Source of the DNA: Desulfobacteraceae bacterium
Lineage (GTDB): Bacteria; Desulfobacterota; Desulfobacteria; Desulfobacterales; Desulfosalsimonadaceae
Length of the DNA stretch: 64,000 bases
NCBI GenBank assembly: GCA_003599885.1
Contig: QZKW01000075.1
Coordinates: forward strand, 1 to 64,000
Direction: 5' to 3'
In this document: positions 1 to 64,000 of the stretch, one piece after another
How positions within the stretch are numbered: position 1 is the first letter of the stretch
How the letters are laid out: each line of letters starts with the position of its first letter
Program-made: the position numbers and the translations under genes
The notes under the pieces: model-generated
What the model saw: only the letters and a program-made list of their open reading frames with translations
Told to the model about the DNA's origin: nothing
Database searches by the model: none

Positions 1-275
1 TTAGCTGGATTCAGCTTAAAAATCATCGCGCCTGTCTGTCGCATCGAAAACGGAAGGGGGAGATGTTTGATAGCAGTTAAATATCGTTGTAAGGTTAAAA
101 TTATTACTGAAGGATTGCTTGTATGTTGTAAAGACGATTGGTGTAAAGACCATAAAAATAAATATCAGATTCATGAACTTAGTATAAAATTTCCAAATAA
201 AGCATGACAAGGTATCTTGAAGACTGCTATAATTGAAAAGGCTGAATCTTTGAACCTTTTGGGGCATTACGCATT

Positions 276-1328
276 ATGCAGCTTAATTTTAATCAATCTA
301 AATATAACTTTTCTGAAGCCTCTTTGGTTTTGCCACCTGATATTTTAACTTACCTCTCTGATAATAATACTCCTGACAAAATCAAACATAAGTTTTTTCA
401 AATTGTTAACGAAATGATTTTATTTTGGGGCATAACAAATAGAAATCATTATAAAATATGGATTAAAGATTTATACATCAAGTCATTAGATTTCAAGAAT
501 GTTGATGATAAATTGAAATCAATAGAAAATTATCTAAATAGTAAATCATATTATAAAATGAGAGATCAAAGAGCAGAAATAATAAAAAATTTAGGCTTAA
601 CGAAAGGCTATATTTACGTATTATCTGTCGAATATGCACCAACTATAGTTAAAATAGGAATGACAGAAAGCTTATTAAGAGATGGTTTTGACAGATCAAA
701 AGAACTTTCAACAACTGGAGTGCCTGGTAATCTAAAGGTGGAGTACCAAAGAAGGGTTTTTAATCCACGTGAAGCCGAATTTCATATTCATAATAATTTT
801 GAATTGTTTTTAAAACATAATGAGTCAGGCCATAGAACGAAGCCAAAACAAAGTAGCAGAAAAGAAACATTTTCTGTTCAAGTAAAAAAAAATCCTATAG
901 AGTACGCCATCCGCTTTGTAAAAAAGCAATTGGATAACTTGGAAAAACCAATATTTGAAAAAATTGATTTAGAACTTTTTCGGGAAAGAAAAATACTAGA
1001 ACAGATAAATGAATTAGATATGCTTATCAAGCAAGGCGCTTCAAAACAAAAAATAATTGATTCCGTCGAGCTTCTTAAATTCAAATCAAATTATTTAAGA
1101 AAGAAAAGAGGACTAGACGGCTTGTTCCCATGTGTCAATTTTGAAGAAAAGCTTTTTTATATGGCCTTAAGTCATTGTATAGATTTGTTGGATGTAATCT
1201 TAAAATCTGAGTCAAGCCTTAAAGATATTCCGACTACCACATTTAGTTATTTAAAAGAACAAATAAAAAATGTGATCAATCTTTTACCAAGATCGTTGCC
1301 GAAAAAGCCGTTTGAGTTAGGCAACTGA
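276..1328 (+). CDS. T5orf172/GIY-YIG-like domain protein, orphan
   Basis: 350-residue protein. The middle (about residues 110-180) begins GYIYVLS, has KIGMT, then a leucine-serine-threonine-rich turn with GVPG and ends in an AEFHIHNNF segment. This is the pattern of the T5orf172/MUG113 branch of the GIY-YIG nuclease-like superfamily, found in phage proteins and orphan defence-type genes. The flanking N- and C-terminal regions (coiled-coil-like, Lys/Glu-rich) are not recognised. The gene is much more AT-rich than its neighbours and has no clear ribosome site before ATG, which suggests recent transfer. DNA binding or cleavage is inferred from the family; no substrate can be named. Confidence 0.6.
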   Translation: MQLNFNQSKYNFSEASLVLPPDILTYLSDNNTPDKIKHKFFQIVNEMILFWGITNRNHYKIWIKDLYIKSLDFKNVDDKLKSIENYLNSKSYYKMRDQRAEIIKNLGLTKGYIYVLSVEYAPTIVKIGMTESLLRDGFDRSKELSTTGVPGNLKVEYQRRVFNPREAEFHIHNNFELFLKHNESGHRTKPKQSSRKETFSVQVKKNPIEYAIRFVKKQLDNLEKPIFEKIDLELFRERKILEQINELDMLIKQGASKQKIIDSVELLKFKSNYLRKKRGLDGLFPCVNFEEKLFYMALSHCIDLLDVILKSESSLKDIPTTTFSYLKEQIKNVINLLPRSLPKKPFELGN

Positions 1329-1410
1329 AGAATATCAGGGTCAAGAATATCGGGAATTCCTGATAGAGGGGGGAATTCTGGAAACATCGTGCTTAATTAC
1401 TCGATTTTTC

Positions 1411-1450
1411 TTTTTATTTTCCTGATGGGCAAGAAAAGTTAAAATAACAG
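1411..1450 (+). repeat. Remnant of the structured intergenic repeat (copy E)
   Basis: Short stretch with a T-rich TTTTTCTTTTTATTTTCC run, then GATGGGCAAGAAAAGTT. It resembles the 5' hairpin end of the longer repeats at 39.5 and 59.6 kb. Only this end is present and its hairpin is imperfect. Confidence 0.4.
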
Positions 1451-1476
1451 GGGGTTGGCGGGGACAATGGCATTTG

Positions 1477-1793
1477 TCAATGCGACAGTTTCAACGTGGC
1501 AACGCCAGCCACAATCAACGCTACGCCAATGTACCTGCCTAAACTGGCCGGATCCCCGTAAAAGAGCACTCCGACAAGAAAAGTTCCGGCAGCGCCAATG
1601 CCGGTCCATACAGCGTAGGAGGTGCCAATAGGGATATGTTTCTGGGCAAGCCACAGAGCAGCCCGCTAACCGTCATAAACGCCACGGCTGCGACAATACC
1701 GATGGTTCTCGTTTCAGATTGCTGCGCCATATAGAGGCCAACTGGCCAGCCGATCTCAAACAGACCCGCCAAAAACAGATATACCCAGGCCAT
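1477..1793 (-). pseudogene. SMR-family transporter (SugE/Gdx-like), frameshifted
   Basis: Starts with ATG behind an AAGGAAG ribosome site. The first 45 or so codons read MAWVYLFLAGLFEIGWPVGL and on to SGLL, the N-terminal helices and conserved glutamate (Glu13) of the small multidrug resistance family. The frame is then lost near 1651-1661. In the shifted frame it continues WLAQKHIPIGTSYAVWTGIG to a natural end at LKLSH and TGA. The total is 317 nt, one short of the 318 needed for the usual 105-residue protein, so a single missing base explains it. Intact homologues export guanidinium or quaternary ammonium compounds as antiparallel dimers. Either a real inactivation or a sequencing error. 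Confidence 0.85.
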
Positions 1794-1869
1794 CGCTCAA
1801 CTTCCTTTGACATTGAAAAACAGGTACATGCATAGATGGGGCCGAAACTTTGACCAAGACCCGGCAGTT

Positions 1870-2262
1870 TCAATCACAGATTCTGAGGTTCGAGTGTTCG
1901 GCAATATGGTCGAAGTCACGGTCATTGTGAAGCAGGTGGATATCGTACTCAATGGCAACCGAAGCAATCATGCAATCAACCGGTTTCCGGATCGTAATCC
2001 CCTGTTTTCGAAGGGACCTGTAAATCTCCGCCGATCGTAAAAATATTGCCTGCCGCATGGGCAGGAAAATAAGATCGCCGAAATATTCCTTTGTTTTGAT
2101 AAAGTCCGTGTCGGATCGGATTCCCTGGAGCACCTCCGCCAGAATGACGCCGCAGAGAGATAAATCCTCTTCCTTCTCGATCAGCTCCTGAAGCGTCACC
2201 ACGTGTGGCTCGTTGCGGCCGGAAAAAAAGTCGATCCAGACGGTTGTATCGACAAGCACCAT
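1870..2262 (-). CDS. vapC: VapC-type PIN-domain toxin
   Basis: About 130 residues from the ATG at 2262, beginning MVLVDTTVWIDFF. The frame is open further upstream, but this start overlaps the antitoxin stop as TGATG, the usual coupling. PIN-domain acidic residues are visible: Asp in LVDTTVWIDFF, Glu in ILAEVLQG, Asp in KPVDCMIAS, and Asp in HNDRDFDHIA. Family members are Mg-dependent ribonucleases held inactive by the antitoxin encoded just before them. The tRNA or rRNA target cannot be read from the sequence. Confidence 0.9.
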   Translation of the reverse strand: MVLVDTTVWIDFFSGRNEPHVVTLQELIEKEEDLSLCGVILAEVLQGIRSDTDFIKTKEYFGDLIFLPMRQAIFLRSAEIYRSLRKQGITIRKPVDCMIASVAIEYDIHLLHNDRDFDHIAEHSNLRICD

Positions 2263-2462
2263 CAATCGCGGGACTCCCGCCATTCGGTAAGGTCTCCCTC
2301 CCATTTGATGGCGCCCTTCAGTTCAAGCAAGCGTTTCTGACGGCCACGACGGCGTAATTCATGCAGCGCGTAGTCAATGAGAGAGCGCCGTGTCCGGATT
2401 CCGGTCAGTTTTTGACATTCATTGATTAGATCATCGTCAATCACCACGTTTGTTCTTGCCAT
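2262..2462 (-). CDS. vapB: VapB-type ribbon-helix-helix antitoxin
   Basis: 66 residues. The N-terminal MARTNVVIDDDLINECQ strand and following helices (RTRRSLIDYALHEL) form a ribbon-helix-helix DNA-binding fold. The basic and Trp-containing C-terminal tail (KWEGDLTEWRES) is the part expected to bind the toxin's active site. First gene of the vapBC pair. It probably represses its own promoter, which should lie in the AT-rich 2463-2520 stretch. Confidence 0.88.
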   Translation of the reverse strand: MARTNVVIDDDLINECQKLTGIRTRRSLIDYALHELRRRGRQKRLLELKGAIKWEGDLTEWRESRD

Positions 2463-2541
2463 GTCATCACCTCCAATTGTATATACACATAATAAAGAAT
2501 ATTTTTGTGTATTTCAAGGCGAAATGTGAAGGATTATAATA

Positions 2542-3771
2542 ATGATAAATGGCAAAAATCAGGTGCGTGCCGTCATTTTGGCTGCGTTTTTTTTCATTCC
2601 CGCCCTATTTCCCTGTTCCGCAAAAGGCGCGTCCAGCTCTTTGCAGGAGATCAAACGCCTTTTGGGATCAAAGGATGCCGCCCTTTTGGCGGACCCTTCG
2701 GGACGGGTTATCGTGGGCGTAAACACCGACAAACTGCTGGTTCCCGCCTCCACACTGAAGCTTTTGACCGCGCTGGTGGCCCGTCATTACCTGACCGAAG
2801 GTTACAGATTCAAAACAGAGTTTTACGTGAGGGATGACGGCAGTCTGGTGATCAAGGGATACGGGGACCCCTTCCTGGTATCCGAAGAAATTCAAAACAT
2901 CGTTTTGGTCTTGAGCAAACAGATGAACTTTGTTCGCCATATCATTCTTGATGACACTTATTTTACAAAACCACTGCCTATTCCGGGTACAATCGTCAAT
3001 TCGCTGCAACCCTATGATGCGCCCTGCGGTGCTTTGAGTGTGAACTTTAACTCGTTCGGGTTTAAAATTCAGGATAATCAGGTTTCAAGCGCAGAGCCCC
3101 AGACGCCCCTGATGGATATCGCACGTTTTAAAATCACATCCATCCGCAAAAGGTCCAATATGGAATCCGGAAGGGTCCCGCTGGCCGATGGCAATGATGA
3201 AATCCCCTTATACGCTGGTCAGCTGTTTGAATATTTTTTAAAGGAAGCGGGTATCCGCGTTAATGGCGGTATCCGGACCGGCAGCGTTGAACCTGGGCGG
3301 GACATGCTGGTTTACCGGCATGAAACCCCGTTTGATGTATCGGAAATCATCACCCGGCTGCTGAAGAATTCCAATAATTTTATGGCAAATCAATTATTGC
3401 TGGCATCCGGGGCGGCAGCGTTCGGCCCGCCAGCGACAATGGAAAAAGCGATTCTGGCCGCAAAGACCTATGCGGCGACGTATCTGAAGATGGACACACT
3501 GGCAATGGTGGAGGGATCGGGAATATCCAGAGACAACCGCCTGTCCGCAGCCATGTTTCTTAAAATACTGATGGCGTTTAAACCCTGTCACACATGGATG
3601 CGGCATCAGGATGGCGAGTATTATAAAACCGGCACATTAACCGGTGTCCGCGCCCGTGCAGGCTACCTGGAAGACATGGACGGCAGGCTTTTTCCGTTTG
3701 TCGTCCTAATCAACACCCCTGAAAAAAACACCGAAGCGATTATGAAACGATTAAAACGGCTTATCCGTTAA
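2542..3771 (+). CDS. dacB: D-alanyl-D-alanine carboxypeptidase/endopeptidase, S13 family
   Basis: 409 residues with an N-terminal Sec-type signal (hydrophobic core about 9-24). The penicillin-binding motifs are present in order: SxxK as Ser70-Thr-Leu-Lys73, SxN as Ser277-Asn-Asn279, and KTG at 362-364. Peptidase S13 (PBP4-like) enzymes trim or open peptidoglycan cross-links in the periplasm. It is shorter than E. coli PBP4 (about 477), so the inserted domains are probably reduced. ATG follows AAGGA at good spacing. The stop overlaps that of the convergent folE2 by 4 bases. Confidence 0.88.
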   Translation: MINGKNQVRAVILAAFFFIPALFPCSAKGASSSLQEIKRLLGSKDAALLADPSGRVIVGVNTDKLLVPASTLKLLTALVARHYLTEGYRFKTEFYVRDDGSLVIKGYGDPFLVSEEIQNIVLVLSKQMNFVRHIILDDTYFTKPLPIPGTIVNSLQPYDAPCGALSVNFNSFGFKIQDNQVSSAEPQTPLMDIARFKITSIRKRSNMESGRVPLADGNDEIPLYAGQLFEYFLKEAGIRVNGGIRTGSVEPGRDMLVYRHETPFDVSEIITRLLKNSNNFMANQLLLASGAAAFGPPATMEKAILAAKTYAATYLKMDTLAMVEGSGISRDNRLSAAMFLKILMAFKPCHTWMRHQDGEYYKTGTLTGVRARAGYLEDMDGRLFPFVVLINTPEKNTEAIMKRLKRLIR

Positions 3772-4553
3772 AACGCGGGCTTCGGGCCACTCGTGATATA
3801 GGCGTAGGCGTTGTGGTTGTGAATGGATTCAAAATTTTCCACTTCAACGGAATACCAGGTGATATTTTTATCTGCCTTTAATTCCAGAGCGATGTCACGG
3901 ACAATGTCTTCCACAAACTTTGGATTTTCATATCCTCTTTCCGTGATAAATTTTTCATCTGATCGTTTCAGCACCGAATACACTTCACAGGAAGCCGCCC
4001 GCTCCACTAGCTCGATCATGTCTTCAATCCAGATGAATTTTTTAAACCGGGTTTTCAGATGCACCATACCTCGCTGGTTATGGGCCCCCCCCTTGCTGAT
4101 TTCCTTTGAACACGGACAGACCGACGAAATGGGCACAATGACTTCAGACACCAGATCCACCTTGCTGTTGGAGTCAATGGAACCGTTCAACCGGCAGGTA
4201 TAGTTCATCAGGCCGGGAGAGTGGGTAACCGGAGCGTTTTTTTGAATGAAATACGGAAAGGTGATTTCAATATGCGCGGAAGCGGCATTTAAATGCGCTT
4301 TCATTTGTCCGAGGATATCGGCAAAGGTTTTGAGGGCGACTTTGGGCCGGAACAGATGCAGCATTTCAACAAACCGGCTCATGTGGGTTCCCTTGTACTC
4401 ATGGGGAAGATCCACATACATGTTGATGGAAGCGACCGTGTGTTGCTCGCCCTTATTCCGGTCAAGTACGGTGATGGGATAGCTTAAATCTTTAATGCCG
4501 ACTTTATTGATGGCAATATTGCGGTAATCGGGTTCACTTTGTATGTCTTTCAT
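3768..4553 (-). CDS. folE2: GTP cyclohydrolase IB (FolE2)
   Basis: 261 residues from the ATG at 4553 (MKDIQSEPDYR). An upstream TTG at 4577 is also open, but the family starts at MKDIQ-like sequence. FolE2 converts GTP to 7,8-dihydroneopterin triphosphate for folate or queuosine-type pathways using a metal centre. The conserved Cys segment VPISSVCPCSKEISKGGAHNQRG and the HEYKGTHMSRF segment are clear. Type IB enzymes work with metals other than zinc. Separated from ttcA by about 100 bp, so possibly its own unit. Confidence 0.92.
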   Translation of the reverse strand: MKDIQSEPDYRNIAINKVGIKDLSYPITVLDRNKGEQHTVASINMYVDLPHEYKGTHMSRFVEMLHLFRPKVALKTFADILGQMKAHLNAASAHIEITFPYFIQKNAPVTHSPGLMNYTCRLNGSIDSNSKVDLVSEVIVPISSVCPCSKEISKGGAHNQRGMVHLKTRFKKFIWIEDMIELVERAASCEVYSVLKRSDEKFITERGYENPKFVEDIVRDIALELKADKNITWYSVEVENFESIHNHNAYAYITSGPKPAF

Positions 4554-4656
4554 AATAATGATTTTCTGACTGAGCAAAAGATGGCATCAGGAATCGATCT
4601 GTCTGGTTCAGTGTTCGGGTATATGCAGACGAATCAAAAGGTATATTGGGGCAATC

Positions 4657-5379
4657 TCATAGAAGATAGTCGTGGTTGATGTTGCTCAGTGATCTGAAAA
4701 TATTCCCCTTAATTTTTTGATTGGTTTGGTACAAGTGATTTAACAGGTCTTTGATCTCTTTACGCTTGGATATTTTTCCGTACGGACAAGGATTGGCAAA
4801 TTCGGGAAAATTGTTTTTCCGGGCAAAACGCTGGATACGCTGTTCATCAACAAAAGCCAATGGCCGAATAATGGAAAACCGGCCGTCAAAAAAAGACTGC
4901 TTCGGCCGCATCGTCGCCATCATACCCGAAAAACAGATATTTAAAAAAAATGTTTCGATAATATCGTCTTTATGATGCCCAAATGCGATTTTGTTGCATC
5001 CCAGCTCTCCGGTGATGTCAAATATTTTCTTTCTTCGCAGACGGGCGCATAAAAAACAGGGGTTTTCACGATTATCCGCGCGGTGGGCCTGAATGCCATA
5101 GTCCGTATGTTCCACCCGCAAGTTCAAACCAAAAGTTTGCACCCATTGACAGAGTTCTTCAGCAAAACCGCCGGAAAACCCGGGATCAATATAAACAGGA
5201 AACAACTCATAGGTCACGGGTATCCGGGAAAGGCGTTCAGTTAACAACCATAACAATGTCAGGCTGTCTTTGCCGCCGGATACCCCGACCACAATCCTGT
5301 CCCCGTGGGATATCATATCATAGTGATGAATGGCTTTGCCGACGTCCTGATTGATGGACTTCAGGAGAGATTGCGCCAT
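4657..5379 (-). CDS. ttcA: TtcA-family tRNA 2-thiocytidine synthetase-like PP-loop protein
   Basis: 240 residues with the ATP-pyrophosphatase P-loop SGGKDS at 34-39. Cysteines in NPCFLCARLRR and NPCPYGK are those that bind a [4Fe-4S] cluster in the TtcA family. FGHHKDDIIETFFLN is the second PP-loop motif. TtcA thiolates cytidine 32 of tRNAs. At 240 residues it is shorter than E. coli TtcA (about 310), so another member of the family cannot be excluded. It starts 10 bp after rpoZ and probably shares its transcript. Confidence 0.8.
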   Translation of the reverse strand: MAQSLLKSINQDVGKAIHHYDMISHGDRIVVGVSGGKDSLTLLWLLTERLSRIPVTYELFPVYIDPGFSGGFAEELCQWVQTFGLNLRVEHTDYGIQAHRADNRENPCFLCARLRRKKIFDITGELGCNKIAFGHHKDDIIETFFLNICFSGMMATMRPKQSFFDGRFSIIRPLAFVDEQRIQRFARKNNFPEFANPCPYGKISKRKEIKDLLNHLYQTNQKIKGNIFRSLSNINHDYLL

Positions 5380-5389
5380 CAGCGTTTAA

Positions 5390-5599
5390 TCAAGGATTCT
5401 CGTTGCCTTCCGGCTCCTGGTGAACAAACACCTTGCCAGCGGAAACTTCTCTCAAAGCAGTGACCACATGTTCATTATTGGATTTTATCAGCTTGGGACT
5501 TCCGTCAATCAGCTGACGAACCCGTTTGGTCGCCACATGCACCAGCATAAACCGGTTGGGTATCCGTTTTAAACAATCTTCTATTGTAATTCTTGCCAT
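5390..5599 (-). CDS. rpoZ: RNA polymerase omega subunit
   Basis: 69 residues, [20 protein letters not shown], the conserved start of omega. It then has VATKRVRQL and [16 protein letters not shown], which pack around the C-terminal tail of beta-prime. The subunit helps assemble RNA polymerase and carries a ppGpp site in proteobacteria. Located between greA and the ttcA-like gene in an apparent operon. ATG follows an AGAGGA ribosome site. Confidence 0.93.
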
Positions 5600-5657
5600 T
5601 TACATTCCTCTCAAAGGACCGCATGCATTTTGTTTTGTTCTTCACATCAGACGGATA

Positions 5658-6125
5658 TTACAAAATTTCAATTAATTCGTAACTCCGCCGGCCGCCAGGG
5701 GCCATGATCGTAATTTCATCGCCGATGGTTTTTCCAATGATGGCCTGGCCAAGAGGCGAGACCACCGAAATTCTTCCTTCTTTTATATCCGATTCTTCCG
5801 GCCCCACAAGCTGATAAGTCACTTCGTCTCCAGTGTCAACATTTTCAAGCAACACCTTGCAACCGAATACGGCGGAATCCTTGCTGAGATTCTCTGTATC
5901 AATAATGTCCGCATTGCCGAGTTTATATTGCAGTTCCATGATCCGGCCTTCCAGAAACGCCTGCCGCTCCTTGGCTGCATCAAACTCGGCGTTTTCTGAA
6001 AGATCGCCATGGGCCCTGGCTTCTTCTATGGCTTTAATGTTCAGCGGTCTTTCAACGGACTTTAAATTTTCCAGTTCTTTTTTCAGCCGTTCGTAACCTG
6101 GCCGGGTAATCGGTATCTGTCTCAA
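5658..6125 (-). CDS. greA: Transcription elongation factor GreA
   Basis: 155 residues, the usual length. The N-terminal coiled coil has RPGYERLKKELE and ends in the loop with DLSENAEFDAAKERQ, whose acidic tip enters the RNA polymerase secondary channel to stimulate cleavage of backtracked RNA. The C-terminal FKBP-like half contains VSPLGQAIIGK and GDEITI. The start codon is TTG, 2 nt after the leuB stop, with GGAG about 8 nt upstream, so translation is probably coupled to leuB. Confidence 0.94.
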   Translation of the reverse strand: MRQIPITRPGYERLKKELENLKSVERPLNIKAIEEARAHGDLSENAEFDAAKERQAFLEGRIMELQYKLGNADIIDTENLSKDSAVFGCKVLLENVDTGDEVTYQLVGPEESDIKEGRISVVSPLGQAIIGKTIGDEITIMAPGGRRSYELIEIL

Positions 6126-6127
6126 GA

Positions 6128-7204
6128 TTAATCTCCAGCTCCTTCTTTCACATAACCGGCGATCAGGTCCCCAACCTGGCTTGTGGTATACCCCATTTTA
6201 CCGGCAGACACATTTTTTATATCATGGCGAAGCGCTTTTTTAACTGCGGACTCAATGGCCACGGCGGCTTTGGGTTCACCGATGGTATCAAGCAGCAATT
6301 GCGCTGAAAGAATGGCGGCAATGGGGTTGATGATTCCCATGCCGGTATATTTTGGCGCGGAACCGCCGATGGGTTCGAACATGCTTACGCCTTCGGGATT
6401 GATATTTCCACCGGCCGCAATGCCCATTCCCCCTTGAATCATGGCGCCCAGGTCGGTAATAATATCACCGAACATATTGTCGGTGACGATCACGTCAAAC
6501 CATTCGGGATTCTTGACCATCCACATGCAGATGGCGTCCACATGGGCATAGTCCGTCTCGATATCGGGATATTCGGCAGCCACTTCGTAAAAAGCCCTTT
6601 CCCACAGATCAAAGGCATAGGTCAGTACGTTGGTTTTGCCGCATAAGGTCAGTTTTTTACGTTTGTTGCGTTTGCGGCAATATTCAAAAGCAAACCGGAT
6701 GCACCGCTCCACCCCTTTGCGGGTATTGATGGATTCCTGGACGGCGACTTCATCCGCCGTTCCTTTTTTTAAGGTTCCGCCGGCTCCGGCATAAAGGCCT
6801 TCACTGTTTTCCCGCACAACAACAAAGTCGATGTCGGCAGGCCCCTTGTCTTTCAATGGTGTCGCAACGCCCTCATAGAGAGTGACTGGCCGCAGATTAA
6901 TGTACTGATCCAGCCCGAAGCGCAGATTTAAAAGTATCCCTTTTTCAAGGATGCCGGGCTTCACCTCCGGGTGACCGATGGCTCCCAGAAAAATCGCATC
7001 TGCTTTTGAAAGATCGGCAATAATGCCTTCGGGCAGTATTTCACCGGTTTTCATGTAATGATCGCCGCCTATCGGATAGGTGGTCAAATTTAAAGAAAAC
7101 CCATAGGCGCCCGCGGCAGCTTCCAGAACTTTAAGACCTTCGTCCACGACTTCAGGGCCGGTTCCATCTCCGGGCAATACCGCAATATCATATTTTTTCG
7201 TCAT
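6128..7204 (-). CDS. leuB: 3-isopropylmalate dehydrogenase-family protein
   Basis: 358 residues of the beta-decarboxylating dehydrogenase family. [14 protein letters not shown] is at the N-terminus, the NLRPVTLY and [13 protein letters not shown] segments mark the substrate site, and the [13 protein letters not shown] and GSAPKYTG motifs mark the metal and NAD sites. The most likely role is the third leucine-pathway step, oxidation and decarboxylation of 3-isopropylmalate. Sister enzymes acting on isocitrate, homoisocitrate or tartrate share these motifs, and leuA/leuC/leuD are not in the window. ATG follows AAGGAG. greA begins 2 nt downstream. Confidence 0.8.
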
Positions 7205-7279
7205 TGTATCAGCTCCTTATAAAAAAATTAAACGCTGTTAGAGTCATTTCTGCAACAGCAAAATTTATTCTCAGTTTCG

Positions 7280-8098
7280 TCAGGGTAATCGGTTCTTTTT
7301 ACCGTTTTCAGGTTTGGGCGCAGAATGTGCCACATGATCATGGGATGGCAATGTCTCTTTGAGTTCCTTTTTCCGGTAGATCCGGATGAGCAAGAACATG
7401 GGGCCGGAGGCGATATATGCCAGAGATATCACCAGCAGGGAGACGGATGGTTTCGCCGCGACCAGCGTCAGTATCAGCATCATGGACACCAGCACATTAA
7501 AATTCATTGCCCTGAACAGCTCTATCTTTTTTAAGCTAAAATATTTGATGGAACTGACCATGAGAAACGACAAACCATACATCAATATTAATACCGGCAA
7601 ATGGCTGTAACTTGTTTGCAGCTCAAGATCCACGGTAAAAAGCACGATTACAGCGTTCATACCGGCTGCGGCGGGAATGGGAAGGCCCATAAAATAACCG
7701 TCGCCCGGCTGATCAATATTCGTATTGAACCGGGCCAGACGAAGCGCACCGCAGGCCATAAACAGGAAGGCGGCCAACCAGCCCAGGTTACCCATGGGTT
7801 TCAGTATCCACAGGTACATCATTAATGCCGGGGCCATCCCAAATGAGACCAGATCGGCAAGAGAATCAAATTCTGCACCGAACCGGCTCAGCGTGTTGGT
7901 GGCCCGCGCGATTTTACCATCCAGCGCATCAAAAACACCGGCAATCATAATAGCAATGGCTGCGGTTTTAAACTCCCCGTTAATCGCACAGACAACAGAG
8001 TAAAAGCCGAAAAAAAGATTCATTAGCGTAAATAAATTCGGAAGGATATAAATACCTTTCCTGATATCTTCCCGTTTAATGGATTTTTTCAGCCCCAT
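7280..8098 (-). CDS. pssA: CDP-diacylglycerol-serine O-phosphatidyltransferase
   Basis: 272 residues from the ATG at 8098, 10 nt after the psd stop and behind AGGG. The frame extends upstream into psd but that part is not family-like. The CDP-alcohol phosphatidyltransferase signature is present as DALDGKIARATNTLSRFGAEFDSLAD, matching DGxxAR...GxxxDxxxD. Several hydrophobic segments follow. It makes phosphatidylserine from CDP-diacylglycerol and serine in the inner membrane and supplies the next enzyme, Psd. A hydrophilic tail (residues about 235-272) follows the last helix. Confidence 0.92.
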   Translation of the reverse strand: MGLKKSIKREDIRKGIYILPNLFTLMNLFFGFYSVVCAINGEFKTAAIAIMIAGVFDALDGKIARATNTLSRFGAEFDSLADLVSFGMAPALMMYLWILKPMGNLGWLAAFLFMACGALRLARFNTNIDQPGDGYFMGLPIPAAAGMNAVIVLFTVDLELQTSYSHLPVLILMYGLSFLMVSSIKYFSLKKIELFRAMNFNVLVSMMLILTLVAAKPSVSLLVISLAYIASGPMFLLIRIYRKKELKETLPSHDHVAHSAPKPENGKKNRLP

Positions 8099-8108
8099 GG
8101 TGAACACC

Positions 8109-8792
8109 CTATGCCAAATGACCGATAATCGTTGATCCGGCTTTGACCTTATCGCCTTTGACCACATTAAGCGTTGTATCAGCTGGTAAATATACGTCCA
8201 CGCGTGATCCAAAACAGATCAATCCAAACCGCTGTCCGCAAATCGCTGCATCTTCTTTTTGAATAAAGCAGATGATTCGGCGGGCGATTAATCCGGCCAC
8301 CTGCACAAAGCAGATCGTCTGCTGTTTGGACGTCTCAAGGATAACGGCGTTATGTTCATTCACGGTAGAGGCTTCTTCTTTACCTGCATTGTAAAATTTT
8401 CCGGGAAAATACCGGATATCTTTGATCTGTCCTGAAAAAGGAATCCGGTTGACATGAACGTTGAAGATATTCATGAATATACCGATTTTCAGGCACGGTC
8501 CGTCTATAAACGGGTTTTCTTTCACCACGCCTGTAAAAACAACACGTCCATCAGCCGGCGATATGACAGCATCCGGCTGATTGGGCGTCATCCGGTCCGG
8601 ATCTCTGAAAAAATAACAGATAAAAAACGTTACCAGCAGGCCGGCTATGGCAAAATAAGTCAGTCCGGATAAGGCAAAAACAAATGTGGTGAATGCGGAT
8701 GCGCCGATAAACGGCCAGCCGGCCTTGGCGATGGGATAGGCCGTCATGTTCTGGGGTTCCGCCCGTAAAAACGGATTCACCGATTGATTCAT
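8109..8792 (-). CDS. psd: Phosphatidylserine decarboxylase, short (archaeal-type) proenzyme
   Basis: 227 residues with two hydrophobic helices near the N-terminus. It then has SPADGRVVF, FMNIFNVHVNRIPFSG and the cleavage region GLICFGSRVDVYLP. In this short family the Gly-Ser bond of FGS breaks and the serine becomes the pyruvoyl cofactor. The enzyme converts phosphatidylserine to phosphatidylethanolamine. It is first in a psd-pssA pair, giving both steps of phosphatidylethanolamine synthesis. The short form is about 60-100 residues smaller than E. coli Psd. Confidence 0.92.
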   Translation of the reverse strand: MNQSVNPFLRAEPQNMTAYPIAKAGWPFIGASAFTTFVFALSGLTYFAIAGLLVTFFICYFFRDPDRMTPNQPDAVISPADGRVVFTGVVKENPFIDGPCLKIGIFMNIFNVHVNRIPFSGQIKDIRYFPGKFYNAGKEEASTVNEHNAVILETSKQQTICFVQVAGLIARRIICFIQKEDAAICGQRFGLICFGSRVDVYLPADTTLNVVKGDKVKAGSTIIGHLA

Positions 8793-9022
8793 ATACTTCT
8801 CCGCTGATTTTATTTCATAATATCAAGTTAATATTAATGGCTGCGTAAACCCCATTGTGGTGGAATCTATGCAGCCATTCGAATTCGACTTTCTACCTTC
8901 AGGTAATTTGGATTCTGTAATTGAATTTATTCAGTATGTCAATAAAAACACAAACAACATCAGCGCGTCAGGACGGCATGTTAAGGGGTGAACAAATAAC
9001 ACCGTCCTTTCACTTTCTGCGT
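8793..9022. other. Intergenic region with two inverted repeats
   Basis: No gene seen. AATGGCTGC at 8836-8844 pairs with GCAGCCATT at 8871-8879. AGGACGG at 8970-8976 pairs with CCGTCCT at 9002-9008, with a further TGTT/AACA inside. The second lies just after the tsaB stop and could end the lon-tsaB transcript, but no long T-run follows on the minus strand. The psd promoter should also be here. Confidence 0.4.
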
Positions 9023-9706
9023 TTATCCCTTAATCATCTTTTCAGCGTCTGATTTTCGAATGTAGCAGGGGGTCATGGCGCTTGCATCATCTGTGTCACC
9101 GCTTTTGAAACGGTGCATCGCTATGGCCGCGACCACCGACGCCCGGATCTGGTGGTGGGTCGAATCGGCAAAAAAAGCCTGGCCGCCCATGATGTCCATA
9201 ATTCGATCCCTATAGGCCACCGCGCCGTCACCCACGAAAATGCACGGTTCTTTAATATCCGAAACAGCCTTTTCAGGAGTTGTGACCTGGGGCGGCGTAT
9301 GAACGATTAAGCTGGAACTTCCCCCCCGGTAGCAGGCGGTATAAACTTCATGCCTTCTGGCATCCATCAACGGACAAATCAGTTGATGCGCATATGAAAA
9401 CGGGAATGCCAGGGCTTCCAATGAACTGACTCCCACCACCGGTTTATCGGCGCCAACAGCCAATCCTTTAACAGCACTCAGGCCGATTCTGAGCCCGGTA
9501 AAACTTCCAGGACCCGTTGTCAGGGCAAACCCATCCATATCCGTTATGGTAAACCGGCTGACAGCCAGCACATCATCGATCATTTGCATTAAAAACCTGG
9601 AATGGGTGTCCCGGTGATTGGCTGTAAATTCCGCCATTACGGAGTCATCTTCAAGCACCGCCACGCTGCATGTGCGGGACGCTGTATCCACCGCCAAGAT
9701 TCTCAT
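9023..9706 (-). CDS. tsaB: tRNA t6A biosynthesis protein TsaB
   Basis: 227 residues of the ASKHA fold, MRILAVDTASRTCSVAVLE at the start and TTGPGSFTGLRIGLSAVKGLA at about 67-87, the TsaB hallmark. TsaB binds TsaD and TsaE to make N6-threonylcarbamoyladenosine at position 37 of ANN-decoding tRNAs. Its Met codon overlaps the lon stop by 4 bases (ATGA), so translation is likely coupled to lon. Confidence 0.92.
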   Translation of the reverse strand: MRILAVDTASRTCSVAVLEDDSVMAEFTANHRDTHSRFLMQMIDDVLAVSRFTITDMDGFALTTGPGSFTGLRIGLSAVKGLAVGADKPVVGVSSLEALAFPFSYAHQLICPLMDARRHEVYTACYRGGSSSLIVHTPPQVTTPEKAVSDIKEPCIFVGDGAVAYRDRIMDIMGGQAFFADSTHHQIRASVVAAIAMHRFKSGDTDDASAMTPCYIRKSDAEKMIKG

Positions 9707-12159
9707 GGTTTGCCGGAACCGTCAGACGCGTTATTTTTTTTATTCTTTTTGCTTTTTGATGGTTTGACCGGTTCGGGTGTGATCAGAATCTCACCGATGG
9801 CAATGGCGATGACTTCATCGATGGTGGAAACCGGGCAGAATTTGAGTTTCCGTTTTACATTTTTAGGAAGTTCCGCCAGCTCGTTCCGGTTTTTTTCCGG
9901 TATGATGACCGTTTTGATCCCGGCCCGAAGCGCACCCAGAGATTTTTCACGTAGCCCGCCGATGGGGAGCACCCTCCCCCGCAAGGTGATTTCTCCTGTC
10001 ATGGCCACTTCTGTGTTGACCGGTTGGTTGGTCAGCGCTGAAATCAAGGCGGTTGCCATGGCAATACCGGCAGACGGACCGTCTTTGGGAATGGCCCCGG
10101 CCGGAACATGAATGTGGATGTCCCTGGTTTCAAAAAAATCTTTTTTTATGCCGAACAATTCCCGATGGGCACGTGCATAGGTTACCGCAGCCCGTGCGGA
10201 TTCCTGCATGATGTCACCAATTTGACCGGTGATGATCAGGTCTCCTTTGCCGTCAAGCAAGGTGGCTTCGATATACAACACCTCCCCTCCCACGGATGTC
10301 CAGGCAAGCCCGGTGGAGAGACCCACCTGGCTTTCTTCCTGATCCATTTCAGGCAGGAATTTAGGCGTTCCGAGAAACTGATGCAGGTTGTTCTTTGAAA
10401 TCAGAAAAGGGCCTTTTTCCTTTTCCGCGATCTTTCTTGCCAGTTTCCGGCAAATGGCCCCGAGTTCCCTTTCCAGATTCCGCAATCCCGACTCGCAGGT
10501 GTATTCTTCAATGATCTGCTGCATAGCCCCCTGGCTGATGGAGACATCTTTTTTCTTCAGTCCGTTTTCCTTGATTTGTCGGGGCAGTAAAAATGTTTCA
10601 GCGATAGCGGTTTTTTCTTCAAGGGTATAGCCTGACAAATGCAGCACTTCCATTCGGTCAAGCAGGGCCGAAGGAATCGTGTCAATGACATTGGCTGTCA
10701 GTATAAACATGACATTGGAAAGATCATAAGGCAAATTCAGATAATGATCGCTGAAATTTGCGTTCTGTTCAGGGTCCAGCGCCTCCAGAAGTGCGGATGA
10801 AGGGTCTCCCCGAAAATCAGATCCGATTTTATCAATTTCATCCATCATAAATACCGGGTTATTGCTGCCGCATTGTTTGAGGCCCTGGATAATACGCCCA
10901 GGCATCGCGCCGATATATGTTCTGCGGTGCCCGCGGATTTCCGCTTCATCACGGATGCCGCCTAGAGACACGCGAAAAAACTTCCGGTTCATTGCCTTGG
11001 CAATGGCCTGTCCCAGAGAGGTTTTCCCGACGCCGGGAGGCCCCGCAAAACAAAGGATCTGGCCTTTTTTATTGGGGTTTAATACCCGCACACTCAGGTA
11101 TTCAAGTATCCGGTCCTTGACTTTTTCCAGACCGTAATGGTGGCTGTCCAGTACGGTTTTTGCAGCCTTGATATCTATTTTATCCTTGGTGGATTTATTC
11201 CATGGCAGTTCAACGATCCAATCCAGATAGGTCCGGATGACAGAGGCTTCCGAAGAATCCGGATGCATCTGCTCCAGCCGCCGGAGTTGCTTGTCCGCTT
11301 CCTTGGAAATTTCAGGCGGCAGTTTGGCGCGCTTGAGGAGACTTTTATACTCTCCCACCTCTTCTATTTTATCATCAAATTCCCCGAGTTCTTTGTTGAT
11401 CGCCCGGACCTGCTCCCGCAAAAAATAGTCCCGCTGGCTTTTGGATATTTCATCCCGGACATTGGATTGAATTTTCGCCTGCATTACGGACAGCTCAACT
11501 TCACGGGTCAGGTAATCGTTGACTTTATGCAGACGTTCTACCGGGTCCGACAGTTCAAGCAAGCCCTGCGCTTCATCGATTTTCAGTTTTAAATTGGAAG
11601 ACACCAGATCCGCAAGTTTACCGGGATGTTCAATTTCTTCCAACAGAACACCGATTTCGCTGGAATATTCTCCACGAATTGTAAGAATTTTTTCACAATT
11701 TTCCCGAATGTTACGCATCAAAGCCTGATGTTCGAGTTCAAGTTTTTCAAACGGCTTGTCCTTGACCACTTCCACTTTGACGCTGTAATAATTTTTGTGG
11801 CTTGTGAACCGTTTGACCCGCCCTTTTTCAAGCCCCTGAACCAGCACTTTAAAATGCCCGTCCGGAAGTTTTAATATCCGTAAAATCCGGCAAATGGTGC
11901 CCACACGAAAAATATCATCCGGCTTGGGGTCTTCAATGGATGGATCCTTTTGGGTTGACAGGAACAGCAGCCGGTCGCCGCCCATGGCTTTATCCACCGC
12001 TTTGACCGACCGTTCACGACCGATAAACAAGGGAAGAACCATATCGGTAAATATTACAACATCCCTTACCGGCAATAGCGGCATGACTTCCGGAATGTCA
12101 ATTTTTCCATCCGTATCTTCTAAAAGGCTGACAAGATCGTCTTTATCCGTTTCTCCCAT
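9703..12159 (-). CDS. lon: ATP-dependent protease Lon (LonA)
   Basis: 818 residues. The LAN substrate-binding domain starts with PLLPVRDVVIFTDMVLPLF. A long coiled middle region, an AAA+ module with Walker A GPPGVGKTSLG and sensor segments, and a C-terminal protease domain follow. The catalytic Ser is in PKDGPSAGIAMA, with a Lys about 43 residues later in LREKSLGALRAG. It degrades misfolded and regulatory proteins in the cytoplasm. A 30-residue Lys/Pro/Ser-rich tail is unconserved. First gene of lon-tsaB. Confidence 0.96.
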   Translation of the reverse strand: MGETDKDDLVSLLEDTDGKIDIPEVMPLLPVRDVVIFTDMVLPLFIGRERSVKAVDKAMGGDRLLFLSTQKDPSIEDPKPDDIFRVGTICRILRILKLPDGHFKVLVQGLEKGRVKRFTSHKNYYSVKVEVVKDKPFEKLELEHQALMRNIRENCEKILTIRGEYSSEIGVLLEEIEHPGKLADLVSSNLKLKIDEAQGLLELSDPVERLHKVNDYLTREVELSVMQAKIQSNVRDEISKSQRDYFLREQVRAINKELGEFDDKIEEVGEYKSLLKRAKLPPEISKEADKQLRRLEQMHPDSSEASVIRTYLDWIVELPWNKSTKDKIDIKAAKTVLDSHHYGLEKVKDRILEYLSVRVLNPNKKGQILCFAGPPGVGKTSLGQAIAKAMNRKFFRVSLGGIRDEAEIRGHRRTYIGAMPGRIIQGLKQCGSNNPVFMMDEIDKIGSDFRGDPSSALLEALDPEQNANFSDHYLNLPYDLSNVMFILTANVIDTIPSALLDRMEVLHLSGYTLEEKTAIAETFLLPRQIKENGLKKKDVSISQGAMQQIIEEYTCESGLRNLERELGAICRKLARKIAEKEKGPFLISKNNLHQFLGTPKFLPEMDQEESQVGLSTGLAWTSVGGEVLYIEATLLDGKGDLIITGQIGDIMQESARAAVTYARAHRELFGIKKDFFETRDIHIHVPAGAIPKDGPSAGIAMATALISALTNQPVNTEVAMTGEITLRGRVLPIGGLREKSLGALRAGIKTVIIPEKNRNELAELPKNVKRKLKFCPVSTIDEVIAIAIGEILITPEPVKPSKSKKNKKNNASDGSGKP

Positions 12160-12444
12160 AACCCACCTGTTTTATAACTAAAATGTTAAGATATAGTGAA
12201 CATAACGCAAAACCGCAGAATTTCAATATATCTGTAAAAACCATACCATTTTTTAAAAAATAAACCAAATCTCTATTATCTTTATCGTTTAATATCAATT
12301 AATTTTTCATTATCCGACTTTGGGATTGATTTTAGCGCAACTGTTCCCTTATGATGCCTAATTGTCCGGATTACCGGTTCTTACAAAGACTTTTAGCGGC
12401 TTTTTACCGATCATTCCCGTAAACTCGATCACAAAGGCATCAAT
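12160..12444. other. Divergent intergenic region, lon / prepilin peptidase
   Basis: 285 bp, AT-rich, without a plausible gene. It must hold the promoters for lon (minus) and the prepilin peptidase (plus). I see no convincing heat-shock consensus or riboswitch. Confidence 0.4.
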
Positions 12445-13221
12445 ATGTCTAATTTACTTGTTTTGTTTATTATATTTTTTATGGGCGCCTGCATCGGCAG
12501 TTTTTTGAATGTTTGTATCTGGCGGTTGCCAAGATCCCAATCCATTGTCAGCCCGGGCTCCATGTGTCCGAAATGCGACACCCCCATCCGGTTTTATGAC
12601 AACATCCCGATCATCAGCTATGCCTTCCTGCTTGGAAAATGCCGGAAATGCGCGGCCCCCATATCCATCCGTTACCCGCTGGTGGAGTTGCTGACCGGAC
12701 TCCTGGCTGTCGCAACAGCCCATCGATACGGCATCACCCTTGATTTTCTCATATATTTCATTTTTATCAGCGCCCTGGTGACCGTTACATTTATCGACCT
12801 CGACCTTCAGATTATCCCGGATATCATTTCCCTCCCCGGCATCCCTCTGGGGCTGGCAGCCTCGCTCGTTTTGACGACAGTCACGTTTAAGGACGCACTT
12901 ATCGGGGTGCTCCTTGGCGGCGGCAGTCTCTTTTTGGTCGCCTGGGGATATCACCGCATCACCGGCAAAGAAGGCATGGGCGGCGGCGACATCAAACTGC
13001 TTGGCATGATCGGCGCCTTTATCGGATGGCAGGGGGTATGTTTCACCATATTTATCGCCTCCGCCACGGGTTCGGTGATTGGTTCCGTTCTCATGCTGTT
13101 TGCCCGGAAAGACCTGAAATTCGCTGTCGCATTTGGTCCGTTTCTGGCTCTGGGCGCTGTCGCCTATTTATTTGTGGGCCCGGAGCTCATCGACTGGTAT
13201 TATAACGCTGCCTTTCGATAG
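12445..13221 (+). CDS. pilD: Type IV prepilin peptidase / N-methyltransferase (A24A)
   Basis: 258 residues, multi-pass membrane protein. The N-terminal cytoplasmic loop has two CxxC pairs (CPKCDTPIRFYDNIPIISY and GKCRKCAAPIS), typical of the bifunctional form that also methylates the new N-terminus. The aspartyl protease motifs are in TFIDLDLQIIPD and GGGDIKLLGMIGA (GxGDxK-type). It processes prepilin-like proteins of type IV pili or type II secretion. No pilin gene is in the window, so pilD and gspO are both possible names. Confidence 0.92.
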   Translation: MSNLLVLFIIFFMGACIGSFLNVCIWRLPRSQSIVSPGSMCPKCDTPIRFYDNIPIISYAFLLGKCRKCAAPISIRYPLVELLTGLLAVATAHRYGITLDFLIYFIFISALVTVTFIDLDLQIIPDIISLPGIPLGLAASLVLTTVTFKDALIGVLLGGGSLFLVAWGYHRITGKEGMGGGDIKLLGMIGAFIGWQGVCFTIFIASATGSVIGSVLMLFARKDLKFAVAFGPFLALGAVAYLFVGPELIDWYYNAAFR

Positions 13222-13228
13222 AAATCCT

Positions 13229-14521
13229 ATGCTCACACTTTCCTCTGTTCCGGCCTTAATCCGGGTGGGGCTGGTGTTTATCGCCATTCTCATCGTCATT
13301 CGAAAAAATGGCTCTCTAGGCGTTTCATTTATTACTGGCGCACTTTTGCTGAGCCTGTTTTTCGGTCTTGGCCCGTTGTCAACCCTCACGTCTGCCTGCG
13401 GGGCCATTCTGCATCCCAAAACATGGACCCTTGCCATCATCATCTCTCTGATACTGATTCTCAGCACCAGCATGGAAATCAGCGGGCGGATGCAAAAAAT
13501 GCTGCTTCGATTTCAGGGCCTGGTTGCAAGCCCCCGCCTGAACCTGATCATCTTTCCGGCCCTGATCGGTCTGTTGCCGATGCCTGGGGGAACTTTGTTT
13601 TCTGCGCCCATGGTGAAGGAGATTAGCGGCAAATATCATATCAGTCCCGACCGATTGAGCTTTATCAATTTCTGGTTCAGGCATATATGGGAATACTGGT
13701 GGCCCCTGTATCCTGGTGTACTGTTGCTGACTGCCCTGGCGAATATCCATACGGCTGCATTCATCGCCTGGATGCTGCCGATGACCGTTTTTGCCCTGGT
13801 CTTTGGTTGTTTCACATTAAACCATGCCGGAATCCATTCCGCAGACAACACCCTGCTCAATCAACCTAAAAAATATTATCCTTTTATAATAGAACTGACA
13901 CCTATTCTGATTGTTGTTTTTTTTGGAGTGGGAGCCGGCAGTTTAATCGATATCTGGCTGCCGGGCCTTCCTGTAGGCAAGGAAACCGGATTGATCCTTT
14001 CCTTGATGTGCGCCATCCTCTGGGTCTGGCGGGACACTTCCATGTCAGCCGGGCAGATCAAACGCATTTTGGCCAATCGTCAATTGGTCAAGATGATGTT
14101 TCTGATTGTTTCCATTTTTATTTTCAAAGGAATTCTTGAAGACAGCCAGGCTGTTGGCGCGGTCGCAAAAGAATTACTGGTGTTCAATATCCCGATTTTT
14201 CTGATTGCTTTGATGCTCCCCCTTCTGGTCGGAATCATTACCGGGATAACGGTTGCTGTTGTCGGGACGGCCTTCCCCATCATTATTCCGCTCATTCATT
14301 CAACCGGTCAGAGTCACCTGATGATACCGTACATGATGATCTCTTTAACCTGTGGGTTCATCGGGGTATTGCTGTCTCCGCTTCACCTGTGCTTTATTTT
14401 ATCAAATGAGTTTTTTCATGCGGATATGAAAAAAATGTACCAGCATCTGTTTTTCCCGTGTTTGGGGATGGTCGGCGCTGGCGTGTGCTATTTTTATCTG
14501 CTGACATACTGGTTTGTATAA
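13229..14521 (+). CDS. DUF401 family membrane permease-like protein
   Basis: 430 residues from the ATG at 13229. The open frame runs back into the prepilin peptidase, but this start is the first outside it. About ten or more hydrophobic helices. The segment FPALIGLLPMPGGTLFSAPM at about residue 105 is characteristic of DUF401, a family related to ion- or anion-transporter folds with unknown substrate. IPLIHSTGQSHLMIPYMM near the end resembles the second half of the repeat. Follows pilD by 7 bp. The pair may simply share a transcript. Confidence 0.8.
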   Translation: MLTLSSVPALIRVGLVFIAILIVIRKNGSLGVSFITGALLLSLFFGLGPLSTLTSACGAILHPKTWTLAIIISLILILSTSMEISGRMQKMLLRFQGLVASPRLNLIIFPALIGLLPMPGGTLFSAPMVKEISGKYHISPDRLSFINFWFRHIWEYWWPLYPGVLLLTALANIHTAAFIAWMLPMTVFALVFGCFTLNHAGIHSADNTLLNQPKKYYPFIIELTPILIVVFFGVGAGSLIDIWLPGLPVGKETGLILSLMCAILWVWRDTSMSAGQIKRILANRQLVKMMFLIVSIFIFKGILEDSQAVGAVAKELLVFNIPIFLIALMLPLLVGIITGITVAVVGTAFPIIIPLIHSTGQSHLMIPYMMISLTCGFIGVLLSPLHLCFILSNEFFHADMKKMYQHLFFPCLGMVGAGVCYFYLLTYWFV

Positions 14522-14559
14522 AAAATCAAAAAGGCAACATCCGAAATGGATGTTGCCTT
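14521..14559 (-). terminator. Rho-independent terminator of the HesB selenoprotein gene
   Basis: AAGGCAACATCC at 14531-14542 pairs perfectly with GGATGTTGCCTT at 14548-14559 around a 5-nt loop. On the minus strand the stem is followed by TTTGATTTTT. It lies 28 bp after the minus-strand gene's stop. Confidence 0.85.
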
Positions 14560-14587
14560 AAAAAAGCATGATTTCAGGTAAAGGCGA

Positions 14588-14914
14588 TTATCCGCAGGTT
14601 CCTGTTCCGGTTGAAGATCCGCAACTGCCGCAGCCCCCGCCTTCCATTTTCAAGTTGGATGTGATTTGAAATCCGACCCCTTTAAAATCCACTTTCACGG
14701 GCTGCGCCTGTTTAAGCAGATCTTTATTGGCAATAAATTTAAATCCGCTGAATTCGAAAACCTCGTCCAAATCATTTGGTTCATCCAGAACCAATGCTAA
14801 AGATGGGCCGCCTCACCCGCTCTGGTTAAGGAAAAGCCGGATGGGCTTGACCTCTTTCTTGTCTTTAAAAAACTCCGCAATCTGCTGTTGCGCCATTTCC
14901 GTGACATCTAACAT
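14588..14914 (-). CDS. HesB/IscA-like selenoprotein (UGA = selenocysteine at codon 34)
   Basis: 108 residues from ATG at 14914, which follows GGAGG. Codon 34 (14815-14813) is TGA. On both sides the same frame encodes one HesB/IscA-like domain: KPIRLFLNQSG, then TGA, then GGPSLALVLDEPND. The A-type iron-sulfur carrier family has a cysteine at exactly this place (GGCGGPS-type). A stable hairpin 18 nt after the UGA fits a bacterial SECIS. HesB-like selenoproteins are known from Desulfobacterota and clostridia. The C-terminus has a Gly/Cys-rich tail (GGGCGSCGSS, then TGTCG). It probably binds Fe-S clusters or metals. Translation from the ATG at 14794 alone would lose the Sec half and the family start. 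SelA/B/C/D are not in the window. Confidence 0.92.
14776..14794 (-). promoter_or_regulatory. Bacterial SECIS hairpin within the HesB selenoprotein mRNA
   Basis: In the mRNA, UUGGUUC pairs with GAACCAA (7 bp) around the 5-nt loop UGGAU. It starts 18 nt after the UGA, so the loop is about 25 nt away. Bacterial SECIS elements have the loop roughly 16-37 nt from UGA and a G in the first two loop bases; both hold here. Confidence 0.82.
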
Positions 14915-14980
14915 GTGGTTGCCTCCAAAATATAAAAATTAAAATAATGACTCATCTAAACCATTAAAATTTGAAAAAAA

Positions 14981-15559
14981 TTAATCATCACGCGATAGCT
15001 TGTCAACACAATTCTTTTTCGTTGATGTCGCGTTTTCTGAAATGGATTCAAGACAGGACTGATATAATAGTAAATCGGGCAAAGAAAAAAGAACAAACCA
15101 TACCGTTAGGCCCTGCCCCTGATCTTTCAGAAACGCCGCTGTTGTGTCCACTGCGATTTCACAGGCTTCTTTCATGGGATATCCATACACCCCGCAACTG
15201 ATGGCCGGAAAGGCGATGGACTCAAGGCTGTATTGTTTTGCAAGCACCAGACTGTTGCGGTAGCACGCGGCCAGCAATTCAGCATCCCTTGGGCTCCCGC
15301 TGTATACCGGCCCCACCGTGTGAATCACATGCAGAGCTGGCAGGTTATAGCCTTTGGTGATTTTGGCTTCCCCGATCCGGCATCCGCCCAGAGTCCGGCA
15401 TTCTTCCAGTAAACCGGGGCCGGCTGCCCGATGAATGGCCCCGTCCACGCCTCCGCCCCCCAGCAGAGATGAATTGGCGGCATTGACAATCGCATCCACT
15501 TCTATCTTTGTGATATCTGCCTGGATGACTTTCATTGACGTCACAACCGAACGGTCCAT
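14981..15559 (-). CDS. Macro-domain protein (O-acetyl-ADP-ribose deacetylase-like)
   Basis: 192 residues. [30 protein letters not shown] is the macro-domain ADP-ribose-binding core, with the catalytic Asn/Asp area. The [14 protein letters not shown] loop binds the distal ribose and phosphates. Relatives remove acetyl-ADP-ribose or mono-ADP-ribose from proteins. The last 25 residues are not conserved and run to a stop near the selenoprotein promoter. Start at 15559 has a GGGGGAG ribosome site, and an internal Met at 15535 is possible. Confidence 0.9.
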
Positions 15560-15672
15560 TTCTCCCCCAATTTTTTAAAGCCTTGAACTCCCCTTGACTT
15601 GACGGTTTCCTTCTGGTATCTCCCGGCTCACAATTTAAATTTAACATTAGCATACGAAAGGAAAATAAAACC

Positions 15673-16092
15673 ATGGAAAGAACCCTGTCCATCATTAAAC
15701 CCGACGGCGTCAGCCGCGGATTGATCGGTGAAGTCATTAAACGCTTTGAGGCCAACGGCATCAAAATCATCGCCATGAAAATGGTTCATCTGACCTTAAA
15801 AGACGCTCAGGCTTTTTATGCGGTCCATAAAGAACGCCCGTTTTTTAACAGCCTGACCGATTTCATGATTTCAGGCCCGATTGTCCCGATGATCCTTGAA
15901 GGCGAAAATGTAATTGAAAAAAACAGAACGTTGATGGGCGCGACCAATTTCAAAGAAGCAGCAGAAGGCACGATTCGACGGGACTTCGCCACTGATATTG
16001 AAAAAAATATCGTCCACGGATCGGATTCCCCTGAAACCGCAGCCGCTGAAATGGCGTTTTTCTTCAACCATTTCGAGATCAACCAGAGATAA
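15673..16092 (+). CDS. ndk: Nucleoside diphosphate kinase
   Basis: 139 residues, [21 protein letters not shown], the standard start. The phosphorylated histidine is in [15 protein letters not shown], and [19 protein letters not shown] is the nucleotide-binding segment. It transfers the gamma-phosphate between NTPs and NDPs in the cytoplasm. AAAGGAA lies ahead of ATG. Convergent with lepA across a hairpin. Confidence 0.95.
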
Positions 16093-16111
16093 GAGTTGAT
16101 TATGAATTGAT

Positions 16112-16170
16112 AATTACGAGTTACGAATGAAGATTGCCCCGTTCTTCCCATTCATTCGTAATTCGTAATT
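16112..16170. terminator. Large hairpin between convergent ndk and lepA
   Basis: An 18-nt arm at 16112-16129 (AATTACGAGTTACGAATG) pairs with 16153-16170, with one G-U-type difference, around a 23-nt loop. It may act as a bidirectional terminator. The arms are built of the unit AATTACGAATG, which recurs once more immediately before nagZ at 32306-32319. Confidence 0.6.
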
Positions 16171-16184
16171 TATTTTGATTTCAA

Positions 16185-17978
16185 TCAGTCCTTGCTTTTC
16201 AGCACTGCCAGAAACGCTGACTGCGGGATCTCGACCTCTCCCACCATCTTCATCCGTTTTTTGCCTTTTTTCTGTTTTTCCAGAAGTTTTCGCTTTCTTG
16301 AAATATCACCGCCATAACATTTGGCGGTGACGTCCTTCCGGAACGGGGTGATGGTTTTGCGGGCGATAATCTGGCCGCCAATGGCCCCCTGAATGGCAAT
16401 CTTGAACATCTGGCGGGGTATTTCCTCCCGCAGTTTTTCCGTGGCGAATTTTGCCCGCTCCACCGCTTTGTCCCGATGCACGAGTTGCGACAAGGCATCC
16501 ACCCGCTCGCCGTTGACCAGAATATCCACCCGGACCAGACTGGAATCCCGATAATCCAGCATTTCATAATCAAACGACCCATAGCCCTGAGTGATGGATT
16601 TGAGTTTGTCGTAAAAGTCATACACCACTTCAGCCAGCGGCAATTCGAATATCATTTCCATGCGGTGGCTTGAAAAATATTGATAATCCGTATTAATGCC
16701 GCGGCGTTCGAGAGCAAGGTTCATAACCGGACCCATATAGCGGTCCGGTATGATAATGGATGCCTTGATAAAGGGTTCCCGGGAGCGGGAGATTTTCGTT
16801 GGGTCCGGATACAGGGCCGGATTGTCGATCATGACCGTAGTGCCGTCGTTCATGACCAGTTCATATTCTACGGATGGGGCCGTAATGATAAGCGACAGGT
16901 CATATTCCCGTTCCAGACGCTCCTGGATGATTTCAAGATGCAGAAGCCCCAGAAAACCGCACCGGAAACCGAATCCAAGAGCAGCGGATGAATCTTTCTG
17001 AAACACCAGAGAGGCGTCGTTGAGCTTCAGCTTTTCAATGGCCTCGGCCAATTCCGGGTAATCATCTGTTGAAACCGGGTAAATGGACGAGAAAACCACC
17101 GGCTGGCTTTCCTTGAATCCCGGCAAAGGCTTTTCGCAGGGATTTTTTCTTAAGGTAATGGTGTCCCCGCATTTGGTGTCGCTGACGGTCTTAATCCCGG
17201 CGATCACATACCCCACCATCCCCGCGCTGATTTCGGGTTTCGGGACCCGGTGAATCTGAAAAATTCCCAGTTCCTCCACCTGATATTTTGCGTTGTTGTA
17301 CATCAGGAGAATTTCATCGCCGACTTTGAGCGTTCCCTGAACCACCCGCACATGAATGATAGTGCCCCGGTAGGGGTCATAATGGGAATCAAAAATCAGT
17401 GCCGCCAGAGGCGCATCCGGATCGCCGGTGGGCGCCGGGAGGTGATTGACGACCGCCTCAAGAATATCGCTGATACCGATTCCCTCTTTTGCGGAACACA
17501 GAATAGCGGTTTCAGGGTCAAGCCCAAGGTCTTCTTCAATCTGTTCCCGAACCATATCGATTTCAGCCGAAGGCAGATCGATTTTGTTGATAATCGGTAT
17601 GATTTCAAGATTGTGGTCAACCGCCATGTATAAATTGGCAATGGTCTGGGCTTCGACTCCCTGACTGGCATCGACAAGCAGCAAGGCCCCTTCGCAGGAG
17701 GCAAGGGCTCTGGAGACCTCATAGCTAAAATCTACATGGCCGGGGGTGTCTATGAGGTTTAAAGAATATAGCCGGCCATCTTTGGCCTTATAAGGCAGGC
17801 AAACGGTTTGACTTTTGATGGTGATGCCCCGTTCGCGTTCAATATCCATGTTGTCAAGGATCTGATTTTTAAAATCACGGGCAGAGACCAGGTTGGTTGT
17901 TTGGATCAGCCGGTCCGACAAGGTGGATTTGCCGTGGTCGATATGTGCGATGATACTGAAATTCCGTATATTTTTCAT
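16185..17978 (-). CDS. lepA: Elongation factor 4 (LepA) GTPase
   Basis: 597 residues, full length. G-domain motifs are AHIDHGKST, the [12 protein letters not shown] switch, and [11 protein letters not shown]. The domain order and the C-terminal segment [38 protein letters not shown] are those of LepA, not EF-G. It acts on ribosomes in back-translocation or initiation-related roles. Single gene, convergent with ndk. Confidence 0.96.
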
Positions 17979-18052
17979 GGATGTACTGAACTTTCAAATA
18001 TGATTAATGGAAAACGACTTTTTAATAAAACACTGGCCAGTATAAAAGAAAT

Positions 18053-18083
18053 TTGACATAATTAAAATAGTTATGCTACAAAT
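18053..18083 (+). promoter_or_regulatory. Possible sigma-70 promoter for the GGDEF regulator
   Basis: TTGACA at 18053-18058, 18-nt spacer, then TACAAAT at 18077-18083. It would give a leader of about 170 nt to the ATG at 18259. The rest of 18000-18258 holds nothing else that I recognise. Confidence 0.35.
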
Positions 18084-18258
18084 AGTGAAAATTTAAAATA
18101 ACCTGATTTTTTACCAAGCCTTTTACAACATGTCAATAACAGTCATGTGATTTCAATGATTCAGAAAATCAACCGTATCCACCGGCAATGAGCTCCATCC
18201 AGGCTTGGATTTGTGAAGCTGTCAATTGACAAACCCTCTAAATGACACCACGGATCAT

Positions 18259-19155
18259 ATGACTGCCAGCATTTTAATCGTCGATGATGATTCCGCCGTC
18301 AGAGATTCCATTAAGGAGTTTCTGTCTATCATAGGTTATACGACATATTCGGCAGAAAGCGCAGAAGCCGCTCTGGCATTTCTTAAAAACCGTTCCGTTG
18401 ATGTGATTATTACCGATATCATCATGGACGGCATGGACGGGCTTGAAATGACCCGGGTGATTAAAGAAAGTTATGATACCGATATTATAGTTATTACCGG
18501 CTTTACAGGCAATTATTCCTATGAAGAGGCCATCAAAAAGGGAGCGGACGATTTTATTTTCAAACCCGTTAGATTCGAAGAACTCCTTCTGCGCTTAAAA
18601 CGGGTACTCCGTGAAAGAACCCTTTCTCATGACCGGATGCAAATGCTCGAAAAGCTCCAGGAACTCGCCATTACGGATGACTTAACCCGGCTCTTTAACT
18701 CCCGGCATTTTTATAGCCAGTTGGAAAATGAGATTCACCGGTATAACCGCTATCAGCGCCCTCTCTCCCTCTTGATGATCGACGTGGATTTTTTTAAAGA
18801 ATTAAACGACACCTGCGGTCATCAGGCCGGCGACCAGATTTTAAATAAAATTGCGCAACTCATCGTTTCCTGTCTGAGAACTGAGGATACAGCCTATCGT
18901 TATGGCGGAGAGGAGTTTACGGTGATATTGCCTGAAACCACCTGTGATGCGGCGCTATCGGTCGCCGAACGCATCAATCAGGTGGTCCATGATGAGGTGT
19001 TTGCCGCAGCCTCTTACCGAAAGCTGTCTGTCAGTATTGGGGTGACACAATTTTCACCCGGTGAAACCATCAGCGAATTTATCCGGCGCGCTGACAGGGC
19101 CATGTACATGGCAAAGGAAGCAGGCCGGAACCGGACAGAGTTGCTGCTGCCTTAG
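18259..19155 (+). CDS. Response regulator with GGDEF (diguanylate cyclase) output
   Basis: 298 residues from the ATG at 18259. A TTG at 18226 is open too. The receiver domain (about 1-120) has DDD near the start, the phospho-acceptor Asp in VIITDIIMDGMDG, and Lys in IFKPVRF. The GGDEF domain (about 150-298) has GGEEF as its active site, so it should make c-di-GMP from GTP. RTED five residues before GGEEF is the inhibitory RxxD I-site for product feedback. No sensor kinase is adjacent. The target of the c-di-GMP is unknown; the HEAT/PilZ-like protein at 52.8-55.6 kb is one candidate. Confidence 0.9.
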   Translation: MTASILIVDDDSAVRDSIKEFLSIIGYTTYSAESAEAALAFLKNRSVDVIITDIIMDGMDGLEMTRVIKESYDTDIIVITGFTGNYSYEEAIKKGADDFIFKPVRFEELLLRLKRVLRERTLSHDRMQMLEKLQELAITDDLTRLFNSRHFYSQLENEIHRYNRYQRPLSLLMIDVDFFKELNDTCGHQAGDQILNKIAQLIVSCLRTEDTAYRYGGEEFTVILPETTCDAALSVAERINQVVHDEVFAAASYRKLSVSIGVTQFSPGETISEFIRRADRAMYMAKEAGRNRTELLLP

Positions 19156-19202
19156 AGTGGAGTAAAAAGACCAAATAACTTTCATCCATTCGAATTTGCT
19201 AT

Positions 19203-20183
19203 TTACCACGGTTGTTCGACTTTCACCCGCAAAAACAAATCTTCCTTCTGCCCATCCGGCATCTGACGGCCGATTCCCCTCAGCCTGAGAATGGTTCCAT
19301 CCTTTGCGCCCGATGGAATCATGACGCGATAAAACCGGTTATGAAATCCCAAAGGGATGTTAATCGTTTTTTTGGTTCCCGCCGCGGCCTCAAAAGGGGT
19401 GATTCGGATTTCCCCGGCCAAAAGGTCTTCCTGCCCTTTGCCGGAAGGGTTGATTATCTGAAAGTGCGGAGAGGTCTTTCTTTTAACCGAAGGCTTTTGG
19501 GACACTTCCCGAAAATCCGGCCCATGAGGAATATGCAACAGCTTGATGCAAGCGACGCCGAACACAAACCCGCCGATATGGGCCCACCAGGCGATACCGG
19601 TCGTCAGCCCTATACTGGAATAAGCGTTCAATAATTGCATCACAAACCAGAGGCCCAGAAAAAAAATCGCCGGGATTTCAACAAACCATGGAATAAATAC
19701 GATGGGAATCAGCGTTAAAATTTTGGAATGGGGATACAGGATGAAATACGCACCCATCACACCGGCCACCGCGCCGCTCGCGCCGATGGTCGGGACTGTT
19801 GAATGAGGATTCAACAGGACATGGCAGAGCCCTGAGATCAGTCCGGCCAGCAGATAAAACATCAGGTAATAAACCGGACCCAGGCGGTCTTCGACATTGT
19901 CGCCAAAAATATACAAAGACCACATATTCCCAATTAAATGGAAAAATCCTCCATGCAGAAACATGAATGATATCAATGAAAAAAACAGCGGAATGAAAGT
20001 AAAAGGCGAGGAAACATCCGGCGCGATGTATCGGGCTGGCACAAGGCCGTAGGTGTAGACAAAGTGGTCGGCCCCGGCCCCGCGAGACATCTGTAAAATG
20101 AATACAATCACGTTGATGCTGATCAACGCGATGTTCACTACCGGGTAATTTTTAGATGAAACGGTATCTCGGATAGGGATCAT
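19203..20183 (-). CDS. Rhomboid intramembrane protease with a C-terminal DnaJ-C-like domain
   Basis: 326 residues. Residues about 15-215 have six or so helices with the rhomboid catalytic Ser in GASGAVAGVMG, His in AWWAHIGGFVFG, and HLIGNMWSLYIFG. After a linker, residues about 258-326 (ITPFEAAAGTKKTINIPLGF, then VMIPSGAKDGTILRLRG and DLFLRVKV) match the C-terminal substrate-binding fold of DnaJ/CbpA. This is not part of ordinary rhomboids. It could recognise unfolded substrate on the cytoplasmic side. ATG directly follows the nadC stop (TAAATG). Confidence 0.85.
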   Translation of the reverse strand: MIPIRDTVSSKNYPVVNIALISINVIVFILQMSRGAGADHFVYTYGLVPARYIAPDVSSPFTFIPLFFSLISFMFLHGGFFHLIGNMWSLYIFGDNVEDRLGPVYYLMFYLLAGLISGLCHVLLNPHSTVPTIGASGAVAGVMGAYFILYPHSKILTLIPIVFIPWFVEIPAIFFLGLWFVMQLLNAYSSIGLTTGIAWWAHIGGFVFGVACIKLLHIPHGPDFREVSQKPSVKRKTSPHFQIINPSGKGQEDLLAGEIRITPFEAAAGTKKTINIPLGFHNRFYRVMIPSGAKDGTILRLRGIGRQMPDGQKEDLFLRVKVEQPW

Positions 20184-21044
20184 TTAGGTATCTGCACATA
20201 TCCGCATGCTGATATCCACAAAGGGGGCCGAATGAATCAGGGCACCGACGGAAACGATATCGACGCCGGTGGCGGCCAGTCGCTTCAAGTCATTCTTGCT
20301 TACACGTCCTGAAACTTCCACAACCGCCCGGCCATTGATAAGATTAACGGCCTCCCTGATGCCGCTGATATCCATGTTATCCAGCATGATCACTTCCACC
20401 CCGGCGTTCAGGGCCTGCTCGACTTCATCCAGAGTGGAGGTTTCAATCTCAAGCTTCACCAGATGGGACACGGCTTTCCGGATGTGAGAGACCGCATTTT
20501 GAATACCGCCGAATGCTGCGATATGATTGTCTTTGATCAATACCCCGTCATAGAGGCCCATGCGGTGATTATGCGCTCCCCCTGCCCTGACCGCGTATTT
20601 TTCAAGAACCCGCCAGCCGGGAATGGTTTTACGGGTATCCACCAATCGCATTGGTGAATCCCCAAGCTCCGCGACATAACTTTGGACATTTGTGGCAATG
20701 CCGGACAGGTGCTGGAGAAAATTGAGCGCGGTCCGTTCTCCGATCAACAATGTACGAAGCGAACTGGAGATTTCTGCAATCGCATCCCCGGAAATTACCG
20801 AATCGCCATCATTAAAGACGGATGAAAAAACAACATCCGGGTCCAGTTTTTCAAAAACCCGCCGGGCAATGGCAAGTCCGGCGATAACCATATCCTGTTT
20901 GGCGATAATGCTTGCCCTGCCGGGCGCTTCAGGTTCCGGAAGGTGATCGGTGGTGATATCTCCTGAACCCACGTCTTCTGATAGTGCAAGATCAATCAGG
21001 TGGTCGGTGTGCGGCGATATGAAATAATGGCGCATCGGATTCAT
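20184..21044 (-). CDS. nadC: Nicotinate-nucleotide pyrophosphorylase (carboxylating)
   Basis: 286 residues. LALSEDVGSGDITTDHL, RTALNFLQHLSGIAT, and VDTRKTIPGWRVLEKYAVRAGGAHNHRMGLYDGVLIKDNH are conserved quinolinate phosphoribosyltransferase segments. It converts quinolinate and PRPP to nicotinate mononucleotide in de novo NAD synthesis. valS stops 3 nt before its start and the rhomboid gene follows immediately, so the three are probably one transcript. Confidence 0.95.
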   Translation of the reverse strand: MNPMRHYFISPHTDHLIDLALSEDVGSGDITTDHLPEPEAPGRASIIAKQDMVIAGLAIARRVFEKLDPDVVFSSVFNDGDSVISGDAIAEISSSLRTLLIGERTALNFLQHLSGIATNVQSYVAELGDSPMRLVDTRKTIPGWRVLEKYAVRAGGAHNHRMGLYDGVLIKDNHIAAFGGIQNAVSHIRKAVSHLVKLEIETSTLDEVEQALNAGVEVIMLDNMDISGIREAVNLINGRAVVEVSGRVSKNDLKRLAATGVDIVSVGALIHSAPFVDISMRICADT

Positions 21045-21047
21045 GGT

Positions 21048-23711
21048 TTATTCTGCTTGAATGGATTTAATTTTTTCCAGGTTGACGGCAAGCTTGTCAC
21101 GTTTTTCAGTATATCCCTGACGTTGCTCTTTTGTTTTATCCACTACCTCAGGCTTCGCTTGGTTGATAAACCCCTGATTATTCAGTTTTTTATCCAATTT
21201 TTCAAGTTCCACATTTATTTTGGTGATTTCTTTTTCAAGCCTGGCGGCTTCTTTGCCAAAATCGATAATGCCTTCCAGATAAACCAGAATCACTGCCTGA
21301 TCAGCCACTGCCGTAGCAGTTGCCTTGGGCTTCTCTCCGGCAGCCGCAATGGCCAGGTCATTCAAGCGGGCCAGATTGACGATAAATTCCTGATTCTGAT
21401 CTATTAAATGACGCGTTTTTTCATCAGACGACTGAATCAATACCCTCAGGGCCTGGGAGGGTGAGATACCCATTTCCCCACGAATGTTTCGGATGGCGTT
21501 GATCACCGCCATCACCAGGGTCATTTGCTCGACTGCATCCGGATCAAACGCGATGGGGGATAAGGTGTCATCAAAGGACGGGAAAGTGGCCTGCATGATT
21601 GAACCATTCGCCCCCGGCAGTTTATCCCAGATTTCCTCGGTGATAAATGGAATAATGGGGTGCAGAAGGATCAGGGTGTCATGTAAAACCCGCCATAAAA
21701 CATTTTTTGCGGATTGCTGTTCCGCCTTTCCTTTGTTTCCGTAAAGGGCGGGTTTGATGAATTCGAGGTACCAGTCGCAGAACTCATGCCACACAAACTG
21801 GTACAGGTCGCCGGCGGCATCATTAAAGCGATAGGTATCCAGGGCGTCAGCCAGTTGACGGGTCACCGTTTTCATCCGGTCAAGAATCCAGCGGTCCGGT
21901 AGGGAAAGATCGGAAAACGCAGCCGCCGAATGGTCTTCCTGAATATGCATAAAGGAAAATCGTGCGGCGTTCCAGAGCTTATTGATAAAATTCCGGTACC
22001 CTTCAATGCGTTTTTCAGAGAGTTTAATGTCTCTTCCCTGGGCCGCGAATGCCGTCAGGGTAAACCGTAAGGCATCGGTGCCGTAGGTTTTGATAATATC
22101 AATGGGATCAATGACATTGCCCGTGGATTTGCTCATTTTTTTTCCGTTTTCATCACGCACCAGCGCATGAATATACACATCATGAAACGGAACCTGATCC
22201 ATAAAACGGAGCCCCATCATCATCATGCGGGCCACCCAGAAAAAAAGGATATCAAAACCAGTGACCAGAACCGAAGTGGGATAAAACGTCTTTAACAAAT
22301 GCGTTTCATCCGGCCAGCCCATGGTGGAAAACGGCCAGAGCGCGGAGCTGAACCAGGTATCCAGAACATCAGGGTCCTGAATCAAATGGCTGCTGTTACA
22401 GGTCGGGCAATGGGTCGGCGCTTCCAGGGCCACCATAATCTCATTGCACTGGCTGCATGTCCAGGCCGGTATCTGATGACCCCACCAGATCTGACGGGAA
22501 ATGCACCAGTCGCGGATATTTTCCATCCACTGGTAATAATCCCCTTCCCATTTTTCCGGGACGATTTTCGCCTGACCGCTTTTGACCGCCTCAAGGGCTT
22601 TTTCAGCCAGGGGTTTGGTCTTGACAAACCATTGTTTGGAGAGATTCGGCTCAACGACCGTATGGCACCGATAGCAATGCCCCACGCCATGATTGTAAGA
22701 CTCTACTTTAATCAGAAGGCCCGCTGCTTCAAGATCTTTTAAAACAGCGGCCCGGCATGCAAACCGGTCCAGCCCTTGGTATTTTCCGGCTTCTTCGGTC
22801 ATGATGCCATTGTCTCCGATCACTTTGGGACTCGGCAAAGAATGGATACGGCCGATTTCAAAATCGTTCGGGTCATGGGCTGGCGTGACCTTGAGCGCAC
22901 CGGTGCCGAATTTCCGGTCCACATAGGTGTCGCAAATAACGGGAATGGTTCTGCCGGTCAGGGGCAATGTGAGCTGTTTTCCGTGAAGAGCGGCATATCG
23001 ATCGTCTTCCGGATGCACGGCCACAGCTGTATCTCCCAGCATGGTTTCCGGGCGGGTTGTGGCGACAATAGGACCGCCCTCCCCTTCGGAAAGGGGATAG
23101 AGAATATGGTAAAGAGTGCCGTCATGGGCCTCATGTTCCACTTCGAGATCCGCCAGCGCGGTCATGCACCGGGGGCACCAGTTAATAATATAATGCCCTC
23201 TGTAAATAAGGCCCTGCTCATAAAGCTGGACAAACACCTTTTTAACGGACCTGGACAGACCTTCGTCCATGGTAAACCGCTCCCGGTGCCAGTCGCAGGA
23301 AGCCCCAAGTTTTTTAAGCTGGTTGATAATGGCGCTGCCATAGGTCTTTCGCCATTCCCAGACCTTTTCCACAAATTTTTCCCTGCCCAGTTGATGGCGG
23401 TCTATCCCCTGGGCGCTCAGGCTTCTTTCCACTACATTTTGCGTGGCGATCCCAGCGTGGTCGGTTCCCGGCATCCACAATACATTATCACCGCACAACC
23501 GGCGGTATCGGCACAAAATATCCTGAAGCGTGATGTTCAGGGCATGACCCATGTGCAGCACGCCGGTTACGTTAGGCGGCGGAATCACTATCGAATAAGC
23601 GGGCCTGTTCGAGTCTTCCGAAGCGGCGAATAAGTTATTGGCTTCCCAGTATGCATACCAGCGTTTCTCAACCTCATGGGGCTCATACCCTTTATCTAAA
23701 ATCGAATCCAT
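21048..23711 (-). CDS. valS: Valyl-tRNA synthetase
   Basis: 887 residues, class I. The signature [21 protein letters not shown] (HIGH region) is at the N-terminus and [14 protein letters not shown] (KMSKS) about residue 530. The editing domain contains [20 protein letters not shown]-terminal coiled coil (last 70 residues, Lys/Glu-rich) is typical of ValRS. It charges tRNA-Val and hydrolyses threonyl-tRNA-Val. First gene of valS-nadC-rhomboid. Confidence 0.97.
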
Positions 23712-23770
23712 TTTTAAATCCCTGTTCAGTTTACAAATAATACGAATAAGAGAATAACGAAGAAAATAAA

Positions 23771-23801
23771 TTAAATAAAAAGGGGATTAAAAATTAACCC
23801 C
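23771..23801 (-). terminator. Terminator of the acidic unknown protein gene
   Basis: GGGG at 23782-23785 and TTAA at 23787-23790 pair with TTAA and CCCC at 23794-23801. Read on the minus strand, the stem is followed by TTTTTATTTAATTT, so it should end transcription from 24553 before valS. Confidence 0.7.
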
Positions 23802-23860
23802 CTCTTGTATAAAAATTAAACTGTTTAAAACTATGCCGTGAGAAAATACAGCCGGATTCT

Positions 23861-24553
23861 TCAATCCTTTTTTTCAGCAATGCCAATCAGATAATCTTTG
23901 AGCTGGCTGATCTCTTCCGTGACTGTTCGTTCAATCATGGCATCCAGTATCCGGTTGATTTTTTCAGCATACAGTTTCCGAATGACCCGTTCAATAGCCT
24001 CGTCCAGTTGATCAGAGGTAATGGCAATTTCGCCTATCTGCCGTATTTCGCGGTGCGCCGGAAGTTCAGATGGGCCAGTTGAAGGCAGTGGGACTGAAGG
24101 GTCACCTGTTTCATCAACAATCGGGTGAACGGCCGCCGGCACCTCTTTGACGCGAATATCGTCCTCCGTGCCGAAATAATTATCCAGTTCCCTGGAAATA
24201 TCATCTTCATTCCCATCCGTTTCACTGCTCATCGTCCGGGAAACATCGGGGGATTCGGGAGCTCCTTTATATCTATCGGGCTGCTGTTCTGTGATGCCGT
24301 CCGATTGTCTGTCCTCAGAAAGATCCAGGTGGCTTTCATCTTCATCCATTGTTTCATGGGTCGCTTTGTTGAATCCAAAAAAAGCCTCACCGATGATTTC
24401 TTCGGTCAACTCAACAATCGCATCATCTTCAGGAGTAATGCCAATCGCAATATCTGAAAGTTCAATTATGTCGCGATCTGTTTTGGCGTCCTCATTCAAC
24501 TGGTTATTTTCAGATGCTTGCCTGTTGAGATCGTTCTCATGATTTTCAGTCAT
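23861..24553 (-). CDS. Acidic protein of unknown function with a C-terminal helical domain
   Basis: 230 residues. Residues 1-170 are strongly acidic and probably disordered, with short hydrophobic motifs spaced along it (IIELSDIAIG, AIVELTEEIIGEAF). Residues 180-230 (SDQLDEAIERVIRKLYAEKI and following) are amphipathic helices. An acidic unstructured body with a small helical C-terminus is reminiscent of polar scaffold proteins such as PopZ, but I see no signature that proves it. Followed by its own terminator. No neighbour suggests a job. Confidence 0.6.
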   Translation of the reverse strand: MTENHENDLNRQASENNQLNEDAKTDRDIIELSDIAIGITPEDDAIVELTEEIIGEAFFGFNKATHETMDEDESHLDLSEDRQSDGITEQQPDRYKGAPESPDVSRTMSSETDGNEDDISRELDNYFGTEDDIRVKEVPAAVHPIVDETGDPSVPLPSTGPSELPAHREIRQIGEIAITSDQLDEAIERVIRKLYAEKINRILDAMIERTVTEEISQLKDYLIGIAEKKD

Positions 24554-24715
24554 GCGTACCCCCGGATTCGCTACGGTTTAATGATTCCAGACAGTTGAAA
24601 AAGTGAGACTATTATTTGATTTATCTATCATAAAGGCAAAATAACTGTCAAGGTAATTGCTCCCCCGGAAACCATCGCATATCCTTCACTGGCAAGGGTT
24701 TTTATTCTGATATTA

Positions 24716-24744
24716 TTGACATATTGATTCCTGTTATCAATAAT
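24716..24744 (+). promoter_or_regulatory. Probable sigma-70 promoter of rsmE
   Basis: TTGACA at 24716-24721, 17-nt spacer, AATAAT at 24739-24744. A start near 24751 would give a leader of about 87 nt containing the stem-loop at 24766-24808. Confidence 0.55.
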
Positions 24745-24765
24745 AAATGATAATTTTTCACAAAA

Positions 24766-24808
24766 CAATTTGGATGTAAGGTGCTCCGGCATACCCTCAT
24801 CCAAATTG
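24766..24808 (+). repeat. Inverted repeat in the rsmE leader
   Basis: CAATTTGGATG at 24766-24776 pairs perfectly with CATCCAAATTG at 24798-24808 around a 21-nt loop. It ends 29 nt before the start codon and has no T-run after it. Possibly a leader structure or an operator. Confidence 0.5.
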
Positions 24809-24837
24809 ACAACCCATGAATCACGACGGAAAACAAT

Positions 24838-25578
24838 ATGAGACGATTTTTTATTGATCCATCAGAGATATCAAAAGGTACACCGGTTATTGAGGGCCAG
24901 GACGCCTATCATATTGCAGGCGTATTGCGTTTAAAACCCAAAGATCACATTATTCTTGTTGATGGGACGGGTTTTGAATACAAGGCGGAAATCTTGAGCA
25001 GTTCAAAAAACCAGGTGGCTGTTTCTATTGTTGAAAAATATGCTGCGCTGACCGAATCACCCATTGGGATTCATGTCTGTCAGGGATATTTGAAAGACAA
25101 AAAAATGGAAATGCTGATCCGGCATTTGACGGAAATCGGCATCACCCGATGGACACCGGTCATCAGCGAACGGTCGATTCCCCAGGCTGACAAGAAACCC
25201 AATCCTTCCCGAATAGAGCGTTGGCACGTCATTGCCAGAGAAGCAGTCAAGCAGTGCCGGAGAACCCGGGTGCCCGAGATTACGCCGTTGACTCCATTTC
25301 AGCAAGCTGTGACAAACAGCGCTGACATGGATTTGAAAATTATTTTTTATGAAAACGCGACTGTCCCCTTCTCGCGATCCATTGCGCCGGATGGCCATCC
25401 CATCACTCAAATTCTGGTTATTTTTGGTCCTGAAGGCGGATTTTCAAATCGGGAAATCGAGTTTGCCAGATCAAACGGATTTTTGGTGGCATCTCTTGGG
25501 CCGAGAATTTTAAAGGCGGAAACTGCGTCCATTGCCGCTTGTACATTGATTCAACACATATTTGGCGATATGGGCTAA
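24838..25578 (+). CDS. rsmE: 16S rRNA m3U1498 methyltransferase RsmE
   Basis: 246 residues of the SPOUT superfamily. N-terminal PUA-like domain (HIAGVLRLKPKDHIILVDG), then the C-terminal knot with FGPEGGFSNREIEFA and LGPRILKAETA, which form the S-adenosylmethionine site. It methylates U1498 of 16S rRNA in assembled 30S subunits. The tRNA-Phe gene lies 55 nt downstream but has its own promoter. Confidence 0.94.
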   Translation: MRRFFIDPSEISKGTPVIEGQDAYHIAGVLRLKPKDHIILVDGTGFEYKAEILSSSKNQVAVSIVEKYAALTESPIGIHVCQGYLKDKKMEMLIRHLTEIGITRWTPVISERSIPQADKKPNPSRIERWHVIAREAVKQCRRTRVPEITPLTPFQQAVTNSADMDLKIIFYENATVPFSRSIAPDGHPITQILVIFGPEGGFSNREIEFARSNGFLVASLGPRILKAETASIAACTLIQHIFGDMG

Positions 25579-25585
25579 AAAACCC

Positions 25586-25614
25586 TTGACAGTGGTATTG
25601 GTTTCCCATAATAC
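25586..25614 (+). promoter_or_regulatory. Promoter of tRNA-Phe
   Basis: TTGACA at 25586-25591, 17-nt spacer, TAATAC at 25609-25614, near consensus. Starts at about 25621, 12 nt before the mature tRNA. Confidence 0.75.
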
Positions 25615-25632
25615 AACAAATACTTTCAACGG

Positions 25633-25708
25633 GCCGAGGTAGCTCAGTCGGTAGAGCAGGGGACTGAAAATCCCCGTGTCGGCGGTTCGATTCCGTCCCT
25701 CGGCACCA
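25633..25708 (+). tRNA. tRNA-Phe (GAA)
   Basis: 76 nt with encoded CCA. The acceptor stem GCCGAGG pairs with CCTCGGC. The D arm contains AGCTCAGTCGGTAGAGC and the T arm GGTTCGATTCC. The anticodon loop CTGAAAA gives anticodon GAA at 25666-25668. Confidence 0.98.
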
Positions 25709-25718
25709 GTGAAAACAA

Positions 25719-25764
25719 AAAAGGCCGTCATACTGCTATTAAGCGGATGACGGCCTTTTCTCTT
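25719..25764 (+). terminator. Terminator after tRNA-Phe
   Basis: AAAAGGCCGTCAT at 25719-25731 pairs with ATGACGGCCTTTT at 25747-25759, then TCTCTTTTT. A classic strong intrinsic terminator 10 nt after the tRNA. Confidence 0.9.
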
Positions 25765-25851
25765 TTTGGGATTATTCGGGCACTGTTTTTTTACACAATA
25801 AAATTTATGGAATTCATTCAACTAACGCTAAGAGGATGTCCCTTAAACCTT

Positions 25852-26061
25852 CTAAGCCTGATACTTAAATGACAGTTTTACGGTTGCCCGGAACAATACG
25901 ACTTTGCCGTCCTCGATTTTCATATCCAGGTCCTTGACTTCAGCCACCCTTGTGTCCCTAAGTGACTGAGATGCGGTTTCAACGGCGGATTTGGCCGCAT
26001 CTTCCCATGACGTGGTGCTGGTTCCTACCATTTCAATGAATTTGTAAACACTGTTGCTCAT
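25852..26061 (-). CDS. Dodecin family flavin-binding protein
   Basis: 69 residues, the dodecin size. VYKFIEMVGTSTTSWEDAAK contains the Trp that stacks on flavin in the family; the beta strands KIEDGKVVLFRATVKLSFKY follow. Dodecins form hollow 12-mers that store or buffer FMN/riboflavin. The ribosome site AGGAGG is very strong, suggesting high expression. Single gene with no partner nearby. Confidence 0.9.
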   Translation of the reverse strand: MSNSVYKFIEMVGTSTTSWEDAAKSAVETASQSLRDTRVAEVKDLDMKIEDGKVVLFRATVKLSFKYQA

Positions 26062-26328
26062 GATCGTCCTCCTTTTTTAAAAATTAAAGGTTTGATAATA
26101 CATGCCCACAGGAAAAACCGGAAGATACCGCAACGCTCTGAAACAATGAATTTGATGAGGATGAGTGAGATAATCAAAAAGTGTGTTTTTTTGAATATAT
26201 GATAATTCCGATTGATTGTCTATACTTTATTTATTCTCACTGGCTGCCTCCTATCAAACATATCCAAAAATTATATTTGACCGCCTGCCCTTGAAATTCC
26301 GCAGGGATATGATTATTGTTTTTTCATT

Positions 26329-28143
26329 ATGAAAACATTTAATGAAAAAATACCCAATCCGGCAGAGATCGAAAAAGAAATCAGTGATTTTCTGAGCAAA
26401 AAATATGGCGATCAGGTGAAAATGATTTCTCCTATTATGATGCCCCAACCTGAACGGTCTGATACAGACGCATTTACCACTCCCAAAAAAAAGACCCTCA
26501 GGTTTGACTTTAAGCCTGAAGAACTCATAGCCTATCTGGATCAGTACATCATCAAACAGGACTTGGCAAAACAGGTCCTGGCGACCAAAGTCTGCACGCA
26601 TTTTAACCGGATTAAATATCAGCAATCCGTAAAGGGTGATCCTCTGAATCTGTCCGGCGGCATCAAGAATAATGTCCTGATGATCGGCCCCACCGGGGTC
26701 GGTAAAACGTATATTATTAAGCTGATCGCCAACAAAATAGGAGTCCCCTTCGTCAAAGGAGATGCCACTAAGTTCAGTGAAACCGGTTATGTGGGCGGCG
26801 ATGTGGAAGACCTTGTGCGTGATCTGGTCCGGGAAAGCGACAACGATATCGAACTGGCGGAATGCGGCATTATATATATTGATGAAATCGACAAGATCGC
26901 CTCAAGCCGCAACCTGATCGGCGCGGACGTCTCCCGCACCGGGGTTCAGCGGGCCCTTCTCAAACCCATGGAAGACACTGATGTGGAGTTGAAAGTGCCC
27001 CATGACCCGATTTCCATGATCCAGGAGGTTGAGCAATTCAGGAAAACAGGCAAACGGGAACGTCGTGCCATTAATACCAAAAATATCCTGTTTATTATGA
27101 GCGGCGCTTTTGGCGGGCTGGATGAAATTATCAAAAAACGGACCACCAGCCATGGCATTGGCTTTGGCTCCCCTGCGCAATCTCATGCATCGACATCAGA
27201 CCTTTTCAAACGGATTAAAGCTGAAGACCTTATTTCCTATGGATTTGAATCTGAGTTTGTGGGCCGTCTCCCGGTCAAGGCGCTTTTTGAAGAGCTCACC
27301 CAGGATGACCTTTTAAAAATTCTTAAAACCCCCAACAACCCGGTTTTGCTCAATAAAAAACTGGATTTTGCGACATATGGCATTGATATCCGATTTTCCA
27401 ATGACGCACTGGCGTTGCTGGCGCAACGGGCATCAGAAGAAAACACCGGCGCCAGGGGGCTGGTCAGCGTGATTGAACAGGTGCTGATACCCTTTGAAAC
27501 CCGGCTGCCGTCCACCAATATCAAACAGTTTCCCGTGACCGTATCAGTGATCAACCACCCTGAAGACACTCTCGATAAGTGGCTCAAGGGAATCGACGAT
27601 ACTAGCCGCATCCGTGATTTTGAAATCATTGCTCTGGAGAACAAACAATTCATCGCGGAGTATTTAAAAGAGAACCGGACAGTGATCACCAATCAATATG
27701 GTCTGCCGCTATCGTCCTACCGGATTGACAAAATCTCGGACTATTACACCAGTCATGTGACGGAGATCGGCAGCGCAGTCAGGAAAATCAAATTTTTCTA
27801 TGATCAGATCAAAAAAATTGAAATAGACTTTTATAATAAACATGATATTAACATCGTTCTGGAAGAGGATGCGGTGGATGGCATTCTGGAAAAACTTGCC
27901 TCCGGGGTCATGAATGAGCGGGATGTATATGAAAAAATATCCGCTGATTTTGAATACGGCCTGAAGCTGATCCGGGAAAAAACAGAAAAAAACCGTTTTT
28001 TTCTGTCAAAGGAGGCATTGACGCATCCTGAAGTTTTTCTAGACCAGATCATTAAAGCAGAATTTAACAAAAATAATATTAAAGAGGGGTTTTCTTTCAC
28101 GTCAAAGAATGCCGGAACAGAAAATACAGACCCGGCTGTTTAG
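26329..28143 (+). CDS. ClpX-like AAA+ ATPase without zinc domain, extended C-terminus
   Basis: 604 residues. Walker A GPTGVGKT at 120-127, pore loop GYVG at 153-156, Walker B IIYIDEID about 181-188, and sensor-2 GARGL about 374. HGIGFG, with IGF at 277-279, is the loop by which ClpX docks to ClpP. The N-terminal Cys4 zinc domain of ClpX is absent and is replaced by about 70 Lys/Glu-rich residues. A C-terminal extension of about 180 residues (after about 420), mostly helical, has no match I recognise. Probably an unfoldase working with ClpP or another barrel, with its own adaptor specificity. A 7-codon open frame (ATG at 26309) ends overlapping the start codon as ATGA. Confidence 0.85.
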   Translation: MKTFNEKIPNPAEIEKEISDFLSKKYGDQVKMISPIMMPQPERSDTDAFTTPKKKTLRFDFKPEELIAYLDQYIIKQDLAKQVLATKVCTHFNRIKYQQSVKGDPLNLSGGIKNNVLMIGPTGVGKTYIIKLIANKIGVPFVKGDATKFSETGYVGGDVEDLVRDLVRESDNDIELAECGIIYIDEIDKIASSRNLIGADVSRTGVQRALLKPMEDTDVELKVPHDPISMIQEVEQFRKTGKRERRAINTKNILFIMSGAFGGLDEIIKKRTTSHGIGFGSPAQSHASTSDLFKRIKAEDLISYGFESEFVGRLPVKALFEELTQDDLLKILKTPNNPVLLNKKLDFATYGIDIRFSNDALALLAQRASEENTGARGLVSVIEQVLIPFETRLPSTNIKQFPVTVSVINHPEDTLDKWLKGIDDTSRIRDFEIIALENKQFIAEYLKENRTVITNQYGLPLSSYRIDKISDYYTSHVTEIGSAVRKIKFFYDQIKKIEIDFYNKHDINIVLEEDAVDGILEKLASGVMNERDVYEKISADFEYGLKLIREKTEKNRFFLSKEALTHPEVFLDQIIKAEFNKNNIKEGFSFTSKNAGTENTDPAV

Positions 28144-28252
28144 TTCACTTAAAAACTTTCCGGTTTATATGGATCAACTGATAAGTGATGACTTTCAATC
28201 CCATAACGGCAGTGACGCGAATCATTTGACTTTTATATGTTTTTATACAATT

Positions 28253-28283
28253 AATAACGGCGTACGCATGGTACGCCGTTATT
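28253..28283 (+). terminator. Hairpin after the ClpX-like gene
   Basis: AATAACGGCGTAC at 28253-28265 pairs perfectly with GTACGCCGTTATT at 28271-28283 around GCATG. The trailing run is ATTATGA, so the T-tract is weak. It separates this gene from ahbC. Confidence 0.6.
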
Positions 28284-28346
28284 ATTATGAAGTCCAATGC
28301 CTTTAAACCGCTGCTCTTAAAAAATTCGGAGTAACCATAAACGATT

Positions 28347-29537
28347 ATGATCGGAATATCCAAATTATATTGCGGGACCGTCGAGCCATCGGACGCGCTG
28401 CGTTACAGCCGTCATTCCAAAGATCTCCCGTCTCATCTGCTGCAATTCTCCATTGACAAAAATCCGGTGGTTGTCTGGAATATCACCCGGCAATGCAACC
28501 TGAAATGTGTCCATTGCTATGCCCATGCCAAGGCGACCCTTCAGGAGAACGAACTGTCAAATGCCGATGGCAAGCGGCTCATTGACGATCTCGCAGGCAT
28601 GGGGGTTCCGGTGCTGCTGTTTTCCGGCGGTGAACCCTTAATGCGGCCGGACATGCCCGAACTGGCCGAATATGCCGTTCAAAAAGGCATGCGGGCCGTG
28701 ATTTCCACCAATGGCACGTTGATCACTCGTGAAATCGCCCAAAAATTGAAAAATATCGGCCTGTCCTATGTCGGGATCAGCCTGGACGGTATGCAGGCCA
28801 TCAATGACCGGTTCCGGGGTGTGGAAGGATCGTTTAACGCCGCTTTGAAGGGGATTCAAAATTGTCAGGAAGCCGGCATCAAGGTGGGACTCCGGTTCAC
28901 CGTCAACCGCTTTAATGTGGGTGAGATTCCGGCCATTTTTGACCTGCTCGAAGAACGGGATGTCCCCCGTATCTGTTTTTATCATCTGGTGTATTCGGGC
29001 CGGGGTTCTGAAATGGTCAAGGAAGACCTTTCCCTTACAGATACCCGAAAAGCCGTGGACCTTATTATCGACCGCACTCGGCGTCTGCATGACGCAGGAA
29101 AGCCCAAAGAGGTTTTAACCGTCGACAACCACGCGGACGGTCCATACATCTATCTTCGGCTGCTCAGGGAAGATCCCCGGCGGGCCGAAGAAGTCATGGA
29201 ACTGCTGAAAATGAACGAGGGCAACAATTCCGGCCGGGGGATCGGGTGCGTAAGCTGGGACGGGGAAGTCCATGCCGACCAGTTCTGGCGGCATCACAGT
29301 TTCGGCAATGTCCGGCAGCGGCCGTTTTCCGAAATCTGGAACGACCTTTCCGAACCATTAATGAAGCGGCTCAAAAACAAAAAAGACTATGTCAAAGGCC
29401 GGTGCGCCACCTGCCGGTGGCTGTCCATTTGCGGCGGCAATTTCCGGGTGAGGGCCGAGGCCACAACCGGTGACGTATGGGCCCCGGACCCGGCGTGCTA
29501 TCTGACGGACGAAGAAATCTCCGGGCCTGCCATATAA
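28347..29537 (+). CDS. ahbC: AhbC, radical SAM 12,18-didecarboxysiroheme deacetylase
   Basis: 396 residues. The radical SAM motif CNLKCVHC (CxxxCxxC) is near residue 51, followed by the SAM-contacting FSGGEPL. The C-terminal [12 protein letters not shown] and the later Cys form a SPASM/twitch-type auxiliary [4Fe-4S] site. The N-terminus [10 protein letters not shown] and long PSHLLQF segment fit AhbC, which removes acetate side chains to make Fe-coproporphyrin III in the siroheme-dependent pathway of sulfate reducers. hemB and ahbD follow directly, supporting this. AhbC versus AhbD is assigned by N-terminus and order. Confidence 0.85.
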
Positions 29538-29553
29538 TTTAAGGAGAACAACC

Positions 29554-30537
29554 ATGCTTTTTCCTGATTACCGGCCCAGACGTTTGCGCCAGAATGCGGC
29601 GTTCCGGCGCATGGTGCGTGAAACCGTCCTTTCAGCGGATGATCTCATTCTGCCATTGTTCGCCATAGGCGGAAGCAATGTCCAAAACCCCATCCCCTCC
29701 ATGCCCGGCCAATATCAGTTGTCGGTGGACAACCTGGTCAAAACCGCAAAAGAGGCTTTTGATCTTGGCATTCCTGCCGTCATGCTGTTCGGCCTGCCGG
29801 ACAAAAAGGACGCTTTCGGAACACGGGCCCACGCCAGGGATGGGATTGTTCAGAAAGCGGTCAAGGCCGTTAAAAACAAGTTGCCTGAAATGGTAGTTAT
29901 TACGGACGTCTGCCTGTGCCAGTATACGGATCACGGACACTGCGGCATCGTCACCAACGGCATCATCGAAAATGACGCCACTTTGGATCTGCTGGCCAAA
30001 ATCGCGATTTCCCATGCCAAGGCCGGCGCGGACATGGTGGCCCCGTCGGATATGATGGACGGCCGCATCACTGCAATCCGTGAAGCCTTGGATGAGAGTC
30101 AGCTGGAAAACACGCCCATCATGTCCTATGCGGCCAAATACTGCTCCGCGTATTACGGACCTTTCCGGGAAGCGGCCCATTCCGCGCCCCAGTTCGGCGA
30201 CCGCAGGACCTATCAGATGGACCCGGCCAACAGCCGTGAAGCGATTCGTGAAGCCACCATGGATGTGGAGGAAGGCGCAGACATCATTATGGTCAAACCC
30301 GCCCTGCCCTATCTCGATATTCTGGCGCGGCTGCGCGACGAGATCGACCTGCCTCTGGCCGCCTATAATGTCAGCGGTGAATACGCCATGATCAAGGCAG
30401 CGGAAAAAATGGGATGGATCGATGGCCGGAAAGTAATGATGGAAACCCTGACATCCATTAAACGGGCCGGCGCGGACATGATTTTGACCTATTTCGCCAT
30501 TGAAGCGGCAAAAGTATTAAAGGAAAGAACCTTTTGA
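29554..30537 (+). CDS. hemB: Delta-aminolevulinic acid dehydratase (porphobilinogen synthase)
   Basis: 327 residues. The metal site [15 protein letters not shown] has the three cysteines of the Zn-dependent class. The Schiff-base lysines are in [12 protein letters not shown] and [11 protein letters not shown]. It condenses two 5-aminolevulinates to porphobilinogen, the precursor of siroheme, heme and B12. It lies between the two ahb genes. ATG follows AAGGAG 16 nt after ahbC. Confidence 0.97.
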
Positions 30538-31628
30538 CACATCCACACGCATCCCACCCAACAGGAACGCATCCGGGTTCTGATGATAAAAAACACGCTG
30601 ACCTGCGACTGGTCGCCTGGGAAACCACACGGAACTGCAATTTAAACTGCGCCCACTGCCGGGCGTCCGCCACCATGGGCCCATACAGCGGCGAACTGGA
30701 CACTGGGGCGTCCCTCCGGCTGCTCGACCAGATCGCCGAATTAGGACAACCCATTGTTATCCTGACCGGCGGTGAACCCCTGCTCCGTCCGGATATTTTC
30801 GACATCGCCCGATACGGCACAGACAAGGGCCTGCGAATGGTCATGGCCCCGAACGGCACCCTGGTGAACGACGAAAACGCCGCGAAAATGGCCGCATCCG
30901 GCATTCAGCGCATCAGCATCAGCCTCGACGGAGCCACAAAGGAACGCCACGACAGTTTCCGGGGCGTTCCCGGCGCCTATGACGGCGCCTTGCGCGGCAT
31001 CCAGGCTGCCAAAAAAGCGGGCATTGAATTTCAGATCAACACCACCATTTCCAAACTCAATTATGACCAGATACCGGCCATCCTGAAACTGGCCGAAGAT
31101 TTGGGGGCCGTTGCCCTTCATATTTTTCTGCTCGTACCCACCGGACGCGGCAAATACATTATAGATCAGGAAATTTCTGCAGAAGAATACGAAACCACAC
31201 TTAACTGGTTTTATGACCAGCGGGACAAAACCCGGCTCCAGTTAAAAGCCACCTGCGCCCCGCATTATTATCGGATTTTGCGTCAGCGGGCCAAGGCAGA
31301 CGGCAAATCCGTCAGTTTCCAGACCCATGGGCTGGATGCCGTGACCCGGGGATGCCTTGGCGGGACGGGTTTTTGTTTTATTTCCCACATGGGCGTTGTG
31401 CAGCCCTGCGGATTTCTGGATCTCAACTGCGGCGACGTGACCCGCGAGTCTTTTGCCGATGTCTGGCGCCATTCAAAAATATTCACCTCTTTGCGCAATT
31501 ACAGCAACCTTGAAGGAAAATGCGGGGCCTGCGAATATAAAGGCGTTTGCGGCGGATGCCGGGCACGGGCATATGAAGCCACGGGCGACTATCTGGCCGA
31601 AGAACCATTATGCAATTATCATCCCTGA
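30534..31628 (+). CDS. ahbD: AhbD, radical SAM heme b synthase
   Basis: 364 residues. [21 protein letters not shown] has the radical SAM CxxxCxxC motif, [12 protein letters not shown] follows, and [13 protein letters not shown] near the end with a nearby Cys forms the auxiliary Fe-S site. AhbD decarboxylates two propionates of Fe-coproporphyrin III to vinyls, making heme b without oxygen. Start codon is TTG at 30534, overlapping the hemB stop (TTGA), with AAAGGAAAG upstream, so translation is probably coupled. No later ATG keeps the N-terminal motif. Confidence 0.86.
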
Positions 31629-31649
31629 AGAAAAGTTGAAGGATGCGTC

Positions 31650-32279
31650 ATGAAACTAAAAGCCATCTATCTTCCGCAAATGGCCAATTTCTGCTACATG
31701 GTCGGCGATGAATCAACCCACACCTGCGGGGTGATTGACCCCGCCTTTGATCCCCGGAAAATTTTAGACGAAGTTAGGGATGCCGGATACACCATCACTC
31801 ATGTCATCAATACTCATGGGCATTCCGACCATACGTCCGGCAATGCAGCCATTCTTGAAGCGACCGGGGCCCAGCTTTGCATCCATAAGGCTGATTCCGA
31901 ACAGGTTACACGGATGTTGTCCCGGGTTCTGTCCCGGTTCATGGGCGGCAAGGGATCGCCAAAGGCCAGTCGCCTGCTCGAAGACAACGACATCATCGAT
32001 ATCGGCCAGACCCAACTGAAAGTCATCCACACGCCCGGCCACACGCCCGGTTCCATCTGCCTTTATACAGATGGGAACCTGTTTACCGGTGACACGTTGT
32101 TTGTCGGGGCCGTGGGACGGACCGATTTCCCCGGCGGTTCCCCCAGCCAGCTTCTGGCCTCTGTCCGCCAAAAACTTTACACCCTGCCTGGAGATACCAG
32201 GGTCTGGCCCGGCCATGATTATGGCCCTTCCCCATCTTCCACCATTGAGAAGGAAAAACGGACCAATCCATTTACCTGA
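31650..32279 (+). CDS. MBL-fold hydrolase (glyoxalase II-like)
   Basis: 209 residues. The metal-binding motif THGHSDHTSG (HxHxDH) is at about residue 54, with further ligands HTPGHTPGS, GDTLFVG and PGHDYGP. The family includes hydroxyacylglutathione hydrolases, persulfide dioxygenases and many unassigned hydrolases; the substrate is unknown. ATG follows AAGGA 21 nt after ahbD, so it may be transcribed with the heme genes, but no role in heme synthesis is known for it. Confidence 0.85.
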   Translation: MKLKAIYLPQMANFCYMVGDESTHTCGVIDPAFDPRKILDEVRDAGYTITHVINTHGHSDHTSGNAAILEATGAQLCIHKADSEQVTRMLSRVLSRFMGGKGSPKASRLLEDNDIIDIGQTQLKVIHTPGHTPGSICLYTDGNLFTGDTLFVGAVGRTDFPGGSPSQLLASVRQKLYTLPGDTRVWPGHDYGPSPSSTIEKEKRTNPFT

Positions 32280-32316
32280 TAAGCTTGTATTTTGAATGAA
32301 AAATTAGGAATTACGA

Positions 32317-33324
32317 ATGGGAAATGAGTTTTCAGCCGATCAGATGACCGGCCAGCGACTGATGGTGGGATTTGACGGAACGGAATTCAACACTGACCTC
32401 GAATTTCTGATCGGGACATTAAAAGTCGGCGGCATTATATTATTCGCCCGTAATATTGAAAACCCGAACCAGCTCGCCCGCCTGTGCACCGCCATTCAGG
32501 ATCACGCCAGATATGCCGGCCAGCCGCCGGTGTTTATCGCCATCGACCAGGAAGGCGGGACCGTGGCGCGCCTCCGGCAGCCCCATTTCAGGGAGTTTCC
32601 CGGTATTCCGGCCCTGACAACCCCTTCTGAGGCCAAAACCTTCGCCCTGGAAATGGCCGGTCAATTATCCGAACTGGGCATCAATATGAATATGGCGCCG
32701 GTCCTGGATATCGCGCCTAAGGGCATGCAGAGTATCATGGAGCGGCGTTCCTTCGGCCATGATCCGATTCATGTGGCGGCCATGGGAAAAGCCATGATTG
32801 AAAGTTTCCAGGAACAGGGGATCATGGCAGTAGCCAAGCATTTCCCAGGGATCGGCCGCACCACCCTGGATTCCCACCTGGACATGCCGGAGCTCGATGT
32901 TTCCGCAGACGGCCTCGAAGCGTTTGATCTCATTCCGTTTCAAGCATCCCTGACAGCCGATGTGGCGGGCATGATGCTGTCCCATATTTATTATAAACAA
33001 ATCGATCCCCTGTGGCCGGCCAGCCTGTCGAAGGCAATCGCGTCCGACCTTCTCCGGCGGCGCCTGGGATTTGACGGGATTGTCATGACCGACGACCTGG
33101 ACATGGGCGCCATTGTCAATCATTATGATATTTACACTGTAATCGAACAGATTCTGGCCGCTGAAATTGATATTGCCCTGATCTGCCATAAAGGGCCCAA
33201 TATCGAAATCGCCTTCGAAGAGATTAAAAGGAAAACAACGAATGATGAAGGATTCGCGCAAAAAAACCGTGAATCGGTGGCGCGAATCCTGCGGTTAAAA
33301 GAAAAATTTAATTTGGCGGGATGA
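32317..33324 (+). CDS. nagZ: Beta-N-acetylhexosaminidase NagZ-like (GH3)
   Basis: 335 residues. The GH3 motifs are IDQEGGTVARLRQP and KHFPGIGRTTLDSHLDMP (His-containing loop, catalytic residues), and GFDGIVMTDDLDMGAI carries the nucleophile Asp. NagZ removes N-acetylglucosamine from anhydromuropeptides in peptidoglycan recycling. Length fits single-domain NagZ. Its AGGA ribosome site and ATG sit inside a copy of the sequence unit GAATTACGAATG seen also at 16.1 kb. The next three genes run the other way. Confidence 0.88.
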   Translation: MGNEFSADQMTGQRLMVGFDGTEFNTDLEFLIGTLKVGGIILFARNIENPNQLARLCTAIQDHARYAGQPPVFIAIDQEGGTVARLRQPHFREFPGIPALTTPSEAKTFALEMAGQLSELGINMNMAPVLDIAPKGMQSIMERRSFGHDPIHVAAMGKAMIESFQEQGIMAVAKHFPGIGRTTLDSHLDMPELDVSADGLEAFDLIPFQASLTADVAGMMLSHIYYKQIDPLWPASLSKAIASDLLRRRLGFDGIVMTDDLDMGAIVNHYDIYTVIEQILAAEIDIALICHKGPNIEIAFEEIKRKTTNDEGFAQKNRESVARILRLKEKFNLAG

Positions 33325-33369
33325 CTGCTCAAACGGGTAAGCTAAATTCTGAACAACCGGATACCGATT

Positions 33370-34674
33370 TTATCTGTTTTTAACCTGTTTCATAAACGAT
33401 CTGACAGCGGCGTAAGCAGTTGAAACAGCCAGCCCGGCCCCGCACTTCTGACGAATCCAGTCCTGATGGGCCAGTATGGAGCCGGCGGCAAACAGGTTAT
33501 CAAATACCGGCTTGCCATCAATGCCAACCGGACGGAACGTTTCGTCAATTTCAATACCTGCCTGATTGATTTCATGTCCGCGTGAGTCAAAAAAATCTTT
33601 CTGGTGCCAGTCAGAGCGGTCCCCCGGTTGAAACACCGTAAGATCAAACAGCGTCTCCTGAATGTTTTTCCGGCCGGCATGCAGCCCCATACCCAGGAAT
33701 CGGCCGCTGGCCAGGATGACACCGTCCGCCTCAATACGATGTTCCGGTTCACCGGTTGCCCTGTCCCCGACATCAAGAACAAACCCCCCGTTTTTGCCTG
33801 ATTTGACACTAACCACCCGTTTTTGTGAAAACAAATGAACGCCTCTTTGGGGCAATGTGGTTTCGGCTTTTTCCTTGATCCGCAGACCGGTAATAGAGGG
33901 GGGAATCGTGGGAATTTCAAAAATATCACAGCCCAGCAGGTCTTTTAGTCCGGACATGATGGTTTCGGTTCTGTGGATGCCAAGGATTGCGGGCAAACCG
34001 ATCACCTGGGCACCGTTCAGGTGCGGCCGGATTTCATCGGCGAGTTTCACAATGTTTTCTTCCACTTCCATTGACCAGGCCATTCGCTCGGGAAAGAGAT
34101 CCGTCGACAGATCCACCGATGGAAACGGGATGCGGACGGCCCGCAGATTCGCCCGGCCGTTTTGGGTCAGCATTTCCGTGATCTGCATGGCGGAAAATCC
34201 CTTTAACCCCCAGAAATCAACGATCAGCATGGGACGTTCATCCAACAGCGCGGCAACGCCATTCCACATGGATGCCGGCACGCAGTAAGTGGGCTTTACC
34301 GTGCCGATCGGCGTGATGACCGAAACATTGCGATCATCCTCTTTTTTATAGGGCAGACCGGTCTCATTCAGGAATCCGACAAACTGATCCATGGATTCAC
34401 GGATATCCGCCTTTGACAGACGTGCGTAAGGATGCAACGGCACATCTTTAATCAATGCATCAATGGCGTCCCACGGGTTATTCCAGACTTTTTGTTCTTT
34501 TACGGGATGGACTCCCATGAGATCAAAATATCCACTGGCATACAAAATGCCGCCGCTGACCCCGATCTGAGAGGTGGTGATGCCGTTTCGGGACGCGAAA
34601 ACCGCTGCTGCAATGCCGGCAAATCCGGTACCGATGATTGCCAGTTCACTTTTTATGGTTTGTAAATCCGCCAT
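33370..34674 (-). CDS. glpB: Anaerobic glycerol-3-phosphate dehydrogenase subunit B
   Basis: 434 residues. Rossmann FAD-binding start LAIIGTGFAGIAAAVFASRNG. The body matches GlpB with LASGRFLGMGLHAGRKNIQE and the C-terminal FAAGSILAHQDWIRQKCGAG. In E. coli GlpABC passes electrons from glycerol 3-phosphate to menaquinone, GlpC being the membrane Fe-S anchor. No glpC is in the window, so the electron route is open. Follows glpA by 79 bp. Confidence 0.85.
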   Translation of the reverse strand: MADLQTIKSELAIIGTGFAGIAAAVFASRNGITTSQIGVSGGILYASGYFDLMGVHPVKEQKVWNNPWDAIDALIKDVPLHPYARLSKADIRESMDQFVGFLNETGLPYKKEDDRNVSVITPIGTVKPTYCVPASMWNGVAALLDERPMLIVDFWGLKGFSAMQITEMLTQNGRANLRAVRIPFPSVDLSTDLFPERMAWSMEVEENIVKLADEIRPHLNGAQVIGLPAILGIHRTETIMSGLKDLLGCDIFEIPTIPPSITGLRIKEKAETTLPQRGVHLFSQKRVVSVKSGKNGGFVLDVGDRATGEPEHRIEADGVILASGRFLGMGLHAGRKNIQETLFDLTVFQPGDRSDWHQKDFFDSRGHEINQAGIEIDETFRPVGIDGKPVFDNLFAAGSILAHQDWIRQKCGAGLAVSTAYAAVRSFMKQVKNR

Positions 34675-34753
34675 TGATTCTTTTTCCCTTTATAAAATAA
34701 CCCATTCCATATGAACTTCAACCGAACCGCTTTCAGCCTGAATGACCTGAAGT

Positions 34754-36316
34754 TTACGCATTCAATTCCAGGCCGAACAGTCCGCAATGCATGGCTTCTT
34801 CCAGTTCAACCTGGACCATGGGCGTATCCCAGAGCAGGCAACGCTGCCCCTTCCAGCGCTCGTTGATAAATTCCTTGATGTTGCCGACCCCGGCATTGGC
34901 GGTTGCGGCCCCACGATCGTAGAGATAAGCCGCAATCCGGACACTGCAGAAGGACCCCTGGCAGGAACCCTTTCCGATGCGGCTGCGTTTGCCGATCCCC
35001 TTAAGATCCGCCTGTTTCTTGAATATATCAAAATATCCGGTAATTTCTTCAATGGCGCTCTGGGGCACCATTTCACATTCACACAGGAGCATATCATCAA
35101 TCTCATGTCCGCCGACCCATTGTTTGGGCGAAAACCCCGGCACAGTCCACCGGGTTTCATAAGCGGAAATAATCGGGATACGGCGGGTCTGGCACGGCGT
35201 GGACACCCCGAGCTTCAGGCAGACCAGATCGGATGTTTTTTCCGCCATCAAGCGAAAGGTGGTCAGCTTGCCGCCGGTAATGGTGACGAAATTTTCAATA
35301 CCGTCCCTTGCGTGATCAATGAGATCGAATCCCCGCGTCACGGAACGGTCGTCGCCTTTCTTGCCGGAGCCCAGAAGCGGCCGTACCCCGGAATACGCCC
35401 GAATATAGCGGATGGTATCCAGCACGGGGAGCATGGAAGCGCCCTCTTCCACCAGGCGGTCCACTTCAGATACGGTGGGCCTGATTTCATCAAGTGTTTC
35501 CATGCGAAGGGAGGTGGTGCCGATGATGGAAACCGTTCCGCCGGGAACCAGGATATCCGCATCCGATGGGGGCCTCAGGCGGTTGACCACCCGATCGGTG
35601 ATCCGGGTATGGGTTATCAGCAAGGTCCCTTTGGAATAGATGACATCAATATTGGCACCGGCAAGTTTCGCGACATCACCGACCCATGCGCCGGTGGCAT
35701 TGACCACCATGTCGGCTTCGATGGTTTTTCTCTCGCCGGTATTTTTGTTGAAAAGGTCAACTCCGGTAATACGCGCCCCCTGCTTTGTAAAACCGGTCAC
35801 CTTCATGTGCCGGAAAAATTTGCAGCCCAGTTTTTGCGCATCCGTGATGTTTGCAAGCACCAGCTTGAAAGGATCAATGGAACCGTCTTCCACCTCAAAA
35901 ACGGCAATGGTTTTGTCTGAGAGGGCGGGCTCCATGTCCTTCGCGGTTTTCACGTCCACGGGCTTGCAGGGAAGATCGATTTTGTCGCAGTGAGGCTGAA
36001 AATCGGCAACAAATTTTTCGTCATCGCCTTCCACCGCCACAAAAAGCCCGCCGGTATTTTCGATGCAATCCGGTGCGAGCTGTTTCAGCAATCTGTTTTC
36101 ATCCCGGCATTCTTTTGCGGATTCCGGGTCATTGAATACATATCGTGCGCCGCTGTGAAGCAGGCCGTGGTTTGCCCCAGACGCCCCGGCGTTGATGTCT
36201 TTTTTTTCAACCAGAATACAGGAAACGCCTCTCAAAGATAAGTCTCTCGCGATTCCTGTGCCGGTCGCGCCCCCGCCGATAATCAATACCTGAGTTTTCA
36301 AATTCGTATCTTCCAT
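34754..36316 (-). CDS. glpA: Anaerobic glycerol-3-phosphate dehydrogenase subunit A-like
   Basis: 520 residues from the ATG at 36316 (MEDTNLKTQVLIIGGG), preceded by AAGGAG. The upstream in-frame ATG at 36352 lacks one. FAD dinucleotide fold GGGATGTGIARDLSLRG, then the G3P oxidase body with ITGGKLTTFRLMAEK. The C-terminus (about 430-490) has CECEMV and GKGSCQGSFC, four cysteines of a BFD-like [2Fe-2S] domain, as in GlpA. Oxidises glycerol 3-phosphate to dihydroxyacetone phosphate. Divergent from glpD. Confidence 0.88.
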   Translation of the reverse strand: MEDTNLKTQVLIIGGGATGTGIARDLSLRGVSCILVEKKDINAGASGANHGLLHSGARYVFNDPESAKECRDENRLLKQLAPDCIENTGGLFVAVEGDDEKFVADFQPHCDKIDLPCKPVDVKTAKDMEPALSDKTIAVFEVEDGSIDPFKLVLANITDAQKLGCKFFRHMKVTGFTKQGARITGVDLFNKNTGERKTIEADMVVNATGAWVGDVAKLAGANIDVIYSKGTLLITHTRITDRVVNRLRPPSDADILVPGGTVSIIGTTSLRMETLDEIRPTVSEVDRLVEEGASMLPVLDTIRYIRAYSGVRPLLGSGKKGDDRSVTRGFDLIDHARDGIENFVTITGGKLTTFRLMAEKTSDLVCLKLGVSTPCQTRRIPIISAYETRWTVPGFSPKQWVGGHEIDDMLLCECEMVPQSAIEEITGYFDIFKKQADLKGIGKRSRIGKGSCQGSFCSVRIAAYLYDRGAATANAGVGNIKEFINERWKGQRCLLWDTPMVQVELEEAMHCGLFGLELNA

Positions 36317-36420
36317 GGACTCCTTCATTCCGGGCAAATTTTTTGTGAACATAAGATATAAACAGGTGGATGAGTGTCACTGTTCACTATCAAAAACACC
36401 TAAAATATCAACAAAGAATT

Positions 36421-36523
36421 ACACTTCATTGATAAGTGTTCAAACCGCCAAAATGGCTATCATTGTTTTGACAACAAACCATCCTCATGAGATTAAGAAA
36501 CAGGCACTGTAAAAAATTACAGT
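36421..36523. promoter_or_regulatory. Two palindromes between divergent glpA and glpD
   Basis: ACACTT at 36421-36426 faces AAGTGT at 36434-36439 over 7 nt. ACTGTAA at 36506-36512 faces TTACAGT at 36517-36523 over 4 nt. They are the size of dimeric repressor operators and lie in the 292-bp divergent control region. No regulator gene for glycerol is in the window. Confidence 0.45.
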
Positions 36524-36608
36524 ATAAAAAACACAAGATTGAACTGCCAGGGCAGCTTTCCTGACTGACACGACAAGCTTTCCCATTATTTATAAAAAGG
36601 AGAAACCG

Positions 36609-38165
36609 ATGAACCGTAATGAAATGATGTCACGGCTGAAAAACACAGGCGATATCTGGGATCTGGTCATTATCGGCGGCGGCGCGACCGGACTCGCATC
36701 GGCCATTGAATCCGCATCCCGAGGATACCAAACCCTTCTGCTGGAACAGGATGATTTTGCCAAAGGCACTTCCAGCCGCAGCACCAAGCTCGTTCACGGC
36801 GGAGTCCGCTACCTGCAGCAGGGCAATGTTTCCCTGGTTCTGGAAGCGTTGAAGGAACGCGGCCTGCTCCGGAAAAACGCACCCCATCTGGTGCATAACC
36901 TCCCTTTTGTGGTACCCAATTACGACTGGTGGGAAGGCCCGTTTTACGGCATCGGCATGAAGGTCTACGATCTGCTGTCCGGCCGCCAGGGATTCGGACA
37001 TTCCCGCTTTCTATCCAGAGAGGAAACCCTGAGATACCTGCCCACCGTGGAACCCAAGGGCCTGCACGGCGGGGTGATCTATTATGACGGCCAGTTCGAC
37101 GATTCCCGCCTGGCCGTCAACATGGCCCAGACTGCCGCCAAACAATCCGCCACGGTCATTAATTACGTCAAGGTCACGGGCATTTTTAAGGAAAAGGACA
37201 TTGTGGCCGGCGTCATGGCAAAAGACCTGGAATCCGGCGAGGAATTTGAAATCCGCGCCAAAGGCATCATTAACGCCACCGGCGTATTTACCGATGACAT
37301 CATTCATATGGATGAACCAACAGCCAAAAAGATGATTGCCCTGAGCCAGGGCGTACATATTGTTCTGGACAAGTCCTTTCTGCCCGGCGACAGCGCCATT
37401 ATGGTGCCCCATACCGCCGACGGGCGCGTGCTGTTTGCCACTCCGTGGCACGATAAAGTGATCGTGGGCACCACCGACACCCCGGTGAAAGAGGCGCTTC
37501 TGGAACCCAGACCCCTGGCCGAGGAAATCGAGTTCCTCCTGTCCCATGCGGCCAAATACCTGACAAAAGATCCTCGCCCGTCCGATGTTCTCAGCATGTT
37601 TGCCGGTCTTCGTCCTCTGGTCAGCCAGGGCGATAGCAACAACACCGCAGCCATATCGCGGGACCACACCATTTACATTTCCCGCTCAGGGCTCGTCACC
37701 GTCACCGGCGGCAAATGGACCACCTGCCGCCGGATGGCCGAGGACACCATCGACCATGCGGCGCTGGTGGCGCGTCTGGATGAAAAACCGTCCATCACGG
37801 CGAATCTTCAGATTCACGGATTCCACCATCATGCAGAGCGGTTCGGGGATCTGGCCCTTTACGGGTCGGATGCCAGCGTGATCAGCGACCTGATCGCAGG
37901 GAACCCGGAGTATAAAAAACGCCTGCACCCGAATTTCACCACGATGGCCGGTGAAGTGGTATGGGCGGTTCGTCAGGAAATGGCGCGGACAGTGGAGGAT
38001 TTTCTGGCCCGACGGATACGGGCCCTTCTTCTGGATGCACGGGCCAGCATGCAAATGGCCCCGGACGTGGCCCGGCTCATGGCAGGCGAATTAAACAAGG
38101 ATGAAGCCTGGATCAAATCCCAGGTGGATGCCTATCAGCAATTGGCGAGAGGTTATATACTATAG
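36609..38165 (+). CDS. glpD: FAD-dependent glycerol-3-phosphate dehydrogenase (GlpD)
   Basis: 518 residues. FAD fold IIGGGATGLASAIESASRGY, then DFAKGTSSRSTKLVHGGVRYLQQGN, the GlpD/GlpO signature, and VTGGKWTTCRRMAEDT near the C-terminus. It transfers electrons from glycerol 3-phosphate to quinone at the membrane. The C-terminal accessory domain (FTTMAGEVVWAVRQEMARTVEDFLARR) is present. AAGGAG ahead of ATG. Encoding both a GlpD and a GlpAB is redundant unless they serve different conditions. Confidence 0.92.
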   Translation: MNRNEMMSRLKNTGDIWDLVIIGGGATGLASAIESASRGYQTLLLEQDDFAKGTSSRSTKLVHGGVRYLQQGNVSLVLEALKERGLLRKNAPHLVHNLPFVVPNYDWWEGPFYGIGMKVYDLLSGRQGFGHSRFLSREETLRYLPTVEPKGLHGGVIYYDGQFDDSRLAVNMAQTAAKQSATVINYVKVTGIFKEKDIVAGVMAKDLESGEEFEIRAKGIINATGVFTDDIIHMDEPTAKKMIALSQGVHIVLDKSFLPGDSAIMVPHTADGRVLFATPWHDKVIVGTTDTPVKEALLEPRPLAEEIEFLLSHAAKYLTKDPRPSDVLSMFAGLRPLVSQGDSNNTAAISRDHTIYISRSGLVTVTGGKWTTCRRMAEDTIDHAALVARLDEKPSITANLQIHGFHHHAERFGDLALYGSDASVISDLIAGNPEYKKRLHPNFTTMAGEVVWAVRQEMARTVEDFLARRIRALLLDARASMQMAPDVARLMAGELNKDEAWIKSQVDAYQQLARGYIL

Positions 38166-38182
38166 CGAATGGATGAATTATG

Positions 38183-38210
38183 GGGTGGATTGCCCGACCG
38201 CAATCCACCC
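38183..38210. terminator. Hairpin between convergent glpD and hydrolase genes
   Basis: GGGTGGATTGC at 38183-38193 pairs perfectly with GCAATCCACCC at 38200-38210 (loop CCGACC). No T-run on either side, so it may be a weak bidirectional terminator or protect the 3' ends. Confidence 0.6.
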
Positions 38211-38240
38211 GGAAATCAAGTCAAACCGCGGGTCCACGGA

Positions 38241-39329
38241 TCAGGCTGCGTTCATTTCTTTTTCTGAAAATAAACTGCCGGATTGAATCCGCTCGTTCAT
38301 CCAGTCCAGCATATACGGCCAGACGATTTCCGGGGCCTTCCTGCCGCAGATCAGATCAATATGCCCCCAGTGAAGCCCTGGTTCTTCCCCGCCGAAGGTC
38401 TTGAATATCTTGTCAGGAGAACCGGCTTTTTCATAGGCTTCCCTTACAGCTTCCGGCAGAACGCCGAGATCACGGTCGCCATTGACAAAAAGAATGGGAA
38501 TCTTAAGATTCTGAATCTCTTCTTCAAAATCGATTTTGCCGTCACTGGAGATGAATTTTCCCCCAGCGCCCCATTTAAAGAAAAATTTAATCACATTAAA
38601 ACTGGTCCGGTCAAAGCCTTTGCTGATCCGTTCACTCAAAATGTCCCGTTCGATGCTCCGCGGATACCAGATCTGGAGGGGGATCCGGTACCAGGGATGG
38701 TCAAAAACACCAAGCCCCAAAGATGCCACTGCGCCAATCGTGTCAATGTAGAAGACATCCGGCTGAAGATGCGGCATTGGGTTGAGTTTTCCCAAAGTAA
38801 CGCCGATATGGGCGATGGATTTAAGCAGACGGTTTCCTTTGGCCATGATAAAGGGGCCGCCGATGGAAATCATTCCCGCGATCTGCTCCTGAAACCTGGC
38901 GCCGATGCAATATCCGATGGAACCGCCTAAGGAGTGTCCCATATAAAATACTTTTTTCCCATTGGTGAGATGGCTGATGGCGTCAATGAATGCAGGAATG
39001 TCGTAATTCAAATAGGTTTCAAATTCTTCCGGATAATCACTGCCGTTGGCACGGCTGAGGCCATGACCGCGCAGCTCAATATTGAATGTCTCAAATCCTT
39101 CGGAAATCAAATAATTCTCAAGGCTGCGCTTGGAAAGGGTCCAGGTATAACGGTTTTGACCCAGTCCGTGTACCAGCATGATATGACCTTTGGGGTTTCT
39201 GCTGAGGGGTGTTTTCTGAGTCATGATCAGATTCATGCCGTCCTCGGTCGTAACCTCATGCATGGCCCGGTAATAGGAAACGGTGGTGCCATTGTTGACG
39301 ATTTTGTTTCGGATGGGTTTTGTCGACAT
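38241..39329 (-). CDS. Alpha/beta hydrolase
   Basis: 362 residues. HIMLVHGLGQNRYTW is the oxyanion region, MGHSLGGSIGY carries the nucleophile Ser, NGDRDLGVLPE the Asp, and HWGHIDLICG the His. N-terminal MHEVTTEDGMNLIMTQ resembles lipase- or PHA-depolymerase-like esterases. Substrate unknown. No signal peptide. Convergent with glpD. Confidence 0.85.
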   Translation of the reverse strand: MSTKPIRNKIVNNGTTVSYYRAMHEVTTEDGMNLIMTQKTPLSRNPKGHIMLVHGLGQNRYTWTLSKRSLENYLISEGFETFNIELRGHGLSRANGSDYPEEFETYLNYDIPAFIDAISHLTNGKKVFYMGHSLGGSIGYCIGARFQEQIAGMISIGGPFIMAKGNRLLKSIAHIGVTLGKLNPMPHLQPDVFYIDTIGAVASLGLGVFDHPWYRIPLQIWYPRSIERDILSERISKGFDRTSFNVIKFFFKWGAGGKFISSDGKIDFEEEIQNLKIPILFVNGDRDLGVLPEAVREAYEKAGSPDKIFKTFGGEEPGLHWGHIDLICGRKAPEIVWPYMLDWMNERIQSGSLFSEKEMNAA

Positions 39330-39484
39330 AACAAGCCTTTACATTATCAGTAGGGGGTGACGGTTTCGGATTTGGTCATATCAAATGTGCTTCAAACGGC
39401 AGTAAATGGCTTTTTTACACAAAAAGCCCTTGCAGTCCAATAGATTTCTCCGGATTTTCGAATTAATTGCCATCGGCCCTTCTC

Positions 39485-39730
39485 TGCCCTACTTTTCTTT
39501 GGCGGGCAAAGAAAAGTAGCAAAAGAAACCCGGCCCTGCGCCGCTTGTTTCCCGTCCGGACGGTTTTATTGTGGCGGGGGAAAAACTCGCTCTCTCCCGG
39601 TTCTCCCGGATAGCTGAATCCATCGTAATGGCTTGCGGTCTTCAACTGTATTGCCCTGCCGCCGCTCAAACAGTTTCCCCCTTTTCCCACAAAAAAACCG
39701 CCCAACCGGGACGCGGCGCGATGGGCAACA
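39485..39730 (+). repeat. Structured intergenic repeat, copy A
   Basis: About 245 bp. The 5' end is a perfect 13-bp hairpin, CTACTTTTCTTTG/CAAAGAAAAGTAG, around GCGGG. It then has CAAAAGAAACCCGGCCCTGC and the core GCCGCTCAAACAGTTT. GACGGTTTTATTGTGG (about 39558-39573) can pair with CCACAAAAAAACCGCC downstream, with few mismatches. Confidence 0.75.
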
Positions 39731-39890
39731 TCTTCTCAGCAGCTCCTGCTTCCTGGCAAATCTCTGGCTATGTCATTTATCGCTCATCTTTTTGTCGGGA
39801 TGGGAATCCAGACCTACCCGAATAATTAGATGCTTTTCAGGCCGGTGTTTTTTCCCATCTTCAGCCACAAATTGCCCTGGTGCTGAAAAA

Positions 39891-40145
39891 GCCCATTGCG
39901 ATGCGGCCCTGAGACTGACGGTTTTCGTGGAGAACGCGGGCAAACTGTTTGAGCGGTTCGAAACCAAAAACCCCGGAAGTTTCACCAGAATTTAATACCG
40001 GCAATCCGCCCAAATATGCCGCTGCATTCAGCGAGTTTTTGCCCGCGCCACGGAAACCAAAGGATCAGGGAGCTTTCCGCATCGTACGGGCAGGTTTCTT
40101 TTGTTACTTTTCTTTCGAAAGAAAAGTAAGAAGGAAAAGGGGGCA
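39891..40145 (-). repeat. Structured intergenic repeat, copy C
   Basis: Opposite orientation to copy A. Read on the minus strand it begins with the hairpin TTACTTTTCTTTC/GAAAGAAAAGTAA, a perfect palindrome, and has CCGCTCAAACAGTTTGCCC. GGTTTCCGTGG can pair with CCACGAAAACC. Confidence 0.75.
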
Positions 40146-40163
40146 GGCGACAAACGACGGGAT

Positions 40164-41495
40164 TTACCCCTCAAACGCCTCTTTCAGAACCGCCTGCATG
40201 AGCGATTCGGCATCCTGTTGGGATTTTGTGATTTGGGATTCGAGTTGATCGCAGATATTGTATGTTCGATCAATGATTCCAGTAATTTTTTTTTGTTCTT
40301 TTACAGGCGGAAATGGAAAAAGAAGACTTTGCAGTAATTTTTGATTGAGATTATTCATTGTAGAACCAACTGAGGTATTATTTAATATCCCTTGGCAGTA
40401 ATTAGAAATATAAAAGAAAAGAAAAAAACTTTGTTGTATATATTTTGATATCGATAGGAAAAAACTGCCTGTTCCACATAGCCAACCTGATTCTTTCTCA
40501 TAAACGACAGCACATTTGCTTAAATCACCTCTTCTGGCAATTACAATATCACCGATATCTAAAACGAATTGCTTTAAACGAGCTTTTGTTTTCTCATTAA
40601 CCATCATTTTACTGTTGGGAAAAATTTTATTGCCGATTAAATTAATCGGGTTCACTAAGGGAATCCCTTCTTCAACATAATCAGACTTGTGTAACATTGA
40701 TCCAAAAGGTCCGGTTGACAATTTCAAACAAACATCCCCCAACCGACACCAAACCCATCCTTCCGGCAGTTCAAACGGGATTTCTTCCTCTGTAATCGGC
40801 GGGAGGGGCTTTTGTTTGGGAATTTTCTTTTCTTTTACCAGCCGTTCTTTTTCTGTTTTGATCCGTTTTAAGAGTTCGGAAGCCGATTCAACCTCCGGGT
40901 TTTCTTTTCGCCATTTTTCGGTCAGTTTTCCGGATATGGCATCCTGTAAAATGGACTGGCGGAGTTTTTTTAAGAGGACTTGCTGGTGGGAGGCCTCGGC
41001 AGAAAGTAATTGAGTTATTCTTTTTGTATTTGATGTTTTTGAAAGAAGCGAGGTCTGTAATTCAGGTTCTGGTAGAGATATTATTTGATTAAAAAATTTG
41101 CTTTTCTGCAATCTGATTCGTTGCGTTGTACCATCACTGCCTTTACGGCATATTTCATCGAACCAGGAAGTTTGAGTTAATTCAAGGAATAACTTCTTTT
41201 TTATTATCAACTCATCAACCTGAAAGTACCAAAAATCATTTGTAACGACGGCCCCATCAAGTTCTTCCGGAACAATTCCAAAGGCACCATTTCGTGCATC
41301 AATTCCTGAAAGTATGAAATCACCGGTTTTAACTGCATACATCTTTTTTGAACGTATTTCAGAGCCCAGCTTTATCTCTCTCAGTACAACTCCTTTGTGA
41401 TGCAGCTTCACTGTAACCAGCTTGTATTTTTTGGTATTCTCAATTTCTACTGGCCGTCTTATGCGTTTTAAAAAAGAACCAATCAATACACCCAT
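40164..41495 (-). CDS. hsdS: Type I restriction-modification specificity subunit
   Basis: 443 residues. Two target-recognition halves: the first ends in a helical spacer (about 150-235, with QVLLKKLRQSILQDAISGKLTEKWRKE), the second starts about ELPEGWVWCRLGDV, the conserved opening of an HsdS repeat. HsdS chooses the bipartite DNA site for both methylation and cleavage. Its start overlaps the hsdM stop as TAATG. The recognition sequence is not predictable by eye. The gene ends 19 bp from repeat copy C. Confidence 0.92.
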   Translation of the reverse strand: MGVLIGSFLKRIRRPVEIENTKKYKLVTVKLHHKGVVLREIKLGSEIRSKKMYAVKTGDFILSGIDARNGAFGIVPEELDGAVVTNDFWYFQVDELIIKKKLFLELTQTSWFDEICRKGSDGTTQRIRLQKSKFFNQIISLPEPELQTSLLSKTSNTKRITQLLSAEASHQQVLLKKLRQSILQDAISGKLTEKWRKENPEVESASELLKRIKTEKERLVKEKKIPKQKPLPPITEEEIPFELPEGWVWCRLGDVCLKLSTGPFGSMLHKSDYVEEGIPLVNPINLIGNKIFPNSKMMVNEKTKARLKQFVLDIGDIVIARRGDLSKCAVVYEKESGWLCGTGSFFLSISKYIQQSFFLFFYISNYCQGILNNTSVGSTMNNLNQKLLQSLLFPFPPVKEQKKITGIIDRTYNICDQLESQITKSQQDAESLMQAVLKEAFEG

Positions 41496-42922
41496 TAAAC
41501 AAGCTCCTTTTTCAACTTTCCAAGAAGCTCATCACTCTTTTTAAACGACTCATGCAGCATCGCAAGTAATTCGGAAGTGGTATGGGCGGCATCATCTTCC
41601 TTCCGGTTTGGATTCTTGATATCCAGATCCCAGCCGCGATCTTTGATGATTTCAATGGGCACTTTCCAGACAAGTTCGCTTTCCTGCCGGTTGTTCCACC
41701 AGTTCTTAATGGGCTCAAATTCATCCACTTTAATGGGTTTTGTTTTGCTGTAAGATTTCTGGCCGTCCGGTAGCCGGTGTTCATAATACCAAATTTCCTG
41801 GGTGGGTCTGCCTTTTTCAAAAAACAGCAGGTTGGTGGCAACCGTGGCATAAGGTGCAAACACCGAATTGGGCAGCCGGACAATGGTGTGCAGGTTGCAA
41901 CTGGTGAGCCATTTTTCCCGGATTCGCTGTTTGACCCCGTCACCGGTCAGAGATCCGTCCGGCAGCACAATTCCAGCCCGGCCCCCGTCTTTGAGCAGAC
42001 GGATCATTAAAATCAGAAACAGGTCGGCGGATTCCTTGGTCCGGAAATTCTGGGGGAAGTTTTTTTCATACCCGTTCGCCACCACGCCGCCAAAGGGCGG
42101 ATTGGTGAGGATGACGTTCACCTTGTCCTGATTTTTGTAATCACTCAATGGACGGCTTAATGAATCGTCAAAAGACAGGTTGGGGATTTCAATATCATGG
42201 AGAATCAGGTTGGTGGTGGCCAGCAGAAACGGCAGGGGTTTGTATTCCCAGCCGGTTAAATTTTCCTGAAGCGCTTTCCTCTGGTGGGCTTGAGTGACCT
42301 GTTTTTTCAGATGTTCGATGGTGCAGGTGAGAAACCCACCGGTTCCGCAGGCCGGGTCCAGCACTTTTTCGCCAAGCCGGGGGTTGACCATGTCAGTCAG
42401 AAACTGGGTGACCGCCCTGGGTGTGTAAAACTCGCCGCTTTTGCCCGCGCTCTGGAGTTCCTTTAACATTCCTTCATAAATATCGCCGAACAGGTGGCGT
42501 TCTTCCGCCACGTTAAAATCCAAATCGTTGAGCTTGTTCAGCACCCGGCGGAGGTTGGTGCCGGATTTCATGTAATTGTGATTGCCTTCAAACACGTCCC
42601 GGATGATCAGGGCGCGCTTGTTGCCGGTGCTGACATCCAGGTTTTTTAAATCCGGAAACAGTTTCCGGTCCACAAACGTAAGCAGCTCGTCGCCGGTCAT
42701 GCCCTCGTCGTTTCCGGCCCACTGGTCCCAGTGGTAGACTGCGGGCAGGGGCGAAACATACTCATCCTCCATCAGTTCCAGCTCTTTCTCCTTGTCCGAC
42801 AGCACTTTTAAAAATATCATCCAGCCCAGTTGTTCAATCCGCTGGGCGTCGCCGTTTAAACCCGTATCTTCCCGCATGATGTTGCGGATGGTTTTCATCA
42901 TCCCGCTCAAATTGATACCCAT
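41495..42922 (-). CDS. hsdM: Type I restriction-modification N6-adenine methyltransferase
   Basis: 475 residues. Helical N-terminal domain (MGINLSGMMKTIRNIM) then a methyltransferase domain with the SAM motif VLDPACGTGGFL and the catalytic NPPFGG. It methylates adenine at the HsdS-specified site as HsdM2S, protecting host DNA. HsdR stops 5 bp before its start, so R, M and S form one operon. Confidence 0.95.
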   Translation of the reverse strand: MGINLSGMMKTIRNIMREDTGLNGDAQRIEQLGWMIFLKVLSDKEKELELMEDEYVSPLPAVYHWDQWAGNDEGMTGDELLTFVDRKLFPDLKNLDVSTGNKRALIIRDVFEGNHNYMKSGTNLRRVLNKLNDLDFNVAEERHLFGDIYEGMLKELQSAGKSGEFYTPRAVTQFLTDMVNPRLGEKVLDPACGTGGFLTCTIEHLKKQVTQAHQRKALQENLTGWEYKPLPFLLATTNLILHDIEIPNLSFDDSLSRPLSDYKNQDKVNVILTNPPFGGVVANGYEKNFPQNFRTKESADLFLILMIRLLKDGGRAGIVLPDGSLTGDGVKQRIREKWLTSCNLHTIVRLPNSVFAPYATVATNLLFFEKGRPTQEIWYYEHRLPDGQKSYSKTKPIKVDEFEPIKNWWNNRQESELVWKVPIEIIKDRGWDLDIKNPNRKEDDAAHTTSELLAMLHESFKKSDELLGKLKKELV

Positions 42923-42926
42923 CTAT

Positions 42927-45422
42927 TTATGCCGCTCCTGTGTTGTATATCTGGTCTTCCAGCTCGTTAACCGCCTTTAAATAATCGGATTTTTCGCCAA
43001 ATGACCGGATGATCTGAATGGGAGAACCGATTCGGTCAAAGGGGGTGATCTTTAAAATATTGATGTCCTCGATCTGCCGGATGCCTTCGTCCGCGTATTT
43101 GTCCAGCAGGGATTCCAGGACTTTCCGGGCGCTTTCGCCGTATTTGGCGAAATAGTTGCGCTTCTTGACATTGTTGGCCCGTTCTTTCCGGGTCAAGGGC
43201 GGCATGTCCCAGGCAACATGGCAGATGACGTCAAACAAGTCGCAGTCCCGGTTGACCGCTTCCAGGAGACTGTCCACCAGAATGCCCTGCTCCAGAAGTT
43301 CCTCAATGATGGCTTCTTTTTTATCCGAGGCACCCCATTTGCGCAAAAAATCATCAAGGCTTTGATACTGGTTTAAAATCTGCTGCCGGGTAAAATCCTT
43401 CAGGCTCATGGTGATGGGCTTGCCGTCCTTGTCAAAATAGATTTCCCGGCTGTTGAGTACCGTGACATCCACGCCGTTGACAAATATTTTTTCACGCGGT
43501 TCATTCACTTCCGGAGGATCAGGGGGATTATCAGGGGTTTCCGGATAATCCGGCGGGGCATTGTCTTCGTCGCCCTCGCCTGTCAGGTCTTCAAAATCCG
43601 TTATTTCCTCGCCACTTTCTTCGTCCATGATGGGAACATCGGCAATTTTTTCTTCCGCTTCAATGACGCTGATGTCCTCATCCTGGGATACCGGTTTGAT
43701 CCGAACCGGGTCTCCGTCAAAATCCGGGTCGGAAAACAGGTCCGTCACATTTCTGAAATCAAGGATCGTGAAATACCGTTTGCCGTATTCCTCGTTAATC
43801 CGGGTGCCCCGGCCGATAATCTGCTTGAACTCGGTCATGGATCTGATGTTGCTGTCCAGCACAATCAGCTTGCAGGTCTGGGCGTCAATGCCGGTGTTCA
43901 TGAGTTTGGAGGTGGTGGCGATCACCGGATACGGCTGTTCCGGGTCCGTGAAATTATCCAGCTCCCGTTTGCCCTCTTCATCGTCGCCGGTGATTTTCAT
44001 CACATACTTGTAGTTGGCGGCAACAAGGTCGGCGTTTGCATTGCCGATTTCCCGGCGCATGCCGTCCGCATGCTCAATATCCTGACAGAAAACGATGGTT
44101 TTTGAAAACCGGTCCGTGCCTTTCAGGAATTCGGTGATTTTCCGGGCCACCAGTTCTCTTCTTTCATCCACCACCAGCAGCCTGTCAAAATCAGACCGGT
44201 TGTATATGCGGTCCTCCACGGGGTCGCCTTTTTTGTCAAGATATCCGGATGGCGGCCGCCAGCCTTCGAGATCGATATCAATCCCGATACGCACCACCCG
44301 GTACGGCGCAAGAAAGCCATCACTGATGCCCTGCCTCAGGGAATAGGTATAAATGGGATCGCCGAAATACTCGCTATTGGACACCTCATTGGTTTCCCTG
44401 GGGGTTGCCGTCAAGCCGATGTGGGTGGCGTTGCCGAAATATTCCAGGATTTTACGCCATGCGCTGTCATCGGCAGCGCTTCCCCGGTGGCATTCGTCCA
44501 CAATCACCAGATCAAAAAAAGAGAGGCTGAAATCCTTATAGGCGTCTTCCATATCGTTGGCATTGGTCAACCCCTGGTAGAGACCCAGGTAAATTTCATA
44601 AGCCTTGTCCGATGAATCGATGCCGCGCTTGTTGTTTGAGACCAGCACCTCTTTGCCGTCATGTCTGGTGATCACGGTTTTTTTGATGATGGTCATCTTG
44701 TCTTTAAAATGCTTGAAATCATTTCTCCGGGGCTGATCAATAAGCGCGGTCCGGTCCGCCAAAAACAATATCCGCTTTTTGGTTCCGGATTTCCACAGGC
44801 GGTGAATAATCTGAAATGCAATATAGGTTTTGCCGGTTCCGGTGGCCATAACCAGCAGGATGCGGTTTTCACCCTTGGCAATGGCCTCCACCGTGCGGTT
44901 AATGGCGATCTGCTGATAATAACGCGGCGTTTTTCCGGAGCCGTCAAAAAAATAATCCTGGGATGCGATTCTTTCCTGCTCCGATGTCTGGATACCTTTA
45001 TACCTTATATATATGGCCCAGAGGTCGGCAGGGGTGGGGAACTGGTCGTTGGTCAACTCTTTTTCGAGTTTGCCGGTGCAGGTCCGGTCATGAAAAACAA
45101 ATCCATCGCCGTTGCTGCTGAAAACGCAGGGAATATCCAATATTTCCGCATATTCCAGGGCCTGCTGCATACCTGCGCCGATGGCATGGGTGTTGTCCTT
45201 GGCTTCAATTATGGCAAGCGGAATATTGGGTTTGTGGTAAAGGATATAATCGGCGCGTTTTCGTTTTCCACGGGCGGTCAAATGCCCCCGGACATAAATC
45301 CGGCCGTCGGTGAATGAGAACTCTTCCCGGACCTGGGTCTGGATATTCCATCCGGCGTTTTTAAGCGCCGGGGTGATAAACTTGGTGCAGATATCGCGTT
45401 CTGAGAGTGACTTCTTATTCAT
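42927..45422 (-). CDS. hsdR: Type I restriction endonuclease/translocase subunit
   Basis: 831 residues. N-terminal nuclease: ADYILYHKPNIPLAIIEAKD gives the D...ExK core. The SF2 motor follows: Walker A VMATGTGKTYIA, Box II VDECHRGSAADD, and the QIIGRGTRINEEYGKRYF motif VI region. A Gly/Pro/Asp-rich acidic linker (about 640-690) leads to a C-terminal domain like that of EcoEI R. It translocates and cuts unmodified DNA. Divergent from hipBA. Confidence 0.95.
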   Translation of the reverse strand: MNKKSLSERDICTKFITPALKNAGWNIQTQVREEFSFTDGRIYVRGHLTARGKRKRADYILYHKPNIPLAIIEAKDNTHAIGAGMQQALEYAEILDIPCVFSSNGDGFVFHDRTCTGKLEKELTNDQFPTPADLWAIYIRYKGIQTSEQERIASQDYFFDGSGKTPRYYQQIAINRTVEAIAKGENRILLVMATGTGKTYIAFQIIHRLWKSGTKKRILFLADRTALIDQPRRNDFKHFKDKMTIIKKTVITRHDGKEVLVSNNKRGIDSSDKAYEIYLGLYQGLTNANDMEDAYKDFSLSFFDLVIVDECHRGSAADDSAWRKILEYFGNATHIGLTATPRETNEVSNSEYFGDPIYTYSLRQGISDGFLAPYRVVRIGIDIDLEGWRPPSGYLDKKGDPVEDRIYNRSDFDRLLVVDERRELVARKITEFLKGTDRFSKTIVFCQDIEHADGMRREIGNANADLVAANYKYVMKITGDDEEGKRELDNFTDPEQPYPVIATTSKLMNTGIDAQTCKLIVLDSNIRSMTEFKQIIGRGTRINEEYGKRYFTILDFRNVTDLFSDPDFDGDPVRIKPVSQDEDISVIEAEEKIADVPIMDEESGEEITDFEDLTGEGDEDNAPPDYPETPDNPPDPPEVNEPREKIFVNGVDVTVLNSREIYFDKDGKPITMSLKDFTRQQILNQYQSLDDFLRKWGASDKKEAIIEELLEQGILVDSLLEAVNRDCDLFDVICHVAWDMPPLTRKERANNVKKRNYFAKYGESARKVLESLLDKYADEGIRQIEDINILKITPFDRIGSPIQIIRSFGEKSDYLKAVNELEDQIYNTGAA

Positions 45423-45667
45423 AGTGACCGTTCCAATCCCGTGGTTACTATTTTCATTCCTTCATGTCCTGCTATTCTTATTGGGTAAACAGATGAAAAG
45501 TCAATTAATTTAAATGGTTTTTCATGAATTTGAAGTTTTATTCATTGCAAACCATTATTAAGAAAACAGATAAGCTGAAACTGATAATGTATGCTTTATA
45601 AAAATGTTTAACAATCAACAGAAAATATAATTGCTTTTAAATATATTTTAAGCTAATAAAGAAAATT
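45423..45667. other. AT-rich divergent control region, hsdR / hipB
   Basis: 245 bp, no gene. It contains an imperfectly spaced inverted repeat, AATGGTTT at 45513-45520 and AAACCATT at 45549-45556, and several AT-rich runs that could be promoters. HipB-type operators are expected here but I cannot define them. Confidence 0.4.
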
Positions 45668-45973
45668 ATGATTTCTGTTGATTCACAAAATACTTTACGA
45701 ATGATCGGGGAACGGCTACGCGATGCACGGCTGGCCCGAAATGAACCGCAATCCCGATTTGCCGTGCGCATCGGGGTGTCCGTGCCCACCCTGCGAAAAC
45801 TAGAGCAAGGCGACCCGAATGTTGCTGTCGGTGCTTTTGTCGAAGCACTATGGGCGCTTGACCGGCTTAACGACCTTGATGTCGTTCTTGCTCCCGGGAA
45901 AAGCCTGTTTGACCGGATGGAAAGAAAGCCCGCAGCCAATCGGAAACGGGCATCAAAAAGGAAAACGTCATGA
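45668..45973 (+). CDS. HipB-like XRE-family antitoxin
   Basis: 101 residues with a helix-turn-helix (SRFAVRIGVSVPTLRKLEQGD) typical of XRE regulators and a basic tail (NRKRASKRKTS). Its stop overlaps the toxin start (ATGA). In HipBA pairs this protein both neutralises HipA and represses the operon by binding DNA with it. Confidence 0.85.
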   Translation: MISVDSQNTLRMIGERLRDARLARNEPQSRFAVRIGVSVPTLRKLEQGDPNVAVGAFVEALWALDRLNDLDVVLAPGKSLFDRMERKPAANRKRASKRKTS

Positions 45974-47181
45974 AACGGATTCATTTGTGGGTGACATTTC
46001 CCGATGGTGTCCGCTTGCCTGCCGGTGATATGCTATGCGAAGACCCGGACAAACGGGGAAGGATTTCGGGCGAATTCAGATACCATCCGCAATACCTTGG
46101 TCATCCGAAAGCATTTTCCCTTGATCCGGTCAGTCTGCCTCTGGGCGTGAATCCGTTTGCATGTGACCGGCCCTGCGGAGTTCACGGCGTATTTGAAGAT
46201 TCTCTTCCGGATGACTGGGGCCGCAATTTGCTGGTAAGAAAAGCCGGCCTTCAGCGCAGGGAATGGACGATCCCTAACCTGTTGCTGGCTCTGGGTTCAA
46301 ACGGCCTTGGCGCATTGTCTTATACTCAGGAAGATATGCCTGAGCTGGTGCGAGCAGATTCAAACCTGATTTCCTTAAAAAATCTGCTCAATATCGCCCT
46401 GAGGTATGATGACGGTGAACCGATACCCGATGCTGAAATGACCATGCTATTTCAAGCCGCATCGTCTCCAGGCGGTGCGCGTCCCAAGGCGCTTGTCGCA
46501 GACGAGAACGGGGGTCAATGGATGGTAAAGTTTCCCAGCCGTCGTGATCGATTGAACATGGTTGCCATTGAGGCGGCGACTATGGCGCTGGCGCGGCAGG
46601 CAGGACTGCATGTGTCCGAGACAAAAATGTTGCCTTGCGCCAAAAGGAAGGTATTGCTGATCAAGCGGTTTGATATCCAGCGGCTTGATACCGGGGGTTC
46701 CGGCCGCCGGCACATGATCAGCATGCAGACGCTCTTATGCGCAGAAGGGGTTTACCGGTTCGGATATCACGACCTTTTTGAGATCATCCGCAAATACAGC
46801 GCACAGCCTGAAATAGATATTCCTTATCTTTTCAGCCAGATGGCTTTTAACGCCCTGATTGGAAACACCGACGATCACCTGAAAAATTTCACCATGATCC
46901 ATGATGATCATGGATATTTTTTGTCGTCAGCCTATGATCTGATGCCGGATACGACTGACCGGCGGGAACATGTGCTGTATTTCAATGGGAATTACATCGC
47001 CCCCGGTTCCGATGCGCTCAAACAGATCGGGAAAATGGAAAAAGTGCCCGGCGCTTCCGGAATCGTTGACCGTGTTCGTGAATCCATGATGAAATGGCAG
47101 TCGCTATTTGAATCGTTTGCCGTTCCGAAAGCCGATATCGCACGGCTTGCCTGGGGTATCGAACGCCGCCTTGAGAAATAA
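45970..47181 (+). CDS. hipA: HipA-like serine/threonine kinase toxin
   Basis: 403 residues. N-subdomain (about 1-110) with FEDSLPDDWG, then the kinase: SSPGGARPK (phosphate-binding loop), MVKFPS with the ATP-binding Lys, the catalytic NTDDHLKNF, and AYDLMPD as the Asp-Leu-containing metal motif. HipA kinases phosphorylate glutamyl-tRNA synthetase or other targets and induce dormancy. Full length for the family. Located beside the type I R-M operon, in opposite orientation. Confidence 0.92.
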   Translation: MKRIHLWVTFPDGVRLPAGDMLCEDPDKRGRISGEFRYHPQYLGHPKAFSLDPVSLPLGVNPFACDRPCGVHGVFEDSLPDDWGRNLLVRKAGLQRREWTIPNLLLALGSNGLGALSYTQEDMPELVRADSNLISLKNLLNIALRYDDGEPIPDAEMTMLFQAASSPGGARPKALVADENGGQWMVKFPSRRDRLNMVAIEAATMALARQAGLHVSETKMLPCAKRKVLLIKRFDIQRLDTGGSGRRHMISMQTLLCAEGVYRFGYHDLFEIIRKYSAQPEIDIPYLFSQMAFNALIGNTDDHLKNFTMIHDDHGYFLSSAYDLMPDTTDRREHVLYFNGNYIAPGSDALKQIGKMEKVPGASGIVDRVRESMMKWQSLFESFAVPKADIARLAWGIERRLEK

Positions 47182-47323
47182 GTCATGCGCTCTGACGCCA
47201 AGCAGGATGCGCGATGCCCGGCTGCTTTCCTGCTGTTGCAATCTTTATGCTGAAAATGGTATTGAAAAATACATGTACGGCCTTTTCAAATATTGACCTT
47301 CCGATAAAAAGAATCATCCGCCA

Positions 47324-47573
47324 TTGAACACCATGCCTGAAACATCCGATAGCCGACGCCTTGAGGCCTCCACCCTGCTGGTGGCGACCGTCACGTCTTT
47401 TGTCGGTCCCTACCTTATATCCGCCGTCAATGTGGCCCTGCCCGTCATACAGACCAAATTCGCGGTCAGCGCAGTGATGCTGAGCCGGGTTGCCACCCAC
47501 GTCCTACCTGTTGTCCACCGCCGTATTTATGGTACCGATGGTGAGAATTAGCGATATTTATCGACGGATCAGA
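47324..47573 (+). pseudogene. N-terminal fragment of an MFS drug transporter, frameshifted
   Basis: LLVATVTSFVGPYLISAVNVALP and following match the first helix of the 14-helix EmrB/QacA-type MFS proteins. The frame fails at 47498-47501 (four extra bases after GTTGCCACC). It then continues as SYLLSTAVFMVPMVRISDIY, the expected second helix and motif A, to about 47573. The rest, about 400 residues, is absent. The next gene begins there, so it is a rearranged leftover. Confidence 0.8.
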
Positions 47574-48090
47574 ATGATCCGTCCAAATCCTCGGCAACCG
47601 ACCGTTTGCATGCCCGGCACGTTTGCGCGCCCCTGAACAAGGGATTCCCGCATTCCGGGCAATGATATCGTTCACATTCAGACCGGGCCCAAGCTTCGCT
47701 TCCTTGTTCGCCTCCCAGTTCAGCCACTTTCTCGCGCCAGATGGGAATCGTTCTTTTCATTACCCGCTTGCCCGTTGCGATGCCAAAATTTTCCACCAAA
47801 TCACAGGGCCAGTCACCGCACTGGTGACAGGAATAATACCCTTTAGACTGGACACATTGGCGCATGTTGCAGTCTTTGCAAAAGCTGTAAAGTTTCTTAT
47901 GGGGTTCGGCCTGCATGCATCCATAACATTCAGTTTCCTCAGGCTTTGTTCCATAGAGGTTGCCGAGAGCGGTTTTCAGTTTTTCATTGCCGTCCCGTGT
48001 GGCGATATAAATGCCGCAGGCGCCGCAATACAATCCGCAGGGGGCCATCAATTCTTTGTTTTTGACCTCGTCCTCTGTCCATCCCTTCAT
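47569..48090 (-). CDS. DUF3795 Cys-rich protein
   Basis: 173 residues with 16 or so cysteines. PCGLYCGACGIYIA starts the DUF3795 domain. Later CYGC, FCKDCNMRQC, CHQCGDWPC. The C-terminal ERYHCPECGNPLFRGAQTCRAC is a zinc-ribbon-like pair of CxxC. Probably binds zinc or Fe-S; function unknown. ATG follows AGGAGG. Ends inside the MFS fragment. Confidence 0.85.
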   Translation of the reverse strand: MKGWTEDEVKNKELMAPCGLYCGACGIYIATRDGNEKLKTALGNLYGTKPEETECYGCMQAEPHKKLYSFCKDCNMRQCVQSKGYYSCHQCGDWPCDLVENFGIATGKRVMKRTIPIWREKVAELGGEQGSEAWARSECERYHCPECGNPLFRGAQTCRACKRSVAEDLDGSF

Positions 48091-48255
48091 TGAACCCCTC
48101 CTAAAGTTGAATTTAAGTCACTGATCTTTTTATTGAGCAATACCATAATGTATTAATCATATTTCAGAATAACATCAACCCTGAAAGCGAATGCCGGTTC
48201 AAACCCGCCGTTCAATGAAGCCTATGCCAATCATTCTTTAAAGCTCACGTATCCT

Positions 48256-48597
48256 ATGATCGAATCGAAAAACATGTTTCATCTGTATGGAAAAGCATGT
48301 AAGCTAAACAGCTTGATAAACAATAAAGATATGCGCCGATCTGAAAATATACAAATACAGAGGATTAGGGCGTTGGGTGATGTGATTCCTTTCAGAAAAC
48401 CCGGAGAAAGCTGCGCGACGTGCCGGTTTTTCGTGCCGGAGGACAGATATATACCAATGATGCTTGACGGTCCGGCCTATAATTACTGCGTTCATCCGGA
48501 CCGGATCGGCGACCGTTATTTGACCGATGAAATAATCCCTGCCCTCAATCTTCACCGCCGGCCGGACCAGTGGTGCCGGAAATACGACGGAAAATAA
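48256..48597 (+). CDS. Small Cys-containing protein, unknown
   Basis: 113 residues from the ATG at 48256; other in-frame Met codons (for example MRRSENIQIQR) are possible. Residues about 52-113 carry CATCRFFVPED, YNYCVHPDR and DQWCRKYDG, a spacing that resembles a four-cysteine metal or Fe-S site, together with arginines and tyrosines. I recognise no named family. It lies 38 bp before the DEAD-box helicase gene. Confidence 0.5.
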   Translation: MIESKNMFHLYGKACKLNSLINNKDMRRSENIQIQRIRALGDVIPFRKPGESCATCRFFVPEDRYIPMMLDGPAYNYCVHPDRIGDRYLTDEIIPALNLHRRPDQWCRKYDGK

Positions 48598-48635
48598 TAT
48601 TTTGCCACGAATTTTGATATACGGAGAGAGCTTTT

Positions 48636-50003
48636 ATGTCTTTTGAAAAATTAGGCCTTCGGTCCGAACTGCTGAGCGCTGTCGCTTCCCAGGGGTACAC
48701 TTCGCCCACGCCCATTCAGACCCAGGCGATACCTGCCATTTTAGAAGGAATAGACATTCTTGGCGCTGCCCAGACCGGCACCGGAAAAACAGCGGCTTTT
48801 GCCCTGCCTGTCGTTCAGATCCTGAGTGAAGATCAACCTGCAAAAAAAAAGAGGCAGCCGCGTGCCCTGGTTCTGGTGCCCACCCGTGAATTATCGGCCC
48901 AGGTCGGGGAGGCCATGAAAGATTATGGCCGCCGTTTGTCCCTGCGCGCGACGGTTATTTACGGCGGGATCAACATCAATGCACAAATCATAAGGCTCAA
49001 TCGAGGGGTGGATATTGTGGTGGCAACGCCGGGCCGCCTCCTGGATCATGCCAACCGGGGAACTCTGGATCTCTCTAAGGTAAAAATTCTGGTGCTTGAT
49101 GAGGCAGACCGGATGCTGGACATGGGATTTATTGACGATATCCTTGAAGTAGCGGCGTTTTTGCCCCAAAAGCGCCAGACCCTGCTGTTTTCCGCCACCT
49201 ATCCGGACAGCATTAAAGCCCTGGCCGATGAATTGCTCGACAACCCCCGGCGGATTGAAGCAGCGCGTCCCAATCTGGCGGCTGACGGAATCACTCAGGT
49301 GGTTTACCGGGTAGAGCGGACCCGCAAGCGCGAATTGCTCTCCAGCCTGATCAAAAAGGAGAACTGGCGGCAGGTGCTTGTTTTCACGCGAACCCGATAC
49401 GGCGCAGACAAGCTGACTGAACAACTGATCATGGACGATATTACTGCCGCAGCCATTCACAGCAGTAAAAGCCAGTCTCTCCGGACCCGGACGCTTGCGG
49501 ATTTCAAGCGCGGATCCATTAGAATTCTGGTGGCCACCGATGTGGCGGCCAGGGGCCTGGATATCGACGGTCTGCCGTGGGTTGTGAACTATGACATGCC
49601 GGAAATCCCGGAAAATTATGTGCATCGTATCGGGCGCACAGGCCGCGCCGGAGAAAAAGGCGTCGCCATTTCGCTGGCCTGCGACAAGGAACAGGTGTTG
49701 CTGGCTGAGATTGAGCGGCTGCTGGACCATAAAATTCCGGTAAGCCGTCTAGCCGGTTTTCAGCCGAAAAACGATCATGATCCGGATATTGTTGCCGCCA
49801 AACGGGAACTCAAGAAAAAAATGGCCGGTAAGCGGGAAAGAAAAGAAAAGAAGACCAAGCGGGAACTCAAGGAAAAGACAGGCAAACGGGAGATTAAAGA
49901 TAACATCCCTAAAAAACAGAAAAAAACCATTGTCAAATCAACGGAACGTCCCCGCAATGCAAAGAAGACCGGGAAAACACCCAAAAACATAAAAAAGCGG
50001 TAA
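48636..50003 (+). CDS. DEAD-box RNA helicase (RhlE-like)
   Basis: 455 residues. Motifs in order: Q motif ([12 protein letters not shown]), [34 protein letters not shown]-terminal tail of about 90 residues is nearly all Lys/Arg/Glu, typical of RhlE. RhlE-type helicases help ribosome assembly or RNA turnover. GGAG ahead of ATG. Confidence 0.94.
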
Positions 50004-50044
50004 CAATTCTTTTCGCCGAAAACCCGCCTGAACCGTGATGCAAA

Positions 50045-50476
50045 TCAATCAAACAGCTTTTTCAAATGCCTGAAAATGACGGACATGTGCAGCCAGGACG
50101 CAAGGCCGAATAGCTGCATTATCCCGCTGGATAAAAAAGGGAGCCGTCTTTGAATCGGCAGATAATCCGTCTTTGGGTGTTTTTGCTCAAATCGAAATCC
50201 GCAGGTGGCGGAGGTCAGGCATTCCGAAGCGGTTCGCGGGTATTTCCGGCAGTTTAAGGACCGGATTGCGTAAATGGAACAAAAACCGCTGCCGTCTTCA
50301 CGGTATTTCAGAAAATAGCAGGGGCTCGGCAACCGGCAGCAGGCTCCGCACCCGATGCATTGGCCGGACCGGGTTTTTGAGACCGGAAGAACACTCGTAA
50401 TCGTCCTTTTTGCTTTGGCTTTCAATTTGACACCTTTATGGTTTATATCTTTTGGGCTGATTTTTGATCCCGCCAT
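50045..50476 (-). CDS. YkgJ-like cysteine-cluster protein
   Basis: 143 residues from ATG at 50476. A TTG at 50503 is open. SGQCIGCGACCRL begins the zinc/iron-binding cysteine cluster, with CYFLKY, FCSIYAIRSLNCRKYPR and CLTSATCGF following, the YkgJ arrangement. Hydrophobic C-terminal segment (LFGLASWLHMSVIF). Function unknown. Confidence 0.75.
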   Translation of the reverse strand: MAGSKISPKDINHKGVKLKAKAKRTITSVLPVSKTRSGQCIGCGACCRLPSPCYFLKYREDGSGFCSIYAIRSLNCRKYPRTASECLTSATCGFRFEQKHPKTDYLPIQRRLPFLSSGIMQLFGLASWLHMSVIFRHLKKLFD

Positions 50477-50536
50477 ATATAATGAAAGTTTTGGATAAAA
50501 CAAGTTAAATTTTGATGACGATCCTGTATTTAATTC

Positions 50537-52054
50537 ATGCCTGATTCCTTGATTTCACTCACTCCGGAACAAAAACAGATTGTGGCCTGCGATTTGTCAC
50601 CCGGTGAAAGCCTGAAAGTGGTCGCCTTTGCCGGAACCGGAAAAACATCCATTCTGGTGGAATACGCCAAGGCCCGGCCACAGCTGCGGTTTTTGTATCT
50701 GGCCTTTAACAAAAGCGTTCAACTGGAAGCCGCGCAAAAGTTCCCGGCCAATGTGACCGCCCGGACTTCCCATTCTCTGGCTTTTGGCATAAAAGGGTAT
50801 AAGCATAAAGACCGGCTGGTTTCGGGATTCCGGGCCGGCACGGTCATGGACGCGCTGGAGCTGGACAAATTTGAAGACGCCAAATTCACCATCGACACCC
50901 TATACCGGTATCTGATTTCAGCATCGCCAAAAGTCGCAAGACAGCATATCCCTTATCAGGCTAAAACCTTTTATGAGCAGTGCAAAGAACCCATGCCGGA
51001 TTTTGTCAATTTGGCCAACCGGCTGGGACGGCTGATGTGTGATGGCTCGGATGAGCGCATCGGCATGCTGCATGACGGGTATTTAAAACTTTATCAATTG
51101 TCCAGCCCCGTGCTCCATTATGACTGCATTCTGCTGGACGAGGCCCAGGACATCAACCCAGTAACCAGCGCCTTTGTAATGGCCCAGGCCCGGCCAGGTC
51201 TCAGGCCCAAAGCGGCCAGCATTATTCTGGTCGGAGACACCCACCAGCAGATCTACAGTTTCCGGGGCGCAAAAGACACGCTGGAGAACATCCAGACATC
51301 CAAAACCCTGTTTCTGACCCGGAGTTTCCGGTTTGACAACAAAGTGGCCCGCATCGCCAATATGGTTCTGGGCATATTTAAGGGGGAAAAGAAAAAAGTG
51401 GTGGGAACTCCGGGGGCGAAAACGGGAAAACCTGAATGGGACCCGGAGCACTACACGGTGATCGCCCGGACCAATGCCGCGATTTTCGACAAGGCGGTCC
51501 AGTTGTGCCGTACCCGGAAGATCGGATTTGTGGGAGGGATTCAGGGATACCGCCTGCAAACCATCAAAGACGTCTATCACCTGTTCGCCCATCAAACAGG
51601 CCGGATTATGGACCCTTTTATCAAACGATTTCCAGAATACGGCGATCTGAAAGCATATGTGGAAGCCGTGGAAGATGTTGAACTGCTCAGCGTGTGCAGG
51701 GTTGTGGAAAACTACAAATTCAGCATTCCCCAACTGGTGCGGATGATCACGGAAAAAGCGGTGGATGTGAAGGACGCCCAGGTGCTGCTCACCACCGCCC
51801 ATAAATCAAAAGGCCTGGAATGGCCCAACGTGCATTTGATGGGGGACTTTCAGCCGCTGATCGAAAAGGATGAACTTGTGGACCCTAAGACCATAGAGCC
51901 GGATGAATTCAATCTGGTGTATGTGGCCATGACCCGCACCATTTCCCGGCTCCGGTTTGACAAAGAGAGCAATATTCCCCTTTTTATCCGTAAGGTTAAG
52001 GAGGTGACGGCAGCGGGCGGGAAAAAATCCGAATCATCTTCGGATTCATTGTAA
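50537..52054 (+). CDS. UvrD-like superfamily 1 DNA helicase
   Basis: 505 residues. FAGTGKTSIL (motif I, about 31-40), LLDEAQDINP (motif II, about 197), GDTHQQIYSFRGA (motif III), TRSFRFD (IV), TTAHKSKGLEW (V), VAMTRTISRL (VI). It is shorter than UvrD (about 720) because the 1B/2B inserts are small, closer to FBH1-like helicases. Likely DNA repair or removal of recombinase. Converges on the phosphoesterase with 1 bp between. Confidence 0.88.
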   Translation: MPDSLISLTPEQKQIVACDLSPGESLKVVAFAGTGKTSILVEYAKARPQLRFLYLAFNKSVQLEAAQKFPANVTARTSHSLAFGIKGYKHKDRLVSGFRAGTVMDALELDKFEDAKFTIDTLYRYLISASPKVARQHIPYQAKTFYEQCKEPMPDFVNLANRLGRLMCDGSDERIGMLHDGYLKLYQLSSPVLHYDCILLDEAQDINPVTSAFVMAQARPGLRPKAASIILVGDTHQQIYSFRGAKDTLENIQTSKTLFLTRSFRFDNKVARIANMVLGIFKGEKKKVVGTPGAKTGKPEWDPEHYTVIARTNAAIFDKAVQLCRTRKIGFVGGIQGYRLQTIKDVYHLFAHQTGRIMDPFIKRFPEYGDLKAYVEAVEDVELLSVCRVVENYKFSIPQLVRMITEKAVDVKDAQVLLTTAHKSKGLEWPNVHLMGDFQPLIEKDELVDPKTIEPDEFNLVYVAMTRTISRLRFDKESNIPLFIRKVKEVTAAGGKKSESSSDSL

Positions 52055-52055
52055 G

Positions 52056-52769
52056 TTAAACACTCCTGATTTCGAGGGTTTCAACACCCCGCCCCCTGAT
52101 TTCCGCATACGCATACTGACCGTTTGCCAGCATACCGGGGTTAACAATCCGGGTGTCGCCGATGGTATCGATGGCCGCCGATTCATGGATATGCCCGGTA
52201 AAACAGACCAAAGGCCTGTAAGTTTCAATAAACTGCCGCACCGCCTGGCTGCCCACATGTGAGCCGGTGGCGAGCCGGTCACAATGGGTGTTAATGGGCG
52301 GCTGATGGGACACCAGCACAAGCGGGGCGTCCGTGCCCTTTGGCAGTTGGGCAAATCCCCTGTCCATAAATCCTTCGAGCTGGCTTTCAGAATATTCATT
52401 GGGCGTTCGAAAGGGGGTTACAAGCGATCCCCCGACCCCCACAAACCCGATGCCGTCAATCATTTCCCCCCGTCCGTGCAGGCTGACGCCGTGATCGTCC
52501 AGATATGCACCCACTTCCGGATAATCGCAGTTGCCGGACACTGCCAGGGTTTTTTTCGCCGATTGCGCCACCGGCGCGACCACCTGACCGGTTTCCGGGG
52601 CCTTGCCGAAATGGGTGATGTCCCCCACAAAGAGCACAAGGTCGGCGCTACTTAGAATGTCTTTCATGCGTTCGATGGCGGTCAAACTTCCATGCACATC
52701 CGCCAATCCAATGATAATCATCGTATTCGTTCCTCCGGATTTCATATCAGACGAATTGTCTTGCGTCAT
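52056..52769 (-). CDS. Metallophosphoesterase (MPP family)
   Basis: 237 residues. GLADVHGS, FVGDITHFG, SGNCDYPEV, SHQPPIN and FTGHIHESAA are the five metal-binding blocks of the calcineurin-like superfamily. The ATG at 52769 overlaps the HEAT protein stop by 4 bases (ATGA); the Met at codon 17 (MIIIGLADVHG) is an alternative. Small size and single-domain form suggest a phosphodiesterase, substrate unknown. Confidence 0.85.
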   Translation of the reverse strand: MTQDNSSDMKSGGTNTMIIIGLADVHGSLTAIERMKDILSSADLVLFVGDITHFGKAPETGQVVAPVAQSAKKTLAVSGNCDYPEVGAYLDDHGVSLHGRGEMIDGIGFVGVGGSLVTPFRTPNEYSESQLEGFMDRGFAQLPKGTDAPLVLVSHQPPINTHCDRLATGSHVGSQAVRQFIETYRPLVCFTGHIHESAAIDTIGDTRIVNPGMLANGQYAYAEIRGRGVETLEIRSV

Positions 52770-55639
52770 TTGATTTGAAGCGCTGCTTTTTTTATTATTT
52801 CAGAAAGTTCGGGGTGGGCTTTCGCTGCTTGTTTCAAAAAAGTTCTGGATGCCTCGCTTCCAATTTTGCCGAGCAAGGGAATGGCGGCTTTCAAAACAAC
52901 GGTTTCCTGGTCACTGCCCACTGCACTTTTGACTTTTTTCCATAGGGACTTTTTCTCTCCGACTATGGCTTTCACGGTTTCCAGGATTTGAGATTCGACC
53001 TTGGAATGAATCGGTATTGATTTCATTGAGTTAATTGTGCTGATGATGGATACGGTTTTACTGATTTGCTGTTCCGCCAGTTCCTTATCTTTTGGCATGG
53101 GCATGGAAATCATTACCAGGAGCATATGAATGGCGGATTGGGAAATGGGATTGAAATTTTCAAGGCTTCTGACGGCCCGCCACCGGACTTTAGGGTCTGA
53201 ATCATCAAATGCTCTGATAATTAAATTTTCAGCATCTGCAGGGCGCAGGCTGACAATAAGATTCAACGCTTCCTCCCGGATTTTTGGATTCTCATGTTCC
53301 AGAAATTTCCGGGCACAGTCAAAGTCTCCTTCCTCATGGCTGACTTTGCCAAGAATCATCATGGCGTTTCGGTGCACAAACCAGGGATGGACAGAATCAT
53401 CCAGCGCGGAAACCGCCCAATTGCGGGCATGAACCCCTTTGGTGAGCAGTGCTTCAAATGACTGTTTCCGCACTTCCCGATCCGGACTTTCCGTGATCAT
53501 CCGGCTTAACATATTGGCTCCAAACGACCCGAGATCATCAATAATGTGGTCCAGAATCCGGCGGAGATTCGTATCGCTCTCGCCGTATGACGAAATGACC
53601 GCTTCTGATATATCTTTAAAAACAAACGCCAGAGGCCGGTCGGCAGGGCTCAGGGAACGAAACAGGGATGAGGCCGTAAAATCTTCAACCCCGTCTTTGC
53701 GTTTCACTTTCAATCCGGAATGCACCTTGTCTGAACTGAGCGGCGGCCGGGAGCAGGCTGTTTTAAGCGCTGCCGCAATCCGGCTGACCGCATCCCAGTT
53801 GTCCGATTCCACAAAAACCGGTACAACGCGCCTGAAGCATTGCAGATAGACGAGCGCTTCCTCTGTGTCTTTCAAATAATCAAGGGCTTCCACATATTTA
53901 CTTAAATTGGCCTGAACATCGTCCGCCATTTTAACCGAATTGATAAAATATTGCACAATCGCAGGAAGCTCTTCAAAATTCAGTATGTTGTTGCGGTGCA
54001 AGTGCTGAAGAAAATGCATGGCGCCGGGGATATTTTCAACCACCACCCGATGAGAGATTAATTTCAAAATGCGGCGGATGCCTGCCAGTCTTCTCAGAAT
54101 TTGCTCGTTATCTGGCTGTTCAGATCCCAGCCGGTTCAGGGAATCCAGTTCCTTAATAGTGAATTCCGTGGTGGGCAGCAACTGATCAATGGAAAAGGCC
54201 GCGACAATCATCTCTTCGATATCTTCCACCGGCATGCTTTCCACATACCGGGCAATGATATAGCTATTGACCAGAAAATCATTGAGATATACGGGGTGTT
54301 TGAGGGGGCGGATAATATCCTTTACTGTCTGCAGCTTCATTTTTTTAATGGCATCAGACGATAACCCTTGAAACAAAGGCAGGATTTTTAAATCTTTGGC
54401 CAGCCGGTTAATGGCCATTTCAACCCGCCAGGGGAGCGATGCCTCCAATTCCAGCACATCATCAACAAAAATTGTTGAAATTTCAGTGATCCCCTGAGCG
54501 ACCAGGGTGCTTGTCAGAAAACTTCCCGCTTTTCCTTCTTCCTGATTATCCACTTTCGGATCGCTCATGATATCGATAAAAGCATAAAAATGATCCGGCG
54601 TAATTTCGCGTTTTATGACAAAACTGAGTAATTTTTTCTTTTCGCAATAGGAACTGAGTTTGGGCACGAACAGCTCGGCAACGCCTGAACCGACCAGCAT
54701 ACGGACGCTCACCGGTTCATCAAGGATGCCGGTCAGCATCATGTCCGTCCCTTCCCGTGTTGATTGATGGGTGACCATAATTTCCCGGCAATCGTCCGTT
54801 ACGGAAATAAACTCATCATACAGTCCTTTTTTCGCGGAACCGGAACTCGGGTGGCCGGGGTCATAATATCCGCTGCGGAGCATGGATTTGGTGAGGTTCA
54901 TGAAAAATTTGCCAATCGGTTCCGCCTGTGCCCGTTCTTCGGGCGTTAAATCTTTCTTTTCCGGATTCTTCTTACTTAAAAAGGCGGATGGTTTGGCGAT
55001 TTCGTGTTCAAACTCCACCTGATTCACCATCAGCTTGACATCGTCAAACAGGATTCCGGAGTGGTTTTCACGTTTCGGGGGAGAGGAAACAGACTTAGAC
55101 TTAGTTGAAATTTGCTGCTCCGGTTCATGGAATGGGATTTCATCATCGGCCAGAAGTCTGAATTCCAGGGGATCATCCTTTTTTAACGAAACTTCCGGAA
55201 TGGAATCCGGATCCAGATCAAAGTTTTTAGATACATGATCCTCTTCGTTTTCCATTTCAAGATGAAGCAGATCATCTTCCGGAATCACATGGGCTTCAAT
55301 TACGGATTCCAGGTTTCCGGTGGCGGCCAGATCAAGGTGAGGTTTGTAGGCATCCGCAGCGGCCAGTGCCCGATTGAGTCCGGGCAGCAAATGGGGAATA
55401 CCCATGCTGACATCCACCGTCATGCCGGAATTTTTGCCGTTTCCGCTGACAGGTGCGACTTTGCCGGGAAACACAAACGAGGTTTCTACTTCAGGTATCC
55501 AGAGTTGCAGCAGGATGCGGGAGGCTTCGGGTAAAGGTCTCGCGGACGGCAGGAACACATGGCCGGACGAAAGCTGCCGGTGAAACTGGCAAAAATGGTC
55601 GATGGATGCGAATCTAACGATGATCAGGAATTTCTGCAT
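52766..55639 (-). CDS. Large HEAT-repeat protein with a PilZ-like N-terminus
   Basis: 957 residues. Residues 1-75 (FLPSARPLPEASRILLQLWI) have the layout of a PilZ-like fold, which in some families binds c-di-GMP, but the RxxxR motif is not obvious. About 95-240 is acidic and disordered. The rest is helical, with HEAT repeats toward the end (about 730-950; IREEALNLIVSLRP, VRWRAVRSLENFNP, LGKIGSEASRTFLKQA). No enzyme motif. Overlaps the phosphoesterase start. Probably a scaffold or adaptor. Confidence 0.75.
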   Translation of the reverse strand: MQKFLIIVRFASIDHFCQFHRQLSSGHVFLPSARPLPEASRILLQLWIPEVETSFVFPGKVAPVSGNGKNSGMTVDVSMGIPHLLPGLNRALAAADAYKPHLDLAATGNLESVIEAHVIPEDDLLHLEMENEEDHVSKNFDLDPDSIPEVSLKKDDPLEFRLLADDEIPFHEPEQQISTKSKSVSSPPKRENHSGILFDDVKLMVNQVEFEHEIAKPSAFLSKKNPEKKDLTPEERAQAEPIGKFFMNLTKSMLRSGYYDPGHPSSGSAKKGLYDEFISVTDDCREIMVTHQSTREGTDMMLTGILDEPVSVRMLVGSGVAELFVPKLSSYCEKKKLLSFVIKREITPDHFYAFIDIMSDPKVDNQEEGKAGSFLTSTLVAQGITEISTIFVDDVLELEASLPWRVEMAINRLAKDLKILPLFQGLSSDAIKKMKLQTVKDIIRPLKHPVYLNDFLVNSYIIARYVESMPVEDIEEMIVAAFSIDQLLPTTEFTIKELDSLNRLGSEQPDNEQILRRLAGIRRILKLISHRVVVENIPGAMHFLQHLHRNNILNFEELPAIVQYFINSVKMADDVQANLSKYVEALDYLKDTEEALVYLQCFRRVVPVFVESDNWDAVSRIAAALKTACSRPPLSSDKVHSGLKVKRKDGVEDFTASSLFRSLSPADRPLAFVFKDISEAVISSYGESDTNLRRILDHIIDDLGSFGANMLSRMITESPDREVRKQSFEALLTKGVHARNWAVSALDDSVHPWFVHRNAMMILGKVSHEEGDFDCARKFLEHENPKIREEALNLIVSLRPADAENLIIRAFDDSDPKVRWRAVRSLENFNPISQSAIHMLLVMISMPMPKDKELAEQQISKTVSIISTINSMKSIPIHSKVESQILETVKAIVGEKKSLWKKVKSAVGSDQETVVLKAAIPLLGKIGSEASRTFLKQAAKAHPELSEIIKKAALQIK

Positions 55640-55878
55640 TGTAAAAATGATCCGTCGTCTGTAAAGTATTGACCATAATCAATATCAAGCAACAACCCAT
55701 CAAAAATAAGGGCCACTATACCACCTTCATGTATTATTGAACAGTTTTTTTTCACCATTATATTGGTTTAATTATAAATTTTAGCTTTATGAAATACGCT
55801 TAAACACCGTGAGCCCCATCCAGAGTTTTTGAGATTGGATAAACCGGTGTCAATCACCTGTAATAGAAGGACAAACAA
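55640..55878. other. Intergenic, HEAT protein / AMMECR1-family gene
   Basis: 239 bp between divergent genes. I see no gene and no definite promoter motif. Confidence 0.3.
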
Positions 55879-56448
55879 ATGGAAAAAATAAAGGGCAAAC
55901 TGTTGTTACAACTTGCCAGAAAAACGATTGCCGGGCATCTGGGCCTTGAGCCGGATGCTTCGGATCAATTGGAAACCGCACTGGCCGATGAAGAGTTTAC
56001 GGCCTGCCGGGGGACTTTTGTGACCCTGACCATCAATCATCAATTGCGCGGCTGCATCGGCAACCTGTCCGCAGATAAAACCATACTGGAAGGTGTCCGG
56101 GACAATGCCGTGAACGCAGCATTTCATGACCCCCGTTTTCCGGCTTTATCAAAAAAAGAACTGGATCACGTTGCCATTGAAATCAGCCTTCTCACTGAAC
56201 CCCAGGCGCTTGAATACTCAAATGCCGAAGATCTGCTCACCAGACTGCGGCCCGGCATCGACGGCCTGATCATTCGCAAAGGCGGCCGCAGCGCAACCTT
56301 TTTACCACAGGTATGGGAGCAGTTGCCGGATAAACAAATGTTCCTGAGGCACCTATGCAGCAAAGCCGGGCTGCCGGCTGATGCATGGCAAAGGCCCGGA
56401 CTGGAAGTGCAGACCTATCAGGTGCAGTATTTTCATGAGCAACGATAG
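55879..56448 (+). CDS. AMMECR1-family protein (AmmeMemoRadiSam protein A-like)
   Basis: 189 residues. The signature LRGCIGNLSADKTI, with CRGTFVTLTINHQLRG before it, marks the AMMECR1 fold. FHDPRFPALSKKELDHVAIEISLL follows, then the C-terminal LPQVWEQLPDKQMFLRHLCSKAGL. In many bacteria it is linked to MEMO1-like and radical SAM genes; neither is adjacent here. Molecular function is not settled. AAGGA ahead of ATG. Confidence 0.9.
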   Translation: MEKIKGKLLLQLARKTIAGHLGLEPDASDQLETALADEEFTACRGTFVTLTINHQLRGCIGNLSADKTILEGVRDNAVNAAFHDPRFPALSKKELDHVAIEISLLTEPQALEYSNAEDLLTRLRPGIDGLIIRKGGRSATFLPQVWEQLPDKQMFLRHLCSKAGLPADAWQRPGLEVQTYQVQYFHEQR

Positions 56449-56466
56449 GGTCATCTGGTTTTTTGT

Positions 56467-56646
56467 CCATTGCGATGCGGCCCGGACCCGATGATTTTCC
56501 TGGAACACAGGGGCAAATATGCTTGCGGGTTAGTGAAATGGTAATGGCCGTTATCACCGTTTCTTTTGCCCATCGCGCTGCGTCCCTGATGGGCGGTTTT
56601 CCGTGGAAGAAGGGGGAAACTGTCTGAGCGGCGGGAAAGCAATGCA
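56467..56646 (-). repeat. Structured intergenic repeat, copy D (truncated)
   Basis: Contains two partial 3' ends in tandem, each with a CCATCGCGCTGCG-like or CCATTGCGATGCGG element. Read on the minus strand, the core GCCGCTCAGACAGTTT, then CCCCCTTCTTCCACGGAAA, is kept. The 5' hairpin is missing. It sits between the AMMECR1-family gene and the lipoprotein gene. Confidence 0.6.
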
Positions 56647-56700
56647 TTTGATGGGTGTATACTCAGATTCATTCTCATATAAGGTATAAAATTCAACTTC

Positions 56701-57240
56701 ATGCTCAGTCTCAGGCAATTCATCGGTATTACAACTCTGTGCCTCATTGCCCCATTATTTTTGGGATGCGGTTCCGGCAAAATCGTCAAACGAATGGAAG
56801 CCACCGGCTATTGCGATTGCGGGGAATGCTGCGGATGGGAGCGGGGAAGCTGGAAATTCCTGAAACTGGATTTCTGGAACAAATACATCAGTTCCGGCAA
56901 AAACGAAGGCCGCCCCTATTCCGGGCTCACCGCCAGCGGCACCAGACCCAATGAACCCTACCCCGGCCTTTTGTCAGTGGACAGTCTGGTCAATCCCTGG
57001 ATGATCCCGTTCCGCCTCGTCTTTCCCTGGCTGTGGTTTTCCCGCGACGGAACCATTGCGGCGGATACCCGGTATTATCCGTTTGGCACCCGCATGTATG
57101 TTCCCGGATATGGGTATGGGGTGATTGAGGACCGGGGGGGTGCCATCAAGGGGCCGACCCGGCTGGACCTTTTTTTTGATTCTCATTCTGAGGCGAGGGT
57201 TTGGGGGAGGCAGAAGGTGGATGTGGAGATTTATCGGTGA
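56701..57240 (+). CDS. 3D-domain lipoprotein
   Basis: 179 residues. N-terminal hydrophobic helix (about 8-22) ends in LFLGC, a lipobox-like site, so likely a lipoprotein. ATGYCDCGECCGWERG has a Cys-rich start. AADTRYYPFGTRMYVPGYGYGVIEDRGGAI and RLDLFFDSHSEA give the DxRY...D...D pattern of the 3D (RlpA/MltA-like double-psi barrel) domain. It probably acts in peptidoglycan remodelling; no partner is nearby. The start has no clear ribosome site. Confidence 0.75.
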   Translation: MLSLRQFIGITTLCLIAPLFLGCGSGKIVKRMEATGYCDCGECCGWERGSWKFLKLDFWNKYISSGKNEGRPYSGLTASGTRPNEPYPGLLSVDSLVNPWMIPFRLVFPWLWFSRDGTIAADTRYYPFGTRMYVPGYGYGVIEDRGGAIKGPTRLDLFFDSHSEARVWGRQKVDVEIYR

Positions 57241-57382
57241 ACGTCCCGCTTCAGTCGCGGGAAGTACGAGCGTCGGGTGGAAACGGTTGTTTCGCTTTTA
57301 TTTTATCCTTGAATATCAAAAACAATTGTGCTACTTTTAGGCATCAATTAAGTTTTACTTATCAAATTTATTACGTTTTTAC

Positions 57383-58327
57383 ATGGTCATGATTGATATA
57401 TATAAAAATTTCACATTTGATTATTCTAATAAATTAATCGGCAATTCAGTTATCATCCATGCGGATTGCTTCGAATGGTTTTGTAAGATTCCTGAAAACA
57501 GTATACATGCAATTGTAACTGACCCACCATATGGTGTAAAAGAATATGATTTTGATCAGTTAGAGAAGAGAGCAAATGGGAATGGAGGTATTTGGAGGAT
57601 ACCCCCGTCATTTGATGGTAATATTCGCTCCCCACTTCCCAGATTTACAGCTTTAAATGATAAGGAAAGAATTAATATTCAACGCTTTTTTCTCGAATGG
57701 TCAAAAATTGTGTATAATGCTCTTTTATCCGGTGGTCATGTTTTCATAGCCTCTAACTCTTTTCTCTCACAACTGGTTTTTTCATCATTAATTGAAGGTG
57801 GCCTTGAATATAGAAGTACAGTCATTAGGCTTGTTCGCACACTTCGTGGCGGTGATCGCCCTAAAAATGCTGAGAAACAGTTCCCCGACGTATGTTCTCT
57901 TCCACGAGGTTGTTTTGAACCTTGGGGATTATTCAGAAAACCTATACCTAATGGAATGACAGTAAGTGATTGTCTGAAAGAATTTCAAACTGGAGCATTA
58001 AGAAGGAAAACAGATGGTAATCCTTTTGAAGATGTTATTGAAAGCGGACGAACTCCACAAAAAGAGCGTAATATTGCTGATCACCCTAGCCTAAAGCCTC
58101 AATCTTTTCTCCGCCAATTAACTTATGCAGCATTACCACTGGGCAAGGGTATTATTGTTGATCCATTTATGGGATCAGGTTCAACGATTGCTGCAGCAGA
58201 AGCTAATAATTATAATGCAATTGGTGTAGAGAGATATGAAAAGTATTATGAAATTGGAAAGGAGACTATCCCCAAGTTATCCCGAATAACGACTGATGAA
58301 TCTCAATTAAGGTTATTTGCGTCATAA
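57383..58327 (+). CDS. Type II DNA methyltransferase (N4/N6 amino-group)
   Basis: 314 residues. Motif IV VTDPPYGVKEYDFD near residue 47 comes before motif I VDPFMGSGSTIAA (about residue 260), the beta-class order of amino-methyltransferases. Other blocks (AEKQFPDVCSLPRG, DHPSLKPQSFLRQL) are typical. It should protect the sites cut by the enzyme encoded convergently. Gene is AT-rich compared with neighbours. Its stop overlaps that of the nuclease gene by 6 bases. Confidence 0.88.
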   Translation: MVMIDIYKNFTFDYSNKLIGNSVIIHADCFEWFCKIPENSIHAIVTDPPYGVKEYDFDQLEKRANGNGGIWRIPPSFDGNIRSPLPRFTALNDKERINIQRFFLEWSKIVYNALLSGGHVFIASNSFLSQLVFSSLIEGGLEYRSTVIRLVRTLRGGDRPKNAEKQFPDVCSLPRGCFEPWGLFRKPIPNGMTVSDCLKEFQTGALRRKTDGNPFEDVIESGRTPQKERNIADHPSLKPQSFLRQLTYAALPLGKGIIVDPFMGSGSTIAAAEANNYNAIGVERYEKYYEIGKETIPKLSRITTDESQLRLFAS

Positions 58328-58957
58328 ATCTTCATAGACCCAATTTGATTTCATTTTATCAACACCAGAACGATTGACACTTGCGGTAATAGTTCTTCTG
58401 CTTGTGCCGGTACGTCCGGAAAAAGTCCAATCGTTTTTTTCTAATTTTGCGGCATAAACACCTTTAAATTGGAATGGCTTAGGGCCAATATTCTTTTTCT
58501 TATCATTTGAAGTATTGCTATCGAAATAAAATACCATAAGCCACACTGATTCTGGATTATGTCCCTGCCAACCGCTCGGATGACGAGAACCTTTTACTTC
58601 AAGGCCTTCTTCGGCATATTGAATGGAATTATCTGGAAACAAACCATTGGGTATCAAGTCAGGAGGCCCATTGTGATATTGATTTTTAACAAGCTTCGAG
58701 CAGTATTTTGGGATACTCATATTCATAAATTCACCGACAATACTGCTAAAATTAGCAGGCATAAGGAAGCTTTCTAACCTTTGCATATCTTTTGAATAGA
58801 GTTGCTGGTTTATAAAGCCGATAAAATCAATAAAATCAGACATGGCTTTTTGAACATGTTCTGCTGTTAAGCCATATGGAAGCCTGCATTTTAAATTAAA
58901 TAATGAAGGGCTTACCGATACTGGTGTGCATGCATTTTTCTCTGTAAAGATAGGCAT
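58322..58957 (-). CDS. Type II restriction endonuclease, PD-(D/E)XK type
   Basis: 211 residues. GPPDLIPNG (Pro99-Asp100) followed by EGLEVKGS (Glu120-Val-Lys122) gives the PD...ExK core with a 19-residue spacing. WQGHNPESVWLMVFYF follows as a hydrophobic strand. Placement between the controller protein and a convergent methyltransferase makes it the restriction partner. The specificity family is not recognised. No strong ribosome site. Starts 13 bp after the controller gene. Confidence 0.78.
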   Translation of the reverse strand: MPIFTEKNACTPVSVSPSLFNLKCRLPYGLTAEHVQKAMSDFIDFIGFINQQLYSKDMQRLESFLMPANFSSIVGEFMNMSIPKYCSKLVKNQYHNGPPDLIPNGLFPDNSIQYAEEGLEVKGSRHPSGWQGHNPESVWLMVFYFDSNTSNDKKKNIGPKPFQFKGVYAAKLEKNDWTFSGRTGTSRRTITASVNRSGVDKMKSNWVYEDL

Positions 58958-58970
58958 ATAAATATATTTT

Positions 58971-59189
58971 TTATTCGTTATTATTCAACAACAAGATATG
59001 AGGCTTAACACCAAGTACTTTCGCAATTTTAGCAATATTTTTTGCTGAAATATTTTTTTCTCCTCTTTCAACGGCTCCAATATATGTTCTATGTAAACCA
59101 GAATTTTCAGCAAGCTTTTCTTGGCTTATATTTAATGCGTTACGGTAGTACCTTATATTGCTTCCAATTATTACAAGAATGTCAGACAT
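58971..59189 (-). CDS. R-M controller (C) protein, XRE-type
   Basis: 72 residues from the ATG at 59189 (MSDILVIIGSNIRYYRN). An in-frame ATG at 59213 lies 2 nt from the operator and is less likely. Helix-turn-helix: SQEKLAENSGLHRTYIGAVERG. C proteins activate their own gene and the restriction gene with delay, after methylation has begun. The ATG at 59189 lies 9 nt after a TATTAAT -10 box and has no ribosome site, as for leaderless C transcripts. Confidence 0.88.
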   Translation of the reverse strand: MSDILVIIGSNIRYYRNALNISQEKLAENSGLHRTYIGAVERGEKNISAKNIAKIAKVLGVKPHILLLNNNE

Positions 59190-59214
59190 GGTCGATAAAT
59201 TAATAGATTGCATT

Positions 59215-59237
59215 CTATAAGTCTACAGACTATAAGT
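59215..59237 (-). promoter_or_regulatory. C-box operator for the controller protein
   Basis: On the minus strand it reads ACTTATAGTC, TGT, AGACTTATAG: two half-sites around the palindrome AGTCTGTAGACT. This matches the GACTTATAGTC-type C-boxes of C-regulated systems. The -10 box TATTAAT is at 59205-59199 and the start codon at 59189. Confidence 0.85.
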
Positions 59238-59354
59238 AGCATTATGTGGAGGGGAAGAGGAATTATATTTGAAAGCGAACAAATAAGTTTATCTGGTTTC
59301 CTGATAAAAACGCTTCTCAGCTTTACTTCCAGATAATACACTTCAGCTTTTATT

Positions 59355-59516
59355 TCAAAGGGTGTCCACGGGGGGTTTCACTCCAAATTTACCCCGGTTC
59401 AGTAAAAGGGTATAAATCATTGTCGTTCTCACATCACTGTGCCCCAAAAGCTCCTGCACGGTTCGAATATCGTATCCGCTTTCCAGAAGATGGGCAAATA
59501 AATGACCGCCTTTTAG
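59355..59516 (-). pseudogene. C-terminal remnant of an integron-type integrase
   Basis: [20 protein letters not shown], then [19 protein letters not shown], matches the final part of IntI-like tyrosine recombinases (ending in VLNRGGRGV-type). The catalytic Tyr is present, but the RHSFATHLL region is damaged (GGHLFAHLL) and the rest of the protein is missing. No attC site seen. Lies next to repeat copy B. Confidence 0.75.
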
Positions 59517-59549
59517 CATTTTTTCAAAATAAAAACTACATTTTTCCAA

Positions 59550-59984
59550 TCACTTCAAAAGAAACGCTGATTTTCCTGTCAAATGCTGACGATATCCCTC
59601 GGCTTATGTTTTTCTTTACTTTTCTTAACGGGTAAGAAAAGTAACAAAAGAAGCCCGCCCTGCGCTGCGGAAAACCCCCTGACCATTTGGCTTCCGTGGC
59701 GTGGGCAAAAACTCGCTGGCAAGTCGATATGCCGGGAATGATTGGTTCGAAAACACTTATCGAAAGCGTCAAGGTTTTCGAAATTTAGCCGCTCAAACAG
59801 TTTGCCCCCTTCTTCCACGGAAGCCAAAAGGTCAGGGCCGCATCGCAATGGGATAAAAATCCCGGCAACCGACAAAGAGTCTCTGGATACGGAAATTCCA
59901 CAGGCAATATTTCAACCTTTTTGATTTTGCGTAAAACTTATGATAGGTTGTCCGAAAAATTTAAACATTCATTCGAGGAGAATC
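59550..59984. other. Gene-free stretch before the FAD oxidoreductase
   Basis: 435 bp. It holds repeat copy B (entered separately) and the ribosome site GAGGAG before the ATG at 59985. The open frames on either strand here are repeat-derived and show no coding character. Confidence 0.6.
59609..59852 (+). repeat. Structured intergenic repeat, copy B
   Basis: Best-preserved long-range pairing: arm 59679-59699 and arm 59815-59835 are inverted with one mismatch over 21 nt. The 5' hairpin is TTACTTTTCTTA/TAAGAAAAGTAA around ACGGG. It contains GCCGCTCAAACAGTTTGCCC before the second arm. Confidence 0.8.
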
Positions 59985-61418
59985 ATGACGGACAAGTTCA
60001 AGGTGATTGTTGCAGGAGCAGGCCCCGGCGGCTGCATATTTGCCAGAGACCTGGCAACGGCCGGTTTTGATGTGACGGTTTTTGAGAAAGGCGATTATGA
60101 AACCATCGGCCACAACTGGTCGGACGCCATGGAACGGTCGGCTCTAGAAGCCACCGGCTTTCCAGCGCCTTTTGAAGGTGCGGTAAACACCGGCCCCCTG
60201 GTCAAGTCAACAGACGCCGAAGGCAACCCCACCGGGATTTATGAACAGCATGCCTATCCTTATATGGAAGTCTGGGCGCCGGATTATTCCAGCCGGAAGG
60301 CGGTCAATTTCCGGTATGTGACCACAGACCGGAGGGCGCTTGGAAAACTGCTGGTGGATCAGGCAAGACAGGCCGGGGCGCAGGTCATGTTTCATCATGA
60401 AGTGGTGGATGTCCTGCTTTCCGGCGGAAACTCGCTGGGGGATGTTGAGGTGACTGGTGTAGTTGTTAAGGATATTGAAACCGGTGAAACCCAAAGCATT
60501 CAGGCGGATATTGTGGCGGATGACACCGGATTTCATGCTGTTTTACGTACAAAACTCCCTGCATCCACCGGCATTGCAGACAAATTTTCAGATGACGAAT
60601 TCGGCATGGTCCACCGGACGGTCCGCAAACGGAACAAAAACGCCATCGATCCTGTCGCAGACCATTACCGCTACGGCTATCAAACCGGCTACCAGTGGAT
60701 TCAGTATCTAAATGAAGATGAAATCGACACAGGCGCAGGCGTCCGGCATGATCCGAAGAGTCCGAACCCGAAAGACATTGTAGAAGAATTCATTTCAAGG
60801 CACCCTTCGATTTCAGATGAAATCATTCGGGGCGGCGGCGGGCTCTGCCTGGTGGGCCGTTCACCGGCAAGCCTTGTGGCAAAAGGATTTGTGGTGATCG
60901 GCGATGCGGCCGCACAGACCATTCCCATGACCGGTTGCGGCGCGGGCGGGGCCATGATGGGCGGCAAGTTTGCGGCCGAGGCCGTCATATCCGCGGCATC
61001 CAAAGGAAAAAATGATTGCGAGGCATTGTGGGAGTATAACCGGAAATGGTTTGTGGATTCCAGACGGGGCGCAAACTACGCGGCCCTGACCGCATTGCGG
61101 AACATCCTGCAAGACCTGACCCATGACGATATTTCGTTTCTGTTCCGAAAAGACATATTAAGCGATGCGATGCTCACGGACTCCATCAACGGCCTGTTCA
61201 CCCTGCCCGACCTGCCGACAATGGCAAAAACACTGGCCGGGGGCATCACCAGACCCAGCCTGCTGCTTAAACTGAACGCCGCAACCACTGCGGGAACCAA
61301 AATCTTCAAGCATTACCTGGCCTACCCGAAAACCTGGGACGCGGCCCAATTCGCGGCATGGAAGCTGAAAACCGACCGGCTTTTCGCCGCTACCATTTCA
61401 AAAAAGGCAGCGGCCTGA
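59985..61418 (+). CDS. FAD-dependent oxidoreductase, geranylgeranyl reductase-like
   Basis: 477 residues from the ATG at 59985, behind GAGGAG. Dinucleotide-binding fold VIVAGAGPGGCIFARDLATAGFDVTVFEKG at the N-terminus, and VVIGDAAAQTIPMTGCGAGGAMMGGKFAAE (GD motif) in the middle, as in geranylgeranyl-reductase or alkaloid-hydroxylase-like flavoproteins. Substrate unknown. It overlaps the convergent HD gene by 29 bases. Confidence 0.8.
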   Translation: MTDKFKVIVAGAGPGGCIFARDLATAGFDVTVFEKGDYETIGHNWSDAMERSALEATGFPAPFEGAVNTGPLVKSTDAEGNPTGIYEQHAYPYMEVWAPDYSSRKAVNFRYVTTDRRALGKLLVDQARQAGAQVMFHHEVVDVLLSGGNSLGDVEVTGVVVKDIETGETQSIQADIVADDTGFHAVLRTKLPASTGIADKFSDDEFGMVHRTVRKRNKNAIDPVADHYRYGYQTGYQWIQYLNEDEIDTGAGVRHDPKSPNPKDIVEEFISRHPSISDEIIRGGGGLCLVGRSPASLVAKGFVVIGDAAAQTIPMTGCGAGGAMMGGKFAAEAVISAASKGKNDCEALWEYNRKWFVDSRRGANYAALTALRNILQDLTHDDISFLFRKDILSDAMLTDSINGLFTLPDLPTMAKTLAGGITRPSLLLKLNAATTAGTKIFKHYLAYPKTWDAAQFAAWKLKTDRLFAATISKKAAA

Positions 61419-61932
61419 AGGGATGCCGGTAAAACTCCCGGGCCGCCAGCTGGGTCAGCCGCATGTGAAAGCCTCGGTTGGGAAACATATTTTTGATATT
61501 TTCCACGATATCCGGAGATAAACCGAATTTAACCATTCCCAATGACACATCCACCAGATCCGCCCTGCGGAACACTTCTACCAGGGGGTTGGCTTTATCC
61601 TCATATCTGTGTAACTTATGGTGCAGATTGATCATCAACTCTATTTCGCCGGAACACGCCATTCGTCCTGTCCGATGCAAATAGGCTTTTGCCGCCGATA
61701 CGGAAGGCGGCAGATAATCCAGGGTGTCATCCGTCCAGATGCCGATATCATGAAAACACCCGGCAATGATCACTTTCTCCTTTTGCTCGTCATCCATATC
61801 CGGCCTGAGCTGAAAACAGAAATTAATCACCCGGCAGACATGGTTCTTGTACGGGATATAGTCATCCCCCATGGTTTTCTGGTAATCTCCAAGGATTTCT
61901 TCAAGCAGGGGGATGTGTCTTATAATTTTCAT
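61390..61932 (-). CDS. HD-domain protein
   Basis: 180 residues. IAGCFHDIGIW has the His-Asp pair, with NHVCRVINFC upstream and LINLHHKLHRYE downstream as further metal ligands. HD enzymes are phosphohydrolases of nucleotides. The substrate is not evident. Its 3' end overlaps the oxidoreductase gene. Confidence 0.75.
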   Translation of the reverse strand: MKIIRHIPLLEEILGDYQKTMGDDYIPYKNHVCRVINFCFQLRPDMDDEQKEKVIIAGCFHDIGIWTDDTLDYLPPSVSAAKAYLHRTGRMACSGEIELMINLHHKLHRYEDKANPLVEVFRRADLVDVSLGMVKFGLSPDIVENIKNMFPNRGFHMRLTQLAAREFYRHPFRPLPFLKW

Positions 61933-61999
61933 CAGTTCTCCATATTATTGAGCGTAATGCGAAAACCTGTGTTTCCGCGGAATATGCTTTGGCTGAATT

Positions 62000-62389
62000 T
62001 TATCTTCTTTCAACTAAAAGAGGCATCAGGGCAAACAGTCCAAGGCTGAGATAATAGGCCGTTCCCGAAACCGGATCGCGGGTGGCTAGGTATTCAGTGA
62101 TCGAGATGCCCTGAAGCGCAAGCACAAGTGAAAATTCTGCTGTCAGCAGAAGGCAAAGAGCAACAATCCCCATGCCCAGACGGTCACAGAGGGCTTGGGG
62201 AACCGAAAATCGCCGGACAATCCATCGGGCGGCGACTATCATAACAGCGATCATGATAGGCATTTCCATGAGTTCGGCCATTCTCGTGCCGAGACGGGGA
62301 ACCACAAAAAACAGGCGGATGGGCCCGAGAATGAAACCCGCTCCGAATACGCATATGAAATAGAGAATTCCGGCTTTGAAAATTTTCAT
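62000..62389 (-). CDS. Small integral membrane protein, unknown
   Basis: 129 residues from ATG at 62389 with GGAG upstream; a GTG at 62401 is also open. Four hydrophobic helices (ILYFICVFGAGFILG, PIMIAVMIVAARWIV, GIVALCLLLTAEFSLVLAL, YYLSLGLFALMPLLV). Charges between them (RLFFVVPRLGTRMAE) are regular. No family recognised. Confidence 0.6.
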   Translation of the reverse strand: MKIFKAGILYFICVFGAGFILGPIRLFFVVPRLGTRMAELMEMPIMIAVMIVAARWIVRRFSVPQALCDRLGMGIVALCLLLTAEFSLVLALQGISITEYLATRDPVSGTAYYLSLGLFALMPLLVERR

Positions 62390-62568
62390 CAGACCGCTCA
62401 CTCCAGCGTTAATTTTTTTTACCCGTTAACCAAAGCAGCCATAAAGGGATTCTATGGCCGGGGCGCTTTCAACGCGCCATGGGTTGGTGTAATGGTTTAA
62501 CGCAGTTCTTAATTCTTTTTCCATGAATTTTGCCCGGTTTTCTGAAAATCTGACAATGCGCCCATTAT

Positions 62569-63972
62569 TTATCCATCCTCCCGGTACATATCCGCATTAA
62601 TTCCATAGCGCCGTATGATCTGCTGAAGGGCCTGACGTTCCATGCCGCAGAGTCTGGCCGCCTGGGTGACATTGCCGTGGTGCCGGGCCAGGACCCTGCC
62701 GATATAAGCTGAATTAAATTGTTTCAAAATTTCTTCCTTGGCTTCCTTGTACGAAAGGTCCCCATAATTGTCTTTACCAAGGCAGATCTGGCCGGACCCG
62801 GGCGGGGACAATCCAACGTCCTGAGGCAGGATTTCATCGGACCGGGAAAACAAAATTCCCTGCACCACGATGTTTTCCAGTTCCCGGATATTGCCTTCCC
62901 AGCTCCTTTTCATGAATATCTCCATCAGCTCAGGAGAAATGCATTTCATCGGCTTATTCAGCTTTGGACAGTGTTTTTGCAGAAGATGATTGATAATCAG
63001 GGGGATATCCTCGATCCGTTCCCTCAGTGGCGGCACTTTAATGGGAAGGACATTCAGGCGATAGAAGAAATCCTCCCGGAACTGTCCGGTTTTCATTTTT
63101 TCCTGAAGATTCTGATTGGTGGAGGCGATGATGCGCACATCCACCTTCAGGGTGCGTGTATCCCCCAGGGGTTTAATCTCTTTTTCCTGCAGGGCCCTTA
63201 ACAGCTTGGTCTGAATGGTGGGACTGATGTCACCGATTTCATCCAAAAACAGGGTGCCGTGTTCGGCTTCCTGAAAAAGGCCGATACGATTTTGCGTGGC
63301 ATGGGTAAATGCCCCTTTCCGGTAACCGAAAAGCTCGCTTTCCAGAATCTGCTCCGGCACGGTGGGACAGTTGACCGCCACATATGGCCCTTTCCTGCGA
63401 AGGCTCAATTTGTGGACCGAGCGGGCAATCAGGTCTTTTCCCACGCCGGATTCACCTGTAATGAGCACTGTCAGGTCGGTTCCGGCCACCATATGGATGG
63501 TTTCAAAAACCCGCTGCATGGCGGCGCTTTTTCCCACTAAATCCTGGAACTCATTTTCAGAAGCGCTCTGCTTCAGCAAGCGGATGTTTTCTTTCAACAG
63601 GGAGCTTCGTTCCAGTGCCTTTTCGAGACGGAGCATCAGGGCATCATGATCAAAAGGCTTGGTGATATAGTCATAAGCCCCCTGCCTCATCGATGCCACG
63701 GCGGTTTCAATAGACCCGTGGCCCGTCATCATGACAAGGGTCAGGTCCGGGACTTCTTTTTTGATGAGGCTGAGGAGCTCCAAGCCATCCATCTCCGGCA
63801 TTTTGATATCAGCCAGGACCAGATCAAAGGATTCCTCCCCGATCCGGCGAAGCGCTTCCTTTCCTGAAGAGACGGTTTCCACCCGGCAGTTGAGATCCGG
63901 CTCCAGCGTCCGTTTGAGGAGATTCAGCATATCAAGCTCATCGTCTACAATCAAAATCTTATGTTCAACCAT
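62569..63972 (-). CDS. Sigma-54-dependent response regulator, NtrC family
   Basis: 467 residues from the ATG at 63972, behind GGGAGG. Receiver (about 1-115) with phospho-acceptor in LVLADIKMPEMDG and TKPFDHDA, AAA+ domain with Walker A GESGVGKD and GTLFLDEIGD, and C-terminal Fis-type helix-turn-helix NVTQAARLCGMERQALQQII. The sigma-54 contact loop reads GAFTHA rather than the usual GAFTGA. A sensor kinase would be expected beyond the right edge; it is not in this window. Confidence 0.9.
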   Translation of the reverse strand: MVEHKILIVDDELDMLNLLKRTLEPDLNCRVETVSSGKEALRRIGEESFDLVLADIKMPEMDGLELLSLIKKEVPDLTLVMMTGHGSIETAVASMRQGAYDYITKPFDHDALMLRLEKALERSSLLKENIRLLKQSASENEFQDLVGKSAAMQRVFETIHMVAGTDLTVLITGESGVGKDLIARSVHKLSLRRKGPYVAVNCPTVPEQILESELFGYRKGAFTHATQNRIGLFQEAEHGTLFLDEIGDISPTIQTKLLRALQEKEIKPLGDTRTLKVDVRIIASTNQNLQEKMKTGQFREDFFYRLNVLPIKVPPLRERIEDIPLIINHLLQKHCPKLNKPMKCISPELMEIFMKRSWEGNIRELENIVVQGILFSRSDEILPQDVGLSPPGSGQICLGKDNYGDLSYKEAKEEILKQFNSAYIGRVLARHHGNVTQAARLCGMERQALQQIIRRYGINADMYREDG

Positions 63973-64000
63973 CTCCCCTCCCGGCACCCGGTTTTCCGGC

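Follow-up and report, generated by a model that had tools for sequence, protein, structure and literature searches.

Within a 64,000-nucleotide stretch of a Desulfobacteraceae genome (contig QZKW01000075.1; hereafter the window), we identified a hesB/iscA-like gene that very probably encodes a selenoprotein. Its product is predicted to be an IscA/HesB-fold Fe-S protein in which UGA codon 34 is decoded as selenocysteine (Sec), with a hairpin starting 18 nt 3' of the codon directing tRNA-Sec and SelB to insert the residue. Sec at this residue had been put forward in the original prediction. The proposal is supported by the match to the NCBIfam family NF038090, the alternation of UGA and Cys codons among homologues, the covarying hairpin and the presence of the Sec machinery, all of which, like the reading frame and the IscA fold, were established computationally. 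This reading would correct a probably truncated annotation. The coordinates of the gene and its surrounding features are collected in Table 1.

Table 1. Features of the hesB locus in the window
Feature	Position	Strand	Basis or remark
hesB/iscA-like selenoprotein gene (predicted)	14588..14914	-	108 codons + TAA; NF038090 118.2 bits; ATG at 14914, TAA at 14590-14588
UGA codon 34, probably read as selenocysteine; E. coli IscA has Cys 35 here	14813..14815	-	Alignment and codon survey
Predicted bacterial SECIS hairpin UUGGUUC-UGGAU-GAACCAA	14776..14794	-	Core = inner 5 pairs (14792-14788 with 14782-14778); loop 14787-14783
Shine-Dalgarno-like GGAGG, 7 nt before ATG	14922..14926	-	Sequence
C-terminal stretch with cysteines 95, 98 and 107	14594..14632	-	Invariant together with position 34 in 62 aligned rows
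10-bp inverted repeat flanked by A/T runs; likely bidirectional terminator behind hesB	14533..14557	-	Read by eye
Macro-domain (O-acetyl-ADP-ribose deacetylase family) gene, upstream of hesB, same strand	14981..15559	-	Neighbourhood survey

The sole in-frame interruption of the hesB frame is the TGA at codon 34, as the original prediction had described; its coordinates were correct, and the strand, which it had left unstated, is the minus strand. A plus-strand reading of the same interval was rejected, as frame 1 there contains stops and lacks HesB sequence. Other frames of at least 90 amino acids with a single TGA numbered 52 in the window. The mechanical list of open reading frames offers a 68-residue frame from a TTG at 14794, the same start that had been singled out as the truncated annotation. 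This frame is what would be expected if UGA 34 were a true stop, leaving a pseudogene or a shortened gene with a separate 68-residue product. Against this, the HesB-type sequence noted earlier on both sides of the UGA forms one IscA-family domain (PF01521, NF038090) that spans the codon. Macro-domain, ndk and lepA genes are found near hesB in many relatives' loci, as in the window, and the one tRNA found in the window by Rfam at gathering thresholds is a tRNA-Phe.

Codon 34 was surveyed in 91 homologous copies, using only alignments that cover residue 34 (those of L060 and of the HesB of L163 do not) and excluding L009, which is the window again. TGA was present in 68 copies, corresponding to 57 distinct sequences, and Cys in the remaining 23 (TGC in 16 and TGT in 7). 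Distinct sequences were counted because several of the named loci repeat genomes of the relatives' profile search. The earlier statement that the family keeps a cysteine here therefore holds for every non-TGA copy, and close homologues with a stop or a different residue, which had been named as counter-evidence, did not appear: TGA and Cys were the only states. The profile search among relatives gave a similar picture, with an in-frame TGA in 89 of 111 hesB matches, although in the rows of G040 and G021:C6 (30-33% identity) it may lie elsewhere than at codon 34. Counted by genome, 86 of 98 (own included) had a hesB match with in-frame TGA, 4 had only TGA-free matches, and 8 had no match. In genome G085, two HesB copies stand in tandem (L200:1199-1516 and 1599-1919), of which one has a Cys codon and the other UGA.

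The 7-bp hairpin with a UGGAU loop that the original prediction placed 18 nt downstream of the UGA is present as described, but only five of its seven pairs are conserved in relatives. All five core pairs formed in 54 of the 57 distinct UGA sequences (window included), each core pair individually in 55 to 57, and the two outer pairs in 5 and 36. The apical loop was UGGAU in 50 of these sequences and UGGAC in 7, with a G in the apical loop. At pair 23-33, numbered from the base after the UGA, 26 sequences had U-A, 30 had C-G and 1 had G-C, and none was mismatched; the codons across it co-vary (GTT with GAA in 26/26, GCT with GAG in 29/30, and GGT with GAC in 1/1). The full five-pair stem was formed in just 1 of the 23 Cys copies, that of L051. 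There, the Cys-codon HesB (L051:2974-3294) retains a SECIS-like stem and a UGGAC loop, likely as the fossil of a SECIS after a change from Sec to Cys. Folding of the window hairpin as a single sequence was not significant against shuffles (z -0.22) and was rejected as SECIS evidence; since the single fold is no better than shuffles, it is the covariation across relatives, and not the lone hairpin, that constitutes the evidence. In a synonymous-codon shuffle, the window gave a P value of 0.017 and the UGA copies a median of 0.053, with 24 of 57 at ≤0.05 as against 0 of 23 Cys copies; this test is conservative, as the codon pool was drawn largely from the same sequences. A stop codon would not be kept in this way: 57 distinct sequences share a UGA at this codon together with the covarying hairpin, and the 23 others have Cys there. 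We regard termination at codon 34 as extremely improbable.

The Sec machinery is encoded in the window's genome (4.5 Mb, 90 contigs, 98.8% complete). It comprises a tRNA-Sec (74.7 bits, anticodon UCA, G73), SelA (608.8 bits), SelB (369 bits, contig C10) and SelD (364.8 bits), whose frame contains one TGA. Absence of selA, selB or tRNA-Sec had been named as a point that would speak against Sec, and all three were found.

The protein matched NF038090 (IscA_HesB_Se) over positions 1-101 of 101 with 118.2 bits (cut-off, 85) and Pfam PF01521 with 31.1 bits (cut-off, 26.3). Its AlphaFold2 model has a mean pLDDT of 81, with residues 92-106, at the end that carries the partner cysteines, below 50, and superimposes on E. 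coli IscA (1s98) with a Z score of 12.4 and an rmsd of 2.5 over 90 aligned residues. Residue 34 aligns with Cys35 of IscA. Across 62 aligned rows chosen from a larger homologue set, the cysteines C95, C98 and C107 were invariant, as was position 34 (U or C), and C95 and C98 are spaced as CxxC. Collectively, the IscA fold, the invariant positions and the alignment to Cys35 suggest that Sec34 most likely takes the role of one of the ligands of a metal or cluster. Sec34 would then stand in place of Cys35 as one ligand of an Fe-S cluster or iron, together with C95 and C98 and perhaps C107.

The window's genome also encodes a second tRNA with a UCA anticodon (contig C28, L063:9519-9610), which has 8/8 acceptor pairs, U73, the cysteine discriminator, and a bulged T stem (the bulge being read by eye). 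A Cys-codon paralogue of the window HesB (L063:9171-9500) ends 18 nt before this selC* tRNA, and a second, divergent SelB (SelB2; L063:9648-11555, 280 bits) follows it, with a SelB-type winged helix (PF09107) at its C-terminal end. Eleven further SelB2 proteins share 34-70% identity with this SelB2, as against 25.6-28.9% for SelB1 rows. Arg181 of E. coli SelB, which we take to sit in the Sec pocket, aligned with Arg in 39/39 SelB1 proteins (39 of 41 distinct ones, L072 and L074 not being included and 5 repeats removed) and with Arg in only 1 of 12 SelB2 proteins, the others having Q (6), E (2), D (1), H (1) or K (1). GTPase motifs are altered in some SelB2 proteins. Those at L130:982-2979 and L131:2220-4220 have DVPAN for DVPGH and so lack the presumably catalytic His, which makes their GTPase activity appear doubtful.

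The second tRNA and second SelB bring in Cys as a possible second reading of UGA 34, which would be made by selC* through SelB2, either always or when selenium is short. In line with this, selC*-type tRNAs have been described as cysteine-accepting (PMC7609411, section 5), and at the Arg181 position all SelB1 proteins examined keep Arg but only one SelB2 protein does. However, SelB2 was found in only 32 of 291 class genomes at E 1e-90 (a draw that includes many of the first 98 genomes), yet TGA hesB rows occur in 86 of 98 relatives, so that most carriers can only use tRNA-Sec. Furthermore, the hairpin core is alike whether or not a genome carries the second SelB. Decoding of UGA 34 as Cys is thus improbable in our judgement, and selenocysteine is the reading that we carry forward.

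Several further observations concern these unusual tRNAs and SelB proteins. U73 was found in 13 of the 14 selC* loci listed, with L173, which has no encoded CCA, unscored; L170 has 7/8 acceptor pairs, and the selC* tRNA of L236 has no encoded CCA in the ARAGORN call. Matches to the tRNA-Sec model at L140-L145 (45-57 bits) were dropped, as ARAGORN called them Ile, Ser, Arg or Leu tRNAs. One of them, a tRNA with a long variable arm and a UAU anticodon (L140:2073-2167, G071 contig 161; tRNA-Sec 56.5 bits, Rfam cut-off 47; ARAGORN Ile), recalls the allo-tRNAs described in PMC7609411. Two SelB2-like matches stand in tandem in G147 (contig 40, 940029-944219). No cysS match was found beside the second SelB on contig C28. 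Elsewhere in the same genome (contig 58, minus strand, L224:1492-3861), a second CysRS-like domain, at 329.6 bits below the cut-off of 340, lies in a 789-aa open reading frame whose N-terminal part resembles cysteine synthase by eye, a fusion that might charge the unusual second tRNA. Large rhodanese-like proteins flank the second-SelB cluster (L063:8022-9140, 11744-13615 and 13808-14983; the first by PF00581, the other two by eye).

On the selC* contig of the window's genome, two genes lie 5.6 to 9.3 kb upstream of the tRNA. One encodes an FlpD/MvhD delta subunit (PF02662, 186 bits) whose residue 67 is Cys; the other is HdrA-like, has Cys at residue 81 and matches the NCBIfam HdrA2 and HdrA models with scores below their cut-offs. 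Both families also have TGA forms: a second FlpD copy in this genome has TGA at residue 67 (L215), and two relatives have TGA at HdrA residue 81 (L212, L213). Clustered Cys forms of HdrA, FlpD/MvhD and HesB were observed at L063 (256-3914 plus 9171-9500) and at L164, L197, L204, L235-L239, L241 and L242, some of them with selC*/selB*.

Proximity was compared by Fisher tests that treat related genomes as independent (G000, G001 and G008 are of one genus and G020 and G031 of another), with the absence of an internal stop taken as the Cys form; the HesB codon itself was read in 11 of 12 SelB2 genomes. The best 91 FlpD rows (at least 231 bits) comprised 75 with TGA and 16 without a stop, and among these 5/16 stop-free but 0/75 TGA rows lay ≤10 kb from selC* (P = 9e-5). 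For HesB, the counts at this distance were 4/22 stop-free versus 0/89 TGA (P = 0.0012). With the Cys-HesB of the window's genome as the query, 43 stop-free and 40 TGA rows were recovered from the 291 class genomes at E 1e-30. Of these, 9/43 versus 0/40 lay ≤20 kb from SelB2 (P = 0.0025) and 6/43 versus 0/40 lay ≤5 kb from it (P = 0.026). The nine include the HesB of G008 (L163:9994-10206), which precedes selC* and looks like a remnant, its N-terminal part being absent in all three frames; it is still counted in the selC*- and SelB2-proximity tests. Stop-free HesB was present in 12/32 SelB2 genomes versus 30/259 others (P = 0.0005), in 9 of the 12 at ≤20 kb from SelB2. The remaining 20/32 SelB2 genomes had no Cys-HesB at E 1e-30, and most Cys-HesB rows had no SelB2 nearby.

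Cys FlpD was present in 13 of 26 Cys-HesB loci (4.5 to 20 kb stretches examined) and in none of the other 13. By set, it was found in L063, L163 and L164 of the first four (the fourth being L126), in 3/14 (L197, L199 and L204), and in 7/8 (all but L240), this last set including four loci that were picked for a nearby SelB2; these four hold selC* and SelB2, and the other four neither. The FlpD proteins of L235, L237 and L238 share 40-53% identity with the Cys FlpD of the window's genome and belong to a group that is often TGA-free anyway. Beside UGA hesB copies (the window, L010-L062 and L175-L194, with flanks of 0.2 to 3 kb a side), no match to HdrA, FlpD or SelB2 was found at E 1e-10. With no HdrA or FlpD near the UGA copies and 13/26 Cys-HesB loci without FlpD, the functional link drawn below rests on half of the Cys copies. 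In a HesB tree built from few columns, 11 Cys copies (6 from the modules and 5 others) formed one weakly supported clade (SH-aLRT, 83), so that the spare HesB is probably a paralogue of long standing rather than the product of a recent Sec-to-Cys change. By their grouping with UGA copies, L196 and the L200 Cys copy appear to be local changes.

The grouping suggests that Cys HdrA, FlpD/MvhD and HesB beside selC*/SelB2 form a selenium-free module, which would tie HesB to Hdr/Mvh complexes. Because Cys HesB paralogues are often encoded with the Cys forms of both partners, the window HesB may serve electron-transfer complexes of HdrA and FlpD(MvhD), two families for which Sec forms likewise occur here, although we stop a little short of calling this probable. 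A joint reading, offered tentatively, is that some Desulfobacterota hold a spare Cys module in which HdrA, FlpD/MvhD and HesB are joined by a UGA-reading tRNA charged with cysteine and by a SelB particular to that tRNA. Cells supplied with selenium would use the Sec forms, the window HesB included; without it, the module would supply Cys forms, and its tRNA and SelB would read the remaining Sec UGA codons, including UGA 34, as Cys. On this view, HesB would be dedicated to Hdr/Mvh complexes, as a partner in either maturation or electron transfer. The association of Cys HesB paralogues with Cys FlpD and HdrA, at times by selC*/selB*, singles out Hdr/Mvh as a partner that can be tested and selenium starvation as a condition in which to do so, and it provides possible substrates for the tRNA that recodes UGA as cysteine.

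The selC*/selB* pair has been published for Desulfobacterales and Syntrophobacterales (PMC7609411, section 5), and the pair itself is therefore not new. As reviewed there, the selC* tRNA-Cys and selB* of Mukai et al. 2017 resemble those of the window's genome in U73, the 8-bp acceptor stem, the bulged A of the T stem, the UCA anticodon, the second selB downstream and the occurrence in Desulfobacterales. The published Desulfobacterales selC* has A1:U72, whereas the tRNA described here has G1:C72. A further difference is that the whole of contig C28 yielded no cysS match. Section 5 of that review gives no purpose for the cysteine-recoding tRNA and does not name HesB, HdrA or FlpD, which stand beside the pair here, as neighbours. 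We found no literature link of selC*/selB* to these proteins, which may stand in Mukai 2017 or Vargas-Rodriguez 2018.

In the archaeon Methanococcus maripaludis, mutagenesis and labelling with 75Se showed a HesB-like protein to be a selenoprotein, and in the absence of selenium the Sec forms of HdrA and Vhu are swapped for Cys forms; a Cys form of HesB is not mentioned in the available text (PMC11097638). The grouping of Cys HdrA, FlpD and HesB described here parallels this Sec/Cys isoenzyme switch, and together they make Hdr/Mvh the best candidate partner of HesB. The wider value of the present results is functional, as the M. maripaludis HesB-like selenoprotein is described in PMC11097638 as having no clear role.

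Compared with IscA/SufA structures (PDB 1s98, 1x0g and 2d2a), the window HesB has the same fold (Z scores, 12.4, 11.8 and 11.6) and the same first cysteine position at 24, 18 and 25% identity, with a probable Sec in place of Cys35. The C-terminal cysteines of IscA/SufA are spaced CxC, whereas those of HesB are spaced CxxC. Membership of TIGR01911 (HesB_rel_seleno), by name also HesB-like with Sec, was rejected (31.5 bits against a cut-off of 66.35), placing the window HesB outside that subfamily. Table 3 of Zhang et al. 2006 lists HesB-like selenoproteins from Syntrophobacter, Syntrophus, two Desulfovibrio, Geobacter sulfurreducens and Desulfuromonas (PMC1794560). As described there, these proteins have the IscA/HesB domain of the window HesB, with Sec in the first cysteine position and a bacterial SECIS shortly after it, as predicted for the window gene. 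By this description there is no difference of kind between them, and the window HesB is a new member of a known selenoprotein family.
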